Assembly (NCBI GenBank): GCA_012970285.1
Contig: JIBW01000002.1
Coordinates: forward strand, 992,001 to 1,056,000
Source of the DNA: Bacillaceae bacterium JMAK1
Lineage (GTDB): Bacteria; Bacillota; Bacilli; Bacillales; Marinococcaceae
Reading direction: 5' to 3'
Length of the DNA: 64,000 nucleotides
Shown here: positions 1-64,000 of the stretch, one piece after another
Layout: each line of letters opens with the position of its first letter
How positions within the stretch are numbered: position 1 is the first letter of the stretch
Translations under genes and position numbers: made by a program
Notes under the pieces: generated by a model
Told to the model about the DNA's origin: nothing
The model's database searches: none
The model's input: the letters and a program-made list of their open reading frames with translations, nothing else

Positions 1-253
1 AGAAAAACCATTTAAAGAACTCTTCAATAAACGCCGTTTTAAGAAATACGTCAGCTAGCCTCGACGTGAGAAGTCCTTCCTCAGTTAGAGCAAACTGAAT
101 CGCCATAATCGGAAATACAATTAACATTCCCGTCACAAAGGACCTGATAATGTTTTTCCAATTCGCTGAGCCGTAATCATTTCGCAAGTAGAAATACGTG
201 AGTAGCGCCAATGCTGGAGCTGATGCTAACGAAAGTAAAGCTAGAACATTCAT
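1..253 (-). CDS. prsW: PrsW-type intramembrane glutamic protease, N-terminal part
   Basis: Only the first 84 codons are inside the window; the gene runs off the left edge. The reading frame begins MNVLALLSLASAPALAL, a first membrane segment, followed by a basic loop and a second segment. It then reaches FIEEFFKW, which fits the EExxK motif of the PrsW/CAAX-protease-like family. In B. subtilis PrsW performs site-1 cleavage of the anti-sigma factor RsiW. The ATG overlaps the ansA stop codon (ATGA), implying translational coupling. prsW also lies beside ypdA in B. subtilis. The family call rests on the motif, topology and position; the second half is not visible. Confidence 0.8.
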   Translation of the reverse strand, partial: MNVLALLSLASAPALALLTYFYLRNDYGSANWKNIIRSFVTGMLIVFPIMAIQFALTEEGLLTSRLADVFLKTAFIEEFFKWFF

Positions 254-1224
254 CGATCAAACGCGTGTTGATACGAATCTTGTCCTGTTGCCAGTAATAC
301 GTATAGTTTAATTTTTGCTTTCTTACTGCTATAGTCTTTACCAAGAATAACGTCATGATTCAACAAGTCATATGTACTGCCTTCATATTCATAAGAAGGA
401 TAAACTTCGCCTTCAACAGCACTCGTAGTAACAACAATCGGGATCTTCGCTTCACGAATGCTCGGCATAAAGTTCTTTGGTACTTGGCCACGACCGACCC
501 CTTCAATAATGACAGCACTCGTTCGTTCATCTTGCAGAACAAAGTCTAACATTTTGTTTGTAGCACCGAGATGCACTTTCACAATTTCAATTTCATAAGG
601 CTTGTTTGGTTTATAATCGTCAGCAATCACGTAGGCTTCTTTTGAGATCGGCTTTTGGAACAAATGAACTTGATCATTGTCAATAATTCCGAAGTAACCA
701 TATCCAAAAGCATTAAATCCTTGAATATTGCTTGCGTGTTCTTTTCTTACATACTTCGCACTAAAGATACGCTCATTAAATATGACGACAGTACCGAGGT
801 CTTTTACCCGTTCGTCAGCAGCTGCAATCATTGCATTACGTAGGTTAACGAATGCATCACTACCTACTTGTTCTGGGCCCCTTTGCGAACCGGTGACAAT
901 GACAGGTTTTGACGTTTGAACGGTTAAATCTAAAAAGTAAGCCACCTCTTCAAGCGTGTCCGTCCCAGTCGTAACGACCACTCCTGAAATGTCTTTTGCT
1001 CGAAGATTCTCTACTACTTTCTTTCGAATTTCCCATAAATCATCATACGTAATTTGAATGGAAGGCTTCGACAGTACTGAATCGATTTTAAGACGGATAT
1101 CGAATGGTGTATGAAGCGAATTGGCAAGCTCTTCGCCACTTAATTCACCCGCAACGAGTCGACCTTCTTTCGTTTGTTTACTAGCAATCGTTCCTCCAGT
1201 AGCAAGCAAGCAAATCGTCTGCAC
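250..1224 (-). CDS. ansA: L-asparaginase
   Basis: Hydrolyses L-asparagine to aspartate and ammonia. The 324-residue length is normal for bacterial asparaginases. Both active-site signatures are visible: TGGTIAS near residues 9-15 carries the nucleophilic Thr12, and TGTDTLEE near 86-93 carries the second Thr/Asp pair. No signal peptide is seen, so a cytoplasmic enzyme is expected. The gene sits 2 nt behind ypdA and overlaps prsW by 4 nt, so the three are probably co-transcribed. Type I or II cannot be decided from sequence alone. Confidence 0.93.
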   Translation of the reverse strand: MQTICLLATGGTIASKQTKEGRLVAGELSGEELANSLHTPFDIRLKIDSVLSKPSIQITYDDLWEIRKKVVENLRAKDISGVVVTTGTDTLEEVAYFLDLTVQTSKPVIVTGSQRGPEQVGSDAFVNLRNAMIAAADERVKDLGTVVIFNERIFSAKYVRKEHASNIQGFNAFGYGYFGIIDNDQVHLFQKPISKEAYVIADDYKPNKPYEIEIVKVHLGATNKMLDFVLQDERTSAVIIEGVGRGQVPKNFMPSIREAKIPIVVTTSAVEGEVYPSYEYEGSTYDLLNHDVILGKDYSSKKAKIKLYVLLATGQDSYQHAFDR

Positions 1225-1226
1225 GA

Positions 1227-2219
1227 TTAATGACCTCTCTTTTCGCGTTCAATAATAGAATCTACAATGTGTAAACCATGAAATCTCCCAGATTCTATAA
1301 AGATTTCATTCGCATGATTTCCTGCTGCAATTACCCCCGCAATGAACAACTTGTCTACATTCGTCTCGAACGTTTCTTTGTTATAAACAGGTCTCCCCGT
1401 ATCAGATTCAATCGCCACACCACTACTCGTTAAAAACGAATGATCTGGGTGATAGCCCGTCATCGCAAAGACAAAGTCAGTGTCTATTGTTTTTTCGCGC
1501 CCATTCGTAAGCACCAAAACATGAGTATCATGGATCTCTAGAATTTCCGTTTCAAAGTACATGTTGATCTCTTTTTTATTTACGAGACCTTGGTATTCAG
1601 GTAAGATCCATGGTTTGATGCTCGTTGAATAATCATTGCCACGATAAATGACCGTAACGTTCGCACCAGCTTTTTGTAACTCCATTGCCGTGTCCACCGC
1701 TGAGTTTCTACCACCAATGACCAGAACGTTTTGCCCATAAAAAGGATGGGCTTCTTTAAAATAATGAAAGACATGCGGCTTTTCTTCGCCCTTGATGCCT
1801 AACCGATTCGGGTTGTTATAGTAACCTGTTGCAACGATGACATACGCCGCTTCGTATTGCTTATTATTTTTGTTGCGGTCTATTGTTTGTACCCTAAATT
1901 GTCCGTTTTCCTGCTTTTGTATGCGTTCAACTTCTTCGTACGTATGAATGCGTAGTCCCATTCTCTGAACCACTTCACGGTAATAAACTAGCGCTTCATT
2001 ACGTCTTGGTTTATGGTTTGTTGAATAAAATGGGACGTCACCAATTTCTAATTTGTTTGCAGCAGAGAAAAACGTTTGATGTGTAGGATAATGATAAATC
2101 GCTGAAACGATGTTCTCTTTTTCGATAATTAACGGGTCTAATCCCGCTTCCTTACAACGAATAGCCGCTGCCAGACCGCATGGTCCAGCACCGACAATAA
2201 TGATACGTTCTTTGTTCAC
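1227..2219 (-). CDS. ypdA: YpdA-family bacillithiol disulfide reductase
   Basis: A flavoprotein expected to reduce oxidised bacillithiol (BSSB) with NADPH. The N-terminus has an FAD Rossmann motif, GAGPCGLAAA, including Cys14, the conserved YpdA active-site cysteine. A second dinucleotide motif, VIGGRNSAVDTAME, is present near residues 166-179. The length of 330 residues is typical. It lies directly between the GDH-like gene and ansA, as ypdA lies beside gudB in B. subtilis. A bacilliredoxin (brxB) later in the window fits a bacillithiol-using cell. Confidence 0.93.
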   Translation of the reverse strand: MNKERIIIVGAGPCGLAAAIRCKEAGLDPLIIEKENIVSAIYHYPTHQTFFSAANKLEIGDVPFYSTNHKPRRNEALVYYREVVQRMGLRIHTYEEVERIQKQENGQFRVQTIDRNKNNKQYEAAYVIVATGYYNNPNRLGIKGEEKPHVFHYFKEAHPFYGQNVLVIGGRNSAVDTAMELQKAGANVTVIYRGNDYSTSIKPWILPEYQGLVNKKEINMYFETEILEIHDTHVLVLTNGREKTIDTDFVFAMTGYHPDHSFLTSSGVAIESDTGRPVYNKETFETNVDKLFIAGVIAAGNHANEIFIESGRFHGLHIVDSIIEREKRGH

Positions 2220-2231
2220 AACGACACTTCC

Positions 2232-3527
2232 TTATGATAAACCACGATAATTCAAAGCTTCCGCATGACGCTTAATTCCAATTCTAGCTGCCGCTTCTCG
2301 CATGTTCGAATTGTTTTGCTTCGCTTCTTCAAAAACTTGATCGAACACCCGATACATCGTCTCTTTGAACATCGCATTAATTTCAGATTCACTTAATGTA
2401 ACCCGTTGCTCATGTTGCATAGCTTCAAAATGACTTAACGTCAAGTTGCCTAAGTTGGTCATAATTTCTGGCACGACCATAGAGCCTCTTTGATACAATT
2501 GATCGACTCTTGATTCCGAGAGCGTTTGTTTTGCCGTTTCTACAACGAGTCTCGCTTGAATAGTGTCTGCGACCTGTTCTGTCATTACGTTTTTGTCGAG
2601 TGACGCATCGACTAGAATATCACATTGTGATCCGAGTAATCGTTCTGTAGAAATTGACTTCTTAAAAAGGTTTGTAACCATACCAAAGCTGTCACGACGG
2701 TCGAGCAAATAATCAACATCTAGCCCGTCTTGATCATAAAGTGCACCATGTCCATCCGATACCCCGATCACATTTGCTTCTTTATTCTCCAGTTCTCGAG
2801 CCAAATACACACCTGTATTCCCAAACCCATGAACGATAATATTCGCACTTTGAACGCTCATGTTTAAACGTTCAGCTGCTCTTTCAATCGTGAATTTCGC
2901 ACCTTTTGCAACTGAATGCTCTCGTCCAGGAACACCACCGAGTGACTCAGGCAGCCCTGCAACAACTTTATGATGAAGATCTGGGCGAATCATCTCAACT
3001 TCATCGTGCATCCAAGCCATTAGCTGTAAGTTCGCAGGTGTTGGAACGTCTGGTGTGATAATATCTTTCGTTGCGTTCATAAGTGGTAATAACGCGCGAA
3101 TATATCCGCGACTTAATTGCTCAAGCTCATGAAAAGATAAGTCAGAAGGATTACAAATGATTGCACCGCTTGCCCCGCTATACGGAATATTTAACAAACC
3201 CGTATGAAGAGAAGTTTTCATCGCTAAAGCTTGTACATCTTGTTCATCCAAACTCGGATGAAGAATAACACTGCCAATTGAAGGCTGTGAAGAACGAATA
3301 TGTTGGGAACGATACCCCTTAAAGATTCGAATGCTGCCATCGTCCATCGTAATTGGAATTTCTACAGTGAACGAGCGGTATGCAGATGTAAGTATATCCA
3401 TTGTGTCTTGTGTGTAATCTAGTGCATTGAGCGCGTTCTTAATCGTAGACTTCATTGCTTGTATACGACTATTCTCGTTTCCATCTTGATCTACGACTGT
3501 CTGTTCATTCCTCTTCATATTCCCCAT
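2232..3527 (-). CDS. Glutamate dehydrogenase-like protein lacking active-site lysines
   Basis: The protein is colinear with GudB/RocG over its whole 431 residues and occupies the gudB position between ypdA and ypbH. The start is the ATG at 3527 behind a GGAGGTG site; an in-frame GTG at 3563 is less likely. The Rossmann motif GFGNTG, the LDRRDSFG segment and the catalytic-type Asp (TPDV, D160) are kept. The three active-site lysines of the family are replaced: the GPxKGGxRFHP segment reads QPSIGSVILHP (K to I84), the next Lys is His108, and PYGGGKGGI reads PYSGASGAI (K to S120). The frame is intact. Catalysis of glutamate deamination is therefore doubtful; it may be a regulatory or structural paralogue. 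No other function can be assigned. Confidence 0.85.
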   Translation of the reverse strand: MGNMKRNEQTVVDQDGNENSRIQAMKSTIKNALNALDYTQDTMDILTSAYRSFTVEIPITMDDGSIRIFKGYRSQHIRSSQPSIGSVILHPSLDEQDVQALAMKTSLHTGLLNIPYSGASGAIICNPSDLSFHELEQLSRGYIRALLPLMNATKDIITPDVPTPANLQLMAWMHDEVEMIRPDLHHKVVAGLPESLGGVPGREHSVAKGAKFTIERAAERLNMSVQSANIIVHGFGNTGVYLARELENKEANVIGVSDGHGALYDQDGLDVDYLLDRRDSFGMVTNLFKKSISTERLLGSQCDILVDASLDKNVMTEQVADTIQARLVVETAKQTLSESRVDQLYQRGSMVVPEIMTNLGNLTLSHFEAMQHEQRVTLSESEINAMFKETMYRVFDQVFEEAKQNNSNMREAAARIGIKRHAEALNYRGLS

Positions 3528-3648
3528 TAAAGGGCCACCTCCATATTGTGAGCCGGAGTTCACGCATAATCGAAAACTCCGGACTTTAAAACAGGTTATA
3601 GTGGGTCTTTACCCTACTTTACATGAAGTAATTCCTATATTAACTATA

Positions 3649-4272
3649 TTAAAGATCGATCTGTTTTTCCACTTGTTTGTCTGGATTATCTTTATAAAAT
3701 ATTGTCGCCAATCGATCAACCGCGTTTCGTTTCATGAGCAACTTACCATGTTCCTCAACGGCTACATGTGAGTAGGGACAAACATCTGCGTATTCAGAGA
3801 CAATGGCAATAAAGCTGTCCATATTCACTTTTTTGATCGTGGTATAAGGAAAATACAAATAATAGTTATCATTCATAGAAAGTAGCTTGCCACTTTTTAC
3901 ACCTAGTCGCTTTAAAGTTCGAACGAGCTGAATAACAGCCTCAAAATCTTTAAACTTATAAAATAAATCGTTTCGCTCATCAACAGTTATATCCATCTCA
4001 ATCATATCATCGTCGTCATACAACGTATCTTCTTCATTTTTTGAAATATGAATAACCATTCCTTGCGCAGGCACTGAGAACACTTCAACGGATAGCGCCC
4101 CATCAACTTTAAAGCCAAGTAATTGATCTGCCTCCATCACCAATTCGCGAAACAGTTGATGTACTCTCGGACGGTCGAGCCACAAATCATCCATCGTTAA
4201 TCCACGTTCTTCTAAATCATCAAACGTAAGGAAGACTTTTATTTTATTGGCGGCGATTCTTTCAAGACGCAT
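3649..4272 (-). CDS. mecB: MecA-family adaptor protein (YpbH/MecB-like)
   Basis: A 207-residue ClpC adaptor-family protein. The N-terminus, MRLERIAANKIKVFLTFDDL, is the typical substrate-binding domain opening; an acidic linker (around residues 88-95) is followed by a C-terminal domain with the DFEAVIQL and YLYFPY segments expected to bind ClpC. The start is the ATG at 4272 preceded by AAAGGAGGGG, seven codons inside the longest frame. Position next to the gudB locus marks it as YpbH/MecB rather than the main MecA. Family members target proteins for ClpCP degradation; the substrates here are unknown. Confidence 0.87.
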   Translation of the reverse strand: MRLERIAANKIKVFLTFDDLEERGLTMDDLWLDRPRVHQLFRELVMEADQLLGFKVDGALSVEVFSVPAQGMVIHISKNEEDTLYDDDDMIEMDITVDERNDLFYKFKDFEAVIQLVRTLKRLGVKSGKLLSMNDNYYLYFPYTTIKKVNMDSFIAIVSEYADVCPYSHVAVEEHGKLLMKRNAVDRLATIFYKDNPDKQVEKQIDL

Positions 4273-4347
4273 ATCGCCCCTCCTTTTCACCACGCAGGCA
4301 TTTGAATGCTGTAATGGTATACGCTATTCAATTACCCTCATCTGCGT

Positions 4348-5109
4348 TCACGACTTTAAAGACGTTGTCGCGCCCTTTTTGAGAAGGATGTGATGTACTT
4401 CAGGAGGAGCTCCTAAACGTAGGTGAACCTTACGTGTACCAAATCCGTTGCTAATTCTCATCTTTGCACTTCCTAATTGCTGCCATCTTCCCCGTTCGCG
4501 AAGTCCAAGGCCGAACAAACGTATTTGTCCACCGTGAGTATGCCCCGATAAAATCAAGTCGTACACACGGCTATTTGGATGTTGTAACGGCACGAGTGGA
4601 TTATGACTGATAAGAATGCAATAATCTTCATTCTGTCGCTTTTGAATGACGGCTTGTTTCGTCGACTCATCTTTTGTTCCGTACACATAAACGCCATCAG
4701 AAATGTACATACCTTCGTTTTCTAAGACGATGATGTTTTCTTGATCTAACATGTCCTTAAGTTGTTTTTGATTCCACCTATAATCGTGATTGCCATAAAC
4801 GAAAATAATTTGCGATGACAATCTCTTTAACATGTTCAGATTGTGCTCGAGCGTCTCAACCGTCGTTTTCCGCTCTACAAAATCGCCTCCTATGATGACA
4901 CAATCTACTGTATCTACTGTATTTATCGTTTTTATATGACGATCGTTTAGTCTTCGTTTGTGCAAATCACTAATAAAAAGTAGCGAACAATCTTCCTTAC
5001 TATTTTCAACGTGAAACGTTTTCTCTTCAACGATGAGCGTATTTGCTTGAATCCTCATCGCGATGAGCACAATAACTAAGAGCAACAATAAAAGCAAAAA
5101 TAACATCAT
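4348..5109 (-). CDS. ypbG: Membrane-anchored metallophosphoesterase (YpbG-like)
   Basis: A 253-residue calcineurin-like phosphoesterase with one leucine-rich N-terminal membrane segment, so the catalytic domain is probably outside or at the membrane. Metal-binding motifs appear in order: FISDLH, GGDF, GNHDYRW, ISHN and GHTHGGQ. The start is placed at an ATG (5109) five bases after the sirtuin stop, with GGGG upstream; a TTG at 5124 inside the sirtuin gene is an alternative. The physiological substrate of YpbG-type proteins is not known from sequence. It is in the ypb gene run conserved with B. subtilis. Confidence 0.85.
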   Translation of the reverse strand: MMLFLLLLLLLVIVLIAMRIQANTLIVEEKTFHVENSKEDCSLLFISDLHKRRLNDRHIKTINTVDTVDCVIIGGDFVERKTTVETLEHNLNMLKRLSSQIIFVYGNHDYRWNQKQLKDMLDQENIIVLENEGMYISDGVYVYGTKDESTKQAVIQKRQNEDYCILISHNPLVPLQHPNSRVYDLILSGHTHGGQIRLFGLGLRERGRWQQLGSAKMRISNGFGTRKVHLRLGAPPEVHHILLKKGATTSLKS

Positions 5110-5114
5110 AAATT

Positions 5115-5804
5115 TTATCCCCAAGCTTTTTTAAGATCAGAAAGACCTGTACTGATCTTATTGTTGATCCAAAAATCGAACGGATAATCGCTCGGCTCAT
5201 CGTTAATATAGACGGTCGTCCCATTCGCTACGTATGGCAACTGATTAACAGGGCTCACTTGTAAACTCGTTCCAATGACGAGTAAAACGTCCGCCTCTTT
5301 AATTCTCTTTACTGCCTCATTCCAAGCGAACTCGGGCAACATCTCACCGAATAGTACTACATTTGGTCTTAATACGCCTTGGCAAAGTTCACAATGACTA
5401 CCTTGTAAAAAGATCTCTTCATTTTGCACGCGTTCGCACTGATGGCATCGAACGGAGCGTATGCTACCGTGAAGTTCCAATACGTTATTATTACCGGCAG
5501 CTTGATGCAGTCCGTCTACATTCTGAGTTGCAATCGCATGCAATTTGCCTTCTTGCTCCCACTCCGCCAAAATACGATGACCAAGATGAGGATTAACCGT
5601 ATTCAGTGCTTTAATTCTCTGTCGATAAAACTCGGAGAACAACTCATAATTACTTTCTAACGAATCAACACTCGCTACTTTCGCTGGATTATAGCGACTC
5701 CAAAGTCCACGTTGCGACCTAAAATCTGGCACACCAGACTCTGTAGACATACCCGCTCCAGTTAAGACAACGATTTTGGTTGGTTGTAAATCTTCTATGT
5801 TCAA
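5115..5804 (-). CDS. NAD-dependent protein deacylase, sirtuin family
   Basis: Removes acyl groups from lysine using NAD. Motifs: LTGAGMSTESGVPDFRS (NAD binding), TQNVDGLH, and the catalytic His in LELHGS. A four-cysteine zinc site follows as CHQC and CELC. The most likely start is the TTG at 5804, seven bases after AAAGGGG, giving 229 residues; the longest frame would begin at another TTG, 5831. The B. subtilis sirtuin gene srtN is elsewhere on its chromosome, so placement among the ypb genes is a local difference. A short gap to ypbG suggests an operon. Confidence 0.92.
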   Translation of the reverse strand: MNIEDLQPTKIVVLTGAGMSTESGVPDFRSQRGLWSRYNPAKVASVDSLESNYELFSEFYRQRIKALNTVNPHLGHRILAEWEQEGKLHAIATQNVDGLHQAAGNNNVLELHGSIRSVRCHQCERVQNEEIFLQGSHCELCQGVLRPNVVLFGEMLPEFAWNEAVKRIKEADVLLVIGTSLQVSPVNQLPYVANGTTVYINDEPSDYPFDFWINNKISTGLSDLKKAWG

Positions 5805-5867
5805 GAGATTACCCCTTTCATTTTTCAACAAATTGACATGAACAAGCTAGTCGTAATGAACCATTTT

Positions 5868-5885
5868 CCCTTATAATTATAAGGG
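5868..5885. promoter_or_regulatory. Perfect 18-bp palindrome in a divergent intergenic region
   Basis: CCCTTATAATTATAAGGG is a perfect inverted repeat between the sirtuin gene (minus) and a small membrane-protein gene (plus). A TATAAT hexamer is read on each strand inside it, but no convincing -35 box was found 16-18 bases upstream on either strand. It could be an operator, overlapping divergent -10 elements, or chance. Confidence 0.35.
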
Positions 5886-5912
5886 ATTCAACGTAAATAC
5901 ACGAGGTGAATC

Positions 5913-6089
5913 ATGGAATATACAACATTTATTATCGGGACAAGCCTGTTTGGCGGAGGATTTTTACTTTTACTTCTTTTTTTGTATTTAAAACGCAAGC
6001 TCGTCATCCCTTTTATTTTGATGGGCGCTGGAGTGATGCTCTGCTTTATCGGGTTGATCCTCGCGCAAGATTTTTCACAAACGCCGTAA
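5913..6089 (+). CDS. Small two-segment membrane protein, function unknown
   Basis: A 58-residue protein beginning MEYTTFIIG, with two hydrophobic segments (about 5-27 and 33-50) separated by a short basic turn, KRKL, and a short polar tail. The start follows a GAGGTGA ribosome binding site, and an intrinsic terminator lies 4 nt after the stop, which together make a real gene likely. It is divergent from the sirtuin gene. I do not recognise the family. Confidence 0.65.
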   Translation: MEYTTFIIGTSLFGGGFLLLLLFLYLKRKLVIPFILMGAGVMLCFIGLILAQDFSQTP

Positions 6090-6091
6090 AA

Positions 6092-6122
6092 AAGCAGACG
6101 AGCTCTTCTTCGTCTGCTTTTT
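6092..6122. terminator. Intrinsic terminator, potentially bidirectional
   Basis: Stem GCAGACGA/TCGTCTGC at 6094-6101 and 6110-6117, flanked by an A-run on the left and a T-run on the right. It ends the small membrane-protein transcript. Confidence 0.8.
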
Positions 6123-6208
6123 TATACCAATTATTTAGGCGATTATCCACTTCTCATTTCATGAATTTTCAGTTATTATATCAATAAGAAGCAAAGGAGG
6201 GCGTTGCC

Positions 6209-6448
6209 ATGTGTAGAACAACACTGAAAGATCACTTGTTGATCTTCGATGAAGACTTGCACTTCAACCAGCGAATTGGAATGCCTGTTCAAGTTTTTTG
6301 TCTCACTCAACAAAGGGTTGTCGCTTTCGGCAAAATTCAAAACATTTCGAATAAATGTGTAACGATTTCTAAAACAGCGTTCCTAAAGTCACATCACATC
6401 ATTATTGGATATTCAGCATCAACGAAGAATTCCTCAACGATAGAATAA
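6209..6448 (+). CDS. Hypothetical protein, 79 residues
   Basis: The start follows a strong ribosome binding site (AAAGGAGGGCG, six bases before ATG). The product is soluble and mixed in charge, with a possible beta-rich middle (QVFCLTQQRVVAFGKI, NKCVTISKTAF) resembling small PilZ- or Sm-like barrels only loosely. No named family is recognised. Its last 15 bp overlap the 3' end of the convergent ypbF gene, with no terminator between them. Confidence 0.6.
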   Translation: MCRTTLKDHLLIFDEDLHFNQRIGMPVQVFCLTQQRVVAFGKIQNISNKCVTISKTAFLKSHHIIIGYSASTKNSSTIE

Positions 6449-6862
6449 GTTAACGCCATGCTCCTTTTCTAACCAGTCGTAAACGTCATAACGCATGCTT
6501 TTTAGTTCTTCGTCACCCCAAAACTCATCATACCGTTCAATAACTTGATTTCTAAGTGATTTATAATCTTTCTCAGCCTCATCATATCGCTTGCGATAAA
6601 CGGTGAGCATCGCTGTTGCACCTAAACCGATTACGATCAGCAGTGGACCTAGTTCAGACTCTGTTGTTCGACTCACAATGGAAGTATGTTCACTTCCAAC
6701 ACCGAAGATTATATATGATAACGCAATTAACCAACAGACCGCTGAACACCATCCAAGCGTTATGACTGTCTTCTCTTCTTTCTTTTCAACTTTTTTTCGT
6801 TTAATCAGTTCTCGTAACAGTTTTGCAAGCGTTGGCGAGATCAAGTGTTTATCTTCAATCAT
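6434..6862 (-). CDS. ypbF: YpbF-family (DUF2663) membrane protein
   Basis: A 142-residue protein with a charged N-terminus, two hydrophobic segments (about residues 36-57 and 72-88) and a charged C-terminal tail rich in Tyr, Glu and Lys (KDYKSLRNQVIERYDEFW). Size, topology and position near ypbG and ypbH match B. subtilis YpbF. Start at the ATG 6862 behind GAGGTG; an in-frame GTG three codons upstream overlaps that site. The function of the family is unknown. Confidence 0.7.
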   Translation of the reverse strand: MIEDKHLISPTLAKLLRELIKRKKVEKKEEKTVITLGWCSAVCWLIALSYIIFGVGSEHTSIVSRTTESELGPLLIVIGLGATAMLTVYRKRYDEAEKDYKSLRNQVIERYDEFWGDEELKSMRYDVYDWLEKEHGVNLFYR

Positions 6863-6913
6863 TTCATTCACCTCATTACACTATATGAGGTATGACTGTA
6901 GATATACAAGTTT

Positions 6914-7174
6914 TCAAATAGCGGTAGACAAGATAAAGATGACAAGCGCTACAAACCCAATCGTTAGGACTTGAATCAGTATAGGACTTTTAGTTTGACG
7001 CTTTCTTGTTTTACTTTCTTTTGTAGAAACATCGGATTCTTTGTCGTTGACAGGTAGTTCACGCTTTTTTCTTCCATACGTTTGAACCCTAGAAGGGGTG
7101 GACGCTAAAGCAGCAGCGGTTTCATCCTTTTCTTCTCGTTGACTCATTTCTTTACTACGATACTTTGTCCCCAT
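6914..7174 (-). CDS. Small C-terminally anchored protein, YpbE-position
   Basis: An 86-residue protein with a long, polar, charged N-terminal region, a basic patch (KTRKRQTK) and one C-terminal membrane segment (about 64-84). The start at 7174 is preceded by GGGGAAGGA. It sits where B. subtilis has ypbE, whose product also starts with a polar region, a basic patch and a membrane segment but continues into a LysM domain. Here the reading frame stops right after the membrane segment, so it may be a shortened YpbE relative. Function unknown. Confidence 0.55.
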   Translation of the reverse strand: MGTKYRSKEMSQREEKDETAAALASTPSRVQTYGRKKRELPVNDKESDVSTKESKTRKRQTKSPILIQVLTIGFVALVIFILSTAI

Positions 7175-7294
7175 ATTCCTTCCCCTTTCCGTACAATTCC
7201 GAACTATATACAAGTACCGTACCGCAAGCGCTCATTTTTTACAATTCATTTGCGAAGAACTTTGTGAGAACATCGTGACACGTTCGTGAAACGG

Positions 7295-7323
7295 TTGATA
7301 AAATCAATCGAAAGGCATACAAT
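7295..7323 (+). promoter_or_regulatory. Sigma-A-type promoter for fer
   Basis: TTGATA at 7295-7300 and TACAAT at 7318-7323 are separated by 17 bp. The -10 ends 35 bp before the ferredoxin ATG. Confidence 0.65.
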
Positions 7324-7358
7324 GAAATGTAACTTACATGATCTGGAGGGTTTTACGA

Positions 7359-7622
7359 ATGGCTATTTTTACAATCGTCGATAAAGATACTTGCATTGCT
7401 TGCGGCGCTTGTAGCTTAGCTGCTCCTGACCTTTTTGATTATGATGAAGAAGGCTTGTCAGAATATGTTCTAGATGAGAATACTGGAATGAGTGCTGTGC
7501 CTGAAGCGAAAGAGGATGACTTTCTCGATGCGTATGAAGAATGTCCATCTTCTTCAATTAAATATGCGAGTGAACCGTTTCATCGTGATCCTTTGCGATT
7601 TGAATCGACGTCATCCTCGTAA
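7359..7622 (+). CDS. fer: 4Fe-4S ferredoxin
   Basis: An 87-residue single-cluster ferredoxin, an electron carrier in the cytoplasm. The cluster ligands are Cys12, Cys15, Cys18 (DTCIACGAC) and Cys62 (ECP). The protein is strongly acidic and matches B. subtilis Fer in length and opening ([14 protein letters not shown]). The start is the ATG at 7359, eight bases after GGAGGG; the longer frame is unlikely. It has its own promoter and a weak terminator before serA. Confidence 0.95.
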
Positions 7623-7627
7623 AATTT

Positions 7628-7654
7628 AGCTCTTCTAAACAGAGCATTTTTTTG
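7628..7654 (+). terminator. Weak intrinsic terminator after fer
   Basis: Five-base-pair stem GCTCT/AGAGC (7630-7634 and 7642-7646) followed by seven T residues. The T-run overlaps the start of the putative serA -35 box. Confidence 0.5.
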
Positions 7655-7681
7655 ACAGGTTCACTTTCATGCGTTACAGAA
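7653..7681 (+). promoter_or_regulatory. Candidate sigma-A-type promoter for serA
   Basis: TTGACA at 7653-7658, 17-bp spacer, TACAGA at 7676-7681. The -35 is consensus and the -10 is weak. It lies 30 bp before the GTG start of serA. Confidence 0.5.
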
Positions 7682-7711
7682 CTACTACATAGAAAAAGGG
7701 AGTTGGGTTTG

Positions 7712-9295
7712 GTGAGTGTTACTGTATCATATGTGCTTGTCGCTGATTCAATGAGTACTGAAGGATTGCGTCCGTTACTTGATGATCCACGAATTGAAGT
7801 CGTCCAGAAGAAACCTTCAGAATTAGACTCTTTAGAGGATTTTGTAGCTCTTGTTGTTCGAAGTGCAACACAAGTTGATGAAGCGTTATTGTTACGCATG
7901 CCTAATCTTAAAATCGTCGCTAGAGCCGGTGTAGGTGTCGATAATATTGATTTAGATGCAGCTACGAAACACGGAGTTATCGTAATTAATGCTCCTGATG
8001 GAAATACCATTTCAACTGCTGAACACACATTTGCAATGATGATGGCACTTTCTCGTAATATCCCACAAGCGTATGCATCTGTGAAAGCAAAAGAATGGAA
8101 TCGTAAAGCATTTCAAGGTATGGAACTCCGAGGGAAAACGCTCGGCATTATCGGATTCGGTCGAATTGGTTCAGAACTTTCCAAAAGAGCTGCTGCTTTT
8201 CAAATGTCAGTTGTAGTCTTTGATCCGTTTCTGACTCCAGAACGTGCAAAAAAAGCAGGCGTTACACTCGTAGAACTTGATGATCTTCTCCATCAAGCAG
8301 ATGTCATCACCGTGCACACACCGTTAACGAAAGAAACAAAAGGGTTGCTAAATGAGGAAACGTTAAAGAAAACGAAACGCGGTGTGTTAATTCTAAACAT
8401 TGCTCGCGGTGGGATCATTGATGAGTATGCCCTTCAAAAAGCGATTGAAGATGGGCATGTAGGCGGTGCTGCACTTGATGTGTTTGTGAACGAACCGACT
8501 GATAATTTCGACTTGATCGGCCTTACACAAGTGATTGCGACACCTCATATTGCCGCTTCAACGCATGAAGCACAAGAAAGTGTTGCATCACAAGTCTCTT
8601 ATGAAATTGCCCAAGTGTTAAATGGAGCACCTGCAACACATTCCATTAACTTGCCTGCCATTTCAGAAGAGCTATACGAACAAATAAAGCCGTATTACGA
8701 TTTAACGAAAGTGATGGGCTATTTCACATCTCAATGTGTGAAAACCCCTGTCCAACATATTGACGTCTCTTTTGGTGGCGACATTGCAACGGAAGAAACG
8801 TCTGTACTTACGAGAAGTTTTATGTCAGGTTTTCTTTCTCCTCGTGTAGATGCAGGCGTTAATGAAGTAAATGCAGGTATTATCGCCAAAGAACGAGGCA
8901 TTTCTTACAGCGAAGCTCATAGTTCCGAAAGCTACGGTTATGCGAACATCATCCAAGCGAACGTGAAAGGGACTGCCGGAGAGTTTCTCGTTCGTGGTAC
9001 GTATATTGATGCCTTTGGGCCTAGAATTATTCGAATTAATGAATTCAACGTCGATCTCTTCCCTTCTGGACACTTGATCTATATTAAACATACTGATCAG
9101 CCTGGTGTTATTGGTGAAATGGGACAGGCACTAGGAAAGCATGGTGTGAACATCGCAACGATGCAAGTTGGTCGTAAAGAAGAAGGCGGAGATGCAATTA
9201 TGATGCTTTCTGTTGATAAAGAAATCCCACAAGAAGCGATTGAACAATTAACGTCTGTTCCTGCAATACTCGCAGCTGACGTCATTGAACTTTAA
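7712..9295 (+). CDS. serA: D-3-phosphoglycerate dehydrogenase
   Basis: Catalyses the first step of serine synthesis, oxidation of 3-phosphoglycerate with NAD. The 527 residues show the substrate-binding segment (RAGVGVDNID), the Rossmann motif GIIGFGRIGSE, the catalytic stretches NIARGGIIDE and ATPHIAAST, a middle ASB domain and a C-terminal ACT domain (HTDQPGVIGEMG) that usually gives serine feedback control. The start is probably the GTG at 7712 behind AAAGGGAG; the longer frame with an earlier start has no ribosome site. fer and serA are also close in B. subtilis. Confidence 0.96.
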   Translation: MSVTVSYVLVADSMSTEGLRPLLDDPRIEVVQKKPSELDSLEDFVALVVRSATQVDEALLLRMPNLKIVARAGVGVDNIDLDAATKHGVIVINAPDGNTISTAEHTFAMMMALSRNIPQAYASVKAKEWNRKAFQGMELRGKTLGIIGFGRIGSELSKRAAAFQMSVVVFDPFLTPERAKKAGVTLVELDDLLHQADVITVHTPLTKETKGLLNEETLKKTKRGVLILNIARGGIIDEYALQKAIEDGHVGGAALDVFVNEPTDNFDLIGLTQVIATPHIAASTHEAQESVASQVSYEIAQVLNGAPATHSINLPAISEELYEQIKPYYDLTKVMGYFTSQCVKTPVQHIDVSFGGDIATEETSVLTRSFMSGFLSPRVDAGVNEVNAGIIAKERGISYSEAHSSESYGYANIIQANVKGTAGEFLVRGTYIDAFGPRIIRINEFNVDLFPSGHLIYIKHTDQPGVIGEMGQALGKHGVNIATMQVGRKEEGGDAIMMLSVDKEIPQEAIEQLTSVPAILAADVIEL

Positions 9296-9306
9296 ATCGA
9301 GCACTA

Positions 9307-9350
9307 AAAACCCCTTTTAGACGACGTTGTCTTTAAAAAGGGGTTTTCTT
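9307..9350. terminator. Intrinsic terminator after serA, bidirectional
   Basis: Arms AAAACCCCTTTT (9307-9318) and AAAAGGGGTTTT (9336-9347) pair over 12 bp. It serves serA and can also end the convergent gene at 9349-9735, whose stop lies in its edge. Confidence 0.8.
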
Positions 9351-9735
9351 ATGACCTTGGGAAAAAGTAGTTAAGAATTTTCGTTAATTGTTCTGGTTCT
9401 CTTTTCTTAAGAAACGACGTTCCTATGTCTGTAATTTTGAGCTCATTATTACTTATGGTAATCCAGCCTTCTAGAATTGAAACGTGTTGAAACAATCGAT
9501 AGAGGTGAACATCCGCTGTCTTCTTTTCATGTAACAATTGATAGTGAAGCATTTGTTCAATATCGAGCCAAGCTTCACGACGGATCAGTCCATCTTCATC
9601 CAATGCGACTGCTCCTTGTTTTTCAATGTACTTTAACATAAAACGAAACAACGCCAGAAGCCACACTTGTTCTCGAGCTTTCGTTTGCTCGTTTAACCAC
9701 TTGATCGTTGACACAGGAGTATCTCTGGCTTCCAT
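9349..9735 (-). CDS. Hypothetical protein, 128 residues
   Basis: The start follows AAAGGAGCGAGG, a good ribosome site. The protein is helical and charged with no membrane segment. The spacing of helices in the middle (EAWLDIEQMLHYQLLHEKK) followed by a short strand-like piece (EGWITISNNELKITDIG) resembles a winged-helix fold, and the terminal FLKKREPEQL would be a final helix. This is only a shape impression; I recognise no family. It is convergent with serA and upstream neighbours on the same strand are a 32-residue peptide and the adenosyltransferase. Confidence 0.6.
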   Translation of the reverse strand: MEARDTPVSTIKWLNEQTKAREQVWLLALFRFMLKYIEKQGAVALDEDGLIRREAWLDIEQMLHYQLLHEKKTADVHLYRLFQHVSILEGWITISNNELKITDIGTSFLKKREPEQLTKILNYFFPRS

Positions 9736-9763
9736 AACCTCGCTCCTTTGTTGAACCTGCTGC

Positions 9764-9862
9764 TTAAACCGTAAAGGTTGAGACGACTAGAACATTCATA
9801 ATGACGAGTAAAACTCCTGCAAACAACAATACCATACCGAAACGCTTTGCATAATCCAACAT
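9764..9862 (-). CDS. 32-residue single-membrane-segment peptide
   Basis: The frame begins MLDYAKRFGMVLLFAG and forms one membrane segment (about residues 9-28) after a short amphipathic, basic start. A ribosome site, AGGAGA, precedes the ATG by six or seven bases, and the stop is 28 nt before the downstream gene. The combination of a clear ribosome site, uninterrupted hydrophobic content and operon-like spacing supports translation. Function unknown; small membrane peptides of this kind often bind larger membrane proteins, which is inference here. Confidence 0.55.
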   Translation of the reverse strand: MLDYAKRFGMVLLFAGVLLVIMNVLVVSTFTV

Positions 9863-9921
9863 GCTTTTGTCTCCTAACCAATTATGATTACCATCGATCA
9901 GTATATGATCAAGGTGATCAT

Positions 9922-10482
9922 TTATTCCTTAAAAACAATCGCACTACGCTCATATTCCACATCCGATACATTAAGTGAATAATTTGCAAAACGGGCAGCA
10001 GCAAAGAAATAATCGGACAACCGATTCACATACTGCAACACCGGTTCATGAATCGCTTCCACTTGCTTTAGTTCTACTAGCGTACGTTCAGCTCGCCTCG
10101 TTTCTGTGCGACATACGTGTAACGACGCTGCTAGCTCCGAACCCCCAGGTAAAATAAAGCGTTCAAGTTGCGGTGATTTTTCTGTGTACTCATCGATCCA
10201 CGATTCCAATTGCTCAATCATTGATGATTGTACTTTATAAACGGCGTCTTCCTTTACAGTTGCAAGGTCACTGCCACAGTCAAACAGTTCATGCTGAATG
10301 GTTAATAATTGCGGTTTCAATACGTGAAGCTCAAACCGTTCACAAATCACTCTCGCTTGTCCGATAAAGCTGTTTACTTCATCTAATGAGCCGTACGCAT
10401 GAATTCGTAAGTCATGTTTTAAACGTCTTCCACCAATAATGCTCGTTTTCCCTTGGTCGCCACCTCTTGTATAGATCTTCAC
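9922..10482 (-). CDS. PduO-type cob(I)alamin adenosyltransferase
   Basis: Transfers the adenosyl group of ATP to cob(I)alamin to make coenzyme B12. The 186-residue length and motifs fit PduO-type enzymes: TRGGDQGKTS at the N-terminus binds ATP, HAYGSLDEVNSFIG follows, and the signature CRTETRRAERT is near residues 128-138, with LQYVNRLSDYFFAAAR after it. It is the counterpart of B. subtilis YvqK. It precedes the hypothetical genes on the same strand and lies downstream of resE, past a hairpin. Confidence 0.92.
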   Translation of the reverse strand: MKIYTRGGDQGKTSIIGGRRLKHDLRIHAYGSLDEVNSFIGQARVICERFELHVLKPQLLTIQHELFDCGSDLATVKEDAVYKVQSSMIEQLESWIDEYTEKSPQLERFILPGGSELAASLHVCRTETRRAERTLVELKQVEAIHEPVLQYVNRLSDYFFAAARFANYSLNVSDVEYERSAIVFKE

Positions 10483-10531
10483 TTCGGTCCACCACCTTAC
10501 GATTACTAATCATTGCTTTTCATTAAAATCG

Positions 10532-10560
10532 TACAGTGCTCCACATCTCGGAGCACTGTA
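10532..10560 (-). terminator. Terminator-like hairpin after resE
   Basis: A perfect 11-bp stem (TACAGTGCTCC/GGAGCACTGTA) with a 7-nt loop. The U-run on the minus strand is poor (GATTTTAATG), so termination may be partial. Confidence 0.6.
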
Positions 10561-10582
10561 CCACGTTCTTTCTTTACTTTTT

Positions 10583-12349
10583 TCATTGTTGGGCCTTGTG
10601 TAGCGTAATTGTAAATGTCGTTCCCATACCTTCTTTACTCTGAACGACAATTTCCCCACCGTGACTTTCAATGATGTTCTTCACGATTGCAAGACCAAGA
10701 CCTGTACCTGCATTGCCACGCGTTCTAGCTTTATCTGCCTTGTAGAACCTCTCAAATACGAATGGTAAATCACTTTCTGGAATTCCGGTACCCGTATCAG
10801 TGATGTTGATTTTTACAGTTTCATTCATTGTATACAGGCTACACGTGATGCTTCCACCAGATTCTGTGTGGCGTACAGCATTCGAATACAGATTCGTTAA
10901 TACTTGCTCTATTCGATCTGGATCTGCATAGATCATCGCTTCTTGATCACTAGAATCAAAATACAACTGCAAGTCCGCATCTTTAGCCATTTGCTGGAAC
11001 TTCTGATGCACTTTCTTTGCTAATTGCACGACTTCAAAGTCTTGTTTGATGAGTGTAATATTGCCAGACTCCATCCGAGCAAGATCTAACAATTCATTAA
11101 CTAACCGACCCATTCGAAGCGATTCATCGTATATGATTCTCGTCATCTCTTCTTTTTCTTCTTCTGTTTCGGCCACATGATCAAGCAACGCTTCGCTATA
11201 ACCTTGTAACATCGCAATTGGCGTTCTTAGCTCATGTGAGACGTTTGCGATAAAGTCTTTTCGGAGTTTGTCATGTTGACGCTCTTCCGTCATATCACGA
11301 ATAACGAGGACAACTCCTCGAACGTGATCTTCATCGTATAGTGGGGTCATTAATGATGCATACGTTCTTCCTTGCACCGATAACTCCACCCATTCCTCTT
11401 CTTCATGAGTGACGACTTTTTGGAACAACAATTGTAAGCGTTCGGGCAACCCTTGGTTTTCGTCATTCTCATAGGCATACGCTTCTAAAAAACGCTCTGC
11501 TGGGGGATTCGTAACGACCATATCTCCTCGACGATTTAATGTAATCACACCGTCTGCCATTGAACTAAGAATTCTCGTTAATTGTGCTTTTTCATAATTT
11601 AACGCGTTAATATTATTGTTCAATTGCCGTCTCATTCGATTAAAAGCGATCGCTAACTGTCCGATCTCATCGTGTGTAAGCATCGGAACTGACGTATCGA
11701 ACTTCCCTTTTGCGACTTCGAGTGTTACTTGGCGCATTTTTCGAAGAGGTGCCGTTACTCGGCTAGAGAGGAAAAAGGCAAAAAACGTCGTTAAAATTAA
11801 ACCAATTCCTGCCGCAAGCAAAATAATACGCTTCGTCTCAGCCGTTGTTTCATCCATTAAATCTAATGAATTGTATAGGAATATTGCAAATTGATCGTTT
11901 TGTGTGTACGCAGGTGCCCCGACAACGATGTATTCTGAAGCTTGTTCGTCTCCAGGTTGCTCATACGCGATCGGGCTAATCACTTGTCGCTCTCCTTGAA
12001 AAACGTCATCAAACGTTTGATGATTGGCGAAGAACAACGGTGGTATGTAATTATCTTCTTCTACAGCGGGATCTGTCGTCCAATATGGAATGTTTTCGCG
12101 GAAAATAACAACTTTCATTCCGTGTGCTTGCTCTAATTGACGGACGGAGCGGAAGGACTGTGGTTGTCCTTCCCCTTGTTCAATCGTTGCAACGATAAAA
12201 GACGCATGATTACTCAGCTCGTCTTCAACTTGTGACAGATGAAAGTTTTCAAAAAACTGAAAGAGCAGTATCGCTAATATGCCCAATACTGCTGTAACGA
12301 GCATTAAAATCGTAATCCAGAGCTTCCCTACAATGCTCCGCCAAATCAT
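10583..12349 (-). CDS. resE: Sensor histidine kinase ResE
   Basis: The sensor of the ResDE two-component system for oxygen-limited respiration and cytochrome genes. The 588 residues contain a first membrane segment (about 9-31), an outside domain, a second segment (about 174-195), a HAMP linker, a PAS-like domain, the phospho-acceptor box NVSHELRTPIAML, and ATP-binding motifs DTGTGIPE and GTGLGLAI. The start overlaps the resD stop as ATGA. Gene order resB-resC-resD-resE is as in B. subtilis, with resA absent from the front. Confidence 0.95.
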   Translation of the reverse strand: MIWRSIVGKLWITILMLVTAVLGILAILLFQFFENFHLSQVEDELSNHASFIVATIEQGEGQPQSFRSVRQLEQAHGMKVVIFRENIPYWTTDPAVEEDNYIPPLFFANHQTFDDVFQGERQVISPIAYEQPGDEQASEYIVVGAPAYTQNDQFAIFLYNSLDLMDETTAETKRIILLAAGIGLILTTFFAFFLSSRVTAPLRKMRQVTLEVAKGKFDTSVPMLTHDEIGQLAIAFNRMRRQLNNNINALNYEKAQLTRILSSMADGVITLNRRGDMVVTNPPAERFLEAYAYENDENQGLPERLQLLFQKVVTHEEEEWVELSVQGRTYASLMTPLYDEDHVRGVVLVIRDMTEERQHDKLRKDFIANVSHELRTPIAMLQGYSEALLDHVAETEEEKEEMTRIIYDESLRMGRLVNELLDLARMESGNITLIKQDFEVVQLAKKVHQKFQQMAKDADLQLYFDSSDQEAMIYADPDRIEQVLTNLYSNAVRHTESGGSITCSLYTMNETVKINITDTGTGIPESDLPFVFERFYKADKARTRGNAGTGLGLAIVKNIIESHGGEIVVQSKEGMGTTFTITLHKAQQ

Positions 12350-13092
12350 TGTTTTTGCTTCACATTTTCGAACTTATAGCCAATTCCCCAAACGGTCGTA
12401 ATCATGTCGCCTGCATCTGTTGAAATACTATTCAGCTTCTCGCGAAGACGTTTCACGTGGGTATCTACAGTACGTAAGTCACCAAAGAACTCATACTTCC
12501 ATACGTCTTTTAATAACTTCTCTCGAGAAAACACTTTATCTGGAGAGCTGGCCAAGTAATACAGTAACTCATATTCTTTAGGCGTTAATGCGACCTCTTC
12601 TCCCTTTACCGTTACACGGTGAGCATCATGGTCGATTGAAATTGCATCAAAAACGAGAATGTTCTTCGCTTGCGTGTCCGTTTGCAAATAACGCGTCGAT
12701 GACGTGCGTCGAAGTAGCGCTTTAACACGGAGAATAACTTCTCTTGGGCTAAATGGTTTGACGATATAATCATCTGTTCCTTCTTCAAACCCTTGGACTC
12801 GATTTGCTTCTTCGCCTTTTGCAGTGAGAATTGCAACTGGTGTTGCTTTAACTGTTCGCAATTCCTGTAGCACTTGAATGCCGTCCATACCAGGCATCAT
12901 TAAGTCTAATAAAATTAAGTCATAATCGTCTTCAGTCGCTAATTGAAGTGCATCTTCACCGTTCTCTGCTTCGACAACCGTGTATTTCTCACGCTCCAAA
13001 TACATGCGAAGAAGTCGACGGATTCGTTCTTCATCATCAACGACGAGAATTTTCACTTCATGTTCGCGTTCAAATTCAGTTTCCATACACAT
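12346..13092 (-). CDS. resD: OmpR/PhoB-type response regulator ResD
   Basis: Partner of ResE. The receiver domain has KILVVDDEERIRR at the start and the phospho-acceptor Asp in LILLDLMMPGMDG, with the conserved Lys in DYIVKPFSPREV. A winged-helix DNA-binding domain follows (LTPKEYELLYYLA, DLRTVDTHVKRLREKL). The start may be the first ATG (13092) or the next, two codons later; GGAGGG stands upstream of both. A hairpin between resC and resD suggests that resDE may be partly uncoupled from resBC. Confidence 0.95.
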   Translation of the reverse strand: MCMETEFEREHEVKILVVDDEERIRRLLRMYLEREKYTVVEAENGEDALQLATEDDYDLILLDLMMPGMDGIQVLQELRTVKATPVAILTAKGEEANRVQGFEEGTDDYIVKPFSPREVILRVKALLRRTSSTRYLQTDTQAKNILVFDAISIDHDAHRVTVKGEEVALTPKEYELLYYLASSPDKVFSREKLLKDVWKYEFFGDLRTVDTHVKRLREKLNSISTDAGDMITTVWGIGYKFENVKQKQ

Positions 13093-13136
13093 AAACCCTC
13101 CACAACAATTATGGTTACGTTCTCTAACAACTAGAA

Positions 13137-13171
13137 CGAAAGAGGCGATCTTTTACAGAGCGCCTCTTTCG
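13137..13171 (-). terminator. Hairpin between resC and resD
   Basis: Arms CGAAAGAGGCG (13137-13147) and CGCCTCTTTCG (13161-13171) form an 11-bp stem; the following minus-strand bases TTCTAG are a poor U-run. It may attenuate read-through from resC into resD. Confidence 0.5.
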
Positions 13172-13196
13172 TACTTTCTAATAAGCGAATTGCTGA

Positions 13197-14402
13197 TTAT
13201 GCATAGGAGTGTAATCCGGCAATCACTAAGTTAACAAAAATGAGGTTAAACATAATGATAGCAAATCCGATTACCGCTAGCCAAGCAGATCGCTCACCAA
13301 TCCAGTTTCTAGATAGTCTTAAGTGTAAATATGCTGCATAGAAGAAGAACGTAATAAGCGCCCATACTTCTTTAGGATCCCAACCCCAGAATCTCGTCCA
13401 TGCAATTTGGGCGTAGATCATTGCAAAGGCAAGTCCACCAAGGGCAAATAATGGGAAGCCAATCGCAATTGCTCGATAACTTAATTCATCAACCGTTTGT
13501 GGCTTTACCCCTTTTAAGAGTGGCTGTAACATCGCGGAAATTCTGCGATTACGTCCAATTAAACGAATCACCCAATAAAGTAGGAAACCACTACCAAATG
13601 ACCAAACGACCGTGTTTAAATCTTCACTAATGATCCAATCCGGTGCATAAAAGAGCGGAGAAAAACGATCTTCTGTTTCAAGAACACCTTCATTTGGACC
13701 GATAATCGCTGGCAAGTTGTACGTTTTCTCAGCGTCTTCGCCTTGTTCATTTACATACGTAAACTGTGCTTCATAATTCGTAGCTTCAAAGACGTTTGTG
13801 AGAATAACAAAGGCAAGACCTGTTAACAACGTATACATAATAAACTCAATACCAAACGTTCGTTTTGTCATTTTCTTACCCGACAAATCGAGCGTTCGTA
13901 CTAAGTAAACGAGTCCAGCTCCAAAACTAACGGCTAAAATCCCTTGTGCCAATGCTACTGTAATAACGTGAATTGCTAACCAGTTTGATTGCAATGACGG
14001 TACGAGTGGTGCAATTTCCGTTGAGAAAACGGATGCGTATGCAATAATTAGCATAATGACTGGAATTGTAAACAAACCGAGTACGTTTGATTTATAAATT
14101 CCATTTATAACAACAAATGCGAGACTAAAACAAATGGCTAAAAATGCGGTGTACTCAAACATGTTACTGACTGGCGGATGTCCGCCTGCTGCCCACCGCG
14201 TAAAGAAATACCCAAAAGCAAATACAACACCAATGACTGTTGCAATGTACCCCCAAGTACCCCAACGGTTTTTCTTTACATTCCCTTCTTTATTTCGGAA
14301 CTGACGACCTGTTACAGATAAGATGTAAAAGACTGTCGCTGCGAAATAGAAGAAGAAGGCGATGTAGAGTAGATTACTACTTAACTCTGCAAGAGAATTC
14401 AT
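13197..14402 (-). CDS. resC: Cytochrome c biogenesis protein ResC (CcsA type)
   Basis: A multi-span membrane protein of 401 residues that with ResB forms the system II haem export and attachment machinery. The haem-handling tryptophan-rich stretch WTRFWGWDPKEVWALI is present in the C-terminal third, in an outside loop between membrane segments, with conserved flanking histidines expected. Start ATG 14402 follows AGGAGG. It lies 47 nt after resB and is clearly part of the same operon. Confidence 0.94.
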   Translation of the reverse strand: MNSLAELSSNLLYIAFFFYFAATVFYILSVTGRQFRNKEGNVKKNRWGTWGYIATVIGVVFAFGYFFTRWAAGGHPPVSNMFEYTAFLAICFSLAFVVINGIYKSNVLGLFTIPVIMLIIAYASVFSTEIAPLVPSLQSNWLAIHVITVALAQGILAVSFGAGLVYLVRTLDLSGKKMTKRTFGIEFIMYTLLTGLAFVILTNVFEATNYEAQFTYVNEQGEDAEKTYNLPAIIGPNEGVLETEDRFSPLFYAPDWIISEDLNTVVWSFGSGFLLYWVIRLIGRNRRISAMLQPLLKGVKPQTVDELSYRAIAIGFPLFALGGLAFAMIYAQIAWTRFWGWDPKEVWALITFFFYAAYLHLRLSRNWIGERSAWLAVIGFAIIMFNLIFVNLVIAGLHSYA

Positions 14403-14449
14403 ACGTGTACCTCCTAACCGCTCGTGTTACGTTCACGAGCGGCACGCTC

Positions 14450-16114
14450 TTAAAGATTATCCTTTTCCTTATATTCCTTTTCATACTCTTCATCCGTCTG
14501 ATCAACGGGCTCACTAAGCTCTGTTTGTTCAGTTACACTACGAATTTCTTTTTTGATGGATTCCCAGTTTTTGTTCGTATGGGCTGCAATGAGTATTTCT
14601 CCATCGTTTTCACGTTGTAACCAAACCCGACGGTGTGGCCAATACGAACCTTGTAACAGCCCTAGCAAGAATATCGAACCACCAGCGATGAGGAATGGTA
14701 GTGTCAAATCTTTACGAACCTTTAAGCCTGTGACATGATTCGTATCAATACCTGCAAATGTAAAGGCATACTGATGTGGATCATCTTCGTCGTCTCTAAT
14801 CTCAAAGTTTCTTTGGATCCGAATAAAAGTAAGTTCTTCCTCACCATCTTCATTCGTCATTTCGAAGATAAATGCCGGATTATCTGGAACGTTATTCTCT
14901 GTTGTAGGTTCACCCGCATCGTTAATGATGAAGTTAGCGAAATAGTCGTAGATGTACACTTCTTCACCGTTATCAAGCGTATAGTAGTCCTCAGGGTTGT
15001 TTAAATCAACCGTAAATGAACCAGCAGACTCACCTGTTTCACGATCTTCCACATCAAAGCTCATCGCACTTAACTCATTTAACTTGTAATCGAGCTGATA
15101 CACAGAATAGTTATCGAAATAGAGCGGTGAATTCACTTCAATCTCCTGCTCTGAAATCGCTTCTAATTCTCGACCTGCACCTACCGTAGACTCATCTGTA
15201 GGCATGTACAAAATCGAGTGTGTTCGAAATGTTTCAATGTGTTCTGCACCAGGAGCGGCTTGCATTGCCCCTTGGAAACGCTCATCATCTTCATCATAAA
15301 GCTCGACATCAAATTGTAAGTTTTCTAAGTAGTAATCTTGGCTTGTACCAGGAATCGGAACAGTCTCTCCTTCACGAACCCACATGTTCGCATCTACATA
15401 CATGCCAGGGAAGAACCGCAACATAGCACCAACTAAAAAGATAATGAGACCAATATGGTTGACGTACGGACCCCATCTTGCCCATCTCGCTTTTTCAGCA
15501 AGCACGTTTCCATTCTCTTCGAAAATCTTGTAGCGTTTCTTTTTTAGGAGTGACACGGCTTTGTTCATCGTTTCGTCTTGGTCCGTTACAGTTGAGCGAC
15601 CAAAGATGCGTTGACGAGACATGAATTTCTCATGACGTGTAACTCGTTGGTTCTTCAATGCTTTGTATAGTGGGAAGAAACGGTCAATACTTGCAATAAG
15701 AATTGAAATTCCTAGTGCTGTAATGAGTAACATGTACCACCATGACCCGTATAAATTATGAAAACCTAGTGTATAGTACAGTTCTCCAGCCCAGCCGTGT
15801 TCTTCAGCATAATAAGTTGCAGCATCTTGCCCAGGTGGTATAAATAGCTCCTGAGGAAAGATCGTACCGAATGCCGATGCAATTAAAATTACGACAATGA
15901 TTGTAATTCCTACTTTTACAGATGAGAAGAAATTCCAAACTTTGTCGATGATCGACTTGTTATACGTTTGTGAACGTCGCGCTGCACCTTCATAGCGCAT
16001 GTTCAATAATTCATCTGAATCTTTTTGCACGAGAGGCTTCCCGCATGAGCCACAAACTTCAGTACCGTATGGGTTTACATGCCCACATTCACAAATAATC
16101 TCTTTCTCTTTCAA
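14450..16114 (-). CDS. resB: Cytochrome c biogenesis protein ResB
   Basis: The partner of ResC for cytochrome c maturation. A zinc-ribbon-like N-terminus (CECGH ... CGSCG) is followed by VWNFFSSVKVG and several membrane segments, then a large outside domain and a final membrane segment. Both the zinc ribbon and the SSVKVG region match B. subtilis ResB. The start is probably the TTG at 16114 with GAGGTGAT upstream, giving 554 residues. In B. subtilis resA precedes resB; here rluB is next to resB with no resA between. Confidence 0.94.
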   Translation of the reverse strand: MKEKEIICECGHVNPYGTEVCGSCGKPLVQKDSDELLNMRYEGAARRSQTYNKSIIDKVWNFFSSVKVGITIIVVILIASAFGTIFPQELFIPPGQDAATYYAEEHGWAGELYYTLGFHNLYGSWWYMLLITALGISILIASIDRFFPLYKALKNQRVTRHEKFMSRQRIFGRSTVTDQDETMNKAVSLLKKKRYKIFEENGNVLAEKARWARWGPYVNHIGLIIFLVGAMLRFFPGMYVDANMWVREGETVPIPGTSQDYYLENLQFDVELYDEDDERFQGAMQAAPGAEHIETFRTHSILYMPTDESTVGAGRELEAISEQEIEVNSPLYFDNYSVYQLDYKLNELSAMSFDVEDRETGESAGSFTVDLNNPEDYYTLDNGEEVYIYDYFANFIINDAGEPTTENNVPDNPAFIFEMTNEDGEEELTFIRIQRNFEIRDDEDDPHQYAFTFAGIDTNHVTGLKVRKDLTLPFLIAGGSIFLLGLLQGSYWPHRRVWLQRENDGEILIAAHTNKNWESIKKEIRSVTEQTELSEPVDQTDEEYEKEYKEKDNL

Positions 16115-16205
16115 TACTATCACCTCGTCCTAACTCGTGAGGGCTCTTATTTCAACAACAATTATACCGACTATACGCCTAAGATACTCCACGTTTCTAT
16201 GACGG

Positions 16206-16925
16206 TTATGTGACAGCTAATTCACGAAGTCGTGACACCTCAATTGGTTTCAGCGGACGATAATCACCAGGTTGCATCGTTTCTAACGTTAATAATCCAT
16301 ACTGTTCCCGCTTTAACTTGAGGACTGGGTGACCAACTGCCTCAAGCATCCGCCTTACTTGATGGTTTCTTCCTTCTGTAATGACAAGCTCAATAATGGA
16401 CGTATCATTTTGTTTGTTACCAGATTTAAAGGAAACTTTCGCTGGTAGCGTTTTTCCATCTTCTAACTGAACACCTTTAGCTAATTGCTTTAACGTTTCT
16501 CTTGAAGGCTTCCCTTTAATTTTAGCGATATACGTTTTCTTAATTTTGCTTTTCGGGTGCATCATTAAATTTGAAAATTCACCGTCGTTCGTTAAAATAA
16601 TTAAACCAGACGTATCGTAGTCCAAACGACCAACAGGGTAAATTCGTGCTTCTTCTTCATCAATAAAATCCGTAACAACTTTACGATCTTTGTCATCTTT
16701 TACAGCTGAAATGACCTTTCTAGGTTTGTAGAGCACATAATAAACCGGTGCTTCCTTTGTAATCGGCACATCATCTACTTCAATTGTTGCACGCTCACCG
16801 ACTTTCGTTCCGAGCGTTTTGACAACCTCGCCATTTACTTTCACTCGACCAGCGAGAATTAATGATTCTGCTTTTCTTCTTGACGTAATCCCTGCTTGGG
16901 CAATTACTTTTTGCAAACGTTCCAT
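16206..16925 (-). CDS. rluB: 23S rRNA pseudouridine synthase B
   Basis: Makes pseudouridine in 23S rRNA (position 2605 type). The 239 residues begin with an S4 RNA-binding domain (MERLQKVIAQAGITSRRKAE) followed by the catalytic motif GRLDYDTSGLIILTNDG containing the active Asp. The start is the ATG at 16925, six bases after GAGGTG; a longer frame adds five codons. It lies between spmB and resB as ypuL/rluB does in B. subtilis. Confidence 0.94.
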   Translation of the reverse strand: MERLQKVIAQAGITSRRKAESLILAGRVKVNGEVVKTLGTKVGERATIEVDDVPITKEAPVYYVLYKPRKVISAVKDDKDRKVVTDFIDEEEARIYPVGRLDYDTSGLIILTNDGEFSNLMMHPKSKIKKTYIAKIKGKPSRETLKQLAKGVQLEDGKTLPAKVSFKSGNKQNDTSIIELVITEGRNHQVRRMLEAVGHPVLKLKREQYGLLTLETMQPGDYRPLKPIEVSRLRELAVT

Positions 16926-17012
16926 GTCTTCACCTCGCATTTTATCATACGCTTAACACTTTGATTGTTCAAGGAGGAGACACGCCTTTTGAACATCGCT
17001 AATTTTCTTACA

Positions 17013-17052
17013 AAACAAAAAGACCATGCTTTTTTTATCAGCATGACCTTTT
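17013..17052 (-). terminator. Terminator-like hairpin after spmB
   Basis: An imperfect stem of CCATGC with GCATG and outer AAAAAG with CTTTTTT, with A/T runs on both sides, immediately after the spmB stop. The stem has a two-base internal mismatch. Confidence 0.5.
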
Positions 17053-17589
17053 TTACATCGAACCAAACACAAGAACTACGAAAAAGATTGCTGCAAGTAA
17101 TCCACAAACATCGGCTAGTAAACCAACCTTTAACGCATCACCAATTTTCTTTATACCGACTGCACCAAAGTAGACCGTAATCACATAGAGTGTCGTATCC
17201 GTACTTCCTTGCATCGTAGAGGCCATTCGACCGATTAAAGAATCCGGTCCGTGAACAGCGATAAGATCACTCATAATCCCGAGTGCGCCTGTTCCAGATA
17301 ACGGTCTCATAATCGCGAGTGGTACGATATCTGGTGGGACACCAACTATGGCAAGAAGGGGAGCAATACCTGCTAATATGAAATCAAGCGCCCCTGATGC
17401 TCTAAAAATTGATATGGCAACGAGCATCGCAACGAGTGGGGGGATGATCCCAATTGCAAGCTGAAAGCCGTCTTTGGCACCATCAACAAATGTTTCATAA
17501 GCGGGAACTTTTTTATAAATCGCTGTTGCTAAAATAACGAACAACAATAGGGGAATTAAATACATAGAAACCGTAGAAAGAATAACCAT
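17053..17589 (-). CDS. spmB: Spore maturation protein B
   Basis: A 178-residue membrane protein needed with SpmA for normal spore-core dehydration. It has the nucleoside-transporter-gate-like pattern, with segments PLLLFVILATAIY, IGIIPPLVAMLVAIS and a conserved RPLSGTGALGI region, then STMQGSTDTTLYV. It is placed directly after spmA with no gap (start ATG 17589 against spmA stop 17590). The dacB-spmA-spmB order is the same as in B. subtilis. Confidence 0.94.
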   Translation of the reverse strand: MVILSTVSMYLIPLLLFVILATAIYKKVPAYETFVDGAKDGFQLAIGIIPPLVAMLVAISIFRASGALDFILAGIAPLLAIVGVPPDIVPLAIMRPLSGTGALGIMSDLIAVHGPDSLIGRMASTMQGSTDTTLYVITVYFGAVGIKKIGDALKVGLLADVCGLLAAIFFVVLVFGSM

Positions 17590-18186
17590 TTATCTCACCT
17601 TTTTTCGTCTCGTTCGACGCCAATGGAAATAACGATCAATGAGTATTGCACTCGTAGCACCGACAATCGTTGCAGCAATTGTCGTGCCGATAATCTCGCC
17701 AGGGTTCTGAGAATTATATGTCATTCGAATGGCAATAACCGTTGTTGGAATGAGCGTAATACTTGCTGTATTAATCGCTAAAAACGTAATCATTGAACGG
17801 CTCGCTTCGTCTTTCCCACCGTTTAGCACTTTTAACTGTTCCATCGCTTTGATACCCATCGGAGTTGCTGCATTTCCTAAACCAAAGAAGTTAGCAGTCA
17901 TATTCGATAAAATATAGCCCATTGCTGGATGATCTTTTGGCACTTCTGGGAACAGCTTGCCAATCACAGGCGCGAGAAACTTCGACAACGCCTTTAATAA
18001 ACCTCCTTCTTGCGCAATCTTCATCATGCCAAGCCAAAAAACTAACACGCTGATCAGACCAAAACTTAACGTAACGGCTTGTTCGGCTCCTTCAAAAATC
18101 GCAGCATTGACTTCATCCATCCGATTGTTAATCACTGCAAATATTAAACCGATGATTAGCATGGTCATCCAAATCCAATTAATCAT
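17590..18186 (-). CDS. spmA: Spore maturation protein A
   Basis: A 198-residue membrane protein of the nucleoside-recognition (Gate) family; it works with SpmB in spore-core dehydration. Recognisable parts are the opening MINWIWMTMLIIGLIFAVINN, the conserved NMTANFFGLGNAATPMGI stretch, and a basic C-terminus. It begins four bases after the dacB stop, so all three genes are one transcript, likely controlled by the sigma-E-like promoter before dacB. Confidence 0.94.
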   Translation of the reverse strand: MINWIWMTMLIIGLIFAVINNRMDEVNAAIFEGAEQAVTLSFGLISVLVFWLGMMKIAQEGGLLKALSKFLAPVIGKLFPEVPKDHPAMGYILSNMTANFFGLGNAATPMGIKAMEQLKVLNGGKDEASRSMITFLAINTASITLIPTTVIAIRMTYNSQNPGEIIGTTIAATIVGATSAILIDRYFHWRRTRRKKVR

Positions 18187-18190
18187 CGTT

Positions 18191-19312
18191 TCACCTCATC
18201 CATTGCTCAAATTGTTGCTTAATACGAGACCAAAATGACGGCGTTTCCTCGACATTCCCTTCCATTTTGAATACAGGCAATGACGTGATCGTCTGGTTGT
18301 CTAACATAAACTGCAAACTGCCTACTCGCTCATCGTCTTCTTCAGTTAACACCACTTTTGGAACGACTCGTTTTTCTTCATCTTCTTTTAACGGATAACG
18401 CACACTCTCTCTCACGTACAACCCTGATAAATCTTCTTGTACTTCGCTTCTCGTAAGTTCACCTTCATTAACAAGGGTCGTCATTTCGTAATCACTAAAC
18501 CCATATTCAAACATCCGCACATGGTCGTCCCAATCAGACGGTGCATTGAGCGTGACTGCAATCAATTCCATGCCGTCTTTTTCAGCAGAAGAGACGAGTG
18601 TACGCTTTGCTCTTTTCGTAAAGCCTGTCTTTCCACCTGTGCTGTACTCGTACCGCTCAGTAAGCAGTCGGTTTTTGTTTTTCCATACTCGATCCCACGA
18701 CTCGTTTTCATTCGGTGCTTTATGGATCTTCGTTCCTGAAATTTCTCGAAACTTCTCGTACTTCATTGCTTCTTGCATAATCACTGCCATGTCTTTTGCG
18801 CTTGAAAAATGCTCTTCATGGTCATCAAGTCCGTGTGGATTTGCAAACACCGTCTTTTCTAAACCAAGTTCATGAACTTTCTCATTCATCAAGTAAACAA
18901 ATCCATCAATACTGCCACCGACATGTTCAGCAATTGCTACAGCACTGTCATTACCAGAGCGAAGCATTAATCCGAAAACCAGATCTTCTAGTGTCACTTT
19001 TTCACCTGCACGTAAGTACAAAGAAGACCCTTCTGTTCCTTCCGCATTACTTGAGATGGTGACTTTATCATCCAAATCCCCTTGTTCAATTGCAATTAAC
19101 GCCGTCATAATTTTCGTAATGCTCGCAATCCGCAAACTTGTATCCGCGTTTTTCTCATACATCACTCGACCACTATCGACCTCGATTAACACTGCCGCTT
19201 CCCCCGAAACAGAAAACGGCGCTTCACTTGCCGGTGTTTCAGCCTGTCCCGTCCATGGATGTATGATGAATAATAGTGCAACTACTAAACATCCAATTGC
19301 TCGCCTTTTCAT
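18191..19312 (-). CDS. dacB: D-alanyl-D-alanine carboxypeptidase DacB (PBP5*)
   Basis: A penicillin-binding carboxypeptidase acting on spore cortex peptidoglycan in the mother cell. After a signal peptide (MKRRAIGCLVVALLFIIHPW...AQAE-like cleavage region) it shows the SxxK box SITK (ASITKIM), SGN (RSGNDSAVA) and KTG (GGKTGFTKR). The C-terminus is an amphipathic helix (FWSRIKQQFEQWMR) for membrane attachment. Start at the ATG 19312 behind AGGAGG, eight codons inside the longest frame. It heads dacB-spmA-spmB. Confidence 0.92.
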   Translation of the reverse strand: MKRRAIGCLVVALLFIIHPWTGQAETPASEAPFSVSGEAAVLIEVDSGRVMYEKNADTSLRIASITKIMTALIAIEQGDLDDKVTISSNAEGTEGSSLYLRAGEKVTLEDLVFGLMLRSGNDSAVAIAEHVGGSIDGFVYLMNEKVHELGLEKTVFANPHGLDDHEEHFSSAKDMAVIMQEAMKYEKFREISGTKIHKAPNENESWDRVWKNKNRLLTERYEYSTGGKTGFTKRAKRTLVSSAEKDGMELIAVTLNAPSDWDDHVRMFEYGFSDYEMTTLVNEGELTRSEVQEDLSGLYVRESVRYPLKEDEEKRVVPKVVLTEEDDERVGSLQFMLDNQTITSLPVFKMEGNVEETPSFWSRIKQQFEQWMR

Positions 19313-19344
19313 CCCTTTTCCCTCCTGCCACCACACGTTACCTC

Positions 19345-19373
19345 AATCTATGTGATAGTTGGACAAAGTATGA
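19345..19373 (-). promoter_or_regulatory. Sigma-E-like promoter upstream of dacB
   Basis: On the minus strand, TCATACT (19367-19373) matches the sigma-E -35 consensus KMATATT at six of seven positions, with a 14-bp spacer and CATAGATT (19345-19352) for the -10 CATACANT at seven of eight. It lies 33 bp before the dacB start, and dacB-spmAB of B. subtilis is a sigma-E operon. Confidence 0.6.
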
Positions 19374-19433
19374 TTACAGAATGAAACGAGTGATCCGAGG
19401 CACACTGTATAAAAAAGAAAGGTTTATCAAGAA

Positions 19434-20120
19434 ATGGAAAACTTACTTGCAGATTTTGCAGTCGTCTCAGGAAGAATTGTAACGATCATCCCATTGCTGC
19501 TCGTCTGTACGTTGTTTATGGGAAAACGTTCCGTCGGTGAATTGCCTGTGTTTGATTACTTGATTATGATTACACTGGCTTCAGTGACTGGTGCCGATAT
19601 TGCTGATCCGACGGTCCCACATATACATACTGCTTATGCAATTGTAGCGATTGCATTTTTCCAACGGTTTTGGACTTATTTGACGTTGCGTTATAAAACG
19701 TTCAGTAAACGGGTCAATTTCGCACCGACAATCGTGATGGAACATGGTCAATTCATTCCGAAAAACATCCGACATATCCATTATACGCTCGACAATATTA
19801 TCGGGATGCTACGGGAGAAAGATGTATTTCATCACGATTCAATCCACTATGCAATTATTGAAGCAAACGGGCGCTTAAGTATCTTAAAAAACGAAAATGG
19901 ACAACCAGAACGGTTGTCCTATCCTTTAATCGTCGACGGTGAAATCGATCAGAGTACGACGAAAAAGTTTCATATTGATGAGCTTCAACTGATGACGATG
20001 CTAAAAAAACAAAATGTCCGTTCATTAAAAGATATCTTCTATGCCGATGTGGACCACTATGGTCGGTTAACGGTCACGAAACAAAACGGTGAGTTAACGT
20101 TACATACGTTTGATCATTAG
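19434..20120 (+). CDS. YetF-like DUF421 membrane protein
   Basis: A 228-residue protein with three N-terminal membrane segments (about 10-28, 38-55, 63-80) and a cytoplasmic DUF421 domain ([29 protein letters not shown]). The domain and topology match the YetF/YrbG family. It runs convergently into spoVAEb, overlapping it by 4 bp. In spoVA2-type clusters a DUF421 protein accompanies the spoVAC-AD-AEb genes, which fits this location. The ribosome site is modest (GAAAGG, 12 nt away). Biochemical role unknown. Confidence 0.85.
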
Positions 20121-20467
20121 CCTTTCGGCTTAAATACGAGTGCTGCCAGGAATGAGAAGATAATCGCAGCTGATATACCCGCACTCGTAATTTGAAAGAT
20201 CCCTGTAATCACACCAATTAACCCTGTACGGTCTGCTTCTGCAAGCGCCCCGTGTACGAGTTGATTCCCAAAGCTTGTTATCGGTACGGTTGCTCCCGCT
20301 CCAGCAAAATCAATCAAACGTTCATAAAGTCCAAGTCCATCGAGTACTGCTCCGACAACAACAAGTGTTGCCATCGTATGTGCAGGTGTTAACTTTAAAC
20401 CGTCCATCATGAGCTGTCCGACTACACAAATGAGACCACCAACAATAAATGCCCATAGAAAAATCAT
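20117..20467 (-). CDS. spoVAEB: Stage V sporulation protein AEb
   Basis: A 116-residue membrane protein with three or four segments, a component of the SpoVA channel for dipicolinic acid in the spore inner membrane. It shares with SpoVAC the pattern FVGGxICVxGQ (here [16 protein letters not shown]) and [13 protein letters not shown]. The start follows AAAGGGGCG. It is last in the cluster of lipoprotein, spoVAC and spoVAD, and its stop overlaps the convergent YetF-like gene. Confidence 0.93.
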
Positions 20468-20470
20468 CGC

Positions 20471-21478
20471 TTACGCCCCTTTCCTTTCAATCACAACAGC
20501 ATGAGCAATACATGGGATCGACTCTTTTTGTTGAAACGTTAACGGTGAAAGAAGGGCTCCAGTTGCACAAACGAGTATTTTTTTGTATTTCCCTTGTTGC
20601 ATTTCATGAAGGATTTTACTAAAGACGACTGCTGCTGAACAACCGGTTCCGCTTGCGCCGGCCATCGCTTCTGGTTCATCGTCATAAATCATTAAACCAC
20701 AATCTTGGAATTTCCCTTCCGGTAAAGTCACTCCTTTTTGTCGGAACCATTCAAGTGCGATCGAACGCCCAACTTGTCCTAAATCACCGGTTAAAATTAA
20801 ATCATAGTCTTCTTCAGACGTTTGGAAGTCTTTAAAGTGTGTCAGAATCGTATCCACTGCCGCAGGAGCCATAGCGGCCCCCATATTAAACGGGTCTTTA
20901 ATGCCGTTATCAATCACTTTTCCAATCGTAGATTTCGTCACATGAATGTTTGATCCAGTAGGCGCAACGAGTGCTGCACCACCTGCTGTTACCGTTCGTT
21001 GTGCGGTAGGTGGTCGCTGGGAGCCATACTCAATCGGATAGCGGAATTGTTTTTCAATCGCTGCATAATGGCTAGCTGTCCCCGCCAAAACGTACGGTGC
21101 CCCTTGTTCCACGACCATTGCAGCAAGCGATAAGGCTTCCATTGAGGTAGAACATGCACCAAATAACCCGAAAAATGGAATACCAAGCGTTCTTGAAGCA
21201 AAGCTTGTTCCTGTAATTTGATTAATTAGGTCACCACCAAATAAAAAGGCGACATCTTCTGGGGTAATGTTTGCTTTCGTTAGCGTTTCTGTACACGCTT
21301 CTTCCATTAATTTCTTCTGAGCTTTTTCAAAGGAATCTTCGTTGATCCATAGATCATCATACATTTTATCGAAATGGTCCTTGAGCGGTCCTTTCGCTTC
21401 GGTCGGACCGACAACAACCCCAGATGAAACGATGCACGGCTCACTTTCGTAACGAAAACTCTGTTTGCTAATGTACAT
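20471..21478 (-). CDS. spoVAD: Stage V sporulation protein AD
   Basis: A 335-residue thiolase-fold protein that binds dipicolinic acid in the SpoVA complex. Recognisable segments are the thiolase-like GACSTSMEALSLAA (Cys near the usual thiolase position), FLFGGDLINQITGTSFA, TGDLGQVG, and GASGTGCSAAV. The start codon overlaps the spoVAC stop (TAATG); the longer frame begins five codons earlier. It lies in order between spoVAC and spoVAEb. Confidence 0.94.
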   Translation of the reverse strand: MYISKQSFRYESEPCIVSSGVVVGPTEAKGPLKDHFDKMYDDLWINEDSFEKAQKKLMEEACTETLTKANITPEDVAFLFGGDLINQITGTSFASRTLGIPFFGLFGACSTSMEALSLAAMVVEQGAPYVLAGTASHYAAIEKQFRYPIEYGSQRPPTAQRTVTAGGAALVAPTGSNIHVTKSTIGKVIDNGIKDPFNMGAAMAPAAVDTILTHFKDFQTSEEDYDLILTGDLGQVGRSIALEWFRQKGVTLPEGKFQDCGLMIYDDEPEAMAGASGTGCSAAVVFSKILHEMQQGKYKKILVCATGALLSPLTFQQKESIPCIAHAVVIERKGA

Positions 21479-21954
21479 TACATCGCCCCCCATTGCCCTG
21501 TAGCGATTGTGTAAATAATCCCGATTATAAATGCTGCAACCGTACCGAATACGATTACAGATCCTGCTAGCTTAAACATGTTACCGCCTACTCCAAGCAC
21601 AAAGCCTTCTGTTTTGTACTCAATTGCCGTTGATGCCATTGAATTTGCAAAGCCTGTTACAGGTACAGCCGTACCTGCCCCAGAAAACTGTGAGAATTTA
21701 TCATAAACGCCAAAGCCTGTGAGTAGTACCGAAATGAAAATTAACGTTGCAACCGTCGGTGCCCCTACCGTAGCTTCATTGAAATGGAAAAAATGCATGT
21801 AGAATGTGCTAATGCACTGACCAATTACACAGATGAACCCCCCAACAAAGAAAGCTTTTACACAGTTCATGAGCATTGGTCGTTTCGGTTCGATTCGACT
21901 GGCTACTTTTTGGTAGGCTTCTTTTTCCATTTGATCGCCATTTTCTTGACTCAT
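21478..21954 (-). CDS. spoVAC: Stage V sporulation protein AC
   Basis: A 158-residue membrane protein that acts as the mechanosensitive channel-like part of SpoVA for dipicolinic acid movement. It has a short charged N-terminus, then FFVGGFICVIGQ, a second segment (LIFISVLLTGFGVY), the GAGTAVPVTGFANSM stretch and a final segment. The C-terminus overlaps spoVAD by one base. It follows the YhcN-like lipoprotein gene after 10 nt in the same transcript. Confidence 0.93.
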   Translation of the reverse strand: MSQENGDQMEKEAYQKVASRIEPKRPMLMNCVKAFFVGGFICVIGQCISTFYMHFFHFNEATVGAPTVATLIFISVLLTGFGVYDKFSQFSGAGTAVPVTGFANSMASTAIEYKTEGFVLGVGGNMFKLAGSVIVFGTVAAFIIGIIYTIATGQWGAM

Positions 21955-21964
21955 ACGTTTCCTC

Positions 21965-22477
21965 CTATAACGGTTTCATATACTCTTGAATTTCCAACAA
22001 ACGTTCATGAGTTTCATAGCCGTCAATTTTTTTCTCATCAACTTCCTTTTCTAACTTTTTTAATTCCTGAAACGCTTTTTGGTCGATAGAGAAGTGGAGC
22101 TCTGTAGTACTTGGTAATCGAGCGTCTAACTTTTTCTCTACACGTTCTCCAAACTCTTTTAATTCAAATCGAATGTGATGTTCTACTTGTGGAGAGATAA
22201 AAACATGGTTACCTAAAGAAACCGCGTGAACATCTGTGACGTGTTCCAACGTTTTTGTAATGCTTTTTGCTTTTTGGGCAAGCGCTTGATGCTCATGAGG
22301 TTGATCATTTGCATATGGAGAATGTTCCAATTGCACGGCATGTAACTCATCTGTATGATGCGTTGATAAATCATTCATCAATAGCTCACGGCTTTCTTCA
22401 GAACATCCTTGCAACAAGCCAATAAGTAGTAAACTAACGATAAACAAAGATCGAAAGTGATTCACGAACGTATTCAC
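21965..22477 (-). CDS. YhcN/YlaJ-type sporulation lipoprotein
   Basis: A 170-residue protein with a signal peptide ending in a lipobox (LLQGC, Cys25), so it is probably attached to the inner spore or forespore membrane. The rest is a small domain of the YhcN/YlaJ type: KAKSITKTLEHVTDVHAVSLG and VEKKLDARLP resemble the conserved strand-helix of that family, followed by a charged helical tail. It heads the cluster with spoVAC, spoVAD and spoVAEb, the arrangement of spoVA2-type operons. Exact subfamily is inferred. Confidence 0.75.
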   Translation of the reverse strand: MNTFVNHFRSLFIVSLLLIGLLQGCSEESRELLMNDLSTHHTDELHAVQLEHSPYANDQPHEHQALAQKAKSITKTLEHVTDVHAVSLGNHVFISPQVEHHIRFELKEFGERVEKKLDARLPSTTELHFSIDQKAFQELKKLEKEVDEKKIDGYETHERLLEIQEYMKPL

Positions 22478-22496
22478 CTACTTTCTTGATTGATTT

Positions 22497-22525
22497 TATT
22501 ATTTGCCGAAGAACAAGGCTCATAC
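22497..22525 (-). promoter_or_regulatory. Sigma-G-like promoter for the lipoprotein-spoVAC operon
   Basis: Minus-strand GTATG (22521-22525) fits the -35 pattern GHATR, 17-bp spacer, AATAATA (22497-22503) differs from CATNHTA at one position. It sits just upstream of the operon; forespore control would fit spoVA genes. Confidence 0.45.
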
Positions 22526-22547
22526 GTGTAAATACTTTCCTAAAACA

Positions 22548-22572
22548 GAAAAAAACCAGCCAATATGGCTGG
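22548..22572 (-). terminator. Intrinsic terminator (first of a tandem pair)
   Basis: Stem CCAGCCA/TGGCTGG with a seven-T run on the minus strand. It is 145 bp beyond the scpB terminator and upstream of the lipoprotein promoter, so which transcript it ends is unclear. Confidence 0.75.
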
Positions 22573-22716
22573 AAGAATTGTTTGCAAATGATTGTATAAA
22601 TTACTTGAGGTCACTCTATAACGATTGTTCATGTGGAATTAAGAAAAATTAGCCCGATTCCAACATAAACGTTGCTATGAAAGGTTTTTAACGCATATTA
22701 AAGATTAGATCACTAC

Positions 22717-22744
22717 AAAAAAACCCTAGTTCAAAGAACTAGAG
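22717..22744 (-). terminator. Intrinsic terminator after scpB
   Basis: Stem CTAGTTC/GAACTAG (22726-22732, 22736-22742) followed on the minus strand by a T-run; 10 nt after the scpB stop. Confidence 0.8.
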
Positions 22745-22754
22745 CCTTCTCGTT

Positions 22755-23336
22755 TCATTCATCATCGCCTTGCAGATCTTTATAATTGCTTAAAAACAAA
22801 TCCATTTGTTCTACTTCTTGCTCTTTGTCTTCCTCAATACTCGGTAAGTGCTGTAAGGATTCTAATTCAAAAACATCAAGAAATCGTTCCGTTGTTACGT
22901 AGAGGATGGCGCGGCCTACACCTTTTGCTCTGCCTGATTCCTCAACTAACCCTTTGCTGACAAGCGTACTTAATGCTCGGTCTGCATTCACACCACGAAT
23001 TTCTTCAACATCACTCCGGGTCACAGGTTGACGATAAGCGACAATTGCAAGTGACTCTAAAGCCGCTTGTGACAACGTTGAGCGTTCAGGTGGTTTTGCA
23101 TATCGTTCTATGTATGATGCATATTTCGGTCTCGTCGTTAACGTGTAGACGCTCCCAAACTTCATCAGCTGTAGTGTGTACCCTTTTTCTTCATATTCTT
23201 CTTTCAAACGCTCTAACTCACGGCTCACTTTATCTTCTTCAAGTTCTAATACAGTTGCAATTCGGGCCACATCAATGCCTTCATCACCACTTACATAAAG
23301 AAGCGTTTCAATAATACCGGTTAACTCCTCATGCAT
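22755..23336 (-). CDS. scpB: Segregation and condensation protein B
   Basis: A 193-residue partner of SMC and ScpA for chromosome compaction and segregation. It has tandem winged-helix domains; recognisable parts are IIETLLYVSGDEGI, ALESLAIVAYRQPVTRSDVEEIRG and the segment RALSTLVSKGLVEE, with an acidic C-terminal tail. The start is taken at ATG 23336 behind AAAGGA, overlapping scpA by 8 bp. It follows scpA as in B. subtilis. Confidence 0.95.
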   Translation of the reverse strand: MHEELTGIIETLLYVSGDEGIDVARIATVLELEEDKVSRELERLKEEYEEKGYTLQLMKFGSVYTLTTRPKYASYIERYAKPPERSTLSQAALESLAIVAYRQPVTRSDVEEIRGVNADRALSTLVSKGLVEESGRAKGVGRAILYVTTERFLDVFELESLQHLPSIEEDKEQEVEQMDLFLSNYKDLQGDDE

Positions 23337-24096
23337 GTACACTCATTCCTTTAGCCTGAATCCAAATATCTTCAAAATTCCCCTCTTGCTCGCAAGAAAC
23401 GTCGCCATCTTTTACGAGTTGCAATAGGGCAATAAACGTCGTTACTTGTCTGTCGATCTCTCCGATTGCAAATGCTTGTTGAAACGAAACGGGTGCGTGA
23501 TGGTCTGCTAGCACGTTCGTAATGACAGTCATTCGTTCTTCAATCGAATGCCTTTCTTGTTCTACTGTCGTATGTTTTGGTGAACGCATTCGTACCCGCT
23601 GTTTCATCTTTTGGAAAGCTTGAATTAAATCCGTTACGGTCGCATCAACATCTTCGTCCACTTCTTGAACTTCTGCATAATCTTTATACTGTTCAAGATC
23701 TGTTGGGGACTTGCTATAACGCTTTTCACGGTGCTCACTTTGCTCTTGTAGAAAGTTTGCTGCTTCTTTATATTTCCGATACAAATCGAGCTGCATCGCC
23801 AATTCTTCACGAGGATCTTCTTCTTCCCATTCTTCCCATTCCTCGTCTTCATTTGCCAGTTCAGGCGTAGGCAGCAACATTTTACTTTTTATCGCAAGTA
23901 GTGATGATGCCATAACGAGGTATTCACTGGCAACGTCTAATTCAAGCTGTTGCATCGCATGAATGTACGTCATGTATTGAGCAGTGATCTCTGCTACCGG
24001 TATGTCATAAAGATCGACTTCAGCTTGTTGCACGAGGTGCAACAACAAGTCAAGAGGTCCTTCAAAGCTTTCCAACTTTACTTGATAACGTTCCAA
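23329..24096 (-). CDS. scpA: Segregation and condensation protein A
   Basis: The kleisin subunit of the SMC-ScpAB complex, 255 residues. The N-terminus YQVKLESFEGPLDLLLHLV is the family signature and binds the SMC neck; MASSLLAIKSKMLLP and an acidic middle follow, then a C-terminal winged helix (VTFIALLQLVKDG). The start is the TTG at 24096 behind GGAGGAG, nine codons inside the longest frame. It is coupled to scpB by overlap. Confidence 0.95.
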   Translation of the reverse strand: MERYQVKLESFEGPLDLLLHLVQQAEVDLYDIPVAEITAQYMTYIHAMQQLELDVASEYLVMASSLLAIKSKMLLPTPELANEDEEWEEWEEEDPREELAMQLDLYRKYKEAANFLQEQSEHREKRYSKSPTDLEQYKDYAEVQEVDEDVDATVTDLIQAFQKMKQRVRMRSPKHTTVEQERHSIEERMTVITNVLADHHAPVSFQQAFAIGEIDRQVTTFIALLQLVKDGDVSCEQEGNFEDIWIQAKGMSVHA

Positions 24097-24171
24097 AATG
24101 ACTCCTCCACCTATTAAAATCAATGCAAGCGAGAAAAGCTCTTAGCGACCATTCGCTAAGAGCTTAAACGA

Positions 24172-24537
24172 CTACATTTCCATGTTCGCGCGATGCGATT
24201 GACAACTGTTTAGGAACGGTTCGGTCTTTTCGTTACCTATGAGACTTTTATCGAGGCGATCTTCTAATGTGCAAACCATTTGAACGCCAACACCTTCGGA
24301 GCGATATGACGGATTCACACAGACGTGTTCAAGTAAAATTGAACCGTCTTCGCGCTCAATATAGCCGGCAACACCGACAAAGTCATCGTCCTTCTTCCAT
24401 AAAAACAACTTCCAGTTATCTTCATTTTCGTATCGATTAATCGTCTCTGTCAACGTTTTTATATCTTTAAGGTCCGGCATGAAAGATAAAAGACCCATCG
24501 CGATTTTTTTAAACGATGATTTATATTTCACTAACAT
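24172..24537 (-). CDS. ribT: RibT-like GNAT acetyltransferase
   Basis: A 121-residue GNAT-fold protein. The opening MLVKYKSSFKKIAMGLLSFMP is close to that of B. subtilis RibT; LFLWKKDDDFVGVAGYIE forms the core and VNPSYRSEGVGVQM is the acetyl-CoA binding motif (RxxGxG-like). In B. subtilis ribT belongs to the riboflavin operon, next to scpA. Here the riboflavin genes are missing from the neighbourhood and ribT stands alone between scpA and lysA. Its acceptor is unknown. Confidence 0.85.
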   Translation of the reverse strand: MLVKYKSSFKKIAMGLLSFMPDLKDIKTLTETINRYENEDNWKLFLWKKDDDFVGVAGYIEREDGSILLEHVCVNPSYRSEGVGVQMVCTLEDRLDKSLIGNEKTEPFLNSCQSHRANMEM

Positions 24538-24598
24538 TTGCCTGACTCTCCCCTCTTACATAAAAAGAGATACAACTCGTTCTCGTGACACGAAAAAA

Positions 24599-24625
24599 CA
24601 AAAACATGGACGAACCATGTTTTAA
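24599..24625. terminator. Intrinsic terminator between lysA and ribT, bidirectional
   Basis: Arms AAAACATGG (24601-24609) and CCATGTTTT (24615-24623). It ends lysA on the minus strand. Confidence 0.7.
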
Positions 24626-24730
24626 AGCCACATTTCCTCACATTAACATCGTATCTTGTATCATTATACATATGCGAGACGTGATCAGCAAGTTCTCGAT
24701 CGAAAAGGGGAGATTTATACTGTGGCAGAA

Positions 24731-26032
24731 TTATTCCAAGGACTGTAACGGAAGATCATTTTTAAGGAGGTCATCATAGGTTTCTCGCTTTACGACGAGT
24801 TGATGCTTGCCATCTTCTACAAATACAACCGCCGGCTTTGCCAGGCGATTATAATTGCTGGCCATCGAGTATCCATAAGCTCCTGTCGAGTATACGATTA
24901 ATAAATCACCAGACTTTGCTTTTGGTAATGTGATAGCGTCAATGAGCATATCCCCACTCTCACATGCTTTTCCAGCGATCGCATACGTAACTTGCTCTTT
25001 ATCAGGTATTGATTGGTAAGCAAGCGCCGCGTCATATTTAGCATCATATAAAGCTGGTCGGATATTGTCACTCATTCCACCGTCCACACTAATATAATGT
25101 CGCACATTTTCAATGACTTTCTCTGAACCGATCGTATAAATTGTACTTCCTGCTTCTCCAACAATTGAACGACCTGGTTCAATCCATATTTCTGGAATTG
25201 CCATTCCTGAACGTTCTGAAGCATCCTTCACAGCTTTGACGATTGTCTTAACAAATACGGACGGGTCTAGTGGTTGATCATCTTCTGTATAGCGAATGCC
25301 GAATCCACCACCAGTGTTGACAACTTCAGCTTCAAATGACAACGTTTGTTTCCAGTTTTGCAAATGAGTATATAGAACGTCAATCGCTTCAATAAACCCA
25401 TCGGTTTCAAAGATTTGCGATCCAATATGACAATGAAGTCCGAGCAAGTGTAAAGAATCATCTTCTAACACGTCAACTGCCGCGCGTTTTGCTTGTCCTG
25501 CTTGAAGATCAAAGCCAAACTTCGAATCTTCTTGTCCTGTTGAAATATACGCATGTGTATGCGCTTCTACCCCTGGTGTTACTCGAAGTAAAACAGGAGC
25601 GACTTTTCCTTGTCTCTTGCTCTCATTGGAAAGCAAAGAAAGTTCATGGAAATTATCGACGACAAAACAACCGATTCCGAGCTCAATCGCTTCTTGAATT
25701 TCTTCTAAGCTTTTGTTGTTGCCGTGAAAATGAACTTTCTCCATTGGAAAACCTGCTTTTTTGGCGGTATACAGTTCTCCGCCAGAAACAACATCTAAAC
25801 TTAGCCCTAACTGTTCAGCAAGTTGAACCATAGCAACTGTACTAAATGCTTTACTCGCATAAGCGACTTGAAAATCAATTTCTTCTTCTTTAAACGCATC
25901 GATAAAGGCATGAGCTTTGTTGCGAATCACCGTTGTATCGTAGGCATAAAGTGGCGTACCATACGTATTGACTAGTTCTTCGGCGCTCACGCCACCAATC
26001 GTGCTGCTTCTTTGATGTACATCGTTTGACAT
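24731..26032 (-). CDS. lysA: Diaminopimelate decarboxylase
   Basis: The last step of lysine synthesis: decarboxylation of meso-diaminopimelate with pyridoxal phosphate. The 433 residues show the PLP lysine region (AYASKAF), HCHIGSQ, GGGFGIRY and the EPGRS phosphate-binding loop, and SVDGGMSDNIRP near the dimer face. Start ATG 26032 behind AGAGGTGAG, five codons inside the longest frame. It follows spoVAF, as in B. subtilis. Confidence 0.95.
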   Translation of the reverse strand: MSNDVHQRSSTIGGVSAEELVNTYGTPLYAYDTTVIRNKAHAFIDAFKEEEIDFQVAYASKAFSTVAMVQLAEQLGLSLDVVSGGELYTAKKAGFPMEKVHFHGNNKSLEEIQEAIELGIGCFVVDNFHELSLLSNESKRQGKVAPVLLRVTPGVEAHTHAYISTGQEDSKFGFDLQAGQAKRAAVDVLEDDSLHLLGLHCHIGSQIFETDGFIEAIDVLYTHLQNWKQTLSFEAEVVNTGGGFGIRYTEDDQPLDPSVFVKTIVKAVKDASERSGMAIPEIWIEPGRSIVGEAGSTIYTIGSEKVIENVRHYISVDGGMSDNIRPALYDAKYDAALAYQSIPDKEQVTYAIAGKACESGDMLIDAITLPKAKSGDLLIVYSTGAYGYSMASNYNRLAKPAVVFVEDGKHQLVVKRETYDDLLKNDLPLQSLE

Positions 26033-26079
26033 GCCCTCACCTCTCACTATTCATGCCAATTATTGTACCATCTCTGTTT

Positions 26080-27561
26080 TTAATTGTCTCCTTGTTTAAC
26101 TGGATCTTTTGGATTAACAATTCGTGGACGTAGTCGCATGCTTGGAACGGTTGTACGGACGGCAATTTGCCACATTCCTTTTGGATCAAACGGAAGAAAT
26201 GGCCACAAGTATGGTTTGTGTAGTGGCTTCATTCCAGCCATAAGAATCAAAACAACCGTTAACGCAATAACGAGTCCGTAACTTAAAAACAAGCCAGTGG
26301 CTATAATGAGTACAATTCGAAGCATTTTTAGCGCTGTTCCCATCTCAGCACTAGGGACTGCAAAAATCCCAACCGCCCCAAGAGACATATATAAGATAAC
26401 TTCAGGCGTTAACAAACCAACACTAATCGCAACGTCACCAATTAATAATGCGGCAACTAAACCGAGTGCCGTCGCTAGTGGTGACGGGGTGTGAATCGCT
26501 GCCATCCGCAGTAACTCGATTCCAAACTCCGCGACGAGCACTTGTGCCATGAGTGGAACGTTCGATTCTTCTTCTGGTCCGAGATAACTAAGCACATCAG
26601 GAATCATATCCGGTTGCAATACGAGCAACGACCATAAAGGAACAATGAGAATTGCAGAGATAATCCCGATAAAACGAACCCAGCGTAAAAACGTACCGAC
26701 CGCTGCAGATTGGCGAAACTCTTCAGCATGTTGAACATGATGAAAAAATGTTGCAGGTAAGATAATGACAGACGGTGACGTATCCACAATGATGGCAACA
26801 TGCCCTTCCAATAAATGAGTTGAAGCAACATCTGGACGTTCCGTGTAACGAACGAGCGGGAACGGATTCCAACCTTGATTGACGAGATATTCTTCAATCG
26901 TTTTATCCGCCATTGAAATGCCGTCAATATCAATTTGTTCAAGTTCTTTTTTTATAATTGAAACGAGATCTGGGTCTGCGACACCATGAATGTATGAGAT
27001 ACAAATATCGGTCTTAGACCTTGAACCAATTTGCATGATTTCATTTCGTAAATTTTCATCACGTATGTGTCTTCTCGTCAGTCCTGTATTTTCAATAATG
27101 TTCTCGGTATACCCGTCCCGCGCACCACGAACGACACGTTCTGTATCGGGTTCATCTGGTGAACGACCTGGATAATTACGCACATCTACGACAAAGGCTT
27201 TCTTTTCATCTTCAAGTAATATAAATACGAGACCACTTAACATATAAAAAATACAGTCTTCGATCGTTTCTGTATATTCGACTTGAAGATGTGTTAAATG
27301 ATTTTCAATCGTTTCTTGAACGGTGTCCGCTTCTGGGTCTAAATGATCCAAATGCATTAATTCTTTCAAAACTTCAATAACATTTTCGATATTTGTTAAC
27401 CCGTTACAATAATAAATTTGTACTTCTTTTTCTAGTATGTTTAATTTACGCACACCAACGTCAAAACTGTCTTCCATGCCGAGGCGTTCTTTGAAGATCT
27501 TCTCGTTTTTATGAATATGTGAAGATAGCGGGGTATGTTCTCGCTTCGTTTGTTCTTTCAT
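26080..27561 (-). CDS. spoVAF: Stage V sporulation protein AF (GerA-family)
   Basis: A 493-residue protein of the GerA germinant-receptor A-subunit family. It has a soluble N-terminal half (with DVRNYPGRSPDEPDTERVVRG typical of the family) and a membrane C-terminal half with several segments, ending in a basic tail (MRLRPRIVNPKDP). Length and next-door spoVAEA and lysA identify it as SpoVAF rather than a nutrient receptor subunit. Start ATG 27561 lies after the spoVAEA stop with a GGAG site. Confidence 0.92.
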   Translation of the reverse strand: MKEQTKREHTPLSSHIHKNEKIFKERLGMEDSFDVGVRKLNILEKEVQIYYCNGLTNIENVIEVLKELMHLDHLDPEADTVQETIENHLTHLQVEYTETIEDCIFYMLSGLVFILLEDEKKAFVVDVRNYPGRSPDEPDTERVVRGARDGYTENIIENTGLTRRHIRDENLRNEIMQIGSRSKTDICISYIHGVADPDLVSIIKKELEQIDIDGISMADKTIEEYLVNQGWNPFPLVRYTERPDVASTHLLEGHVAIIVDTSPSVIILPATFFHHVQHAEEFRQSAAVGTFLRWVRFIGIISAILIVPLWSLLVLQPDMIPDVLSYLGPEEESNVPLMAQVLVAEFGIELLRMAAIHTPSPLATALGLVAALLIGDVAISVGLLTPEVILYMSLGAVGIFAVPSAEMGTALKMLRIVLIIATGLFLSYGLVIALTVVLILMAGMKPLHKPYLWPFLPFDPKGMWQIAVRTTVPSMRLRPRIVNPKDPVKQGDN

Positions 27562-27562
27562 C

Positions 27563-28117
27563 CTACTTTGCACTCCGTTCTATAATCAACTTCAGTGCTT
27601 TTGTTGTCACCTTTGCACCTTTATGGGGGTCGTCCCTACCCGCCATCTTTCCTAGGTCTCCAATTCCTACAACCGTTTTAATATCCAGTTGATCGAGCAC
27701 GTACACGGTATCACCATGTACTTTATGATCTTCAAGATCTGGAATCCCCTCTTTATCGACTCCCTGACTGACGAGTTGTCCGTTGCGATCCATCGACACA
27801 TCAACCCTCGTCCAATCCGCTGAACGGTCCGCTGAAGAAACAGCTAGTGCACCGATAATTTCCATTTCCTCTTCTTCAGCTAGCTGCTTCATCAACGTTT
27901 CACCTTTGCCAATTTCGACTTGTCCAGCATCATCAAATAACACGACTGTAATCGGATATTCGCTCGCCCTTACTTTTTTTAAGAGATCTTCATACGAGCA
28001 GCACGTCGGATTGCCCCCTGATAAAATAACGTGACCGATTGATAACGTTTTTGTAGCTCGTATAATTGCCTTACATGCAATGGCGTCTCCATCTGTCACG
28101 AAGATAATCTTTTGCAC
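27563..28117 (-). CDS. spoVAEA: Stage V sporulation protein AEa
   Basis: A 184-residue soluble protein. It shares with B. subtilis SpoVAEA the opening IIFVTDGDAIACKAI, SGGNPT, WTRVDVSMDRNGQL, GVDKEGIPDLE, and VVGIGDLGKMAGRDD. The start is likely the GTG at 28117 with GAGGTG upstream, three codons inside the longest frame. It is one or two bases before spoVAF, so they are coupled. In B. subtilis it lies between spoVAEB and spoVAF; here the rest of spoVA is elsewhere. Confidence 0.92.
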   Translation of the reverse strand: MQKIIFVTDGDAIACKAIIRATKTLSIGHVILSGGNPTCCSYEDLLKKVRASEYPITVVLFDDAGQVEIGKGETLMKQLAEEEEMEIIGALAVSSADRSADWTRVDVSMDRNGQLVSQGVDKEGIPDLEDHKVHGDTVYVLDQLDIKTVVGIGDLGKMAGRDDPHKGAKVTTKALKLIIERSAK

Positions 28118-28144
28118 AATCCACACCTCATCCTTTTACCGTTT

Positions 28145-28174
28145 TATTATGAATCAATGGTTTACTCATTATGT
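28145..28174 (-). promoter_or_regulatory. Sigma-G-like promoter for spoVAEA-spoVAF
   Basis: Minus-strand CATAATA (28145-28151) matches the sigma-G -10 exactly; ACATA (28170-28174) differs from GHATR at one position; spacer 18 bp. It is 27 bp upstream of the spoVAEA start. Confidence 0.5.
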
Positions 28175-28221
28175 ATGGAAGGAACGTTTGATTAATACGG
28201 TACGTGAAATTAAAATGAAAA

Positions 28222-28251
28222 GAAGACGAATGCTCTCGATCACTCGTCTTC
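28222..28251 (-). terminator. Intrinsic terminator after the Hsp20-like gene
   Basis: Arms GAAGACGA (28222-28229) and TCGTCTTC (28244-28251) followed by a T-rich minus-strand run. It overlaps the last codons of the gene. Confidence 0.75.
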
Positions 28252-28623
28252 ATACAATCGTTTCGTAACTGCATTTCGTTTTGGAATCGTTAAATAAAAT
28301 AAACCTTGTTCCAATGACCCACTCATTTTTGTATCATCAGCATTTGGCAAATAAAACGTTCGAGAGCTTCGCTCGTAATAATGACCGTTATGTTTGGCTG
28401 CAGTAATCATTAAATATGGTGCTTCATATTCAAGTGTAATGTCATCTCTTGTCATGTTCGGCATCCGACCTTCAATCGTAAAGCCGTTTTGGTATTCGGT
28501 TACGTGCAATTGATTCTCAAGAATCTGTCTTGCCACCGGCACAACATGGTGCATAAACGCATCTTGAATCACGTTCGCAATGCTTCCTAAGATTCGACTG
28601 CCCTTAGATGGTGGTAACGTCAT
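28240..28623 (-). CDS. Small heat-shock protein (Hsp20) family
   Basis: A 127-residue alpha-crystallin-like protein. The beta-strand core is seen as GFTIEGRMPNMTRDDITLEYEA, YLMITAAKHN and FYLPNADDTKMSGSLEQGLFYLTIPK, with a short N-terminal arm. It lies between sigF and spoVAEA where B. subtilis has spoVAA and spoVAB. Some Bacillus spore-coat proteins (CotM/CotP) belong to this family, so a sporulation role is plausible from position but not shown. Start at ATG 28623 with GGGGG eight bases before. Confidence 0.75.
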   Translation of the reverse strand: MTLPPSKGSRILGSIANVIQDAFMHHVVPVARQILENQLHVTEYQNGFTIEGRMPNMTRDDITLEYEAPYLMITAAKHNGHYYERSSRTFYLPNADDTKMSGSLEQGLFYLTIPKRNAVTKRLYEDE

Positions 28624-28715
28624 CGTTTCGTCCCCCATGTTCCTTTGTTCTACTATCGGTATGCAACCACCACCCGCTTTGTGCCCAAATCACCTTGCAG
28701 CACAGATAATCGTAA

Positions 28716-28816
28716 AACAAAAAAAGCCTTGCATTAGCAAGGCCAAATTAGTAACAAAGAAGACGCCTACGAGCGTAGTGTTAATCGAAGATCCTCGCAG
28801 CGAAGAAGCCACTACT
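28716..28816 (-). ncRNA. Candidate small RNA between sigF and the Hsp20-like gene
   Basis: On the minus strand TATAAT (28821-28826) is followed, about seven bases later, by about 100 nt that end in a strong terminator: stem GCCTTGC/GCAAGGC (28726-28743) with a seven-T run. No convincing -35 for any sigma was found; GGGTATAATT also fits the sigma-F -10 pattern. Inside, GTAGTG and CACTAC can pair and three pyrimidine-rich repeats (CTTCTTCG, ATCTTCGAT, GTCTTCTTTG) stay unpaired. No open reading frame with a ribosome site was found. It is an inferred transcript. Confidence 0.4.
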
Positions 28817-28908
28817 TCTAATTATACCCACATCTATACTCTCGAGGCTTTTCGATTCAATGATGAGTAATTTTGTTCACGTCACAATTAACAAAATGAG
28901 GTTAACCA

Positions 28909-29658
28909 TCACTCGACCATTTCTTTTCGCATCTTTTCTAAGATTTTCTTTTCAAGTCGAGAAACTTGTACTTGAGAAATGCCTAATCGTTCCGCAACTT
29001 CAGATTGTGTTTTGTCTTTGTAGTATCGTAAGAAAACGATCAGTCTTTCCCTTTTTTCCAAATGTCTGACGACATCTCGCAGTGCTAGCTCATCAAACCA
29101 TTTTGACTCGTCAGGGTCTGAAATTTGATCCATCAGAGTAATCGGATCACCTTCGTTTTCATAGACCGTTTCATGGAGTGATGACAATGTACGTGTCGCT
29201 TCATTGGCAAATACGACTTCTTCTACAGAGATATCAAGCGATTGTGCAATTTCAGTAATCGTCGGAATTCTTCCAAGTTGTTTCGTTAATTCTTCTTTTT
29301 GTTTACGGATTTTATGGTTTAGCTCTTTTAATGAACGACTCACTTTAACCGTTCCATCATCTCGAATAAATCGCTGAATTTCCCCGATAATCATCGGAAC
29401 GGCATACGTTGAGAATTTCACTTGATAAGACAAATCAAACTTATCGATTGATTTCATAAGTCCGATACAACCAATCTGAAACAAGTCCTCGGCTTCGTAT
29501 CCACGATTTAAAAAACGTTGAACGACAGACCAGACAAGCCGAGTGTTGTTTTCAATGAGTTGATCTCGAGACTCTTTTATCCCTTTTTGACTTTCTTCAA
29601 TCCATGTCCGTACTTGCTCATCTGATGGTTTTTTTCCTCGTTTGGTTTTTGTCTCCAT
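28909..29658 (-). CDS. sigF: RNA polymerase sigma-F factor (SpoIIAC)
   Basis: The first forespore-specific sigma factor. The 249 residues contain region 2 (DLFQIGCIGLMKSIDKFDL, FSTYAVPMIIGEIQRFIRDD), region 3 and the C-terminal helix-turn-helix (SEVAERLGISQVQVSRLEKK), nearly identical in motif to B. subtilis SigF. It follows spoIIAB by 11 nt in the spoIIA operon. Activity is held by SpoIIAB until SpoIIAA releases it. Confidence 0.97.
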   Translation of the reverse strand: METKTKRGKKPSDEQVRTWIEESQKGIKESRDQLIENNTRLVWSVVQRFLNRGYEAEDLFQIGCIGLMKSIDKFDLSYQVKFSTYAVPMIIGEIQRFIRDDGTVKVSRSLKELNHKIRKQKEELTKQLGRIPTITEIAQSLDISVEEVVFANEATRTLSSLHETVYENEGDPITLMDQISDPDESKWFDELALRDVVRHLEKRERLIVFLRYYKDKTQSEVAERLGISQVQVSRLEKKILEKMRKEMVE

Positions 29659-29669
29659 AACAACGCCCC

Positions 29670-30110
29670 TTAATGGTTCACAACTTTGTTTTTGGACAGC
29701 TGTTTCTTGACATAGACCGTCGTTCCACGCCCTGCTACAGACGTGACACTCATTTCATCCATAAAGTTTTCCATAATCGTAAATCCCATACCTGAGCGTT
29801 CAAGGTCAGGTTTTGACGTATACAGTGGCTCTTTTGCTTGGTCCACATCATCAATGCCACCACCTTCATCACGTACGCTAATGCCAACCACATCATCGTC
29901 TAGATGAACAGTGATTGTAACCGTTCCAGCAGGATTCTCTTCATATCCATGAATAATCGCATTCGTAACGGCTTCAGACACGACCGTCTTAATTTCTGTT
30001 AACTCGTCCATTGTCGGGTCTAGTTGCGCAATAAACGCAGCAACGCTCACACGGGCAAACGACTCATTTTGACTTAGTGCAGAGAATTGAATTTCCATTT
30101 CGTTCTTCAT
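29670..30110 (-). CDS. spoIIAB: Anti-sigma-F factor and serine kinase SpoIIAB
   Basis: Binds sigma-F and phosphorylates SpoIIAA. The 146 residues are a GHKL kinase fold: [21 protein letters not shown] (N box), [10 protein letters not shown] (G1), and [13 protein letters not shown] (G2). Begins [20 protein letters not shown], so the start is clear. It abuts spoIIAA with no gap. Confidence 0.97.
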
Positions 30111-30464
30111 TTACACGGCCTCCCCCAAAGCTTGTAGTGCATGAGATTCCTGTTCTTCTAAGGATAATACCTTAAACAGCCCTGCCATTTCAAACAATCG
30201 ATAAACAGGCGCACTCACTCCACAAACGATCAACCTTCCACCTCGAGGTTGAAGCTTCTTATACCTTCCTAGAATGACTCCAATACCAGAGCTATCCATG
30301 AACGTTAAGCCTTCTGCATTCAAAACGATATGTTTTGTCTCACGCTCTTCTAAATGACGATCAACAATGGCACGCAGTTCACTTGCAGAATGATGGTCTA
30401 ACTCCCCATGCAAACGCACACAGAGTATGTTTTGCTTTTGTTCTACTTCTACAGAAAAACTCAT
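30111..30464 (-). CDS. spoIIAA: Anti-anti-sigma-F factor SpoIIAA
   Basis: A 117-residue STAS-domain protein that displaces SpoIIAB from sigma-F when unphosphorylated. The phospho-acceptor Ser58 lies in FMDSSGIGVILGRYK. Start ATG 30464 behind GGAGGAG; the longer frame adds eight codons. A sigma-H-like promoter lies between dacF and this gene. Confidence 0.97.
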   Translation of the reverse strand: MSFSVEVEQKQNILCVRLHGELDHHSASELRAIVDRHLEERETKHIVLNAEGLTFMDSSGIGVILGRYKKLQPRGGRLIVCGVSAPVYRLFEMAGLFKVLSLEEQESHALQALGEAV

Positions 30465-30516
30465 AACCGCTCCTCCAGTCTCTCTCACAGTTCAAATTAG
30501 CTGTCTCCCCTAAAAA

Positions 30517-30543
30517 GTTCAACGCCACAACTCAAGTTCCTTT
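30517..30543 (-). promoter_or_regulatory. Sigma-H-like promoter of the spoIIA operon
   Basis: Minus-strand AAAGGAACT (30535-30543) against RNAGGAWWW (eight of nine), 11-bp spacer, GTTGAAC (30517-30523) against RNNGAAT (six of seven). It is 53 bp before spoIIAA, as for the sigma-H-dependent spoIIA promoter of B. subtilis. Confidence 0.65.
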
Positions 30544-30562
30544 ACGTGTGACAAAAGCAGTT

Positions 30563-31768
30563 TTAATTCATGCTAGTCTCTGAAACTTCGTCATCCGTTG
30601 TCGAATCGCCTCGTTCAACACCTAAGATTTTCAAGGCACTACGCTTAAATAATTCCCACCATGAAGCACTCTCAATATCTTCTTTTGCAATAATGTTTGA
30701 CGTAGAAACGACGTCTTGGTCGTTTAACAGCTGAAACTCTCCGATTACTTCACCTTTTTGGATCGGTGCTTTCAAGTCAGATACGGTAATCTTCTCTTCA
30801 ACAGTTTCAGCAGTTTCGCCTTTTTTAAGGAGTAAGCTCACTTGATCTTCTAGTTCACCGACGACTGTTGATTTTGTTCCTTTTTCTACTGGAACGCTTG
30901 TTACGGCAGCACCTTTATCAAACAACGATTCAACGTGATAGTTAGCAAAACCGTGATCCATCAAGCTCGTAATCGTATTGTTTCGAATCTGTGGCGTCTC
31001 TGCCCCCATGACGACAGCAATCAATCGCATATCATCTCGTTTTGCAGTTGCAGTAAGTCCGTACATCGACTCACGTGTGAATCCAGTTTTCAGACCGTCC
31101 ATTCCATCATAAAACTTAATTAAGCGGTTCGTGTTCACGAGCCAGAATTCGTCGTCCGTTCCTTGACGTAAATAATCTTCATAGATGCTCGTAAATGACG
31201 TGATTTCTTCATGTTTTAATAGCTCTTGTGCCATTTTTGCAAGGTCGTGCGCACTCGTTTTATGATTTTCACCTGGCAAACCATTCGTATTGTTAAAGGT
31301 CGTATTTGTGAGTTCTAAATCCTTCGCTTTCTCATTCATCATGTCAACAAACGCTTCTTCAGAACCTGCAATATGTTCCGCCATTGCAACGGATGCATCA
31401 TTTCCAGAGGCAACCGCAATCGCTTTTAATAGATCTCGAACACTCATTTCTTCACCAGGCTCTAAAAAGATTTGTGACCCACCCATTGAAGCGGCATATT
31501 CACTCGTCGTGACGAGATCTTCAAACGATAGATTTTCAGCTTTAATTTCTTCCATAATGAGTAACATCGTCATAATCTTCGTCATTGAAGCCGGAGGAAG
31601 TGCTTCTTCTGAATTTTTCTCCATTAATACATTCCCCGTATCTGCTTCAATTAATATTGCAGAACCTACATCATCTGTCACCGTAGTCTCCTGAGCTGAC
31701 ACTGTGGACAGCGGAACAGAAAACACAAGTACAGCCCCAACTAACGCACTTACTAGCCTTTTTATCAT
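30563..31768 (-). CDS. dacF: D-alanyl-D-alanine carboxypeptidase DacF
   Basis: A 401-residue sporulation penicillin-binding protein. After a signal peptide (MIKRLVSALVGAVLVFSVPLSTVSAQ) it carries SMTK (ASMTKIMTM), SGN (ASGNDASVA), and KTG (LKTGFTRES). The C-terminal PBP5-type domain and amphipathic tail (WWELFKRSALKILG) follow. Start ATG 31768 with GGAGGA upstream. dacF precedes spoIIAA as in B. subtilis. Confidence 0.94.
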   Translation of the reverse strand: MIKRLVSALVGAVLVFSVPLSTVSAQETTVTDDVGSAILIEADTGNVLMEKNSEEALPPASMTKIMTMLLIMEEIKAENLSFEDLVTTSEYAASMGGSQIFLEPGEEMSVRDLLKAIAVASGNDASVAMAEHIAGSEEAFVDMMNEKAKDLELTNTTFNNTNGLPGENHKTSAHDLAKMAQELLKHEEITSFTSIYEDYLRQGTDDEFWLVNTNRLIKFYDGMDGLKTGFTRESMYGLTATAKRDDMRLIAVVMGAETPQIRNNTITSLMDHGFANYHVESLFDKGAAVTSVPVEKGTKSTVVGELEDQVSLLLKKGETAETVEEKITVSDLKAPIQKGEVIGEFQLLNDQDVVSTSNIIAKEDIESASWWELFKRSALKILGVERGDSTTDDEVSETSMN

Positions 31769-31851
31769 TGTCTATAATCCTCCGTTTTTTTCTACTAGTT
31801 TCACCAAAATGATCGTTACATAAACGTGTGAACCTATGAAAAAACGAAGGC

Positions 31852-31893
31852 AAAAAAAATGACTTGATTAAAGGGTTCCCTTTAACCAAGTCA
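31852..31893 (-). terminator. Intrinsic terminator after pdp
   Basis: A long stem formed by TGACTTG-TTAAAGGG and CCCTTTAA-CAAGTCA with an eight-T run on the minus strand; 10 nt from the pdp stop. Confidence 0.85.
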
Positions 31894-31902
31894 GATTGAC
31901 GA

Positions 31903-33207
31903 CTATTTTAACATTTCATCCATAATTAATGGTAGTGGTTCAACGTGCTCTTTTGTGATCGTATAACTTTCTTCGATTAATTTTACAACGTCTGTGACTT
32001 CTTCATTGTTTGAATGAATATACGTAAGCACATCGCCTGCTTTTACGTGATCGCCACGTTTCTTCTTAACTTGTACACCAACACTATGGTCGATTTCTTC
32101 ATCTTTGGTCATTCGTCCAGCTCCAAGATGACCTGCCGCTTGGCCAATTTTCGCCGCATGAATTTGTTTTACGTAGCCGTCTTCTTTGGCCGTCACTGGA
32201 ATGATGTGATTCGCTTTTACGAATGCTTCTGGGTTATCAACAAATGTTGGATCGCCACCTTGGCGTTCCACGAATTGACGAAATGCTTCAAGCGCCTTTC
32301 CATTTTGAAGTAGTTCATTTGCGAGTTCTTCCCCTGCTTCTACAGAGTCGACTTTTTTGGCAAGAACGAGCATGTGAGCCGCCAGTCGCACGCTTAAATC
32401 ACGAACGTCTTTCGGACCACCGCCTTTAAGAACGTCGATTGCTTCTTTAACTTCAAGGGAGTTCCCGACCATTTCGCCGAGTGGTTGGTCCATGTCAGAC
32501 AACACAGCTACGGTTTGACGCCCAAGCTCATTCCCAATCTGGACCATCGTTTGCGCAAGCTCTCTTGCTGCATCTAAATCACTCATAAATGCGCCACTAC
32601 CGACTTTCACATCGAGAACGATCCCATCAGCACCAGCAGCAATCTTCTTACTCATAACTGAACTTGCGATCAGAGGCATGGCATTAACGGTTGCTGTTAC
32701 GTCACGTAATGCGTAAAGCTTCTTATCAGCTGGTGTTAAGTTCCCAGTTTGTCCGACAAGAGCAAGCTTATGCTCATTCACAAGATCAATAAAACGATCA
32801 ACTGTCATTTCTGTTTGAAAACCTGAGAACGCTTCGAGCTTGTCAATCGTACCACCCGTATGACCTAGCCCGCGACCTGACATTTTCGCTACTGGTACAC
32901 CGGCTGCTGCAACGAGTGGGGACAAGATAAATGTCGTTTTATCACCCACGCCACCCGTTGAATGTTTATCCACTTTAACGCCTTCAATTTGTGACAAATC
33001 AAGCTCATCGCCAGACTTTGCCATCGCATGAGTAAGTGCTGCACTTTCTTCTTTCGACATTCCTTGAAAGTACACCGCCATCGCCCATGCAGATGCTTGA
33101 TAATCAGGAATTGATCCGTTTGTGTAGTCTGTTACAAATTGTTTAATATGCTCATCATCGTGTACGAGTCCGTCGCGTTTATTTGCGATAAAGTCAACCA
33201 TTCTCAT
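31903..33207 (-). CDS. pdp: Pyrimidine-nucleoside phosphorylase
   Basis: Splits uridine, thymidine and deoxyuridine with phosphate. The 434 residues show VDKHSTGGVGDKTT (phosphate binding), SGRGLGHTGGTIDKLEA and DVKVGSGAFM. Start ATG 33207 with AAGGTG upstream, three codons inside the longest frame. It lies at the end of the deoB-punA-pdp run, which forms a nucleoside salvage operon with xerD in front. Confidence 0.95.
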   Translation of the reverse strand: MRMVDFIANKRDGLVHDDEHIKQFVTDYTNGSIPDYQASAWAMAVYFQGMSKEESAALTHAMAKSGDELDLSQIEGVKVDKHSTGGVGDKTTFILSPLVAAAGVPVAKMSGRGLGHTGGTIDKLEAFSGFQTEMTVDRFIDLVNEHKLALVGQTGNLTPADKKLYALRDVTATVNAMPLIASSVMSKKIAAGADGIVLDVKVGSGAFMSDLDAARELAQTMVQIGNELGRQTVAVLSDMDQPLGEMVGNSLEVKEAIDVLKGGGPKDVRDLSVRLAAHMLVLAKKVDSVEAGEELANELLQNGKALEAFRQFVERQGGDPTFVDNPEAFVKANHIIPVTAKEDGYVKQIHAAKIGQAAGHLGAGRMTKDEEIDHSVGVQVKKKRGDHVKAGDVLTYIHSNNEEVTDVVKLIEESYTITKEHVEPLPLIMDEMLK

Positions 33208-33240
33208 GTATTTCACCTTTTCTATATAAAAGTATATCTA

Positions 33241-34050
33241 CTACATTTTCTCAATAATTGCTGTAACTAACTTCATGAACTTGTCTTTGACATCCTCAGT
33301 CGTCTCAATAACTTCTTCGTGACTAAGAGGTTGATCTAATATACCTGCCGCTGCATTTGAGATGCATGAAATACCGAGCACTTTAATGTTTTGGTGACGT
33401 GCAACAATCACTTCTGGAACGGTACTCATGCCAACAGCATCCGCTCCGAGTGTACGGAACATCCGAACTTCGGCTGGCGTTTCATAGGTTGGTCCTGTTA
33501 CTGCAGCATAAACACCTTTTCTCAAAGTAAGTTGCTGCGCATCAGCCACTGAATCAGCTAACGTTTGCAGTTCTTGATCGTACGCTTCTGATAAGTCCGG
33601 GAAACGAGGTCCGACAGTTTCATCATTTGGACCAATTAGTGGGTGATTGTGCATAAAGTTAATGTGATCTTCAATGAGCATCAAATCACCAGGATTAAAT
33701 GACGTGTTCACGCCACCTGCAGCGTTACTTACGATAAGAGATTTAATGCCAAGCGCCGCCATCACACGAACAGGCAAGACAACGTCTTCCATCCCATACC
33801 CTTCGTAATAGTGAAAGCGTCCTTGCATCGCGATCACTGATTTCCCTGCAAGTGTCCCGATAACGAAACGTCCAGCATGGCCTGCTACTGTGGATGTTTT
33901 AAACCCTTTCATCTCATCGTACGGAAGAATAACGTCTGCTTCGATTTTATTGCCAAGCTCTCCTAGTCCTGAGCCTAATATGAGTGCAATTTCAGGTTGT
34001 ACATCTGTTGCGTTGCGGATAATTTCAACATTTTCTTGGATTAATGACAT
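33241..34050 (-). CDS. punA: Purine-nucleoside phosphorylase (trimeric type)
   Basis: Splits purine nucleosides with phosphate. The 269-residue length and motifs mark the trimeric (PNP/MTAP) type: LGSGLGEL, GHAGRF, GRFHYYEGY, SNAAGGV, TGPTYETPAEV and the substrate-specificity region SCISNAAAG. It follows deoB by 4 nt. Also called pupG or deoD2 in Bacillus. Confidence 0.95.
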   Translation of the reverse strand: MSLIQENVEIIRNATDVQPEIALILGSGLGELGNKIEADVILPYDEMKGFKTSTVAGHAGRFVIGTLAGKSVIAMQGRFHYYEGYGMEDVVLPVRVMAALGIKSLIVSNAAGGVNTSFNPGDLMLIEDHINFMHNHPLIGPNDETVGPRFPDLSEAYDQELQTLADSVADAQQLTLRKGVYAAVTGPTYETPAEVRMFRTLGADAVGMSTVPEVIVARHQNIKVLGISCISNAAAGILDQPLSHEEVIETTEDVKDKFMKLVTAIIEKM

Positions 34051-34054
34051 CTCT

Positions 34055-35248
34055 TTATTCTCCCTTCAGAGCCTGTAAGAAGCTCGTTCCGTACTTTGGC
34101 ATCGTTACAGAGAAGTTATCTGCAATCGTTGCTCCAACGTCTGCGAACGTGTCGCGTGTGCCAAGGTCATGGCCGACGTTCATTGACGGAGAATACGCAA
34201 GTAAAGGAACTTGTTCACGGGTATGATCGGTTCCTTTATACGTCGGATCATTCCCATGATCTGCCGTAATGAGAAGAAGATCGTCTTCACGTAACACCTC
34301 GAACAGCTCTGGTAACCTTGCATCAAACTCTTCAATCGCACGCCCATATCCTTCTGGGTCACGACGATGACCAAATAACGCATCAAAGTCAACGAGGTTC
34401 AAGAATGACATACCTGTGAAATCTTTGCTTGCTGAAAGAATGAGCTTGTCCATTCCATCCATATTCGATGACGTTCTCATGCGATCATTCACACCTTCAC
34501 CATCAAAAATGTCATCGATTTTGCCAATTGCTTGAGACGTAATGCCCGCCTCATCAAGTGCATTCATAACGGTCGGTTCAAATGGCTTTAATGCATAGTC
34601 ATGGCGATTTGATGTTCGCGTAAACGACCCTACATCTCCGACAAATGGCCTTGCAATAATTCGACCGAGCATATATGGCTCATCAAGCGTCATTGCTCGT
34701 GCTTTTAGACAAATATCATAAAGCTCATCAATTGGAACGACCGATTCGTGAGCAGCAATTTGTAAAACAGAATCTGCTGACGTATAGACAATCAATGCGC
34801 CCGTTTCAACGTGCTCTTCTCCAAGCTCTTCAAGTATCTCTGTTCCTGAAGCGACTTTATTGCCGATGACTTTTCGACCGGTCTCTTGTTCTAATTGATC
34901 GATAAGCTGTTTAGGAAATCCATCGGGGAACGTTCGGAACGGCTTATCAATATAAAGCCCCATTAGCTCCCAATGTCCTGTCATTGTATCTTTACTTTTA
35001 GAAAGCTCATTCATCTTGCCGTAATAAGCTAAAGGTTCTGTAGTAGGCATGAGTTTTGGTCCTTGTTTTAGGTTGCCCAACCCTAACTTGTTCAGGTGAG
35101 GAATGTCCAGACCGTCTAGTTTGTTTACAATTGCTCCTAGCGTATCTGAACCTTCATCACCGTACTCCAAAGCATCTGGACCATTGCCAATGCCAAGTGA
35201 ATCCATAACGACTAAAAATATACGATTATAAGGATGGTTAGACGTCAT
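34055..35248 (-). CDS. deoB: Phosphopentomutase
   Basis: Interconverts (deoxy)ribose 1- and 5-phosphate. The 397 residues show the alkaline-phosphatase-like metal sites VVMDSLGIG near the N-terminus and [18 protein letters not shown] near the C-terminus. The start overlaps the xerD stop as ATGA, so deoB is coupled to xerD. The order xerD-deoB-punA is that of B. subtilis ripX-drm-punA. Confidence 0.96.
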
Positions 35249-36177
35249 TTATTATCTTCCTTTCCTTTTGCTCTAGGGTGGTAATGACTGTATACATCAC
35301 GTAGATGTTTGTTGGAGATGTGCGTGTAGATTTGTGTAGTCGTAATATCAGCATGTCCTAGCATTTCTTGTACGACTCTTAAATCGGCACCGTTTTCAAT
35401 AAGATGCGTCGCAAAGGAGTGTCTTAGCGTATGAGGGGTTACGTCTTTATAAATGCTAGCTTCAGTGGCATTTTTCTTTAAGATCTTCCAAAATCCTTGC
35501 CGACTTAAGCGGTTGCCTTGTCGATTCAAAAATAACGTTTCTTCGCTCAATTTTTTCAAGAGCGTCGGACGTAAGTGTTGTAAGTAACGGTCAATTGCGT
35601 TCATTGCCGGTTGACCAAGAGGTACAATTCGCTCTTTATTCCCTTTTCCGATGCAGCGAACAAAGCCTAAATCAAGATTGATATCATCCAATTTAAGATC
35701 GCAAAGTTCTGTTACTCTCATTCCCGTGCCATACATGAGCTCAAACATTGCGACATCGCGGTCTTTGTATTTCGTTTTCGTATTCTCGGCATTATGAATA
35801 AGACGCTCAACCTCAACGATCGACAAAACGACCGGAAGTTTTCTTCCCGATCTTGGCGATTCAATCAAATCCGATGGATCGTGCATCGCAACACGCTCTC
35901 GCAGTAGAAATTGATGAAAAGAGCGAATTGAAGATAACATCCTCGCGAGCGAAGTCGGAGTTCTACCCTCTGTTCTTAACGTATATAAGTAATCCAAAAT
36001 ATGACTACGCTTAATGTCTGTCCAACTTGTAAGCTGGTGTGTATCATAAACGTACTGTTTATAACTCATCAAGTCTCGTTCATAAGCCGATAGTGTGTTT
36101 TTTGAATGTCCCCGCTCAACGAGGCAATAATGTAAAAAATCGTGTATAGGGTCGTCCATTGCCAATGATTGCACCAA
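35245..36177 (-). CDS. xerD: Site-specific tyrosine recombinase XerD
   Basis: With a partner recombinase resolves chromosome dimers at dif. The 310 residues contain the SAM-like N-terminal core-binding domain and the catalytic domain with Arg in [16 protein letters not shown] (H-x-x-R), [14 protein letters not shown] with the final Tyr. The exact start is open: the TTG at 36177, the following GTG or the ATG six codons on; a GAGGTGAG site overlaps the yqzK stop. It follows yqzK without a gap. Confidence 0.94.
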
Positions 36178-36405
36178 CTACTCACCTCTTTGCCAAAAGT
36201 GCCATAATCGCTCTCGAAACGTAATGTCTCCTTCACTCATATTTTCGAACACTTTAATGGCATTTCCCTCAGGCGTATCATAGCGTTGATCCCCTTGATA
36301 TTCAGCCATTAAAAACAGGATACCATAGTAAAAGAAAGCTGTGCACGCAACAAAAACAATTAAAATTTTGCAACCATTCCAAATCGCTTCAAATCGAGAC
36401 AACAT
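36178..36405 (-). CDS. yqzK: YqzK-family (DUF4227) small membrane protein
   Basis: A 75-residue protein with one N-terminal membrane segment (about 12-33) and a short charged tail ending in HFWQRGE. Size, topology and position between fur and xerD match B. subtilis YqzK. Function unknown. Confidence 0.8.
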   Translation of the reverse strand: MLSRFEAIWNGCKILIVFVACTAFFYYGILFLMAEYQGDQRYDTPEGNAIKVFENMSEGDITFRERLWHFWQRGE

Positions 36406-36478
36406 GAACGTTCCTCCTCAAAACTCTACTTTGTCCCATCTTATGCCGAGGAAAGGAAGAACTATACGTGTTCAAACA

Positions 36479-36515
36479 GAAAAAAGCTGCATTCATAACT
36501 ATATGAATACAGCTT
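36479..36515 (-). terminator. Intrinsic terminator after fur
   Basis: Stem AAGCTG-ATTCATA and TATGAAT-CAGCTT with a six-T run on the minus strand, at the fur stop. Confidence 0.8.
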
Positions 36516-37008
36516 ACAGTTGGTCGACAGTTTGTCTTCCGGTTTCTTCATTTGTTGAGTCTTTCTCATGTTGACATTTGCTACATACCCCGTGGAATGT
36601 AAGACGGTGATCTTTAATCTTAAATTGCCATTCACGTTCTACTTTCACTTCAACTTCTCCGAGTAAATCTTCTTCTATCTCAGATACGACTCCACATTGA
36701 ATGCAGACGAGATGATGGTGAGAATGATTTGCACCTTCTTTGCGCAAATCGTAACGTGACACGCCATCTCCGAAGTTAATTTTATCGACAATCTCAAGTT
36801 CGTTTAGTAATTCAAGCGTACGATACACGGTCGCTAAACCAATTTCAGGTGCTTTATCTTTAACGAGTAAGTATACATCCTCTGCACTTAAATGGTCTTC
36901 TTCGTTCTCAAGCAACACTTCAACAGTTGCTTCTCTTTGGGGCGTCAACTTATAACTTTGAGAATGCAACTGCTTCTTGATATAGTCCATGCGTTCTTTC
37001 ACAGCCAT
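36514..37008 (-). CDS. fur: Ferric uptake regulator Fur
   Basis: An iron-responsive repressor of 164 residues. The winged helix is QSYKLTPQREATVEVLL and SAEDVYLLVKDKAPEIGLATVYRTL; the metal site HSHHHLVC and the zinc cysteines CIQC and CSKC are intact, and SRYDLRKEG follows. Motifs match B. subtilis Fur closely, more than its relatives PerR and Zur. It has a sigma-A promoter of consensus quality with Fur-like and PerR-like boxes upstream. The start follows GGGGGAG. Confidence 0.95.
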   Translation of the reverse strand: MAVKERMDYIKKQLHSQSYKLTPQREATVEVLLENEEDHLSAEDVYLLVKDKAPEIGLATVYRTLELLNELEIVDKINFGDGVSRYDLRKEGANHSHHHLVCIQCGVVSEIEEDLLGEVEVKVEREWQFKIKDHRLTFHGVCSKCQHEKDSTNEETGRQTVDQL

Positions 37009-37034
37009 AATCTCCCCCCTTGAGGTCTTTCATA

Positions 37035-37063
37035 ATTATATGATTGATCTTATTTCGTGTCAA
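37035..37063 (-). promoter_or_regulatory. Sigma-A promoter of fur
   Basis: Minus-strand TTGACA (37058-37063), 17-bp spacer, TATAAT (37035-37040). Both elements equal the consensus. The -10 ends 26 bp before the fur ATG. Confidence 0.85.
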
Positions 37064-37067
37064 TACT

Positions 37068-37088
37068 AAACGATAATCATTATCGTTT
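37068..37088. promoter_or_regulatory. Fur-box-like palindrome upstream of fur
   Basis: AAACGATAATCATTATCGTTT is a perfect 21-bp palindrome. Its core CGATAATCATTATCG matches the 7-1-7 Fur box TGATAATNATTATCA except at the two ends. It is 5 bp upstream of the fur -35 box. Confidence 0.6.
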
Positions 37089-37093
37089 TCATG

Positions 37094-37108
37094 TAATAAT
37101 CATTATAA
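37094..37108. promoter_or_regulatory. PerR-box-like site upstream of fur
   Basis: TAATAATCATTATAA differs from the PerR box TTATAATNATTATAA at one position, and from the Fur box at two. It lies 23 bp (centre to centre) from the Fur-like palindrome. Confidence 0.5.
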
Positions 37109-37125
37109 ACTAATAACCGATATAA

Positions 37126-37773
37126 TTAAACAACATTTTCAGTCACCCACGATAGTAATGTTGGTGACAGGAATGCTTCGATTGCACTTGCACTTGCAAG
37201 CAAGACAACAGCGACAAGTAAAAACAAGCACATCCGAAAGAAATGTGGAAAGATTGGTTCCTGACGCTGGACTTTCATAAATTGTTGACGAATGAGACGA
37301 AACGAAAACGCAACACTCATAACGGCAACGATAATCATCACTGGAACGACGATTAAATTTTGTGGCAGAACACTAACGAGTGATAATGAAAAACCAGGGA
37401 CCCCCATCTGATTAACGAGAAAACCTACGGTAAAACCGATCGCCATTCCTTTTAAAAACAATAACAATAAAATGAGTGGTGAACCAATGACAGACAGCCC
37501 AAGAATAAACATCAATCCAATGTATTTCACATTATACATCAAACTCTCCCAGAACAAATCACGATCAGCCGTTACTTGACCATCACCGACTTGTCCGAAA
37601 AACTGTTGTAAATAAATGAACAAGTCATCTTTTTGAGACAAGCTTAAACTATTAACAACAACAGCGCCAAAGATAATGCCTGTGAAAAACAAGACGGCTA
37701 AAAACACATACAACGAACGGTATTCAGCTACGTGCATATATACTTGACGCTCTACAAATTGTCTAAATTTCAT
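37126..37773 (-). CDS. spoIIM: Stage II sporulation protein M
   Basis: A 215-residue protein with several membrane segments that takes part in the septal peptidoglycan remodelling and engulfment complex (SpoIIDMP). It shows an N-terminal segment (SLYVFLAVLFFTGIIFGAVV), a LFLKGMAIGFTVGFLV segment and the SVLPQNLIVVP motif, followed by two more segments. The ribosome site GGAGG lies in the 3' arm of the nudF terminator hairpin. Position between nudF and fur is as in B. subtilis. Confidence 0.94.
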   Translation of the reverse strand: MKFRQFVERQVYMHVAEYRSLYVFLAVLFFTGIIFGAVVVNSLSLSQKDDLFIYLQQFFGQVGDGQVTADRDLFWESLMYNVKYIGLMFILGLSVIGSPLILLLLFLKGMAIGFTVGFLVNQMGVPGFSLSLVSVLPQNLIVVPVMIIVAVMSVAFSFRLIRQQFMKVQRQEPIFPHFFRMCLFLLVAVVLLASASAIEAFLSPTLLSWVTENVV

Positions 37774-37775
37774 AT

Positions 37776-37815
37776 AAAAAACCTCCTCATACCATTACTT
37801 GAACGTATGAGAAGG
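37776..37815 (-). terminator. Terminator hairpin of nudF containing the spoIIM ribosome site
   Basis: Arms CCTCCTCATAC (37782-37792) and GTATGAGAAGG (37805-37815) pair at 10 of 11 positions; a six-T run follows on the minus strand. The 3' arm carries GGAGG, the ribosome site of spoIIM. Confidence 0.75.
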
Positions 37816-37824
37816 CTCATAGAT

Positions 37825-38373
37825 TTATGACTTGTCTGCTAGATTCTCTCTGGCAAACAATTGCAGTAAACTGTATGCGGTTTTTGCGTCATTGAATTTC
37901 CCTTGTAGCGCAAACTGAATCGCTTCTTCCTTTTGCCACATCTCAATTTCTAGAAATTCATCTTCATCGGTATTCGATTCACCTGTCGAAACATCTTCTG
38001 CTAGATAAATATGAATAAACTCATCTGCAAAACCTGGAGACGTATAAAAGCCACCGATGTCAATGAGGCGTGATGCACTGTACCCTGTCTCTTCCTTTAA
38101 TTCACGCTTTGCCGTCTCAAGAGGGTCTTCACCCGCTTCTTTTTTGCCTGCTGGAATTTCTAGCAAGGTTTGTTCACTTGCTTTACGGTATTGACGGATG
38201 AGAGGAATTGTTCCTTCTGGGGTCACTGCTAACACAGCCACTGCCCCTGGGTGCTTAATGACTTCTCGTTTTGAGATTGAATCATCTGGAAGCGTAACGT
38301 CGTGAACTTCAAGCGTTATGACTCTACCTTCAAACACCGTTTCTTTCTTCACCGTTTTTTCTGTCAGGTCCAT
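37825..38373 (-). CDS. nudF: ADP-ribose pyrophosphatase (Nudix)
   Basis: Hydrolyses ADP-ribose to AMP and ribose phosphate. The 182 residues hold the Nudix box, with GEDPLETAKRELKEETG near the middle (catalytic REL and EE), and substrate segments IPLIRQYRKASEQTLLEIPAG and FYTSPGFADE. The start is the ATG at 38373 behind GGAGGC, nineteen codons inside the longest frame. It is next to spoIIM, as yqkG/nudF is in B. subtilis. Confidence 0.94.
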   Translation of the reverse strand: MDLTEKTVKKETVFEGRVITLEVHDVTLPDDSISKREVIKHPGAVAVLAVTPEGTIPLIRQYRKASEQTLLEIPAGKKEAGEDPLETAKRELKEETGYSASRLIDIGGFYTSPGFADEFIHIYLAEDVSTGESNTDEDEFLEIEMWQKEEAIQFALQGKFNDAKTAYSLLQLFARENLADKS

Positions 38374-38452
38374 CGACTCGCCTCCATATATACGTATAAT
38401 CAATAATTCCTTTGCATATGACTGTACCACAACGGTTGTATAGGAGGTACAA

Positions 38453-38590
38453 ATGAAAATTTACGTAGATCAAGACCGTGTTATTTTACAAGGAAAAAGC
38501 TGGCAAGTTCTTCATATGATTAAACACTATGAAAAACATTTTACTACAGTAAAAGAATGGTCTGATGCGATGCAACAACTCAAACGTTAA
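38453..38590 (+). CDS. mciZ: MciZ-like mother-cell inhibitor of FtsZ
   Basis: A 45-residue peptide, MKIYVDQDRV followed by ILQGKSWQVLHMIKHYEKHF and TTVKEWSDAM. It shares with B. subtilis MciZ (40 residues) the pattern V-x-L-x-GK-x-W, K-x-Y near the middle, F and VK-x-W. MciZ binds FtsZ and blocks Z-ring formation in the mother cell. GGAGG precedes ATG by five bases. Position beside nudF is consistent. CATATGAC with GTATAAT 14 bp before is a weak sigma-E-like promoter. It overlaps the convergent ResA-like stop by 4 bp. Confidence 0.75.
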   Translation: MKIYVDQDRVILQGKSWQVLHMIKHYEKHFTTVKEWSDAMQQLKR

Positions 38591-39135
38591 GCCGTACGTT
38601 GGTCAATAAATGGGGTGATTCTTCGCTCAACCATTTCATCGGTTAATTCACCGACAATAATATCAACAATTACTCCATCTTCATTAATTAAGTACGTCGT
38701 CGGTAATGCTTGAAGTGGATACGTCGCTAGAAACTCTCCATCATAATCCATTAAAATTGGCATCTCAACCGGATGTTCGTCTAAAAACTCAAACGCGTTG
38801 TCAATTTGGCGCTCGTATGTCGTCATATTAACAGCAAGTACGACCACACCATCGTCTTTATATGATGTGTGCATCTCACTTAATAACGGTAATTCTTCAA
38901 TACAAGGTTCACACCAAGAAGCCCATAGGTTCAAAATCACAAACTGATCTTCTTGATCTTTTAGACTCATTTTCTCGCCTTCTACATCGCCTCGTTCTAA
39001 CGTAAAGTCAGGTGCTTGCATTCCTTGGTTGACACCAACGGGAGGAGACGATACATTTTCATAGATGATACTTAAACTAACAACTGCGGCAATCGCTACC
39101 GCAGCAATCGTTAACCATTTTCGTATTTTCAACAT
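38587..39135 (-). CDS. resA: ResA-like membrane-anchored thioredoxin
   Basis: A 182-residue thiol-disulfide oxidoreductase with one N-terminal membrane anchor (about 7-25) and an extracytoplasmic thioredoxin fold. The active site is WCEPC (Cys75, Cys78), the same four-residue spacing and sequence as ResA; the cis-Pro region ALPTTYLIN follows. ResA keeps apocytochrome c cysteines reduced for haem attachment. In B. subtilis resA heads resABCDE; here it is detached from resBCDE by about 22 kb. Identity as ResA is likely, but related anchors (StoA-like) have similar sequences. Start ATG 39135 follows GAGGTG. Confidence 0.78.
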   Translation of the reverse strand: MLKIRKWLTIAAVAIAAVVSLSIIYENVSSPPVGVNQGMQAPDFTLERGDVEGEKMSLKDQEDQFVILNLWASWCEPCIEELPLLSEMHTSYKDDGVVVLAVNMTTYERQIDNAFEFLDEHPVEMPILMDYDGEFLATYPLQALPTTYLINEDGVIVDIIVGELTDEMVERRITPFIDQRTA

Positions 39136-39188
39136 TTTCACCTCGAATTGAATACCTTTTTTCTGATTTGGAAGGAGAAACCATTATT

Positions 39189-40010
39189 ATGTCTGTTTGG
39201 GAAGCGATTATTTTTGGAATTGTACAAGGTCTAACTGAGTTTTTACCGATTTCAAGTACTGCACACCTCGTCATTTTGCAATTTATCTTTGGCACGAACT
39301 TCGAAGGTCTTACGTTCGAAATCTTGCTCCACATTGCCTCAATGCTTGCGGTCGTTATCTTTTTCCGTAAAGATATCTTGGCAATTGTGACTGGATCGCT
39401 TCGTTTCATCACGGAACGAAAAGCACAAGACAGACCAGCATTTCTATTTGCTCTTTACTTAGTCATTGCAACAGGTATTACTGGAGTGCTTGGTCTTATA
39501 CTAGAAGATTATGCTGACCAATTTCTAAAAACACCATTTGTTTTAGGTAGCGCGTTACTATTAACGGGTATCTTTCTTCTCGTAATCGAAAGAATTAAGT
39601 ACAAACATACACGTGGATTTAATGAAATGAACTTCATTGACTCCATTGTTATTGGTCTTGCGCAAACACTTGCTGTTATCCCTGGAATTTCCCGTTCAGG
39701 GTCAACATTAATTACGGGTCTTGCACTTGGGCTTGAAAAGAAAACAGCCGTTCGCTTTTCATTCTTACTATCAATTCCTGTAATTTTAGGATCATCCGTC
39801 CTTGCAATTCGAGACTTATTTAGTGGTGGTATGGAAGGCGCTGGAACATTATCGCTCATCGTAGCATTCCTTGTCACGTTTATCTTCTCAATTATCGGTA
39901 TTAAATGGCTTATCGGCTGGCTTGAGAAGAGTAAATTATACTACTTTGCAATTTACTGTTTTGCACTAGCGATCTTTGTATTTATCTTCTTAGATCCTTC
40001 TCACGTATAA
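39189..40010 (+). CDS. uppP: Undecaprenyl-diphosphatase UppP (BacA)
   Basis: Recycles the lipid carrier undecaprenyl pyrophosphate and gives bacitracin resistance. The 273 residues include the catalytic motifs IVQGLTEFLPISSTAHL near the N-terminus and PGISRSGSTLITGLALG near the middle, with seven or eight membrane segments. Start ATG 39189; GGAAGGAG lies 11 bases upstream, and an in-frame earlier start is possible. A strong terminator follows. Confidence 0.95.
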   Translation: MSVWEAIIFGIVQGLTEFLPISSTAHLVILQFIFGTNFEGLTFEILLHIASMLAVVIFFRKDILAIVTGSLRFITERKAQDRPAFLFALYLVIATGITGVLGLILEDYADQFLKTPFVLGSALLLTGIFLLVIERIKYKHTRGFNEMNFIDSIVIGLAQTLAVIPGISRSGSTLITGLALGLEKKTAVRFSFLLSIPVILGSSVLAIRDLFSGGMEGAGTLSLIVAFLVTFIFSIIGIKWLIGWLEKSKLYYFAIYCFALAIFVFIFLDPSHV

Positions 40011-40085
40011 GTACTTTTACGATAACGACCACTACGTGTCTTGTCAAAGGCATACACGTGAATCTTCGATGTGTCATCAATTGTT

Positions 40086-40116
40086 CACACCTTACACCGT
40101 GTAAGGTGTGTTTTTC
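40086..40116 (+). terminator. Intrinsic terminator after uppP
   Basis: CACACCTTACAC/GTGTAAGGTGTG (40086-40110) followed by TTTTTCTTTT. Confidence 0.85.
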
Positions 40117-40191
40117 TTTTCACGCAAGTCGAACTTTTCATTTCCAAGCAAACTATCGATTCATGATCTATGCAAATAGTCGAACCTACGT

Positions 40192-40197
40192 TATAAT
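40192..40197 (+). promoter_or_regulatory. Probable -10 box of the xpt transcript
   Basis: TATAAT lies 26 bp upstream of the purine aptamer. The sequence 17 bp before it (TATGCA) is a poor -35, so the promoter is only partly supported. Confidence 0.4.
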
Positions 40198-40222
40198 GCG
40201 TTAATACTTGATATACAAACCG

Positions 40223-40346
40223 CTCGTATAATCGCAAGGATTGGCTTGCAAGTTTCTACCGGAAGACCGTAATCTTCCGACTACGAGTGAATCGTGATGC
40301 ATACAATTGTGCCCCACGTTCACTCGTTGTGAGCGTGGGGTTTTTA
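40223..40346 (+). promoter_or_regulatory. Purine riboswitch, guanine-type
   Basis: The aptamer (40223-40287) has P1 CTCGTA/TACGAG and the conserved core TATAATCGC, GATTGGC, AGTTTCTACC and CGACTACGAG. A C precedes TACGAG at the ligand-pairing position, as in guanine or hypoxanthine sensing. The expression platform shows two exclusive folds: ACGAGTGAA (40283-40291) can pair with TTCACTCGT (40319-40327) as an antiterminator, or CCCCACG (40312-40318) pairs with CGTGGGG (40334-40340) followed by TTTTT as a terminator. Guanine should lock P1 and end transcription of xpt and the permease gene. Confidence 0.93.
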
Positions 40347-40375
40347 GTCGCTATTAGGATTAGGGGGAGCATCAC

Positions 40376-40951
40376 ATGAGATTACTAGAAGAACGAATCG
40401 TCCAAGACGGACTTGTATTAGGATCCGGTGTCTTGAAGGTCGACACTTTTTTAAATCACCAAGTAGATCCACAATTAATGGAACAGATGGCAATTGAATG
40501 GAAGAAACGTCTAGAAGGCGTACCTGTAACGAAAATCGTTACGATTGAATCTTCTGGAATTGCTCCTGCACTTATGCTCGCAAAACTTTACGGCGTTGAA
40601 ATGGTTTTCGCGCGTAAACAAAAGTCGATTACGATGGATGACTCTGTCTACACGGCAGATGTGTATTCATTTACGAAACAAGTATCACGCACGATTACGA
40701 TTTCCAAACAATTCCTCTCAAGCGATGACCATGTTGTTCTCGTCGATGACTTTTTGGCGAACGGAGAAGCAGCCCTTGGCTTATGTGATGTTGTAGAACA
40801 AGCTGGTGCTTCGGTAAGTGCCATTGCAATTGTTATTGAGAAGTCCTTTCAACCAGGTCGTGAAAAACTCGACGATCGTAACTACCGTGTTGAATCACTT
40901 GCTAGAATTGATACACTTGAGATGGATCATATCGAATTTATTCACGAGTAA
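40376..40951 (+). CDS. xpt: Xanthine phosphoribosyltransferase
   Basis: Makes XMP from xanthine and PRPP. The 191 residues contain MRLLEERIVQDGLVLGSGVLKVDTFLNHQVDP at the start, as in the Xpt family, and the PRPP-binding loop VVLVDDFLANGEAALG near the middle. Start ATG 40376 behind GGGGGAG. It follows the purine riboswitch and precedes a base permease, as xpt precedes pbuX in B. subtilis. Confidence 0.95.
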   Translation: MRLLEERIVQDGLVLGSGVLKVDTFLNHQVDPQLMEQMAIEWKKRLEGVPVTKIVTIESSGIAPALMLAKLYGVEMVFARKQKSITMDDSVYTADVYSFTKQVSRTITISKQFLSSDDHVVLVDDFLANGEAALGLCDVVEQAGASVSAIAIVIEKSFQPGREKLDDRNYRVESLARIDTLEMDHIEFIHE

Positions 40952-40969
40952 AACGAAGGGGTTGTTTTT

Positions 40970-42466
40970 TTGAAGTCGGAAACGGTCCACTATCCACTAT
41001 TTAAACGGCAAGACATCGATGCATTTTTTGCTTTATTTCAAAACAACCTTGCAAACTTCGTTATTATTGCAGCTACGATGCTTACAATCGGCTTTCCGGC
41101 GGACATTGTCTTTACGAAAGTAATTCCAGGAGCTGCAATTGCTGTTATTGCAGGAAACATTTACTATTCTTATCAAGCAAAGCGTCTTGCAGTGAAAGAA
41201 AACCGCTCAGACGTGACCGCTTTAGCGTATGGAATAAGTACTCCGGTTATGTTTGTCTTTCTTTTCGGGGTGCTTGCACCTGCTTATACGCTCACAGGTG
41301 GCAATGCTGAACTCGCCTTTCGCATAGGACTAGCTGCTTGTTTTATAAGTGGACTTATTGAAGTACTCATTTCCTTTAGTGGAAATTGGTTAACAAAACA
41401 TCTACCAAGACCAGCAATGCTCGGAGCTTTAGCAGGTGTTGCCCTCACGTTTATTGCAGGTGAAATGCTGTTTGAAGTGTTCGCACTTCCTGTCGTTGGT
41501 TTGGTTGCACTATTTATTGTTCTTCTCGGAATTCTTGGAAAAGTAGCGTTACCGTTTAATATTCCGTCTTCTTTGTTCGCAATTATTGTCGGAACAATTC
41601 TAGCATTCTCATTAGGAGAGATTACGTTACAAGATGTAAGCACTGCACTGGATCAAGTCGGCTTTTATCCGTTTATTCCAAGTCTTGAAGTGTTCCACGG
41701 TTTCCAAGCATTGTTTACCGGGTTTGTAGGGCTACTTGCCGTTATCTTACCGATTACGCTTTACAACTCCGTTGAGACGATGAACAACACTGCGGCGATG
41801 GCCGCTGAAGGCGATCGTTATGACGTACGCGAATGCCAAGCTGTTGATGGTAGCGGTACGATTTTAGGTACATTTTTCGGTGGCGTTTTCCCAACAACGG
41901 TATACATCGCATCCATCGGCTCGAAGTGGATGGGCGCAGGACGTGGATATAGTTTACTAAATGGAATTGTCTTTTTCATTGCTGCGATCTTCGGTTTAAT
42001 TGGTGCTCTATCTACCATTATCCCGACTGCGGCCGTCGCACCAATCTTAGTTTTTGCAGGGGTGAGCATGGTAGCAACCGCATTCCATACGAACGCGAAG
42101 AAGTATTACCCTGCTGTCGTGATTGCCCTTCTTCCTTACGTTGCCAATTACATTATGACGCGTTTTCAAGGAGACGCAGCACATGTTATTGACGGAATTT
42201 CTACAGGTTTAACACCACTTGGTGAAGGTGCCATGTTCACAGGGATTGTCCTAGGTGCCATTACGGTGTTTATTATTGATCACCGTTTTGATCAAGCTGC
42301 GCTGTACGCGTTCTTTGGGGCACTACTTTCGTATTTCGGATTCACACATGCTTCTGAACTTTCCTTGAACGCTGCGCCACCATATACACTAGCGTATCTC
42401 GTTCTCGTTGTATTGTTCGCATTTTATAGCATTCAAGCAAGACGAAACAAAATTAAACATCTCTAA
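40970..42466 (+). CDS. NCS2-type purine/pyrimidine permease
   Basis: A 498-residue protein with about twelve membrane segments, of the nucleobase-cation symporter 2 type. Recognisable are FFALFQNNLANFVIIAATML, YGISTPVMFVFLFGVLAPAY, and a signature region with NNTAAMAAEGDRYD and GTFFGGVFPTTVYIAS. It is longer and differs from the PbuX permease expected after xpt (about 440 residues). The riboswitch suggests a purine base as cargo. Start TTG 40970 behind GAAGGGG. Cargo not proven. Confidence 0.8.
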   Translation: MKSETVHYPLFKRQDIDAFFALFQNNLANFVIIAATMLTIGFPADIVFTKVIPGAAIAVIAGNIYYSYQAKRLAVKENRSDVTALAYGISTPVMFVFLFGVLAPAYTLTGGNAELAFRIGLAACFISGLIEVLISFSGNWLTKHLPRPAMLGALAGVALTFIAGEMLFEVFALPVVGLVALFIVLLGILGKVALPFNIPSSLFAIIVGTILAFSLGEITLQDVSTALDQVGFYPFIPSLEVFHGFQALFTGFVGLLAVILPITLYNSVETMNNTAAMAAEGDRYDVRECQAVDGSGTILGTFFGGVFPTTVYIASIGSKWMGAGRGYSLLNGIVFFIAAIFGLIGALSTIIPTAAVAPILVFAGVSMVATAFHTNAKKYYPAVVIALLPYVANYIMTRFQGDAAHVIDGISTGLTPLGEGAMFTGIVLGAITVFIIDHRFDQAALYAFFGALLSYFGFTHASELSLNAAPPYTLAYLVLVVLFAFYSIQARRNKIKHL

Positions 42467-42471
42467 TTGAT

Positions 42472-42519
42472 AAAACCTCGAAGAGTCGAAACGTATGTTG
42501 CGATTCTTCGAGGTTTTTG
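42472..42519 (+). terminator. Intrinsic terminator after the permease
   Basis: AAAACCTCGAAGA ... TCTTCGAGGTTTTT, a stem of about 12 bp with a TTTTT tail; 5 nt after the stop. Confidence 0.85.
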
Positions 42520-42561
42520 TGTTAATCTGAAGCTCTACCATCCAACAAAGGTGTGAATTGT

Positions 42562-43353
42562 TTGAACTCGAAAATTGATCTGATTACATTTCGTCTGTTT
42601 GTATTTTGGTATACCGTTGGCATCTTTTTACTTACGTTTGATCTTGTACCACCACCACTCGAATGGGCAAACTCAGTTTTTTTAATTTTGTGTGGGGTTC
42701 TTGGTGGCTTTTATTTTATTCGTACATACGGCATCTTCATTGGAGGCATAACTGTCGCCGTTATTATGGTGTTTTCAATCGTTGCAGAAGTATTCGGAGT
42801 TAGTACAGGTCTTCTTTTTGGAGACTATGATTATAACCCTGATTTTGGACTCGTGTTTTTTAATGTACCGTTTACGATCGGCACTGCTTGGCTTATGGTC
42901 ATTGCCACAACCCATGCCCTCGTTTCCCCGTGGTTTAAACACGTAAAGTCTAGCGTTGTTAAAGGACTCGGGTACGTATTGACCGCAAGTCTATTTGCTG
43001 TCGCTATTGACCTTGTCATTGATCCCGTCGCTTTTGAAGTGAAAACGTATTGGGAGTGGGGTGGCACCGACGGATTTTATTACGGTATTCCTTTTTCTAA
43101 TTTTGTTGGCTGGTTTATCGTCGCTTTTGTTCTACACAGCTTTATTTATGTACTCTTTCATCTCGCACGAGTATGGAACAAACAAGTTCACTCGTACTGG
43201 TGGCCGCGTACCGTTGCTCTCTTTTATATGATCGTGTTTATGTTTACATTTTTATGTGCGGTAAACGGGTTATGGTTAGCCACTTTATCAGGTGTTCTAA
43301 CGATGGTTGTTGCTCGAATGATAACGAATCGTTTTAAACGGGGCCGTTTATGA
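42562..43353 (+). CDS. CruF-like carotenoid biosynthesis membrane protein
   Basis: A 263-residue protein with about seven membrane segments and the pattern of the DUF422 family (CruF carotenoid 1,2-hydratase), including DLVIDPVA and the FSNFVGWFIVA stretch. In C30 pathways of Bacillus relatives CruF-type enzymes add water to the psi-end of apo-lycopenoids. The start is probably TTG 42562 after AAAGGTG; a GTG at 42553 is an alternative. It is first in a four-gene operon with overlapping ends. Only 43 bp separate it from the preceding terminator, so its promoter is unclear. Confidence 0.75.
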   Translation: MNSKIDLITFRLFVFWYTVGIFLLTFDLVPPPLEWANSVFLILCGVLGGFYFIRTYGIFIGGITVAVIMVFSIVAEVFGVSTGLLFGDYDYNPDFGLVFFNVPFTIGTAWLMVIATTHALVSPWFKHVKSSVVKGLGYVLTASLFAVAIDLVIDPVAFEVKTYWEWGGTDGFYYGIPFSNFVGWFIVAFVLHSFIYVLFHLARVWNKQVHSYWWPRTVALFYMIVFMFTFLCAVNGLWLATLSGVLTMVVARMITNRFKRGRL

Positions 43354-44051
43354 TCATCGCAAATAAAAGTCGTCTGTTTCATGCGATTTTTCGCCCGTTT
43401 ATGTTATGGCAATTCCGTAAAAACTTTTACGGAATACACGTTTTAGATGAACGTAACAACAAACACTCTACCCCGCTTTTCGTAATGAACCATAGTAGTT
43501 GGTGGGATGGATTGCTCTGTTTTTTGTTGAACGAAAAACTGTTCAACAGTGATGCGTACATGATGATGGATGAAGAAGGCTTGCAGAAGTTTCCGTTTTT
43601 CCGACGTCTTGGTGCTTTTTCAATCAATTCCAAAGATCGAGGAAAATTGCGAACGAGTTATCGTTACACACATTCATTGCTACAATCCAAAAAGTCAGTA
43701 TGGTTGTTTCCACAAGGAGAAGAACGCCATCAAGAACTTCGACCCCTGGCAATCCAGCGTGGGGTCGTTCACTTTCATAACAAAGCGCCACATGGTGATG
43801 TTACGTTTATTAGTGCTTATTACACGTTTTTAAGGGAACAAAAGCCTGAAATCTTCATCCACATACAGACAAGCAACCTTATGCACACAACCGTCGAAAC
43901 GTTTGAAGAACAGATGACCACACAACTTGACCGGCTACGTGAGACGGTGATTGCAGGTGATCTTCAACAATTCGAAACGTACGTAGCTGGAAGAAAGACG
44001 ATAAGTGAATGGTTTCAAACGCTATCACATAGATCGGAGAGAAAACGATGA
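43350..44051 (+). CDS. PlsC-type acyltransferase of the carotenoid operon
   Basis: A 233-residue lysophospholipid-acyltransferase-fold protein. The catalytic box HSSWWD (H-x4-D) is in VMNHSSWWDGLL, and FPQGEERH replaces the common FPEG. In staphyloxanthin-type pathways an acyltransferase adds a fatty acid to the sugar of the glycosylated carotenoid. Position between the CruF-like gene and the glycosyltransferase, with ATGA overlaps on both sides, supports this. It could instead be a general phospholipid enzyme. Confidence 0.8.
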   Translation: MIIANKSRLFHAIFRPFMLWQFRKNFYGIHVLDERNNKHSTPLFVMNHSSWWDGLLCFLLNEKLFNSDAYMMMDEEGLQKFPFFRRLGAFSINSKDRGKLRTSYRYTHSLLQSKKSVWLFPQGEERHQELRPLAIQRGVVHFHNKAPHGDVTFISAYYTFLREQKPEIFIHIQTSNLMHTTVETFEEQMTTQLDRLRETVIAGDLQQFETYVAGRKTISEWFQTLSHRSERKR

Positions 44052-45151
44052 TTGTCTCACTAAGCTTGTTGTTATTGTTGCTCTTCGTATGGACGATCGT
44101 AAACGGCGTATTTATGCCTCGTCTCACGTATGCGCCGAACAAAAAGACTGAGTCGTTCGTGAGTGTTCTCGTGCCGATGCGCAATGAAGAGCGCAACGTA
44201 CCAACGTTATTATCTAGTTTATATGAAGCGATGCCCGCCAATAGTGAATTGATTATTCTTGACGATCAATCAACCGACAACACACGCTCACTTCTACAAT
44301 CAGGTTTGCAACGTTTTTCAAATGCTACTGTCATTGATGGCGCTCCCCTTCCAGATGGCTGGATCGGAAAAGTCCATGCTTGTCATCAACTTGCACAGCG
44401 AGCGAACGGTGACTATTTGTTGTTTTTGGATGCCGATGTAACCATCCGTCCAAGAACAATTGAAGCAGGCATTCAATTGCTACACAAAAAACGTGCTGGG
44501 CTCATATCAGGCTTTCCAACATTCATTAAAAAAGGAATTCTCGGTCACTTACTCATCCCTTTACAACACTTTCTCGTTGGTTTTCACTTACCTCTTTACC
44601 TTGCCAATCACTCTTCAATGATTCAAGCAAGTGCAGCTCACGGGAGCTTTATGATGTTTACGAAAACAGCGTACGACGAAGCAGGTGGACATGAGCGAGT
44701 CAAAGGTGAAATTGTAGACGACGTTGCTCTTATGCGTGCAGTAAAACGAAGTGGTAATCATGCTATTTTGGCTAACATCACAGATTATGTTGATTGCTAC
44801 ATGTATGAAACGAATCGTGAAGTGTGGGACGGGTTTACGAAAAACGTCTTTACAGGGATCGGTCGTTCTTATGTGCTTGCGATTGTACTTACCCTTTTTT
44901 ACACTGTAACGTTCGTAGTTCCTTTTGTTGTTGCCATTTACGGTGTTATGATGCTTAACGGTTGGCTACTCATTCCGTACGGACTTGTTGTGCTCATTCG
45001 ACTCGTGATCGACCTACGTGTAAAAGAAACACCACTGCTTTCCTTGTTACACCCGATTGCAATCCTCTGTTTGCTTGCACTATTACTACGTTCCATGTAC
45101 GTAAATACACGTTCAAAAGGATACACATGGAAAGGACGGACGTATCAATGA
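44048..45151 (+). CDS. Family 2 glycosyltransferase, CrtQ-like
   Basis: A 367-residue GT2 enzyme with an N-terminal membrane segment and two or three near the C-terminus. The donor site is VLVPMRNEERN, ILDDQSTDNT and LLFLDADVTI (DxD), and QASAAHGSFMMF, GEIVDDVALM follow. Similar enzymes attach glucose to diaponeurosporenoate in C30 carotenoid pathways. The start overlaps the acyltransferase stop as ATGA, and the end overlaps the next desaturase-like gene as ATGA. Confidence 0.82.
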   Translation: MIVSLSLLLLLLFVWTIVNGVFMPRLTYAPNKKTESFVSVLVPMRNEERNVPTLLSSLYEAMPANSELIILDDQSTDNTRSLLQSGLQRFSNATVIDGAPLPDGWIGKVHACHQLAQRANGDYLLFLDADVTIRPRTIEAGIQLLHKKRAGLISGFPTFIKKGILGHLLIPLQHFLVGFHLPLYLANHSSMIQASAAHGSFMMFTKTAYDEAGGHERVKGEIVDDVALMRAVKRSGNHAILANITDYVDCYMYETNREVWDGFTKNVFTGIGRSYVLAIVLTLFYTVTFVVPFVVAIYGVMMLNGWLLIPYGLVVLIRLVIDLRVKETPLLSLLHPIAILCLLALLLRSMYVNTRSKGYTWKGRTYQ

Positions 45152-46587
45152 AACGAGTCGTTATTATCGGTGCCGGACTTGGCGGTTTGTCTGCAGCGAT
45201 CTATTTAAGTCGAGACGGTTATGACGTTACAGTTTTAGAAAAGCGCAATCACCCTGGCGGGAAGCTCCATAAGGAAACCGTCGGTGACGCGTCCTTTGAT
45301 TTTGGTCCGAATACGATTACAATGCCGGACGTTTTTCAAGACGTTCTTACTTACGGTGGTGACAAGCGGCCGCTACCCTTCGTTAAACTTCGAGACCATA
45401 CGATGAATTACTTCGAGAGAAGTGCTCCACTACTCTTTTCAAGTGATGAACGCACGATGAAAGAGCAGCTCTCTCAGTCAGACTACACGGCTTTTCAGCA
45501 ATACAAAAAAACAGTTGCTCGAATTTTTCATATGTCAAAAACTCATTTTTTTACCCGTAGTTTTACGAGTTGGCGTGACTATTTGCACCCGCGCTTATCG
45601 GTCGCTTTAGCATCCGTAAAACCGTTTTCGACAATGCACGCGTTTCACCGATCGCTCTTTCGTGATGAACGGTTCGTTCAAGCACTGGATCGTTATGCGA
45701 CGTATGTTGGGTCTTCTCCTTATCAAGTTCCGGCTACGTTTACGATGATTGCCCATTTAGAATTTAATGACGGTGTGTACTACGTTCGAGGAGGAAACAC
45801 GGAAATCGCTAAGCGATTAGAGGCATGCGCGAAAGAAAACGGTGTTTCGTTTCACTACGGTGAAGAAGCCACTTCACTTCGCACGAATAAGAAAGAAATC
45901 ACTGAAGTCATTACACAAAATGAGCGTTCGTATGCCAGTGATCATGTCATTTTAAATGGAGACCTATTAACACAAACGAACAAGTTGTTAAAAACAAGCC
46001 CGTCAACAGACCCATCATTCACACCTTCGTCTTCAGCATTTGTGATGATGTTACGAAACGACCAACCTCAAAAAAACTTGCAACATCATCATCAAGTGTA
46101 CTTTGCGAACGACTATAAACGTGAGTTTCATGAGCTTTTCAAAGCAAAACGGTACGTAGATAAACCGACAATCTACATTAGCAACAGCAGTATGACCGAC
46201 AAAAGTCAGCGACGTCACGGTGATAATTTATACGTTCTTGTCAATGCACCTGCACTATCAGACAGCTTAATTTACGACAATGAAACGTACCGCTCACTCA
46301 TCTTCCAACGCTTACAAACGTTTGGTGTGAATTTGCAGTATGATCACCAAATGAAAACATTCACGCCTATGGATATTGCAAGAGAATTTGGTGCATACAA
46401 AGGCGCAATTTACGGGCTTAGTTCAAATTCAGTCCGTCAAGCATTTCTACGCCCCTTTAACGCATCGACGACGTTTAACAACCTCACCTTTACCGGCGGC
46501 TCTACCCACCCAGGTGGCGGCTCACCACTCGTCGTTATAAGTGGGAAACTTGCTGCTAGCCATACGAAGAAAATGACAGTGCACTAA
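45148..46587 (+). CDS. crtP: CrtP-like carotenoid oxidase (FAD dependent)
   Basis: A 479-residue CrtI/CrtN-type flavoenzyme. FAD motif VVIIGAGLGGLSAAIYLSRD at the N-terminus; GGKLHKE, FDFGPNTITMP, YVGSSPYQVPATF and STHPGGGSPLVVISG are closest to staphylococcal CrtP (diaponeurosporene oxidase, also named CrtNb), which oxidises the terminal methyl group to aldehyde or acid. Start ATG 45148 overlaps the glycosyltransferase stop. It ends in a terminator shared with crtM. Oxidase versus desaturase role is by similarity. Confidence 0.78.
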   Translation: MKRVVIIGAGLGGLSAAIYLSRDGYDVTVLEKRNHPGGKLHKETVGDASFDFGPNTITMPDVFQDVLTYGGDKRPLPFVKLRDHTMNYFERSAPLLFSSDERTMKEQLSQSDYTAFQQYKKTVARIFHMSKTHFFTRSFTSWRDYLHPRLSVALASVKPFSTMHAFHRSLFRDERFVQALDRYATYVGSSPYQVPATFTMIAHLEFNDGVYYVRGGNTEIAKRLEACAKENGVSFHYGEEATSLRTNKKEITEVITQNERSYASDHVILNGDLLTQTNKLLKTSPSTDPSFTPSSSAFVMMLRNDQPQKNLQHHHQVYFANDYKREFHELFKAKRYVDKPTIYISNSSMTDKSQRRHGDNLYVLVNAPALSDSLIYDNETYRSLIFQRLQTFGVNLQYDHQMKTFTPMDIAREFGAYKGAIYGLSSNSVRQAFLRPFNASTTFNNLTFTGGSTHPGGGSPLVVISGKLAASHTKKMTVH

Positions 46588-46606
46588 TATGTGCACTGTC
46601 ATTTTT
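46570..46606. terminator. Bidirectional terminator between the two carotenoid operons
   Basis: AAAATGACAGTGCAC (46570-46584) and GTGCACTGTCATTTTT (46591-46606) form a 15-bp stem; the two convergent stop codons lie at its edges. Confidence 0.85.
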
Positions 46607-47489
46607 AGCATATTGCATTTTTAGTTCCTTCAATTTGGATTTGCTCAAGAATTAGTTTCTTTTCTGTATGGTCCACGTACGCTCTCTCATGAAATACATT
46701 GTATCCGTTGCTACGAACTTTATCGAGAATTTTCCAATACAAGTGCGCTGCGGCTTTCACTGAGTATCGTGAGTAGATAGGATAATAATGAATCGTTTGC
46801 AATGCTTCTTCGTACAACTCATCTGCTCTAGAAGCCATTTGTTCCCACACCATCACAAAATCATCATTAACTGTTTTAGTTGTGATAGCTTCCATTGCCC
46901 TTGGATACATATCGAGTAATGACTGTGGCACGTACAATCGATCAATCTCGTAATCTTCACCAATGTCTCGTAAAATGTTCGTTAATTGCATAGCGACTCC
47001 AAGTGCAACCGCACCACCTTGCATTTCTTCGTACGATCGCTTTGGCGCTAAAATAGGTTGTAACATTAATCCGACACTTCCTGCTACATAATACCCGTAT
47101 TTTTCTGTAGAAGAGAGGGTAGGAAATGTCTGTTCTTCAAGATCTAAACGTTGACCTTGTATCATATCGAGAAACGGTTCGTGTCTCATCGTAAACGTTT
47201 GAAAAACATCTTCCAAAGCGATCCAGATATATGACGTTTCCTCTTTGTGATCGACATGTCGTTGATTTTTTTCTAAGAACAGTTGAAATTCCCGTTCAAA
47301 TTCTAGTAGTTGCTTTGTAGGGTTCTCCCCTTCATCAACGATGTCATCAGCGTATCTACAAAACGCGTATACCGCCCACACCGCTTGCCGATTTGCGGTC
47401 GGTAACGACTGAAAAGCTTTCGAAAACGTCTTACTATGTTTATCAATTTGAATTTTACAACGTTGATACGCTTCTCGTTTACTAAGCAT
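46605..47489 (-). CDS. crtM: 4,4'-diapophytoene synthase (CrtM)
   Basis: Joins two farnesyl diphosphates to a C30 carotenoid precursor. The 294 residues show both aspartate-rich motifs of squalene/phytoene synthases: YAFCRYADDIVDE (first) and LTNILRDIGEDYEIDRLYVP (second). The start overlaps the preceding gene by 8 bp. A C30 rather than C40 product is inferred from the CrtN/CrtP-type neighbours. Confidence 0.9.
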   Translation of the reverse strand: MLSKREAYQRCKIQIDKHSKTFSKAFQSLPTANRQAVWAVYAFCRYADDIVDEGENPTKQLLEFEREFQLFLEKNQRHVDHKEETSYIWIALEDVFQTFTMRHEPFLDMIQGQRLDLEEQTFPTLSSTEKYGYYVAGSVGLMLQPILAPKRSYEEMQGGAVALGVAMQLTNILRDIGEDYEIDRLYVPQSLLDMYPRAMEAITTKTVNDDFVMVWEQMASRADELYEEALQTIHYYPIYSRYSVKAAAHLYWKILDKVRSNGYNVFHERAYVDHTEKKLILEQIQIEGTKNAIC

Positions 47490-48945
47490 GTGATCGCCGC
47501 TCCTTCATTTCCTTTGTTTGCAGATGATCTACGAGTAGCTGAGCGCCTTGCATGACAATTGGAATGCCGCCTCCTGGATGAATGGAAGCACCAACCGCAT
47601 AGACGTTTGTGTATGAATACGGTTGGAATTGAGGCCGAAATACGCCCGATTGTTTGTATGATGGAGCAATCCCAAAGCTCCCTCCTGCAAACAGCCCTTC
47701 TAAAGCAGCATCTTGCGGTGTTTTTACATCAAGCCATTCAATTCGCTCTCGTAACCCCTCGTACTGTTGCTCAGCACGTTGCAATACTCGTTCGACATAC
47801 TCTGCTTCATTGTCTAACGTCTCATTTACCGGTGCAGGTACAAGAAAATAGAGAACACTCTTCCCAGCTGGTGCTAACGTGTTGTCAATCATCGATGGAT
47901 TAAACATATAAAATGAAGGATTCTTATGCCATTTCTTCTCCTTAAAAACATCATTCATATGTTGCTCATGTTCATTACTCATGAAAAATTGATGAATATT
48001 CTGTTCGTCATACGTGCCATCAACACCTGCATAAATGAGCAAACAACCAGAAGATGGTTCATATGTTCGCTTCGCTTTATGCGTTGTAAATAAACGATCC
48101 ATTATCGGCAAATCACCATTCACGATCACTTCATCAAAGTGTTGTACATCACCGTGCACATCGACAATACCTGTCGCAACATTTCCATCTGTAATCACTT
48201 CTTCGACTGCTGTTTTAAGCTTAATGGTAACGCCTCGGCGTTCTAGTTCTTGCTGTAAGATTTGTGCAAGCTTGGCGTATCCACCCTTCACATACCAAAT
48301 CCCATCGGCATGTTCGCTATATGGGATTAACGAATAAAGTGCTGGTGTTGCTTTTGGATTGCCGCCAATATAAAGGGATTGAAAACTGAACGCTTCTTGT
48401 AAACGTTTCGATTTGAAATATCGAGACGTCGTTTTGTTCATTGACTCGTAAGCGTGCATTTTTAGTAGTTTTTTCGTATTCCCTACCGTGAAGAACTGCT
48501 TTCGATTTACAAAAGACTGATCTAAAAACGCTTCTTTCCCAGATTCAAAGTTCTCTTTCATGACGGTCATGTACTTTTTGTAGCCTTCTTCTTCACCTGG
48601 ATAATGGCGCTTGATCTCTTCCATTTGTAACTGCTCGTCGCTCCATTTATAAAACGTTTGACCGTCTTCATAATGCAAAGCATATAAAGGATCACAGCGG
48701 AGCATGTCGAGCTGCTCACAATCGATGCCTGCACTTTCTAACAATGAAATTAATAAGTTCGGTAAAAGAACAATGGTCGGTCCTTCATCTACTTTGTATC
48801 CATCGCGCTCTTTATAACGCAACCTGCCACCAAGCTTATCGTCCTTTTCATAAATCGTAATCGTACGCGTTGTGAGGTCTTCTTTCGTTAGATTTAAGGC
48901 GGTCATCATGCCACCAATTCCACCGCCGATAATTGCTGTCTTCAA
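47482..48945 (-). CDS. crtN: 4,4'-diapophytoene desaturase (CrtN-like)
   Basis: A 487-residue flavoenzyme. FAD motif IGGGIGGMMTALNL, GGRLRYKERDGYKVDEGPTIVLLP, LYIGGNPKATPALYSLIPYSEH and the C-terminal SIHPGGGIPIVM. LYIGxxPKxxPxLYSxIP is a CrtN-like pattern, so it is the best candidate for the desaturase introducing conjugated double bonds into diapophytoene. Start is TTG 48945 overlapping the upstream stop, with GAGGGA before it. It is adjacent to crtM, as crtN is in staphylococci. Confidence 0.8.
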   Translation of the reverse strand: MKTAIIGGGIGGMMTALNLTKEDLTTRTITIYEKDDKLGGRLRYKERDGYKVDEGPTIVLLPNLLISLLESAGIDCEQLDMLRCDPLYALHYEDGQTFYKWSDEQLQMEEIKRHYPGEEEGYKKYMTVMKENFESGKEAFLDQSFVNRKQFFTVGNTKKLLKMHAYESMNKTTSRYFKSKRLQEAFSFQSLYIGGNPKATPALYSLIPYSEHADGIWYVKGGYAKLAQILQQELERRGVTIKLKTAVEEVITDGNVATGIVDVHGDVQHFDEVIVNGDLPIMDRLFTTHKAKRTYEPSSGCLLIYAGVDGTYDEQNIHQFFMSNEHEQHMNDVFKEKKWHKNPSFYMFNPSMIDNTLAPAGKSVLYFLVPAPVNETLDNEAEYVERVLQRAEQQYEGLRERIEWLDVKTPQDAALEGLFAGGSFGIAPSYKQSGVFRPQFQPYSYTNVYAVGASIHPGGGIPIVMQGAQLLVDHLQTKEMKERRSHA

Positions 48946-50441
48946 ATTGAATCCCTCAACCTTCCGTATGTTTTTTCAATAGCTTTCGCAGTGATTCGAG
49001 CAGATTCATAAATGGTCGGCAACCCGCTACCAGGGTGAGTCCCTCCCCCTACGAGCCAACAATTTTCAACGTCTTGGAAACGATTGTGAGGTCTAAAATA
49101 CATCATTTGACTCAGTTGATGCCCAAGGTTAAACGTCGCACCTTCATACACATTCATGTCTTGTTCCCAATCCTCTGGCGTATAAATTGACATAACGTCT
49201 ATGTCCGATTCTGAAAACGTAAAGTTCGTTTTTTGTTGCATCTTCTCGAGCAAATGGTTACTGTACGCGCTTTTTTCCTTGCTCCAATCAATCTGACTAC
49301 GATTGTTCGGAACAGGTGCGAGAACGTAAAGACTCGTTTGCCCATGCTTATCGACACTACTGTCGGAAACAGACGGATGATGCACATAAAATGATGGATC
49401 TCTAGAGAGTACGAGCTTCTCACTAATCTCTTCTACGTTCTTTTTGTAATCATTCGAAAAATAAATGTTGTGGTGGTTCGCATCAAACGTCTTCTTCACA
49501 CCGAGATAAAGCATAAATGATGAACAAGATAACTGCTTTTTCTTAAGTTTACGTGGCGTCCAACGATTTAAGTCTTCTTCTTCAAACAATTGCGTAATGG
49601 CATGTCCAAAATCTGCATTTACAATGACTTGATCGTAATGGAACGCTTCGCCTGACGAGAGAGAGATTCCGATCGCTTTCTTGTTCTTCGTCATGACTTT
49701 GCTTACTTCCGTATGTGTAAACACATTCCCGCCGTTTTCTTCAATAATCGCTTTCATTGCATCTGCAATCGATTGAAATCCTCCGATTGGATAGTATACT
49801 CCATATCGATGCTCCATATATGACAAAATGCTAAAAGCGCCTGGGCATTTCCAAGGTGACATGCCGAGGTACTTTGATTGAAATGTAAAGGATAACTTTA
49901 ACCGCTCATCAGTAAAAAATCGTGATAGTTCATCGTAAAGTGATCGACCGATTGAAAGATTAGGCAACGCTTTAATCGCTCTTTTGCTTACATAATCACG
50001 TAGCTGACGATGTTCGGTTTGAAGTACCGGTAACAACCGTTCCCACTTCTTCCCAGTTTCTTTCATGAAACGATCATACCCCTGTTCTTCACCAGGAAAT
50101 GCTTCAGCAATACGCGTTCTAGTAAGAGCCGGATCACTCGAAGGTTGAAACGTCAAATTAGGGAAAATCAAATCGTACATTGGATCGACGCGTTCTAATT
50201 GGACATAATCACTGAACACTCGTCCTGATGATGCAAACAACTCTTCTAAAATGAAAGGCATAGAAAGAAATGTAGGTCCCCGTTCAAATCGATAATCATC
50301 AATTGTAAAGTTTGAGGCTCTTCCTCCCACCGCTCCATGCTTTTCAAAAACATCTACGTGATATCCCCAACTTGATAACATCATCGCTGCTGCTAAGCCT
50401 CCAGGTCCAGCACCAACGACTGCAATACGCTTGTTATTCAA
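48942..50441 (-). CDS. CrtI/CrtN-family flavoenzyme (third carotenoid oxidoreductase)
   Basis: A 499-residue CrtI-type protein: VVGAGPGGLAAAMM, GGRASNFTIDDYRFERGPTFL, CSSFMLYLGVKK, and GGGTHPGSGLPTIYES at the C-terminus. It is the first gene of the minus-strand carotenoid operon. It may be a desaturase or a CrtNc-type enzyme; three related flavoenzymes in one locus imply different steps, and which does what cannot be told from sequence. Start TTG 50441 with GGGAGG upstream. Confidence 0.75.
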   Translation of the reverse strand: MNNKRIAVVGAGPGGLAAAMMLSSWGYHVDVFEKHGAVGGRASNFTIDDYRFERGPTFLSMPFILEELFASSGRVFSDYVQLERVDPMYDLIFPNLTFQPSSDPALTRTRIAEAFPGEEQGYDRFMKETGKKWERLLPVLQTEHRQLRDYVSKRAIKALPNLSIGRSLYDELSRFFTDERLKLSFTFQSKYLGMSPWKCPGAFSILSYMEHRYGVYYPIGGFQSIADAMKAIIEENGGNVFTHTEVSKVMTKNKKAIGISLSSGEAFHYDQVIVNADFGHAITQLFEEEDLNRWTPRKLKKKQLSCSSFMLYLGVKKTFDANHHNIYFSNDYKKNVEEISEKLVLSRDPSFYVHHPSVSDSSVDKHGQTSLYVLAPVPNNRSQIDWSKEKSAYSNHLLEKMQQKTNFTFSESDIDVMSIYTPEDWEQDMNVYEGATFNLGHQLSQMMYFRPHNRFQDVENCWLVGGGTHPGSGLPTIYESARITAKAIEKTYGRLRDSI

Positions 50442-50506
50442 TCTTTCCTCCCTCTGTCGTACCTTTTGAACTACAACGATGTACTTGTTTTACGTTTTAC
50501 AAGTTA

Positions 50507-50532
50507 TTACCCGAACAATGAGCGAAACAAAC
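50507..50532 (-). promoter_or_regulatory. Sigma-B-like promoter of the minus-strand carotenoid operon
   Basis: Minus-strand GTTTGT (50527-50532) against GTTTAA, 14-bp spacer, GGGTAA (50507-50512) against GGGWAW. It is 66 bp before the first gene. Staphyloxanthin genes in staphylococci are sigma-B controlled, which fits. Confidence 0.5.
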
Positions 50533-50580
50533 CTTTATACATGAAAAACGTTATATAAAATTCAGTTATTTACTACAAAT

Positions 50581-50627
50581 AAAAAAACGAAGCCATTAAA
50601 CGCTGTTGCTCACTGGCCTCGTTTTTG
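50581..50627. terminator. Intrinsic terminator after the AsnO-type gene
   Basis: ACGAAGCCA (50587-50595) and TGGCCTCGT (50614-50622), one mismatch, with A- and T-runs at the ends. Confidence 0.8.
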
Positions 50628-50634
50628 TTTACTA

Positions 50635-52467
50635 CTATTTTATTTTCACATTGTACGCCTCTAACCAATAATTAAACTGCCATAAATAGGCTAACAATTG
50701 AGGACCACTCATTAATTGTCCGAAAAATGGTGTATCAATACTTTTCGCTTTTGAATCCACTAGCGTTTTGTATTGATCATAATCAATGATCTCATGAATC
50801 GGTGCATTGCGATCTGCTAACACGTCCTCTGACAGTTGAACCATCTGCTCTGTATAGTCTGGATGATGGGTTTTCGGATACGGGCTTTTTTTACGGTATA
50901 ACACGTCGTGTGGCAATACGCCTTCTAATGCTTTTCGTAATAAACCTTTCTCACGATCCTTATACCGCTTCATCTCCCACGGTACGTTCCAGACATACTC
51001 TACAAGGCGATGATCAGCAAAAGGCACACGTACTTCAAGACTCGCTGCCATACTCATGCGATCTTTACGATCCAGCAAAGTCGTCATAAACCAAATCATA
51101 TTCAGATAAAACATTTGTCTACGCTTTTGTTCTTCTGCATTTTCACCCGTTAATTCAGGCGTTTCTTTAATCGTCTCATCATAACGAAGCTTTGCATAAT
51201 CTTTTAAGGATAATTGTTTTTTCCAGTTTGCATGCAGTAAGTTTTGACGAAGATCAAGGGAAGACATCCAAGGAAAGAACGGACGATCCAGCAATTCTCT
51301 TTTATAAAACCACGGATAGCCACCGAAGATTTCATCTGCGCACTCTCCAGATAAAGCGACTGTTGCTTGTTTTTTGATCTCTTTAGAAAACCATAGTAAC
51401 GAGCTATCAATATCCGCCATACCAGGTAAGTCTCTTGCTCTTACAGCATTCTTTAACATGTCTTTTAAGGTTGTGATCTTAATGACTTTCTCGTGATGAA
51501 CCGTCCCAAATTGTTGTGTCATCAATTTGATAAATGCTTGATCATCATCAGGTTGAAAGTCATTTTTTTTGAAGTACGTTTGATTGTCTTCGTAATCAAT
51601 CGAAAACGTGTGCAGTCGTTCATCTTCGCCAAATTGTTTCGCCGCAAATGCGGTCAACGCACTGGAATCAAGACCACCAGATAAAAACGTTGCCACAGGC
51701 ACATCAGAGACGAGTTGTCGATTGACGGTGTCTTCTAATAAATCATGAATCTTAAGTGCCGTATCTTCAACATTGTCCGTATGCTCTTTGCTTTCTACTT
51801 GCCAATAGCGCCATACACGTAATCCGTTTTTATCAAAACGTAACGCGTGTGCCGGGCGCAAGTCATTCATTCCTTTAAAAACACCAAAGCCTGGTGTCCT
51901 AGAAGGAGAAAGTGTCATGACTTCTGTTAGACCTTCCTCATCAATCACTGCACTCGTATCACGATGGCTCAAAATCGCTTTTAATTCTGATCCGAAGATA
52001 AGACCATGCTCAGTCGTCGTATAAAAGAACGGCTTAACGCCTAGACGATCACGCGCAGCAAATAACGTTTCACCGTCCCAAATCACAAACGCAAAGATTC
52101 CGTTAAATCGCTCAATACAAGTTTCCCCTTCAACTAAATATGCATAAAGAAGAACTTCTGTATCGGAATGCGTTGTAAACGCAACGCCTTTAGAAAGAAG
52201 AGACTGTCGAATCTCTTCGGTGTTGTAAAGTTCACCGTTGTACACAATGGTCGCTGTTTTCTCTTTATATGTCCTCGTCATCGGTTGCCCGCCACGACTC
52301 GGATCAATTACGGCTAACCTCGTATGACCAAATGCGACCCGTTCGTCAACAAACGTCGTCTGTGCATCTGGGCCACGATGATCAAGTGAGTGGGTCATCG
52401 CTTCAATTTGATCACGTTCGCCACGTAAATCACGTTTCCAATCTAACCAGCCTGTTATGCCGCACAT
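50635..52467 (-). CDS. Glutamine-hydrolysing asparagine synthetase-like amidotransferase (AsnO type)
   Basis: A 610-residue two-domain enzyme. The start is ATG 52467 (MCGITGW) with GGGAGG upstream, so the glutaminase nucleophile is Cys2; the longer frame would hide it. The class II glutaminase domain follows (HRGPDA, YNGELYN), then the synthetase domain with the PP-loop FLSGGLDSSAL. It resembles B. subtilis AsnO in length. Position after a monooxygenase and a methyltransferase suggests it may amidate a small-molecule carboxylate instead of aspartate, which is inference. Confidence 0.85.
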   Translation of the reverse strand: MCGITGWLDWKRDLRGERDQIEAMTHSLDHRGPDAQTTFVDERVAFGHTRLAVIDPSRGGQPMTRTYKEKTATIVYNGELYNTEEIRQSLLSKGVAFTTHSDTEVLLYAYLVEGETCIERFNGIFAFVIWDGETLFAARDRLGVKPFFYTTTEHGLIFGSELKAILSHRDTSAVIDEEGLTEVMTLSPSRTPGFGVFKGMNDLRPAHALRFDKNGLRVWRYWQVESKEHTDNVEDTALKIHDLLEDTVNRQLVSDVPVATFLSGGLDSSALTAFAAKQFGEDERLHTFSIDYEDNQTYFKKNDFQPDDDQAFIKLMTQQFGTVHHEKVIKITTLKDMLKNAVRARDLPGMADIDSSLLWFSKEIKKQATVALSGECADEIFGGYPWFYKRELLDRPFFPWMSSLDLRQNLLHANWKKQLSLKDYAKLRYDETIKETPELTGENAEEQKRRQMFYLNMIWFMTTLLDRKDRMSMAASLEVRVPFADHRLVEYVWNVPWEMKRYKDREKGLLRKALEGVLPHDVLYRKKSPYPKTHHPDYTEQMVQLSEDVLADRNAPIHEIIDYDQYKTLVDSKAKSIDTPFFGQLMSGPQLLAYLWQFNYWLEAYNVKIK

Positions 52468-52538
52468 GTTCATCCTCCCTTTCAAGGAATGTGCATAATC
52501 CACTCTCTTACACTATGCATAAACAGGCGAATACGTCA

Positions 52539-53531
52539 TTATCGATCTTGTTTTACGAGGTGGAAGAAATGCCAACCTCCTTCTCGGATGAGCGGTGTTG
52601 ACGTTTTGATTTGGAACTGATGCATCTTGGCGAGTTTTTTTATTTCCTTTTCTGTTGGCAGGGGCTGCATATCTTCATGAGCGCACATAAATGAATTAAA
52701 AGCTGCCGGAAATTCTCTGCCCTTACCGTAATTAGCAAGCGGTGTAATCATCGTAAAGTGCCCATTCTTACGTAAGCTTTGATACACATAGTCAAAAATC
52801 TTTGACCGCTCACCATTTGAAAAATAATACAACGCATTGTTTAACATGACTAAATCTAACTTCTCAAAGAGATGACCTTGGCTTAAAATATCATCTTGTC
52901 TAAACGTAATTTGATTGGATTGATTGCGCTGTTGTGCTTCTTTAACGAGCTTTTCTTCTTTATCAATACCAATTAAATTTGCTTCCGGATGATCTTTTGC
53001 AATTCGCTTTAAATAGCCACCATATCCAGAACCTAAGTCGAGAATATGTTTCGCCTTCGTTTTTTTGATCACGCGATTCACTTTTGGGTATGAAACTCCC
53101 TCAATGAGTGAAGACGTTTCAGCGACCATATGACTCATATTATCTTCTTGCTCCCGTGGTTCAAGAGCAAGCTTTTCATCGTAATGAAGCAAAGTTGGGA
53201 TGTGTAAAGTCATCATTTCTTCAAGCAACACACCGACTGACTTTGGATCTTGACTCGACATTTGCTTTTGAATTGCTTTGACACTTTGTATACGCTTGCC
53301 ACGCTTTTGCTTTAAATGACCGACAGCAAGTCCTGTATCAACCCAAGCGTTTAACAGTTCTTCGTTTAAACCTTCTTGCTCGGCCAGATCGCTTGCTTTC
53401 ATTGGTTTTTTTAGCGTATCAAAAAGTCCGTAACGGTAACCGATAAAAGCGTGCCAAGTTGGCAAGAATGCTTGATTTGATTTCATCCACTTTCTAGCGT
53501 AGTTCATGCGAGATAATTCCGATAATAACAT
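52539..53531 (-). CDS. SAM-dependent methyltransferase with winged-helix N-domain (CrtF-like architecture)
   Basis: A 330-residue protein with an N-terminal helical dimerisation region (SDLAEQEGLNEELLNAWVDT) and a Rossmann methyltransferase domain: motif I ILDLGSGYGGYL, acidic end of strand 2 IGIDKE, and MLNNALYYF. The arrangement is that of O-methyltransferase_2 enzymes, a group that includes the carotenoid enzyme CrtF. The start is the ATG at 53531 with GGAGGAA eight bases before. It follows the monooxygenase by 12 nt. Acceptor unknown. Confidence 0.75.
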   Translation of the reverse strand: MLLSELSRMNYARKWMKSNQAFLPTWHAFIGYRYGLFDTLKKPMKASDLAEQEGLNEELLNAWVDTGLAVGHLKQKRGKRIQSVKAIQKQMSSQDPKSVGVLLEEMMTLHIPTLLHYDEKLALEPREQEDNMSHMVAETSSLIEGVSYPKVNRVIKKTKAKHILDLGSGYGGYLKRIAKDHPEANLIGIDKEEKLVKEAQQRNQSNQITFRQDDILSQGHLFEKLDLVMLNNALYYFSNGERSKIFDYVYQSLRKNGHFTMITPLANYGKGREFPAAFNSFMCAHEDMQPLPTEKEIKKLAKMHQFQIKTSTPLIREGGWHFFHLVKQDR

Positions 53532-53543
53532 AGTCATTTCCTC

Positions 53544-54863
53544 CTACTTGAATCTCCACGGATAGTCGTCTTGCTCGGTGTAGAAATGATGCTTTTGTTT
53601 TCGTTTCGAATACGTAGTTGATCGGCCAATTGTGGGTAAAACATCAAGATGGTTGAACCAATCGAACAAATTCGCTTTGTAATACCCTAGACCAGACACA
53701 TTTAACATTTGCTTGAAATGAAGAATTGGGCGTTCTTCCATCGCAACGAGTGCCCGCATACGAAGCTTTCTAAAAATCGGATCATGGAACGAGTACGCCA
53801 GTTGCGATCGATGACTGAGAGCAATCATGTTATCAACGCGTGGTTTGCGAACACGTTCATACCATTTTAATAATCGCTGATCTCGCCATTTTCCCTTTTC
53901 GTCCATCCAACAAAATAAATCACTGAGCACGTCTGCGTCTTGAATGGCAAGGTTCATTCCTTCTCCAGCCATTGGATGCACAGAATGTGCTGCATCTCCA
54001 AGAATGGCTTTGTTGTCAACAACGTAGCGCGGAGACTGAAATTGATACGGAATCATTAACTGCACATCTCGCCACGATGTAATTGTCGTCATCGTGTCTT
54101 TTAAGCCGGGAACATACGTCGTATGAAGGTCATAATACGAAGTAATCGGCTGTTCTTTATAATCACGATAACTTCCTGGGGGAATGCGATATACAGAACG
54201 AACATAATCATTTGGCAACGGAAACAGTCCTAAAAACGTATGTGGAGCACCAACGACAAGTCCATCGGTAAACGTCTTTGGTCTTGGGAATGAGGCCGTT
54301 AAAAAGTGGTGATCGTACTTCTTCTCATCACACGTAATTCCCATTTCTTTACGCATTTTTGAAGAGCGCCCTTCAGCGCCTACGTAATAGTAAGCTTGAA
54401 TTCGTTTTTTTTCTCCTTTTTGATCAACGATGGCAACATCATCTTCAAAACCTTTAAACTTCGCAGGTCTAATCAGTTCAACGGTTGGCAACTTCTCAAT
54501 TTTTTTGATGAGCAATTCTCGTAGCGTTTCATGAGGCAACATTCGCGCGATATTAAACTCATGATCTAGCGTTCGATAGCTAAGAACGCTTTTCGTTCGA
54601 AGATAGCCGTCATTTCCTTTCCATTTCCATTCTTCAGAACGCAATTTTTCAATTGGATATGAGGCGTCATACAACTCATCGCCAAGCCCAAGTTTACACA
54701 ACAGTTCAATGCTCTTCGGCTGCAACAATTCGCCCTTATATAGAGGGCTTTTGCTTCGATTTCGTTCAATGACGACAACCGAGATTCCACACAAGCCAAG
54801 CTTCAAAGCAAGTGTAAGTCCACCTACTCCACCGCCTGACACAAAAACTTGGGTCGTTTTCAT
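53544..54863 (-). CDS. FAD-dependent monooxygenase (UbiH/PHBH family)
   Basis: A 439-residue aromatic-hydroxylase-type flavoprotein. FAD motif VFVSGGGVGGLTLALKLG at the N-terminus and the second FAD segment ILGDAAHSVHPMAGEGMNLAIQDADVL; the DG-type middle motif is YVGAEGRSS. It heads the operon of monooxygenase, methyltransferase and AsnO-type protein. Members hydroxylate quinone, polyketide or polyene substrates. The ribosome site AGGTGAT lies six bases before ATG 54863. Confidence 0.78.
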   Translation of the reverse strand: MKTTQVFVSGGGVGGLTLALKLGLCGISVVVIERNRSKSPLYKGELLQPKSIELLCKLGLGDELYDASYPIEKLRSEEWKWKGNDGYLRTKSVLSYRTLDHEFNIARMLPHETLRELLIKKIEKLPTVELIRPAKFKGFEDDVAIVDQKGEKKRIQAYYYVGAEGRSSKMRKEMGITCDEKKYDHHFLTASFPRPKTFTDGLVVGAPHTFLGLFPLPNDYVRSVYRIPPGSYRDYKEQPITSYYDLHTTYVPGLKDTMTTITSWRDVQLMIPYQFQSPRYVVDNKAILGDAAHSVHPMAGEGMNLAIQDADVLSDLFCWMDEKGKWRDQRLLKWYERVRKPRVDNMIALSHRSQLAYSFHDPIFRKLRMRALVAMEERPILHFKQMLNVSGLGYYKANLFDWFNHLDVLPTIGRSTTYSKRKQKHHFYTEQDDYPWRFK

Positions 54864-54908
54864 CTTTTATCACCTGTTAAAAATTACCCTCAATCTCTTT
54901 ACGATAAA

Positions 54909-54938
54909 CAAAAACTCAACTGCACGTTGCAGTCGAGC
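54909..54938 (-). terminator. Second terminator-like hairpin before the monooxygenase gene
   Basis: CTCAACTGCA (54915-54924) and TGCAGTCGAG (54928-54937) pair with one mismatch, followed on the minus strand by TTTTTG. It may be a backup terminator for the phosphatase gene or a leader hairpin of the monooxygenase operon. Confidence 0.65.
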
Positions 54939-54999
54939 TAGATTGTTACTTGATATTTTCTATACAGCCCCAGGTTAAACTGCAACATACCATTATCAT

Positions 55000-55029
55000 A
55001 AAAAATGCCCAGACGAAATCGTCTGGGCA
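55000..55029 (-). terminator. Intrinsic terminator after the phosphatase gene
   Basis: TGCCCAGACGA (55006-55016) and TCGTCTGGGCA (55019-55029) with a T-run on the minus strand, just after the stop. Confidence 0.85.
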
Positions 55030-55035
55030 CATTAC

Positions 55036-55509
55036 TTATTGTTGCAAAAAGCGATTTCTAACATCTGCTAAAAGTGCATCACAGCACTCATCGATTAACT
55101 CATACACTTCTTCGAAATTGTCCGTGAAATAAGGATCCGGTACGTTTTTATCGCTTCGGTCTACTTTATAATCAAGCAACTTACTAATCTCGACTTCATG
55201 TTCAATTTTGCGAAGTTTCTTTACGTCCGCTTCGTTTTTCTCATCCATTACAATCACAAGATCATAATCGTAAAGATCTTGCTCCTTTACTTGCCTTGCA
55301 ATGAGATTTGTAGAATCAACCTCATTTTCATTTAGTATTTTCATCGTGCCTGCGTGGGCACCGTCTCCAATATGCCAATGACCCGTTCCTGCAGAGTCAA
55401 TCGTTACTTTATCACTTAAACCTGCATGCTCTACTTTCTGACGAAACACTGCTTCTGCCATCGGTGAACGGCAAATGTTCCCTAAACAAACGAATAAAAC
55501 CGATACCAT
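55036..55509 (-). CDS. Low-molecular-weight protein-tyrosine-phosphatase
   Basis: A 157-residue phosphatase with the P-loop VCLGNICRSP (Cys8 nucleophile, Arg14) and the general acid in DPYF near residue 124. No tyrosine motif (DPYY) is seen; it reads DPYF. Comparable to B. subtilis YfkJ. The ATG is 5' of a sequence GGTATC; ribosome site GAGGGGTTTC. It is followed by two tandem terminators. Substrate is unknown; these enzymes can act on phosphotyrosine or phosphoarginine. Confidence 0.9.
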   Translation of the reverse strand: MVSVLFVCLGNICRSPMAEAVFRQKVEHAGLSDKVTIDSAGTGHWHIGDGAHAGTMKILNENEVDSTNLIARQVKEQDLYDYDLVIVMDEKNEADVKKLRKIEHEVEISKLLDYKVDRSDKNVPDPYFTDNFEEVYELIDECCDALLADVRNRFLQQ

Positions 55510-55525
55510 AAAATGAAACCCCTCT

Positions 55526-55975
55526 CTACCCGTGTAAATCTAGCAATAGACCGCGAATGTAATCGACTTGTTCTAAAATATGCAGCCTACGATCTTCTTG
55601 GTGCAAGACTTCCTCTCCGAGTAATGTTACGGCATCATTAATCTGTGAGACGATCGTATACTGCTTAGAATGTCCATTGTGGATAAGTCCAAATCGCTGC
55701 TGGAGCTCATACCCATCTTGCACGACTACGCTTATGTATGATTGTACTAGTTTTTGGTAACGTTTCAATTGTTGCAACGTTTGTTGCTCATGAAGTCTAT
55801 AGCCTTGTCGTTCAATTTCTCTCAATTGTTCTTTTAACTGTTCTCTTGAATGATTGTTATGTTTTACTTCAAGCATTTGTTTAAAGTTCGATGTTCGCCC
55901 ATCTGACGCTACTTTTGCTTTTTTATTCCTCGGATAATCAATTTGTGTTTTCCGGTTTAGTTGATCGATCTCCAC
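55526..55975 (-). CDS. yaaR: YaaR-family (DUF327) protein
   Basis: A 149-residue helical protein rich in Gln, Arg and Glu, without membrane segments. The pattern around LKRYQKLVQSYISVVVQ and LLGEEVLHQEDRRLHILEQVDYIRGLLLDL is that of DUF327. Start GTG 55975 with AAAGGGAG upstream. In B. subtilis yaaR lies elsewhere, so gene order differs here. Function of the family is unknown. Confidence 0.78.
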   Translation of the reverse strand: MEIDQLNRKTQIDYPRNKKAKVASDGRTSNFKQMLEVKHNNHSREQLKEQLREIERQGYRLHEQQTLQQLKRYQKLVQSYISVVVQDGYELQQRFGLIHNGHSKQYTIVSQINDAVTLLGEEVLHQEDRRLHILEQVDYIRGLLLDLHG

Positions 55976-56035
55976 AGTTACCGCTCCCTTTACATCACAT
56001 AGTCTAACTATATCTGTTCTTTTTAAAAAATCAAC

Positions 56036-56064
56036 TTGTTGGAATACGCTGTTCGAGATACAAT
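56036..56064 (+). promoter_or_regulatory. Candidate promoter of the Prli42-like gene
   Basis: TTGTTG at 56036-56041, 17-bp spacer, TACAAT at 56059-56064. It is 37 bp before the ATG. Confidence 0.5.
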
Positions 56065-56101
56065 AGAGTTAGCGAAACTTTTTTGGTGGAGGGATCAAGT
56101 A

Positions 56102-56200
56102 ATGCCTCGCAAACGTATTTTCCAAAAGATCATTATTTATACGATGATTTTCGTTCTTGTAGTCGGAACATTCCTTGCAGGAGCAGCCTCTTTCATCTAA
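56102..56200 (+). CDS. Prli42-like stressosome-associated membrane peptide
   Basis: A 32-residue peptide, MPRKRIFQKIIIYTMIFVLV then VGTFLAGAASFI. It has a basic N-terminus and one C-terminal membrane segment, the shape and length of the Prli42/DUF4044 family of Firmicutes, known in Listeria to anchor the stressosome to the membrane. A promoter, a GGAGGG ribosome site and a strong terminator flank it. Family assignment is by pattern and size, not by search. Confidence 0.7.
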   Translation: MPRKRIFQKIIIYTMIFVLVVGTFLAGAASFI

Positions 56201-56216
56201 TGAATACGAAGTAACA

Positions 56217-56256
56217 AAAAGCGGACAGTGACCGAATCGTCACTGTCCGCTTTTTG
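56217..56256. terminator. Bidirectional terminator between the small peptide and the L,D-transpeptidase genes
   Basis: GCGGACAGTGAC (56221-56232) and GTCACTGTCCGC (56239-56250) with A- and T-runs on either side. The transpeptidase stop codon lies inside the stem. Confidence 0.85.
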
Positions 56257-56776
56257 TTGCGCTTTTACGTACAATGCCTTTTTCAGCCGCTAGCTCTAAA
56301 ACACTTTTGTCTACCTTAGAAGTAATCCAGATCTTCGTACCGAGCGGCACATCGTCATATAGTCTCTCAACTTGCTCATTGTGCATACGAATACAACCAT
56401 TTGAAACATACTGCTTAATCCGTTCAGGTTCATTTGTGCCGTGCATCCCATAAATACGTCCATCGGTCTCTAGTGCGTCAAAACCAATCCATCTCGTACC
56501 GAGTGGGTTCGTAGGATCACCACCGACAATGTCTTTTTTCCGGTAATAGGGGTTCTCTGCTTTAACGACGATCGTAAACGTTCCTTCTGGCGTTAATTCA
56601 GGTTCTTTGCCACTTGAAACGTCATACAACTCAATCAAATCACCGTGTTGAAAAAACGCCAATTCATTCGTCGCTTTGTTCATAATAATATAGGGATCTC
56701 CAAGTTCAGGTTCAATATCCATCGGCCAAAGTGGCGATTGAATGCTAAAGATCAAGAGAATCAAAGAAGTTAACAT
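56240..56776 (-). CDS. L,D-transpeptidase (YkuD family)
   Basis: A 178-residue cell-wall cross-linking enzyme with a short hydrophobic N-terminus (MLTSLILLIFSIQSP). The catalytic motif is YGMHGTNEP followed by SNGCIRM with the nucleophilic Cys, typical of YkuD domains. No LysM domain is seen, so it is a short secreted or membrane-tethered form. It is transcribed away from the Prli42-like gene and shares its terminator. Close to B. subtilis YqjB or YciB-type proteins in size; subtype uncertain. Confidence 0.88.
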   Translation of the reverse strand: MLTSLILLIFSIQSPLWPMDIEPELGDPYIIMNKATNELAFFQHGDLIELYDVSSGKEPELTPEGTFTIVVKAENPYYRKKDIVGGDPTNPLGTRWIGFDALETDGRIYGMHGTNEPERIKQYVSNGCIRMHNEQVERLYDDVPLGTKIWITSKVDKSVLELAAEKGIVRKSATKSGQ

Positions 56777-56818
56777 CGGATCACAACCTTATTTGTCATC
56801 TTCTTTACTTTTCTCTGA

Positions 56819-57811
56819 TTACTTTCGTCTATACATTCTTTTCTTAGACTTTATCATCTTTGTTCGTTGATCGTCAGGAAGAAAGCTCTGTTTGATCTCC
56901 AAATACTGCTCTAACTCATGAATGATGTAGAAAAGCCCCGCTCTCGTCACAAACTCATCATGGGTTGTCGGCAATTCATGTGAACGGAATTGCTCATTTA
57001 AATCGTCTAATTCATTCATAAACTGCTGCGCTGTATTCCCAGGATTCACGGCGGCACTTAAACGATCAAGAAAGCTTGCAAGCTTCTTACTCTCACCTGT
57101 CGGCGTAACACCCGATATAAACGGTAAAATCCGCTCTAATATGATAAATTGTTTCTCACGCATCGCAAAATAATTATAAAAGTAATCATCATGCCTTAGA
57201 AAATGATTATCAATCGTTCGCATCGCTTTTGCTTTTCCTTCTTCAATGAGTGAACTTGCTTTTGTAATTTCCTTACCATCCCAATCGTCCAAATGATCAC
57301 GTAAGTACCTCGAATACTCTTGTAATATTCGTTGGAATTGGTATTCAAGTTCAATTTGATCATCATAGATTTGATGGTCGATGCTAGGCATATACAAATT
57401 CATGACGAGGCCGACGGTAATTCCGATCAGGATGAGCGATAGTTCGTTTAGAAACAGTTCCCATGTCACCGTACCGATCGTATAAATATGTAGTAAAATG
57501 ACGATGCTCGTTACGATACCATCAATGGCTTTAATCTTTAATAGCGTCGGGATAAATAGAAGTAACAATACCGTTAATGACAGCGGATGGTAGCCAAACA
57601 GTTCGAAGATCACCATCGCGAACAATAACCCTGTTACAGAAGCTAATAACAACTTCCACGCCTTTTCTAAAGAGCCTTTTTTCGTCGCTCGAATACAAAG
57701 AACGGTAATAATCCCAGCCGCTGTAAAGAACTCTAGCCCTAACCATTGGGCGATAAAGATTGCAATCCCTGCCCCAACTGCCGTCTTAAACGTACGATAT
57801 CCAAAAAACAC
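56819..57811 (-). CDS. YqjA-like aromatic-acid-exporter-family membrane protein
   Basis: A 330-residue protein with an N-terminal membrane domain of five or six segments (DUF939/ArAE type: GYRTFKTAVGAGIAIFIAQ, FTAAGIITVL) and a C-terminal soluble helical domain (residues 160-330). The architecture matches B. subtilis YqjA. Start is the GTG at 57811 with GAGGAGGT upstream. Export function is inferred from family; cargo unknown. It lies 93 nt from tRNA-Arg. Confidence 0.82.
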   Translation of the reverse strand: MFFGYRTFKTAVGAGIAIFIAQWLGLEFFTAAGIITVLCIRATKKGSLEKAWKLLLASVTGLLFAMVIFELFGYHPLSLTVLLLLFIPTLLKIKAIDGIVTSIVILLHIYTIGTVTWELFLNELSLILIGITVGLVMNLYMPSIDHQIYDDQIELEYQFQRILQEYSRYLRDHLDDWDGKEITKASSLIEEGKAKAMRTIDNHFLRHDDYFYNYFAMREKQFIILERILPFISGVTPTGESKKLASFLDRLSAAVNPGNTAQQFMNELDDLNEQFRSHELPTTHDEFVTRAGLFYIIHELEQYLEIKQSFLPDDQRTKMIKSKKRMYRRK

Positions 57812-57861
57812 GTTCACACCTCCTCATCGCTAGCATTCCACAATTACTTTCAACTCATAAA

Positions 57862-57890
57862 TAAAAAAAACCTTTCCAACCAGGAAAGGT
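57862..57890 (-). terminator. Intrinsic terminator after tRNA-Arg
   Basis: CCTTTCC (57871-57877) and GGAAAGG (57883-57889) with an eight-T run on the minus strand. Confidence 0.85.
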
Positions 57891-57903
57891 GAACGGTTAT
57901 GTT

Positions 57904-57978
57904 TGGCGCGCCTACCAGGATTCGAACCTGGAATACGAGAACCGGAATCTCGCGTGATATCCCTTTCACCATAGGCGC
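57904..57978 (-). tRNA. tRNA-Arg (anticodon CCG)
   Basis: The minus strand folds into a cloverleaf: acceptor GCGCCTA/TAGGCGC, anticodon stem CGAGA/TCTCG with loop TTCCGGT (anticodon CCG, decoding CGG), T-arm CAGGTTCGAATCCTG, discriminator G and an encoded CCA. Length 75 nt. A terminator follows. Upstream lies the gene at 58034-58405. Confidence 0.95.
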
Positions 57979-58033
57979 ATGTTGAACAGACAACTTATAT
58001 TATATGGCAATATAAGAAAGTCTGTCAACGACA

Positions 58034-58405
58034 TTATGAATCTTTATTTGCTTCCTCACGCTCTTCAAGCATTTTGTGGAAACGTTCGTTGATGTCTTCA
58101 TCAGTGTATCCAAGCTCAACAAGGCGCTTCGTGAAGTTTTGAGCCCAAAGCTTCATACGTTCGTTCATACGCTTGTACTTTTTCACTTCAGGACCTTTAC
58201 GAATTTCTTTCGCACGGTTCGATGCGTTTGAAGCGATGCTTTCAACGATCAATAAGCCTTTCCAAAGCTTATCTTCATCGAAGTTCTGTCCTTCGGCTTG
58301 AAGATAATCGGTTACCTTCTTGTAATAAGCTTGAAATTCTTTAAAGTCAATTTCTTCTTCCATGTTTAAGTAATCTTGAACCTTTTCATACAATTCATCA
58401 ATCAT
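58034..58405 (-). CDS. Hypothetical helical protein, 123 residues
   Basis: Begins MIDELYEKVQDYLNMEEEID and is rich in Glu, Lys and Asn with no membrane segment; probably all-helical. A strong ribosome site (GAGGAG, eight bases before ATG) supports translation. Segment KGLLIVESIASNASNRAKEIRKG may be its most ordered part. I do not recognise the family. It lies between brxB and tRNA-Arg on the same strand. Confidence 0.65.
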   Translation of the reverse strand: MIDELYEKVQDYLNMEEEIDFKEFQAYYKKVTDYLQAEGQNFDEDKLWKGLLIVESIASNASNRAKEIRKGPEVKKYKRMNERMKLWAQNFTKRLVELGYTDEDINERFHKMLEEREEANKDS

Positions 58406-58442
58406 GATCTCTACTCCTCATTAAACAATGTTCATACATAGC

Positions 58443-58472
58443 GGAAGCCGCTTGTATAGGAAAGCGGCTTCC
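58443..58472 (-). other. Stem-loop without U-run after brxB
   Basis: GGAAGCCGC (58443-58451) and GCGGCTTCC (58464-58472) form a perfect 9-bp stem; no T-run follows on the minus strand. It could stabilise the end of the brxB transcript or reduce read-through. Confidence 0.45.
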
Positions 58473-58478
58473 AGAAGT

Positions 58479-58904
58479 TTATTTGCAATACTCGTCAAAT
58501 GCTTTTTCAAGCTTTTGAACGACTTCAATCGGCTCGTGGCCTTCAATCTCATGACGCTCTACCATCATTTTCACTTCGCCATCTTTAACGAGTGCAAAAG
58601 ATGGTGATGACGGACCGAATCCTTTGAAGTAAGAACGTGCGTGTTCTGTTGCTTCACGATCTTGACCTGCAAATACTGTAGCGAAGCGAGTTGGTCTCGT
58701 TTCGTAATTTCTCATGTATGCAGCTGCCGGACGAGCAATGCCTCCTGCACATCCACAAACAGAGTTTACCATTACGAGAGTTGTTCCCTCTTCTTGTAAC
58801 GTCTGGTCTACATCTTCTACAGAACGTAAATGTTCATAGCCTGCTTCAGACATTTCTTCACGTGCTGCGTTGACAACATCATTCATAAAATATTGGAATT
58901 CCAT
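58479..58904 (-). CDS. brxB: Bacilliredoxin BrxB
   Basis: A 141-residue thioredoxin-like protein that removes bacillithiol from S-bacillithiolated proteins. The active site is CGC (Cys50-Gly-Cys52 in [13 protein letters not shown]), the mark of the YphP/YqiW family. Position next to the bkd operon is that of YqiW (BrxB). Start ATG 58904 with AAGGGGG upstream; the longer frame adds ten codons. With ypdA it completes part of a bacillithiol redox pathway. Confidence 0.92.
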
Positions 58905-59024
58905 TAAGTTGTGCCCCCTTCTCCATGGTTTCAAAGCTTAAGTCCATTCAACTCAACGGGAATTGTCACCCTAGCTTTAAATTCAACTATAATTGTAACG
59001 ATTTCGAGGGAAAAACTCAAACGC

Positions 59025-60263
59025 CTAGCTCAAATCTTTTTTTGAGAACCCTTCTAAACGTGATTTTACGTCTTGAAGGAAGCGACCTGCAATCAGTCCA
59101 TCGAGGACGCGGTGGTCAATTGACAAACATAAATTAACCATTGAACGTATCGCGATACTATCATCGTCTTTAACAACAGGACGCTTAACGATCGACTCTA
59201 CCGATAGAATAGCCGCTTGCGGGCGATTTATAATTGGCACCGATTGTACCGAACCAAATGAGCCCGTATTATTGATTGTAAACGTACCGTTTTGAACGTC
59301 ACGACTTTCTAAGCGCTTCGATTTCGTTTTTTGAGAGAGTTGTTGTAAGTTTTTCGCCAAACCTTTTAGACTTAATTCATCGGCTCCGTGAATGACCGGA
59401 ACATAAAGTGCTTCATCATGAGCAATCGCAACGGATAGATTTATGTCCTTCTTATAAATGATATGGTCATCTTCCCACGATGAATTGAGTTGTGGAAACG
59501 ATTGAAGCGACTTTGTGACTGCTTCCATAAAGAACGGCATGTACGTTAGTGTATACCCTTCATTTTCTTTCCAAGCGTCTTTCACTTCATTGCGATAGCG
59601 AACGAGGTTGGTTACATCAACTTCAACCATCGTCCAGGCATGTGGAATTTCTTGAACACTTTGCACCATGTTTTGCGCAATCGCTTTACGAACACCAGTG
59701 ACAGGTACTTTCTCCCCTGCAGTGACCGATGTTGCCTGTCGGGACGAGTTGTCAGACGGCTTTGCTTCTTTCTCGATCGTCTGCTCTGGTTCGTTTTTTG
59801 CAGATGTTTGGTTTGCAATAAATTGCTCGACGTCTTTTTTTGTGATTCGATTTGCTCGTCCTGTACCCGTGACAGTTTTCAAGTCAACATTATGCTCATT
59901 TGCTAGCATAAGTACAGCTGGTGAATACCGAGATTTCATAGACGGTTCTGCGTCTGATGGTTCTTCTTGTTGAACGTGCTGTTCTTCGGTAGACGACGTC
60001 GCCTGTTCATCAGAACGATCGTCATCATCACTTTCGATGTAGGCAATTAACTCTCCAACTGCAACCGTTACATTCTCTTCGACAACGAGCTCCTTAACGG
60101 TTCCACTAAAAGACGACGGAACTTCAGCGTTCACTTTATCCGTCGTCACTTCTGCAAGAGGGTCATATTTCTTAACCGTATCTCCTGGTTTTACGAGCCA
60201 ACGATCAATCGTACCCTCAGTCACACTTTCACCAAGCTGCGGCATTAAGATCTCTTTTGCCAT
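59025..60263 (-). CDS. bkdB: Branched-chain 2-oxo acid dehydrogenase E2 (lipoamide acyltransferase)
   Basis: The acyltransferase core, 412 residues. Lipoyl domain with TTDKVNAEVPS (lipoyl Lys), a peripheral-subunit-binding domain near RYSPAVLMLANEHNVDLKTV, and a catalytic domain with the active-site motif DHRVLDGLIAGRFL. It is last in the bcd-lpdV-bkdAA-bkdAB-bkdB order. The complex makes branched acyl-CoA primers for membrane fatty acids. Confidence 0.95.
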   Translation of the reverse strand: MAKEILMPQLGESVTEGTIDRWLVKPGDTVKKYDPLAEVTTDKVNAEVPSSFSGTVKELVVEENVTVAVGELIAYIESDDDDRSDEQATSSTEEQHVQQEEPSDAEPSMKSRYSPAVLMLANEHNVDLKTVTGTGRANRITKKDVEQFIANQTSAKNEPEQTIEKEAKPSDNSSRQATSVTAGEKVPVTGVRKAIAQNMVQSVQEIPHAWTMVEVDVTNLVRYRNEVKDAWKENEGYTLTYMPFFMEAVTKSLQSFPQLNSSWEDDHIIYKKDINLSVAIAHDEALYVPVIHGADELSLKGLAKNLQQLSQKTKSKRLESRDVQNGTFTINNTGSFGSVQSVPIINRPQAAILSVESIVKRPVVKDDDSIAIRSMVNLCLSIDHRVLDGLIAGRFLQDVKSRLEGFSKKDLS

Positions 60264-60272
60264 AATGACCTC

Positions 60273-61256
60273 CTAAAATTGTGCCAGATCACGAATTGCA
60301 GATTCAACTTTGTCTTTTGTAACCAAGTAATATTTCTCAAGTGGTGACGCATAAGGCATCGCAGGTACATCAGGCGCGGCTAATCGCTGAACTGGTGAAT
60401 CCAAATCAAACAAACATTCTTCAGCAATAATCGCCGCCACTTCGCTTAATACGCTGCCTTCTTTATTATCATCGGTCACGAGTAACACTTTGCCTGTTTT
60501 CTTAGCAGCCTCTACAATTGCTTCTCGATCCATCGGATAGACCGTTCGCAAGTCAAGCACGTGCGTTGAGATATCTTCTTTCTCTAAAGCTGTTGCTGCT
60601 TGCTGTGCAAAATGTGTACACAACCCATACGTGATGACAGTTACATCGTCGCCTTCTCGTACGACGTTCGCCTTCCCGATCGGAATAACGTAATCGTCTT
60701 CTGGAACGTCTCCTTTTAAGAGACGATACGCTCGTTTATGTTCAAAAAACAACACAGGGTCTTCATCTCGGATAGCGGCTTTTAAAAGCCCCTTCGCATC
60801 ATAAGGAGACGAAGGAATAACGACTTTTAATCCTGGAATGCTATTAAACATCGCTTCGAGCGATTGTGAATGATAAAGTGCTCCATGAACTCCGCCACCG
60901 TAAGGAGCACGGATCGTCATTGGCACGTGAAAATCATTGTTAGAGCGGTAGCGAATTTTCGCTGCTTCTGAGACGATTTGATTAACCGCTGGCAGCATAA
61001 AGTCCGCAAATTGCATCTCAGCGACAGGTCTCATGCCATACATTGCAGCACCAATTCCTACACCAGCAATCGCTGATTCCGTTAATGGCGTATCGAGCAC
61101 ACGGTCTCCAAACTCTTCGTACAGCCCTTCTGTTGCAAGAAATACACCGCCACGTCTCCCGACATCTTCACCGAGAATAAACACTTTCTCGTCTCGATGC
61201 ATTTCTTCTTTCAGCGCAAGATTAATCGCTTGTAAAAAATTCATCGTACCCATCAT
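60273..61256 (-). CDS. bkdAB: Branched-chain 2-oxo acid dehydrogenase E1 beta
   Basis: The beta subunit of the E1 decarboxylase, 327 residues. Recognisable: FILGEDVGRRGGVF, RVLDTPLTESAIAGVGIG, GGVHGALYHSQSLEAMF and FEHKRAYRL. Start is ATG 61256 or the next ATG, with AAAGGAGGGG upstream. It is 11 nt after bkdAA. Confidence 0.95.
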   Translation of the reverse strand: MMGTMNFLQAINLALKEEMHRDEKVFILGEDVGRRGGVFLATEGLYEEFGDRVLDTPLTESAIAGVGIGAAMYGMRPVAEMQFADFMLPAVNQIVSEAAKIRYRSNNDFHVPMTIRAPYGGGVHGALYHSQSLEAMFNSIPGLKVVIPSSPYDAKGLLKAAIRDEDPVLFFEHKRAYRLLKGDVPEDDYVIPIGKANVVREGDDVTVITYGLCTHFAQQAATALEKEDISTHVLDLRTVYPMDREAIVEAAKKTGKVLLVTDDNKEGSVLSEVAAIIAEECLFDLDSPVQRLAAPDVPAMPYASPLEKYYLVTKDKVESAIRDLAQF

Positions 61257-61267
61257 TGTCCCCTCCT

Positions 61268-62254
61268 TTACTGATCGTAGACGTGAAGCAATGCCGACTC
61301 TGGACTCGCATACTTAGCCGCTTCAGCAGCATCTGTCGCTTCATCAATGGCTGCTTGAATTTCATCGTGCATGGCTTGCTCGTCTTCATCTGTGAAGAAA
61401 CCGAGTTCTTTTAAATACTGGGCAAATGTTGTGATCGAGTCTCTTCCTTTTGCTTCAGTGACTTCATCGGCTTCCCGATACGTCGATTCATTGTCATCAC
61501 TTGAGTGCGGGGTTAATCGATACGATACGGCTTCAATTAATGACGGACCTTCACCATTTCTCCCTCGCTCAACTGCCGCTTTTACTGCAGCATAAACGGC
61601 AATTGGATCATTACCATCAATCGTTTCTCCGTGCATGCCATATCCTTTGGCACGGTCTGACACGTTTACACATGAAAGTTGACGGTCTAGTGGTGTGGAA
61701 ATGGCGTAATGATTGTTTTCACAAAAGAAAATAACAGGTAGACGGTGAACGCCCGCAAAGTTAGCTGCTTCATGGAAATCACCTTGGTTTGATGACCCTT
61801 CACCAAATGACGTTAAACAGACAAAGTCTTTACCTTCCATCTTACCTGCAAGCGCGTAACCTGCTGCGTGAACGACTTGTGTCGTTACAGGAGAAGACCC
61901 TGTTACGATCCCTAGTTTTTTACTGCCATAATGACCTGGCATTTGTCGACCACCAGAGCTAATGTCTTGTTCTTTGGCAAAGTTGCTCATCATAATATCT
62001 TCAATCGTCATCCCGAAATGAACAACCATCGCAAGATCCCGGTAATACGGTAACAAGTAGTCTTTCCCACGTTCAAGTGCCATACCAGCCCCTACTTGCA
62101 TCGCTTCGTGTCCTTGACAAGAGATGACGAAAGGAATCTTCCCCGCTCGGTTTAATAGCCATAACCGTTCATCAATCTTTCGAGCGGTAAGCATCGTGCG
62201 ATACATGTAAAGTAAATCATCTTTTTGTAGTCCTGCTCGTTCATATTTGTGCAT
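61268..62254 (-). CDS. bkdAA: Branched-chain 2-oxo acid dehydrogenase E1 alpha
   Basis: The alpha subunit with the thiamine diphosphate site GEGSSNQGDFHEAANFA ... NNHYAIS, 328 residues. Phosphorylation-loop region LTPHSSDDNESTYR is present. Start ATG 62254 with AAAGGGTG upstream; a longer frame would overlap lpdV. It is 16 nt after the lpdV stop. Confidence 0.95.
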   Translation of the reverse strand: MHKYERAGLQKDDLLYMYRTMLTARKIDERLWLLNRAGKIPFVISCQGHEAMQVGAGMALERGKDYLLPYYRDLAMVVHFGMTIEDIMMSNFAKEQDISSGGRQMPGHYGSKKLGIVTGSSPVTTQVVHAAGYALAGKMEGKDFVCLTSFGEGSSNQGDFHEAANFAGVHRLPVIFFCENNHYAISTPLDRQLSCVNVSDRAKGYGMHGETIDGNDPIAVYAAVKAAVERGRNGEGPSLIEAVSYRLTPHSSDDNESTYREADEVTEAKGRDSITTFAQYLKELGFFTDEDEQAMHDEIQAAIDEATDAAEAAKYASPESALLHVYDQ

Positions 62255-62270
62255 TGCCTTCACCCTTTCA

Positions 62271-63698
62271 TTAAACGTGAATTGCACCATCGATCGCTTG
62301 AAGAGCGGCTTCTTTTAACACTTCTGATGAAGTCGGGTGGGGATGAATTGTCTCCCCAATTTCGATGTCAGCTGCTTGAACAACCATAGCTAGAGCCGCT
62401 TCACTAATCAATTCTGTCGCTTGTGAACCGATGATGTGTACTCCTAATACGTCCCGGCTAGTCCGGTCAACAATGACCTTACAAAACCCTTCATGGTTAC
62501 CGTTAATCAGTGCTTTTCCGATTGCTTGAAACGGAACTTTTCCAACAGCTACCGTATACCCATTCGCTTTCGCTTCATGTTCTGACATGCCAATAGAAGC
62601 GACTTCTGGTGCGCTATAGATACAACGTGGAATATGGTTTTCACTGATCGGTTGAACGTTTTTTTGCTCATCCATGTGACGCACCGCAGTAATCCCTTCA
62701 TGTGACGCTGCATGGGCAAGTTCTGGACCTTTAATAACGTCGCCAATGGCGTAAATATGTTCTTCTTTCGTTTGTAAATACTCGTTAACAACAATCTTTC
62801 CTTTGTCGACTTCGATGTCTGTGTTTTGCAACCCAATGTCATTGATATTTGCCGTTCGCCCAACGCTTACAAACAATTTATTCGCTTGGAGTGTGAACGT
62901 TTCCCCATCTTTCGTCACGTCTATATGAACATCAGACGAATCACTTTTGAATGAATCGACATCCAGTGCTGCACTCGTATGGATGACAATCCCCTTCTTT
63001 TGAAGTTGTTTTGTCATCTCTTTAGAGATGTCTTCATCTTCGTTAATGAGGATTTGTTTTGCATTTTCAACGATCGTCACTTCAACACCAAAGTCAACAA
63101 GCATTGATGCCCACTCCACACCAATCACTCCGCCTCCAATAATGACAACGGAAGCAGGTAGCTCTTCTAATTGCAGTGCATCATCACTCGTCAAAACATT
63201 TTCGTCATTCTTAGGTAACCCGTCCAACATTCTTGGCTTTGAACCTGTGGCAAGAAGTACTTGCTTCGGTATTAAGATGATATTATCTGATCCGTCGTTC
63301 ATTTCAACCGAAACGGTTCCAGCGCTTGGTGAAAAAATAGATGGACCTAACATTCTTCCGTGCCCTGCATAGATTGAAATTTTATGTTTATTGAGTAATG
63401 ACTGTATGCCTTTGTGTAGTTGATGAACAACCGCTTCTTTACGTGACTGGACTTTTGCGAAATCCACGGTAGTATTCTCACTCATTACACCAAACGTCTC
63501 TGCGTGTTTCACAGTACGATAGATTTCTGCACTTTTTAAGAGGGATTTACTCGGGATACATCCTCGGTGTAAACACGTACCGCCGAGCTCTCTCGCTTCG
63601 ACGATCGCTACCTTTTTCCCGAGTTGTGCTGCTTTAATTGCAGCTACGTACCCCCCTGTACCAGCACCTATAATGACCAGGTCATAATTTAAAGACAT
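62271..63698 (-). CDS. lpdV: Dihydrolipoyl dehydrogenase E3 of the bkd complex
   Basis: Reoxidises lipoamide with NAD, 475 residues. FAD motif IIGAGTGGYVAAIKAAQLG, redox cysteines GGTCLHRGCIPSKSLL, NAD motif VIIGGGVIGVEWASM, and the C-terminal His-Glu pair (HPHPTSSE). Placed directly after bcd with a gap of 16 nt; no buk gene lies between them. Confidence 0.95.
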   Translation of the reverse strand: MSLNYDLVIIGAGTGGYVAAIKAAQLGKKVAIVEARELGGTCLHRGCIPSKSLLKSAEIYRTVKHAETFGVMSENTTVDFAKVQSRKEAVVHQLHKGIQSLLNKHKISIYAGHGRMLGPSIFSPSAGTVSVEMNDGSDNIILIPKQVLLATGSKPRMLDGLPKNDENVLTSDDALQLEELPASVVIIGGGVIGVEWASMLVDFGVEVTIVENAKQILINEDEDISKEMTKQLQKKGIVIHTSAALDVDSFKSDSSDVHIDVTKDGETFTLQANKLFVSVGRTANINDIGLQNTDIEVDKGKIVVNEYLQTKEEHIYAIGDVIKGPELAHAASHEGITAVRHMDEQKNVQPISENHIPRCIYSAPEVASIGMSEHEAKANGYTVAVGKVPFQAIGKALINGNHEGFCKVIVDRTSRDVLGVHIIGSQATELISEAALAMVVQAADIEIGETIHPHPTSSEVLKEAALQAIDGAIHV

Positions 63699-63714
63699 AA
63701 AAATCCTCCTCCCG

Positions 63715-64000
63715 TTACTTTAGATAGGATTTTTGAACCGCTCCGATACTCGCAATACGCTCTTCTGCCATACGATCAGCTGCTTTATAAGATGGAATCT
63801 TGTCTCGTTTTGACACATCAAAAACTTTCGTCATTGAATCGTATAGACCTTCTACTTTTTTCATGACACGATCGCGATCATAACCAAGCAATTCATCATA
63901 CACATTAATAACACCACCAGCGTTAATCACGTAATCTGGCGCGTAAACAAAACCTTTTTCATGAAGAAGATCGCCATGTCGTTGTTCTTTTAGTTGATTG
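63715..64000 (-). CDS. bcd: Leucine dehydrogenase, C-terminal part
   Basis: The gene continues beyond the right edge; the visible part reads from [17 protein letters not shown] to [20 protein letters not shown] and to the stop. [22 protein letters not shown] are typical for leucine/branched-chain amino-acid dehydrogenases. It converts branched amino acids to 2-oxo acids, the substrate of the downstream complex. Start not visible. Confidence 0.93.

Follow-up and report, generated by a model that had tools for sequence, protein, structure and literature searches.

A glutamate dehydrogenase-like protein without the family's active-site lysines at the gudB locus of Geomicrobium and related genera

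What use does a bacterium have for a glutamate dehydrogenase (GDH) gene whose product lacks the lysines of the GDH active site? The question is raised by an open reading frame (Table 1) in the 64,000-nucleotide stretch of DNA analysed here, called the window below. Genes 97% identical to it are present in Geomicrobium sediminis DSM 25540 (L033) and JCM 19038 (L032), and the source genome is a Geomicrobium or a very close relative. Genomes are given by our own handles where they have to be told apart, G000 being the window genome.

A GDH-like protein with a rewritten active site

A sequence-only reading of the window had described an intact 431-codon frame colinear with GudB and RocG. Pfam and alignments to structure entries confirm this description, to which the minus strand can be added. 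The domains ELFV_dehydrog_N (108 bits) and ELFV_dehydrog (161 bits) both score above their Pfam cut-offs and span the full length of the protein, as expected of the NAD-specific GDHs (GudB/RocG). The best solved relatives are the PDB entries 7mfm, 3k8z and 3k92, which we take to be GudB and RocG of B. subtilis; the alignments are nearly full-length, covering residues 19-429 with the GudB structure 7mfm (353 bits) and 22-429 with the RocG structure 3k92. In NCBIfam, the top score of 289 bits stays below the GDH equivalog cut-off of 750, the matching models being of archaeal, halobacterial or NADP types and a canonical GudB control being absent from this comparison. The fold and oligomeric state of the protein rest on homology, because the AlphaFold2 model, with the window protein and G. 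sediminis as input rows, was poor (mean pLDDT 37, pTM 0.26) and was set aside. The protein shares with B. subtilis GudB and RocG its length, both ELFV domains, the GFGNxG motif, the SD motif and the LDRRDSFG segment, whereas their catalytic and substrate lysines and their ANGPTT, PAA and AGG motifs are all changed in it.

Columns were set by alignment to GudB, RocG and the NADP-GdhA and leucine dehydrogenase of the same genome. The three family lysines (K89, K113 and K125 in clostridial GDH numbering, in which the active-site Asp is D165) are replaced by I84, H108 and S120, and the neighbouring box reads PYSGASGAI, exactly as the sequence-only reading had it. Its statement that GFGNTG, the Asp of TPDV (D160) and LDRRDSFG are retained also holds for the window protein. 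Among the relatives that carry such a protein (the lysine-less clade), Asp or Glu is retained at position 160 and GFG[ND].G at the Rossmann motif, with Glu in G003 and G018 and GFGDTG in G003. The window protein has further changes that had escaped the reading, namely D126N, G122A, P157I, EAAN to ETAK and VPAA to VDAS; GFGNTG is kept, and the latter two segments are altered. Two extra residues also separate TPDV from NLQLM.

All 38 canonical homologues compared have each of the three lysines. Of 104 columns that are at least 95% invariant in this canonical set, 19 are lost in the lysine-less clade, where a lost column is one kept in at most one of eight clade rows, with the near copy G001 left out. 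In window numbering and canonical letters, these are K84, E97, M105, K108, K120, G122, D126, P157, T190, T206, Q233, P307, A309, I315, T336, D354, G361, V362 and V364. The replacements D97, S120, A122, N126, I157, D307 and S309 are fixed in 8/8 rows, and I84, Q108, H233 and N361 are nearly so (7/8); the other lost columns vary. Clade-wide, the first lysine site holds I or L, the second Q or H and the third S, and the Asn of EAAN has become K or R in 7/8 rows and M in G018. By these alignments, the substrate and nicotinamide pockets have been rewritten and then largely refrozen, unlike scattered decay.

Leucine dehydrogenase has Leu at the K89 site (GPALGG), a hydrophobic residue as in the clade, where G007 reads GPALGG and the window protein QPSIGS. 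The lysine at this site therefore marks side-chain specificity, not catalysis, and the telling losses would be those of K113 and K125. Leucine dehydrogenase retains the equivalents of both, presumably its K68 and K80, together with the Asp, AAN and NAGG, whereas the window protein has neither lysine. According to excerpts of PMC8784811, the main-chain carboxylate is held in E. coli GDH by the equivalents of K113 and of the EAAN Asn, and catalysis falls to the following lysine. Judged by the family mechanism, a protein that has lost both this lysine and the residues anchoring the carboxylate is very unlikely to oxidise glutamate, and we consider it highly probable that the protein has no GDH activity.

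Table 1. Features of the window discussed in the text
Feature	Position	Strand	Remarks
GDH-like protein without K89/K113/K125 equivalents	2232..3527	-	431 aa; ATG at 3527, stop ending at 2232; Pfam and alignments
Shine-Dalgarno-like GGAGGTG	3536..3542	-	sequence; GGAGGTG in 10 of 10 leaders aligned
Leader hairpin CCGGAGTT-14-AACTCCGG	3553..3582	-	8-bp arms, 14-nt loop; immediately 5' of the Shine-Dalgarno-like site
Promoter-like TGGAAA-17-TATAGT	3643..3671	-	conservation; overlaps mecA end
ypdA-like flavin disulfide reductase (gene name ypdA as we take it)	1227..2219	-	12 bp downstream of GDH-like gene; conserved neighbour
Asparaginase (ansA-like)	250..1224	-	conserved neighbour
MecA/YpbH-like adaptor	3649..4293	-	conserved upstream neighbour
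Leucine dehydrogenase	63748-64000 and beyond	-	motifs intact; runs over right window end; G000:C4:1055748-1056728

The leader hairpin is kept in G003 as CCGGAGT..ACTCCGG; the remaining lysine-less leaders have hairpins of different sequence at about the same place, with weak statistics. Compared with shuffles, the hairpin stands out in G000 (z -4.0) and G007 (z -5.2) and is faint or lacking in the six further lysine-less leaders (z from -0.3 to -1.9), and two leaders from outside the family have roughly the same folding energy as the lysine-less ones. The Shine-Dalgarno sites were located by a simple rule that failed at 13 of the 33 loci given. No Rfam model matched at gathering scores in window positions 1-8000. 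A similar GTGGAAA...TATAGT precedes several canonical gudB genes of the taxonomic family; since a promoter scan found such sites no commoner than in shuffles, the promoter-like site rests on conservation, part of which is perhaps that of the mecA coding sequence. The leader has 0/121 mismatches between the window genome and G. sediminis. Strong constraint on the leader was considered as the cause and rejected, because the adjoining mecA is likewise unusually similar (2.5% mismatches) and local low divergence can account for the identity. The whole of 3528-4347, made up of mecA with its leader and the gap downstream, differs from G. sediminis by only 0-4% mismatches and is perhaps a recombined tract; on its flanks, the GDH-like gene has 8.7% and the metallophosphoesterase gene 15.4%.

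Distribution and origin

Of the 29 genomes of the taxonomic family that were searched, 10, spread over 4 of the 12 genera, encode a lysine-less protein at the gudB locus: Geomicrobium (G000-G003, 4/4), G006, G007 and the genus g10 (G012, G018, G023, G026). Orthologues with the same substitutions at the ypdA locus, which the sequence-only reading had suggested looking for, thus exist. The gene order mecA - gene - ypdA - ansA is found in 10/10 clade genomes, and gudB is adjacent to ypdA in the five family relatives read (G009, G010, G011, G017 and G021). G007 has a second, canonical gudB copy, which is not beside ypdA. The best match of each of the 19 non-carrier genomes was read; all three lysines are kept in 18 of them and two in G011. 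The latter gene (L018, 1501-2715, plus strand) is GudB-like and lies beside ypdA; it keeps K89 and K125 and has Gln for K113, ETGK for EAAN and SSD for APD. The gudB copies of G009 and G017 (L015 and L061; genus g7) keep the lysines and read PYGGSKGG, APE for APD and EAASGS for EAANGP; by these residues, they appear to be another drifting GDH branch.

In a wider sample of 397 genomes of the order, a DNA pattern for PY(G/S)GASGA matched three genomes, all of this taxonomic family and the only ones of the ten carriers within that sample. A clade profile run on 398 sampled genomes of the class gave 754 bits in two Geomicrobium and at most 601 elsewhere; the best 18 of the non-Geomicrobium matches retain all three lysines, and a lower-scoring lysine-less protein of another lineage would escape notice in this search. 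Within the genomes sampled, the trait does not extend beyond this taxonomic family.

In a tree of 48 proteins, the nine lysine-less rows form one clade (100/99) nested inside the gudB genes. The clade persists (98/95) in a tree of 35 rows in which 99 active-site columns were masked. In both trees, the G011 protein is sister to it (92/98 with all columns, 87/95 masked); some branches are long, that of G011 among them, and the tree program warned of long-branch joins for the 48-protein tree. The frameshifted near copy G002 was omitted. These trees show a single origin of the lysine-less genes within gudB, and the simplest account is that the old gudB gene was converted in place.

Selective constraint

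For the pair of window genome and G. sediminis, the gene has a dN/dS of 0.041 by NG86 (dN 0.018, dS 0.439) and 0.042 by YN00. The catalytic gdhA of the same pair gives 0.041 (0.024/0.598, NG86); the corresponding NG86 values are 0.098 for ypdA, 0.064 for ansA, 0.102 for sir2, 0.168 for the metallophosphoesterase gene, 0.016 for mecA and 0.018 for serA. In g10 the gene reaches 0.14-0.26 (NG86) or 0.17-0.32 (YN00), and its neighbours are lower (0.04-0.14, NG86). These comparisons leave out G002 and G003 with their frameshifts and ignore the serA pairs with G026 (misaligned, internal stop); a stop was also flagged for the G006 mecA.

A pocket set of 146 positions, chosen from family knowledge with the alignment already seen, was compared with the rest of the protein. 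In the G. sediminis pair, identity is 100% in the pocket set against 95% elsewhere: 0/14 substitutions fall inside the set, and four of the 14 sit 1-3 residues beyond it. Between G003 and the window protein, the figures are 67% and 48%. The pocket excess was reached by 0/132 shifted masks in either pair. Over the 36 clade pairs, 11 have at most 6/132 shifted masks reaching the excess and the remainder are unremarkable; in three G018 pairs the excess is reversed, and in the G018 pairs within g10 it is absent or reversed. In 9/9 canonical control pairs, it is larger than in the lysine-less clade.

With a dN/dS of 0.041 and a pocket that changes more slowly than the rest, the gene is firmly functional in Geomicrobium, where free drift is excluded. 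Unconstrained drift among close relatives, which the sequence-only reading had named as evidence against itself, is thus not seen in Geomicrobium, and constraint is weaker in g10, in part of which the gene is possibly on its way out. The reading's view that this is not random decay is supported by the single origin, the fixed replacements, the low dN/dS and the conserved Geomicrobium pocket, and we regard a functional pocket as likely.

It might be argued that the gene is a relic, gudB having become useless once NADP-GdhA and GOGAT sufficed and having decayed slowly since. The raised dN/dS in g10 and the missing pocket excess in G018 would agree with this, as would the frame breaks in the G002 and G003 assemblies. 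However, the gene is intact in the other eight clade genomes, the replacements are fixed across four genera, and dN/dS in Geomicrobium is as low as 0.041. The frameshifts are probably sequencing errors, because Ion Torrent PGM was the platform used for JCM 19038 (G002), according to PMC4064037, and the G003 assembly has a second frame break, in mecA. We therefore hold slow decay to be the case with very low probability. Hardly more probable is a protein kept for its fold alone, as a scaffold or protein-protein factor with an unused pocket. The loss of catalytic and NAD-side residues would be expected of such a protein, and the pocket excess is indeed weak or absent in most pairs outside Geomicrobium; against it, pocket change in Geomicrobium lags behind that of the remaining protein, and the clade as a whole shares many fixed pocket replacements.

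Possible partners and functions

Besides the lysine-less gene, the window genome has an NADP-type GdhA with intact motifs (23% identical to the window protein), the leucine dehydrogenase and a weak C-domain match (25 bits, no N-domain match) as its other ELFV proteins. No other GudB-type GDH was found in Geomicrobium with the N-domain model (3/3 genomes) or the C-domain model (4/4 genomes). The N-domain scan covered nine clade genomes, and G007 alone among them has a canonical GudB-type gene in addition to the lysine-less one; NADP-GdhA with intact motifs is present in 9/9 clade genomes read. G006, G018 and G023 have an extra GDH-like protein that bears the lysines (461-468 aa, about 26% identity to the window protein), and similar matches turned up in the N-domain scan of G012 and G026. 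A further ELFV-like protein in G006 (L127) and G018 (L128) has Gly at the K89 site (NGYTGGGTRMHP) and keeps the other two lysines (GGCKAG). The large NAD-GDH (PF05088) was found in 0/10 clade genomes. A second, intact GDH gene therefore exists in the window genome, as NADP-GdhA and not as a GudB-type gene.

These scans bear on the possibility that the protein is a regulatory, non-catalytic subunit mixing with a catalytic GDH. According to excerpts of PMC9570180, GdhA of Thermus thermophilus is such a catalytically inactive subunit of a hetero-hexamer and mediates activation by leucine. By this description, the Thermus protein (PDB 3aoe) is a natural inactive GDH homologue. The canonical GudB-type gene of G007 and the lysine-bearing proteins of G006, G018 and G023 could supply a catalytic partner. 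However, Thermus pairs GdhA with GdhB, whereas Geomicrobium lacks such a partner and G007 has one candidate; the sole other GDH in Geomicrobium is NADP-GdhA, 19-25% identical to the window protein; and G006, G012, G018, G023 and G026 have no second match above 113 bits among the matches listed. A Thermus-style partnership is thus unlikely, to the point that we give it little credence. Of the earlier interpretation as a whole, the kept architecture, the lost GDH residues and the gudB locus stand; the hetero-oligomer partner it suggested is not supported, the Geomicrobium scans having yielded only NADP-GdhA and leucine dehydrogenase.

Our best explanation is that the gene is a gudB orthologue that lost amino-acid-dehydrogenase catalysis once, in the common ancestor of the clade, and was then kept for another job as a neofunctionalised, ligand-binding protein that is not a GDH; we would give this an even chance of being right. 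As we best read it, the product would act as a regulator in glutamate metabolism, a new enzyme being the less likely option, and that it is a regulator rather than an enzyme seems to us a balanced proposition. Both ELFV domains are kept, as are the Rossmann motif and the LDRRDSFG segment, and the pockets were rewritten and largely fixed (I/L84, Q/H108, S120, A122, N126, I157, D307, S309 and mostly K/R333). In the likely mode of action, a GDH-fold oligomer would still bind a nucleotide, a small ligand or both where the active site used to be, the ligand probably being more hydrophobic or carboxylate-free. A ligand is argued for by the kept nucleotide-binding motif and the constrained Geomicrobium pocket. 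The ligand state would be reported to a partner in glutamate metabolism, like the side jobs of GudB and RocG in B. subtilis. A regulator is possible, and a conserved, rewritten pocket would suit a ligand sensor or a new enzyme as well.

The first candidate partner would be the glutamate synthase GltAB, although we consider this particular pairing unlikely. According to excerpts of PMC6794564 and PMC10938345, GltC is also under the control of the two B. subtilis GDHs, and GudB is bound and inactivated by GltAB. Once relieved of catalysis, a GDH could retain a control role of the GltC/GltAB type, but PMC6794564 reports that control of GltC requires an active GDH. GltA is present in 9/10 clade genomes. 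It was not found in G018, a single-contig genome, and is present in three other genomes of the same genus; since G018 keeps the lysine-less gene, GltAB cannot be the partner everywhere. The idea that GltA loss relaxed the G018 pocket was rejected (pocket-versus-rest Fisher p of 0.135, 1 and 0.26 with three relatives). No LysR gene was seen at the gltAB flanks in the family genomes read, so the B. subtilis GltC scheme is not supported here. Ten gltAB-neighbour open reading frames from G000, G006, G007, G023, G010, G014, G017 and G021 were typed by Pfam as TelA, exporter, hydrolase, TANGO2, semialdehyde dehydrogenase and one AraC regulator (G017); the flanks in G012, G026, G004, G008 and G019 were judged from ORF starts and a rough motif.

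Could the protein instead be a new enzyme, in which the Rossmann domain and the active-site acid still catalyse a redox reaction of a substrate that lacks an alpha-carboxylate, as in amine dehydrogenases or otherwise? An E. coli GDH engineered to Gln at the K113 equivalent plus N348M gains activity on levulinate, as reported in excerpts of PMC8784811. Gln is found at this site in 7/8 clade rows as in that enzyme (K116Q/N348M), His in the remaining case, and the carboxylate-binding Asn is gone in both, with K, R or M in the clade. The G011 protein, sister to the clade, has the Gln and the Lys and still keeps K89 and K125; the amine-dehydrogenase pattern, in which K113 and the Asn are replaced and the catalytic lysine is kept, is therefore complete in it. 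The retained Asp/Glu160 and GFG[ND].G and the constrained Geomicrobium pocket would also fit an enzyme. However, engineered amine dehydrogenases keep the catalytic lysine (K126 in the same excerpts), whereas it is Ser in all clade members; the nicotinamide-side residues (PAA, AAN) are altered as well, and the placement of G011 is on a long branch. We regard a new enzyme as a minority possibility, and hold with similar reserve its path, on which replacement of K113 by Gln and loss of the carboxylate-binding Asn came first and loss of the catalytic lysine second. Rather doubtful, too, is a stepwise origin from GudB of a lysine-free protein with new chemistry or a new ligand, in which a G011-like change of anchor (K113 to Gln, Asn to Lys) preceded loss of the catalytic lysine and the fixing of a new pocket.

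Another GDH-fold protein, YwlG of S. aureus, is a possible pseudoenzyme in the view of its authors, as given in excerpts of PMC9522360; YwlG is half-size, whereas the window protein is full-length. Among the titles listed from the open-licence literature on GDH pseudoenzymes, Geomicrobium, glutamate in Salicibibacter (perhaps g10) and neofunctionalisation, we found no description of a lysine-less protein at the gudB locus.

An ancestral housekeeping GDH gene was seemingly converted where it stood into a constrained protein lacking the catalytic lysines, and not by duplication with the old copy retained, given the absence of another GudB-type gene from Geomicrobium. Model-based annotation would most likely still call the product a glutamate dehydrogenase, and metabolic models would then credit these genera with a glutamate-degrading enzyme that is probably absent. 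The clade offers a natural experiment separating the catalytic from the non-catalytic roles of GudB, with G011 as a possible intermediate. If the stepwise reading is true, these genes would form a natural series that starts with an amino-acid dehydrogenase and ends with another activity.
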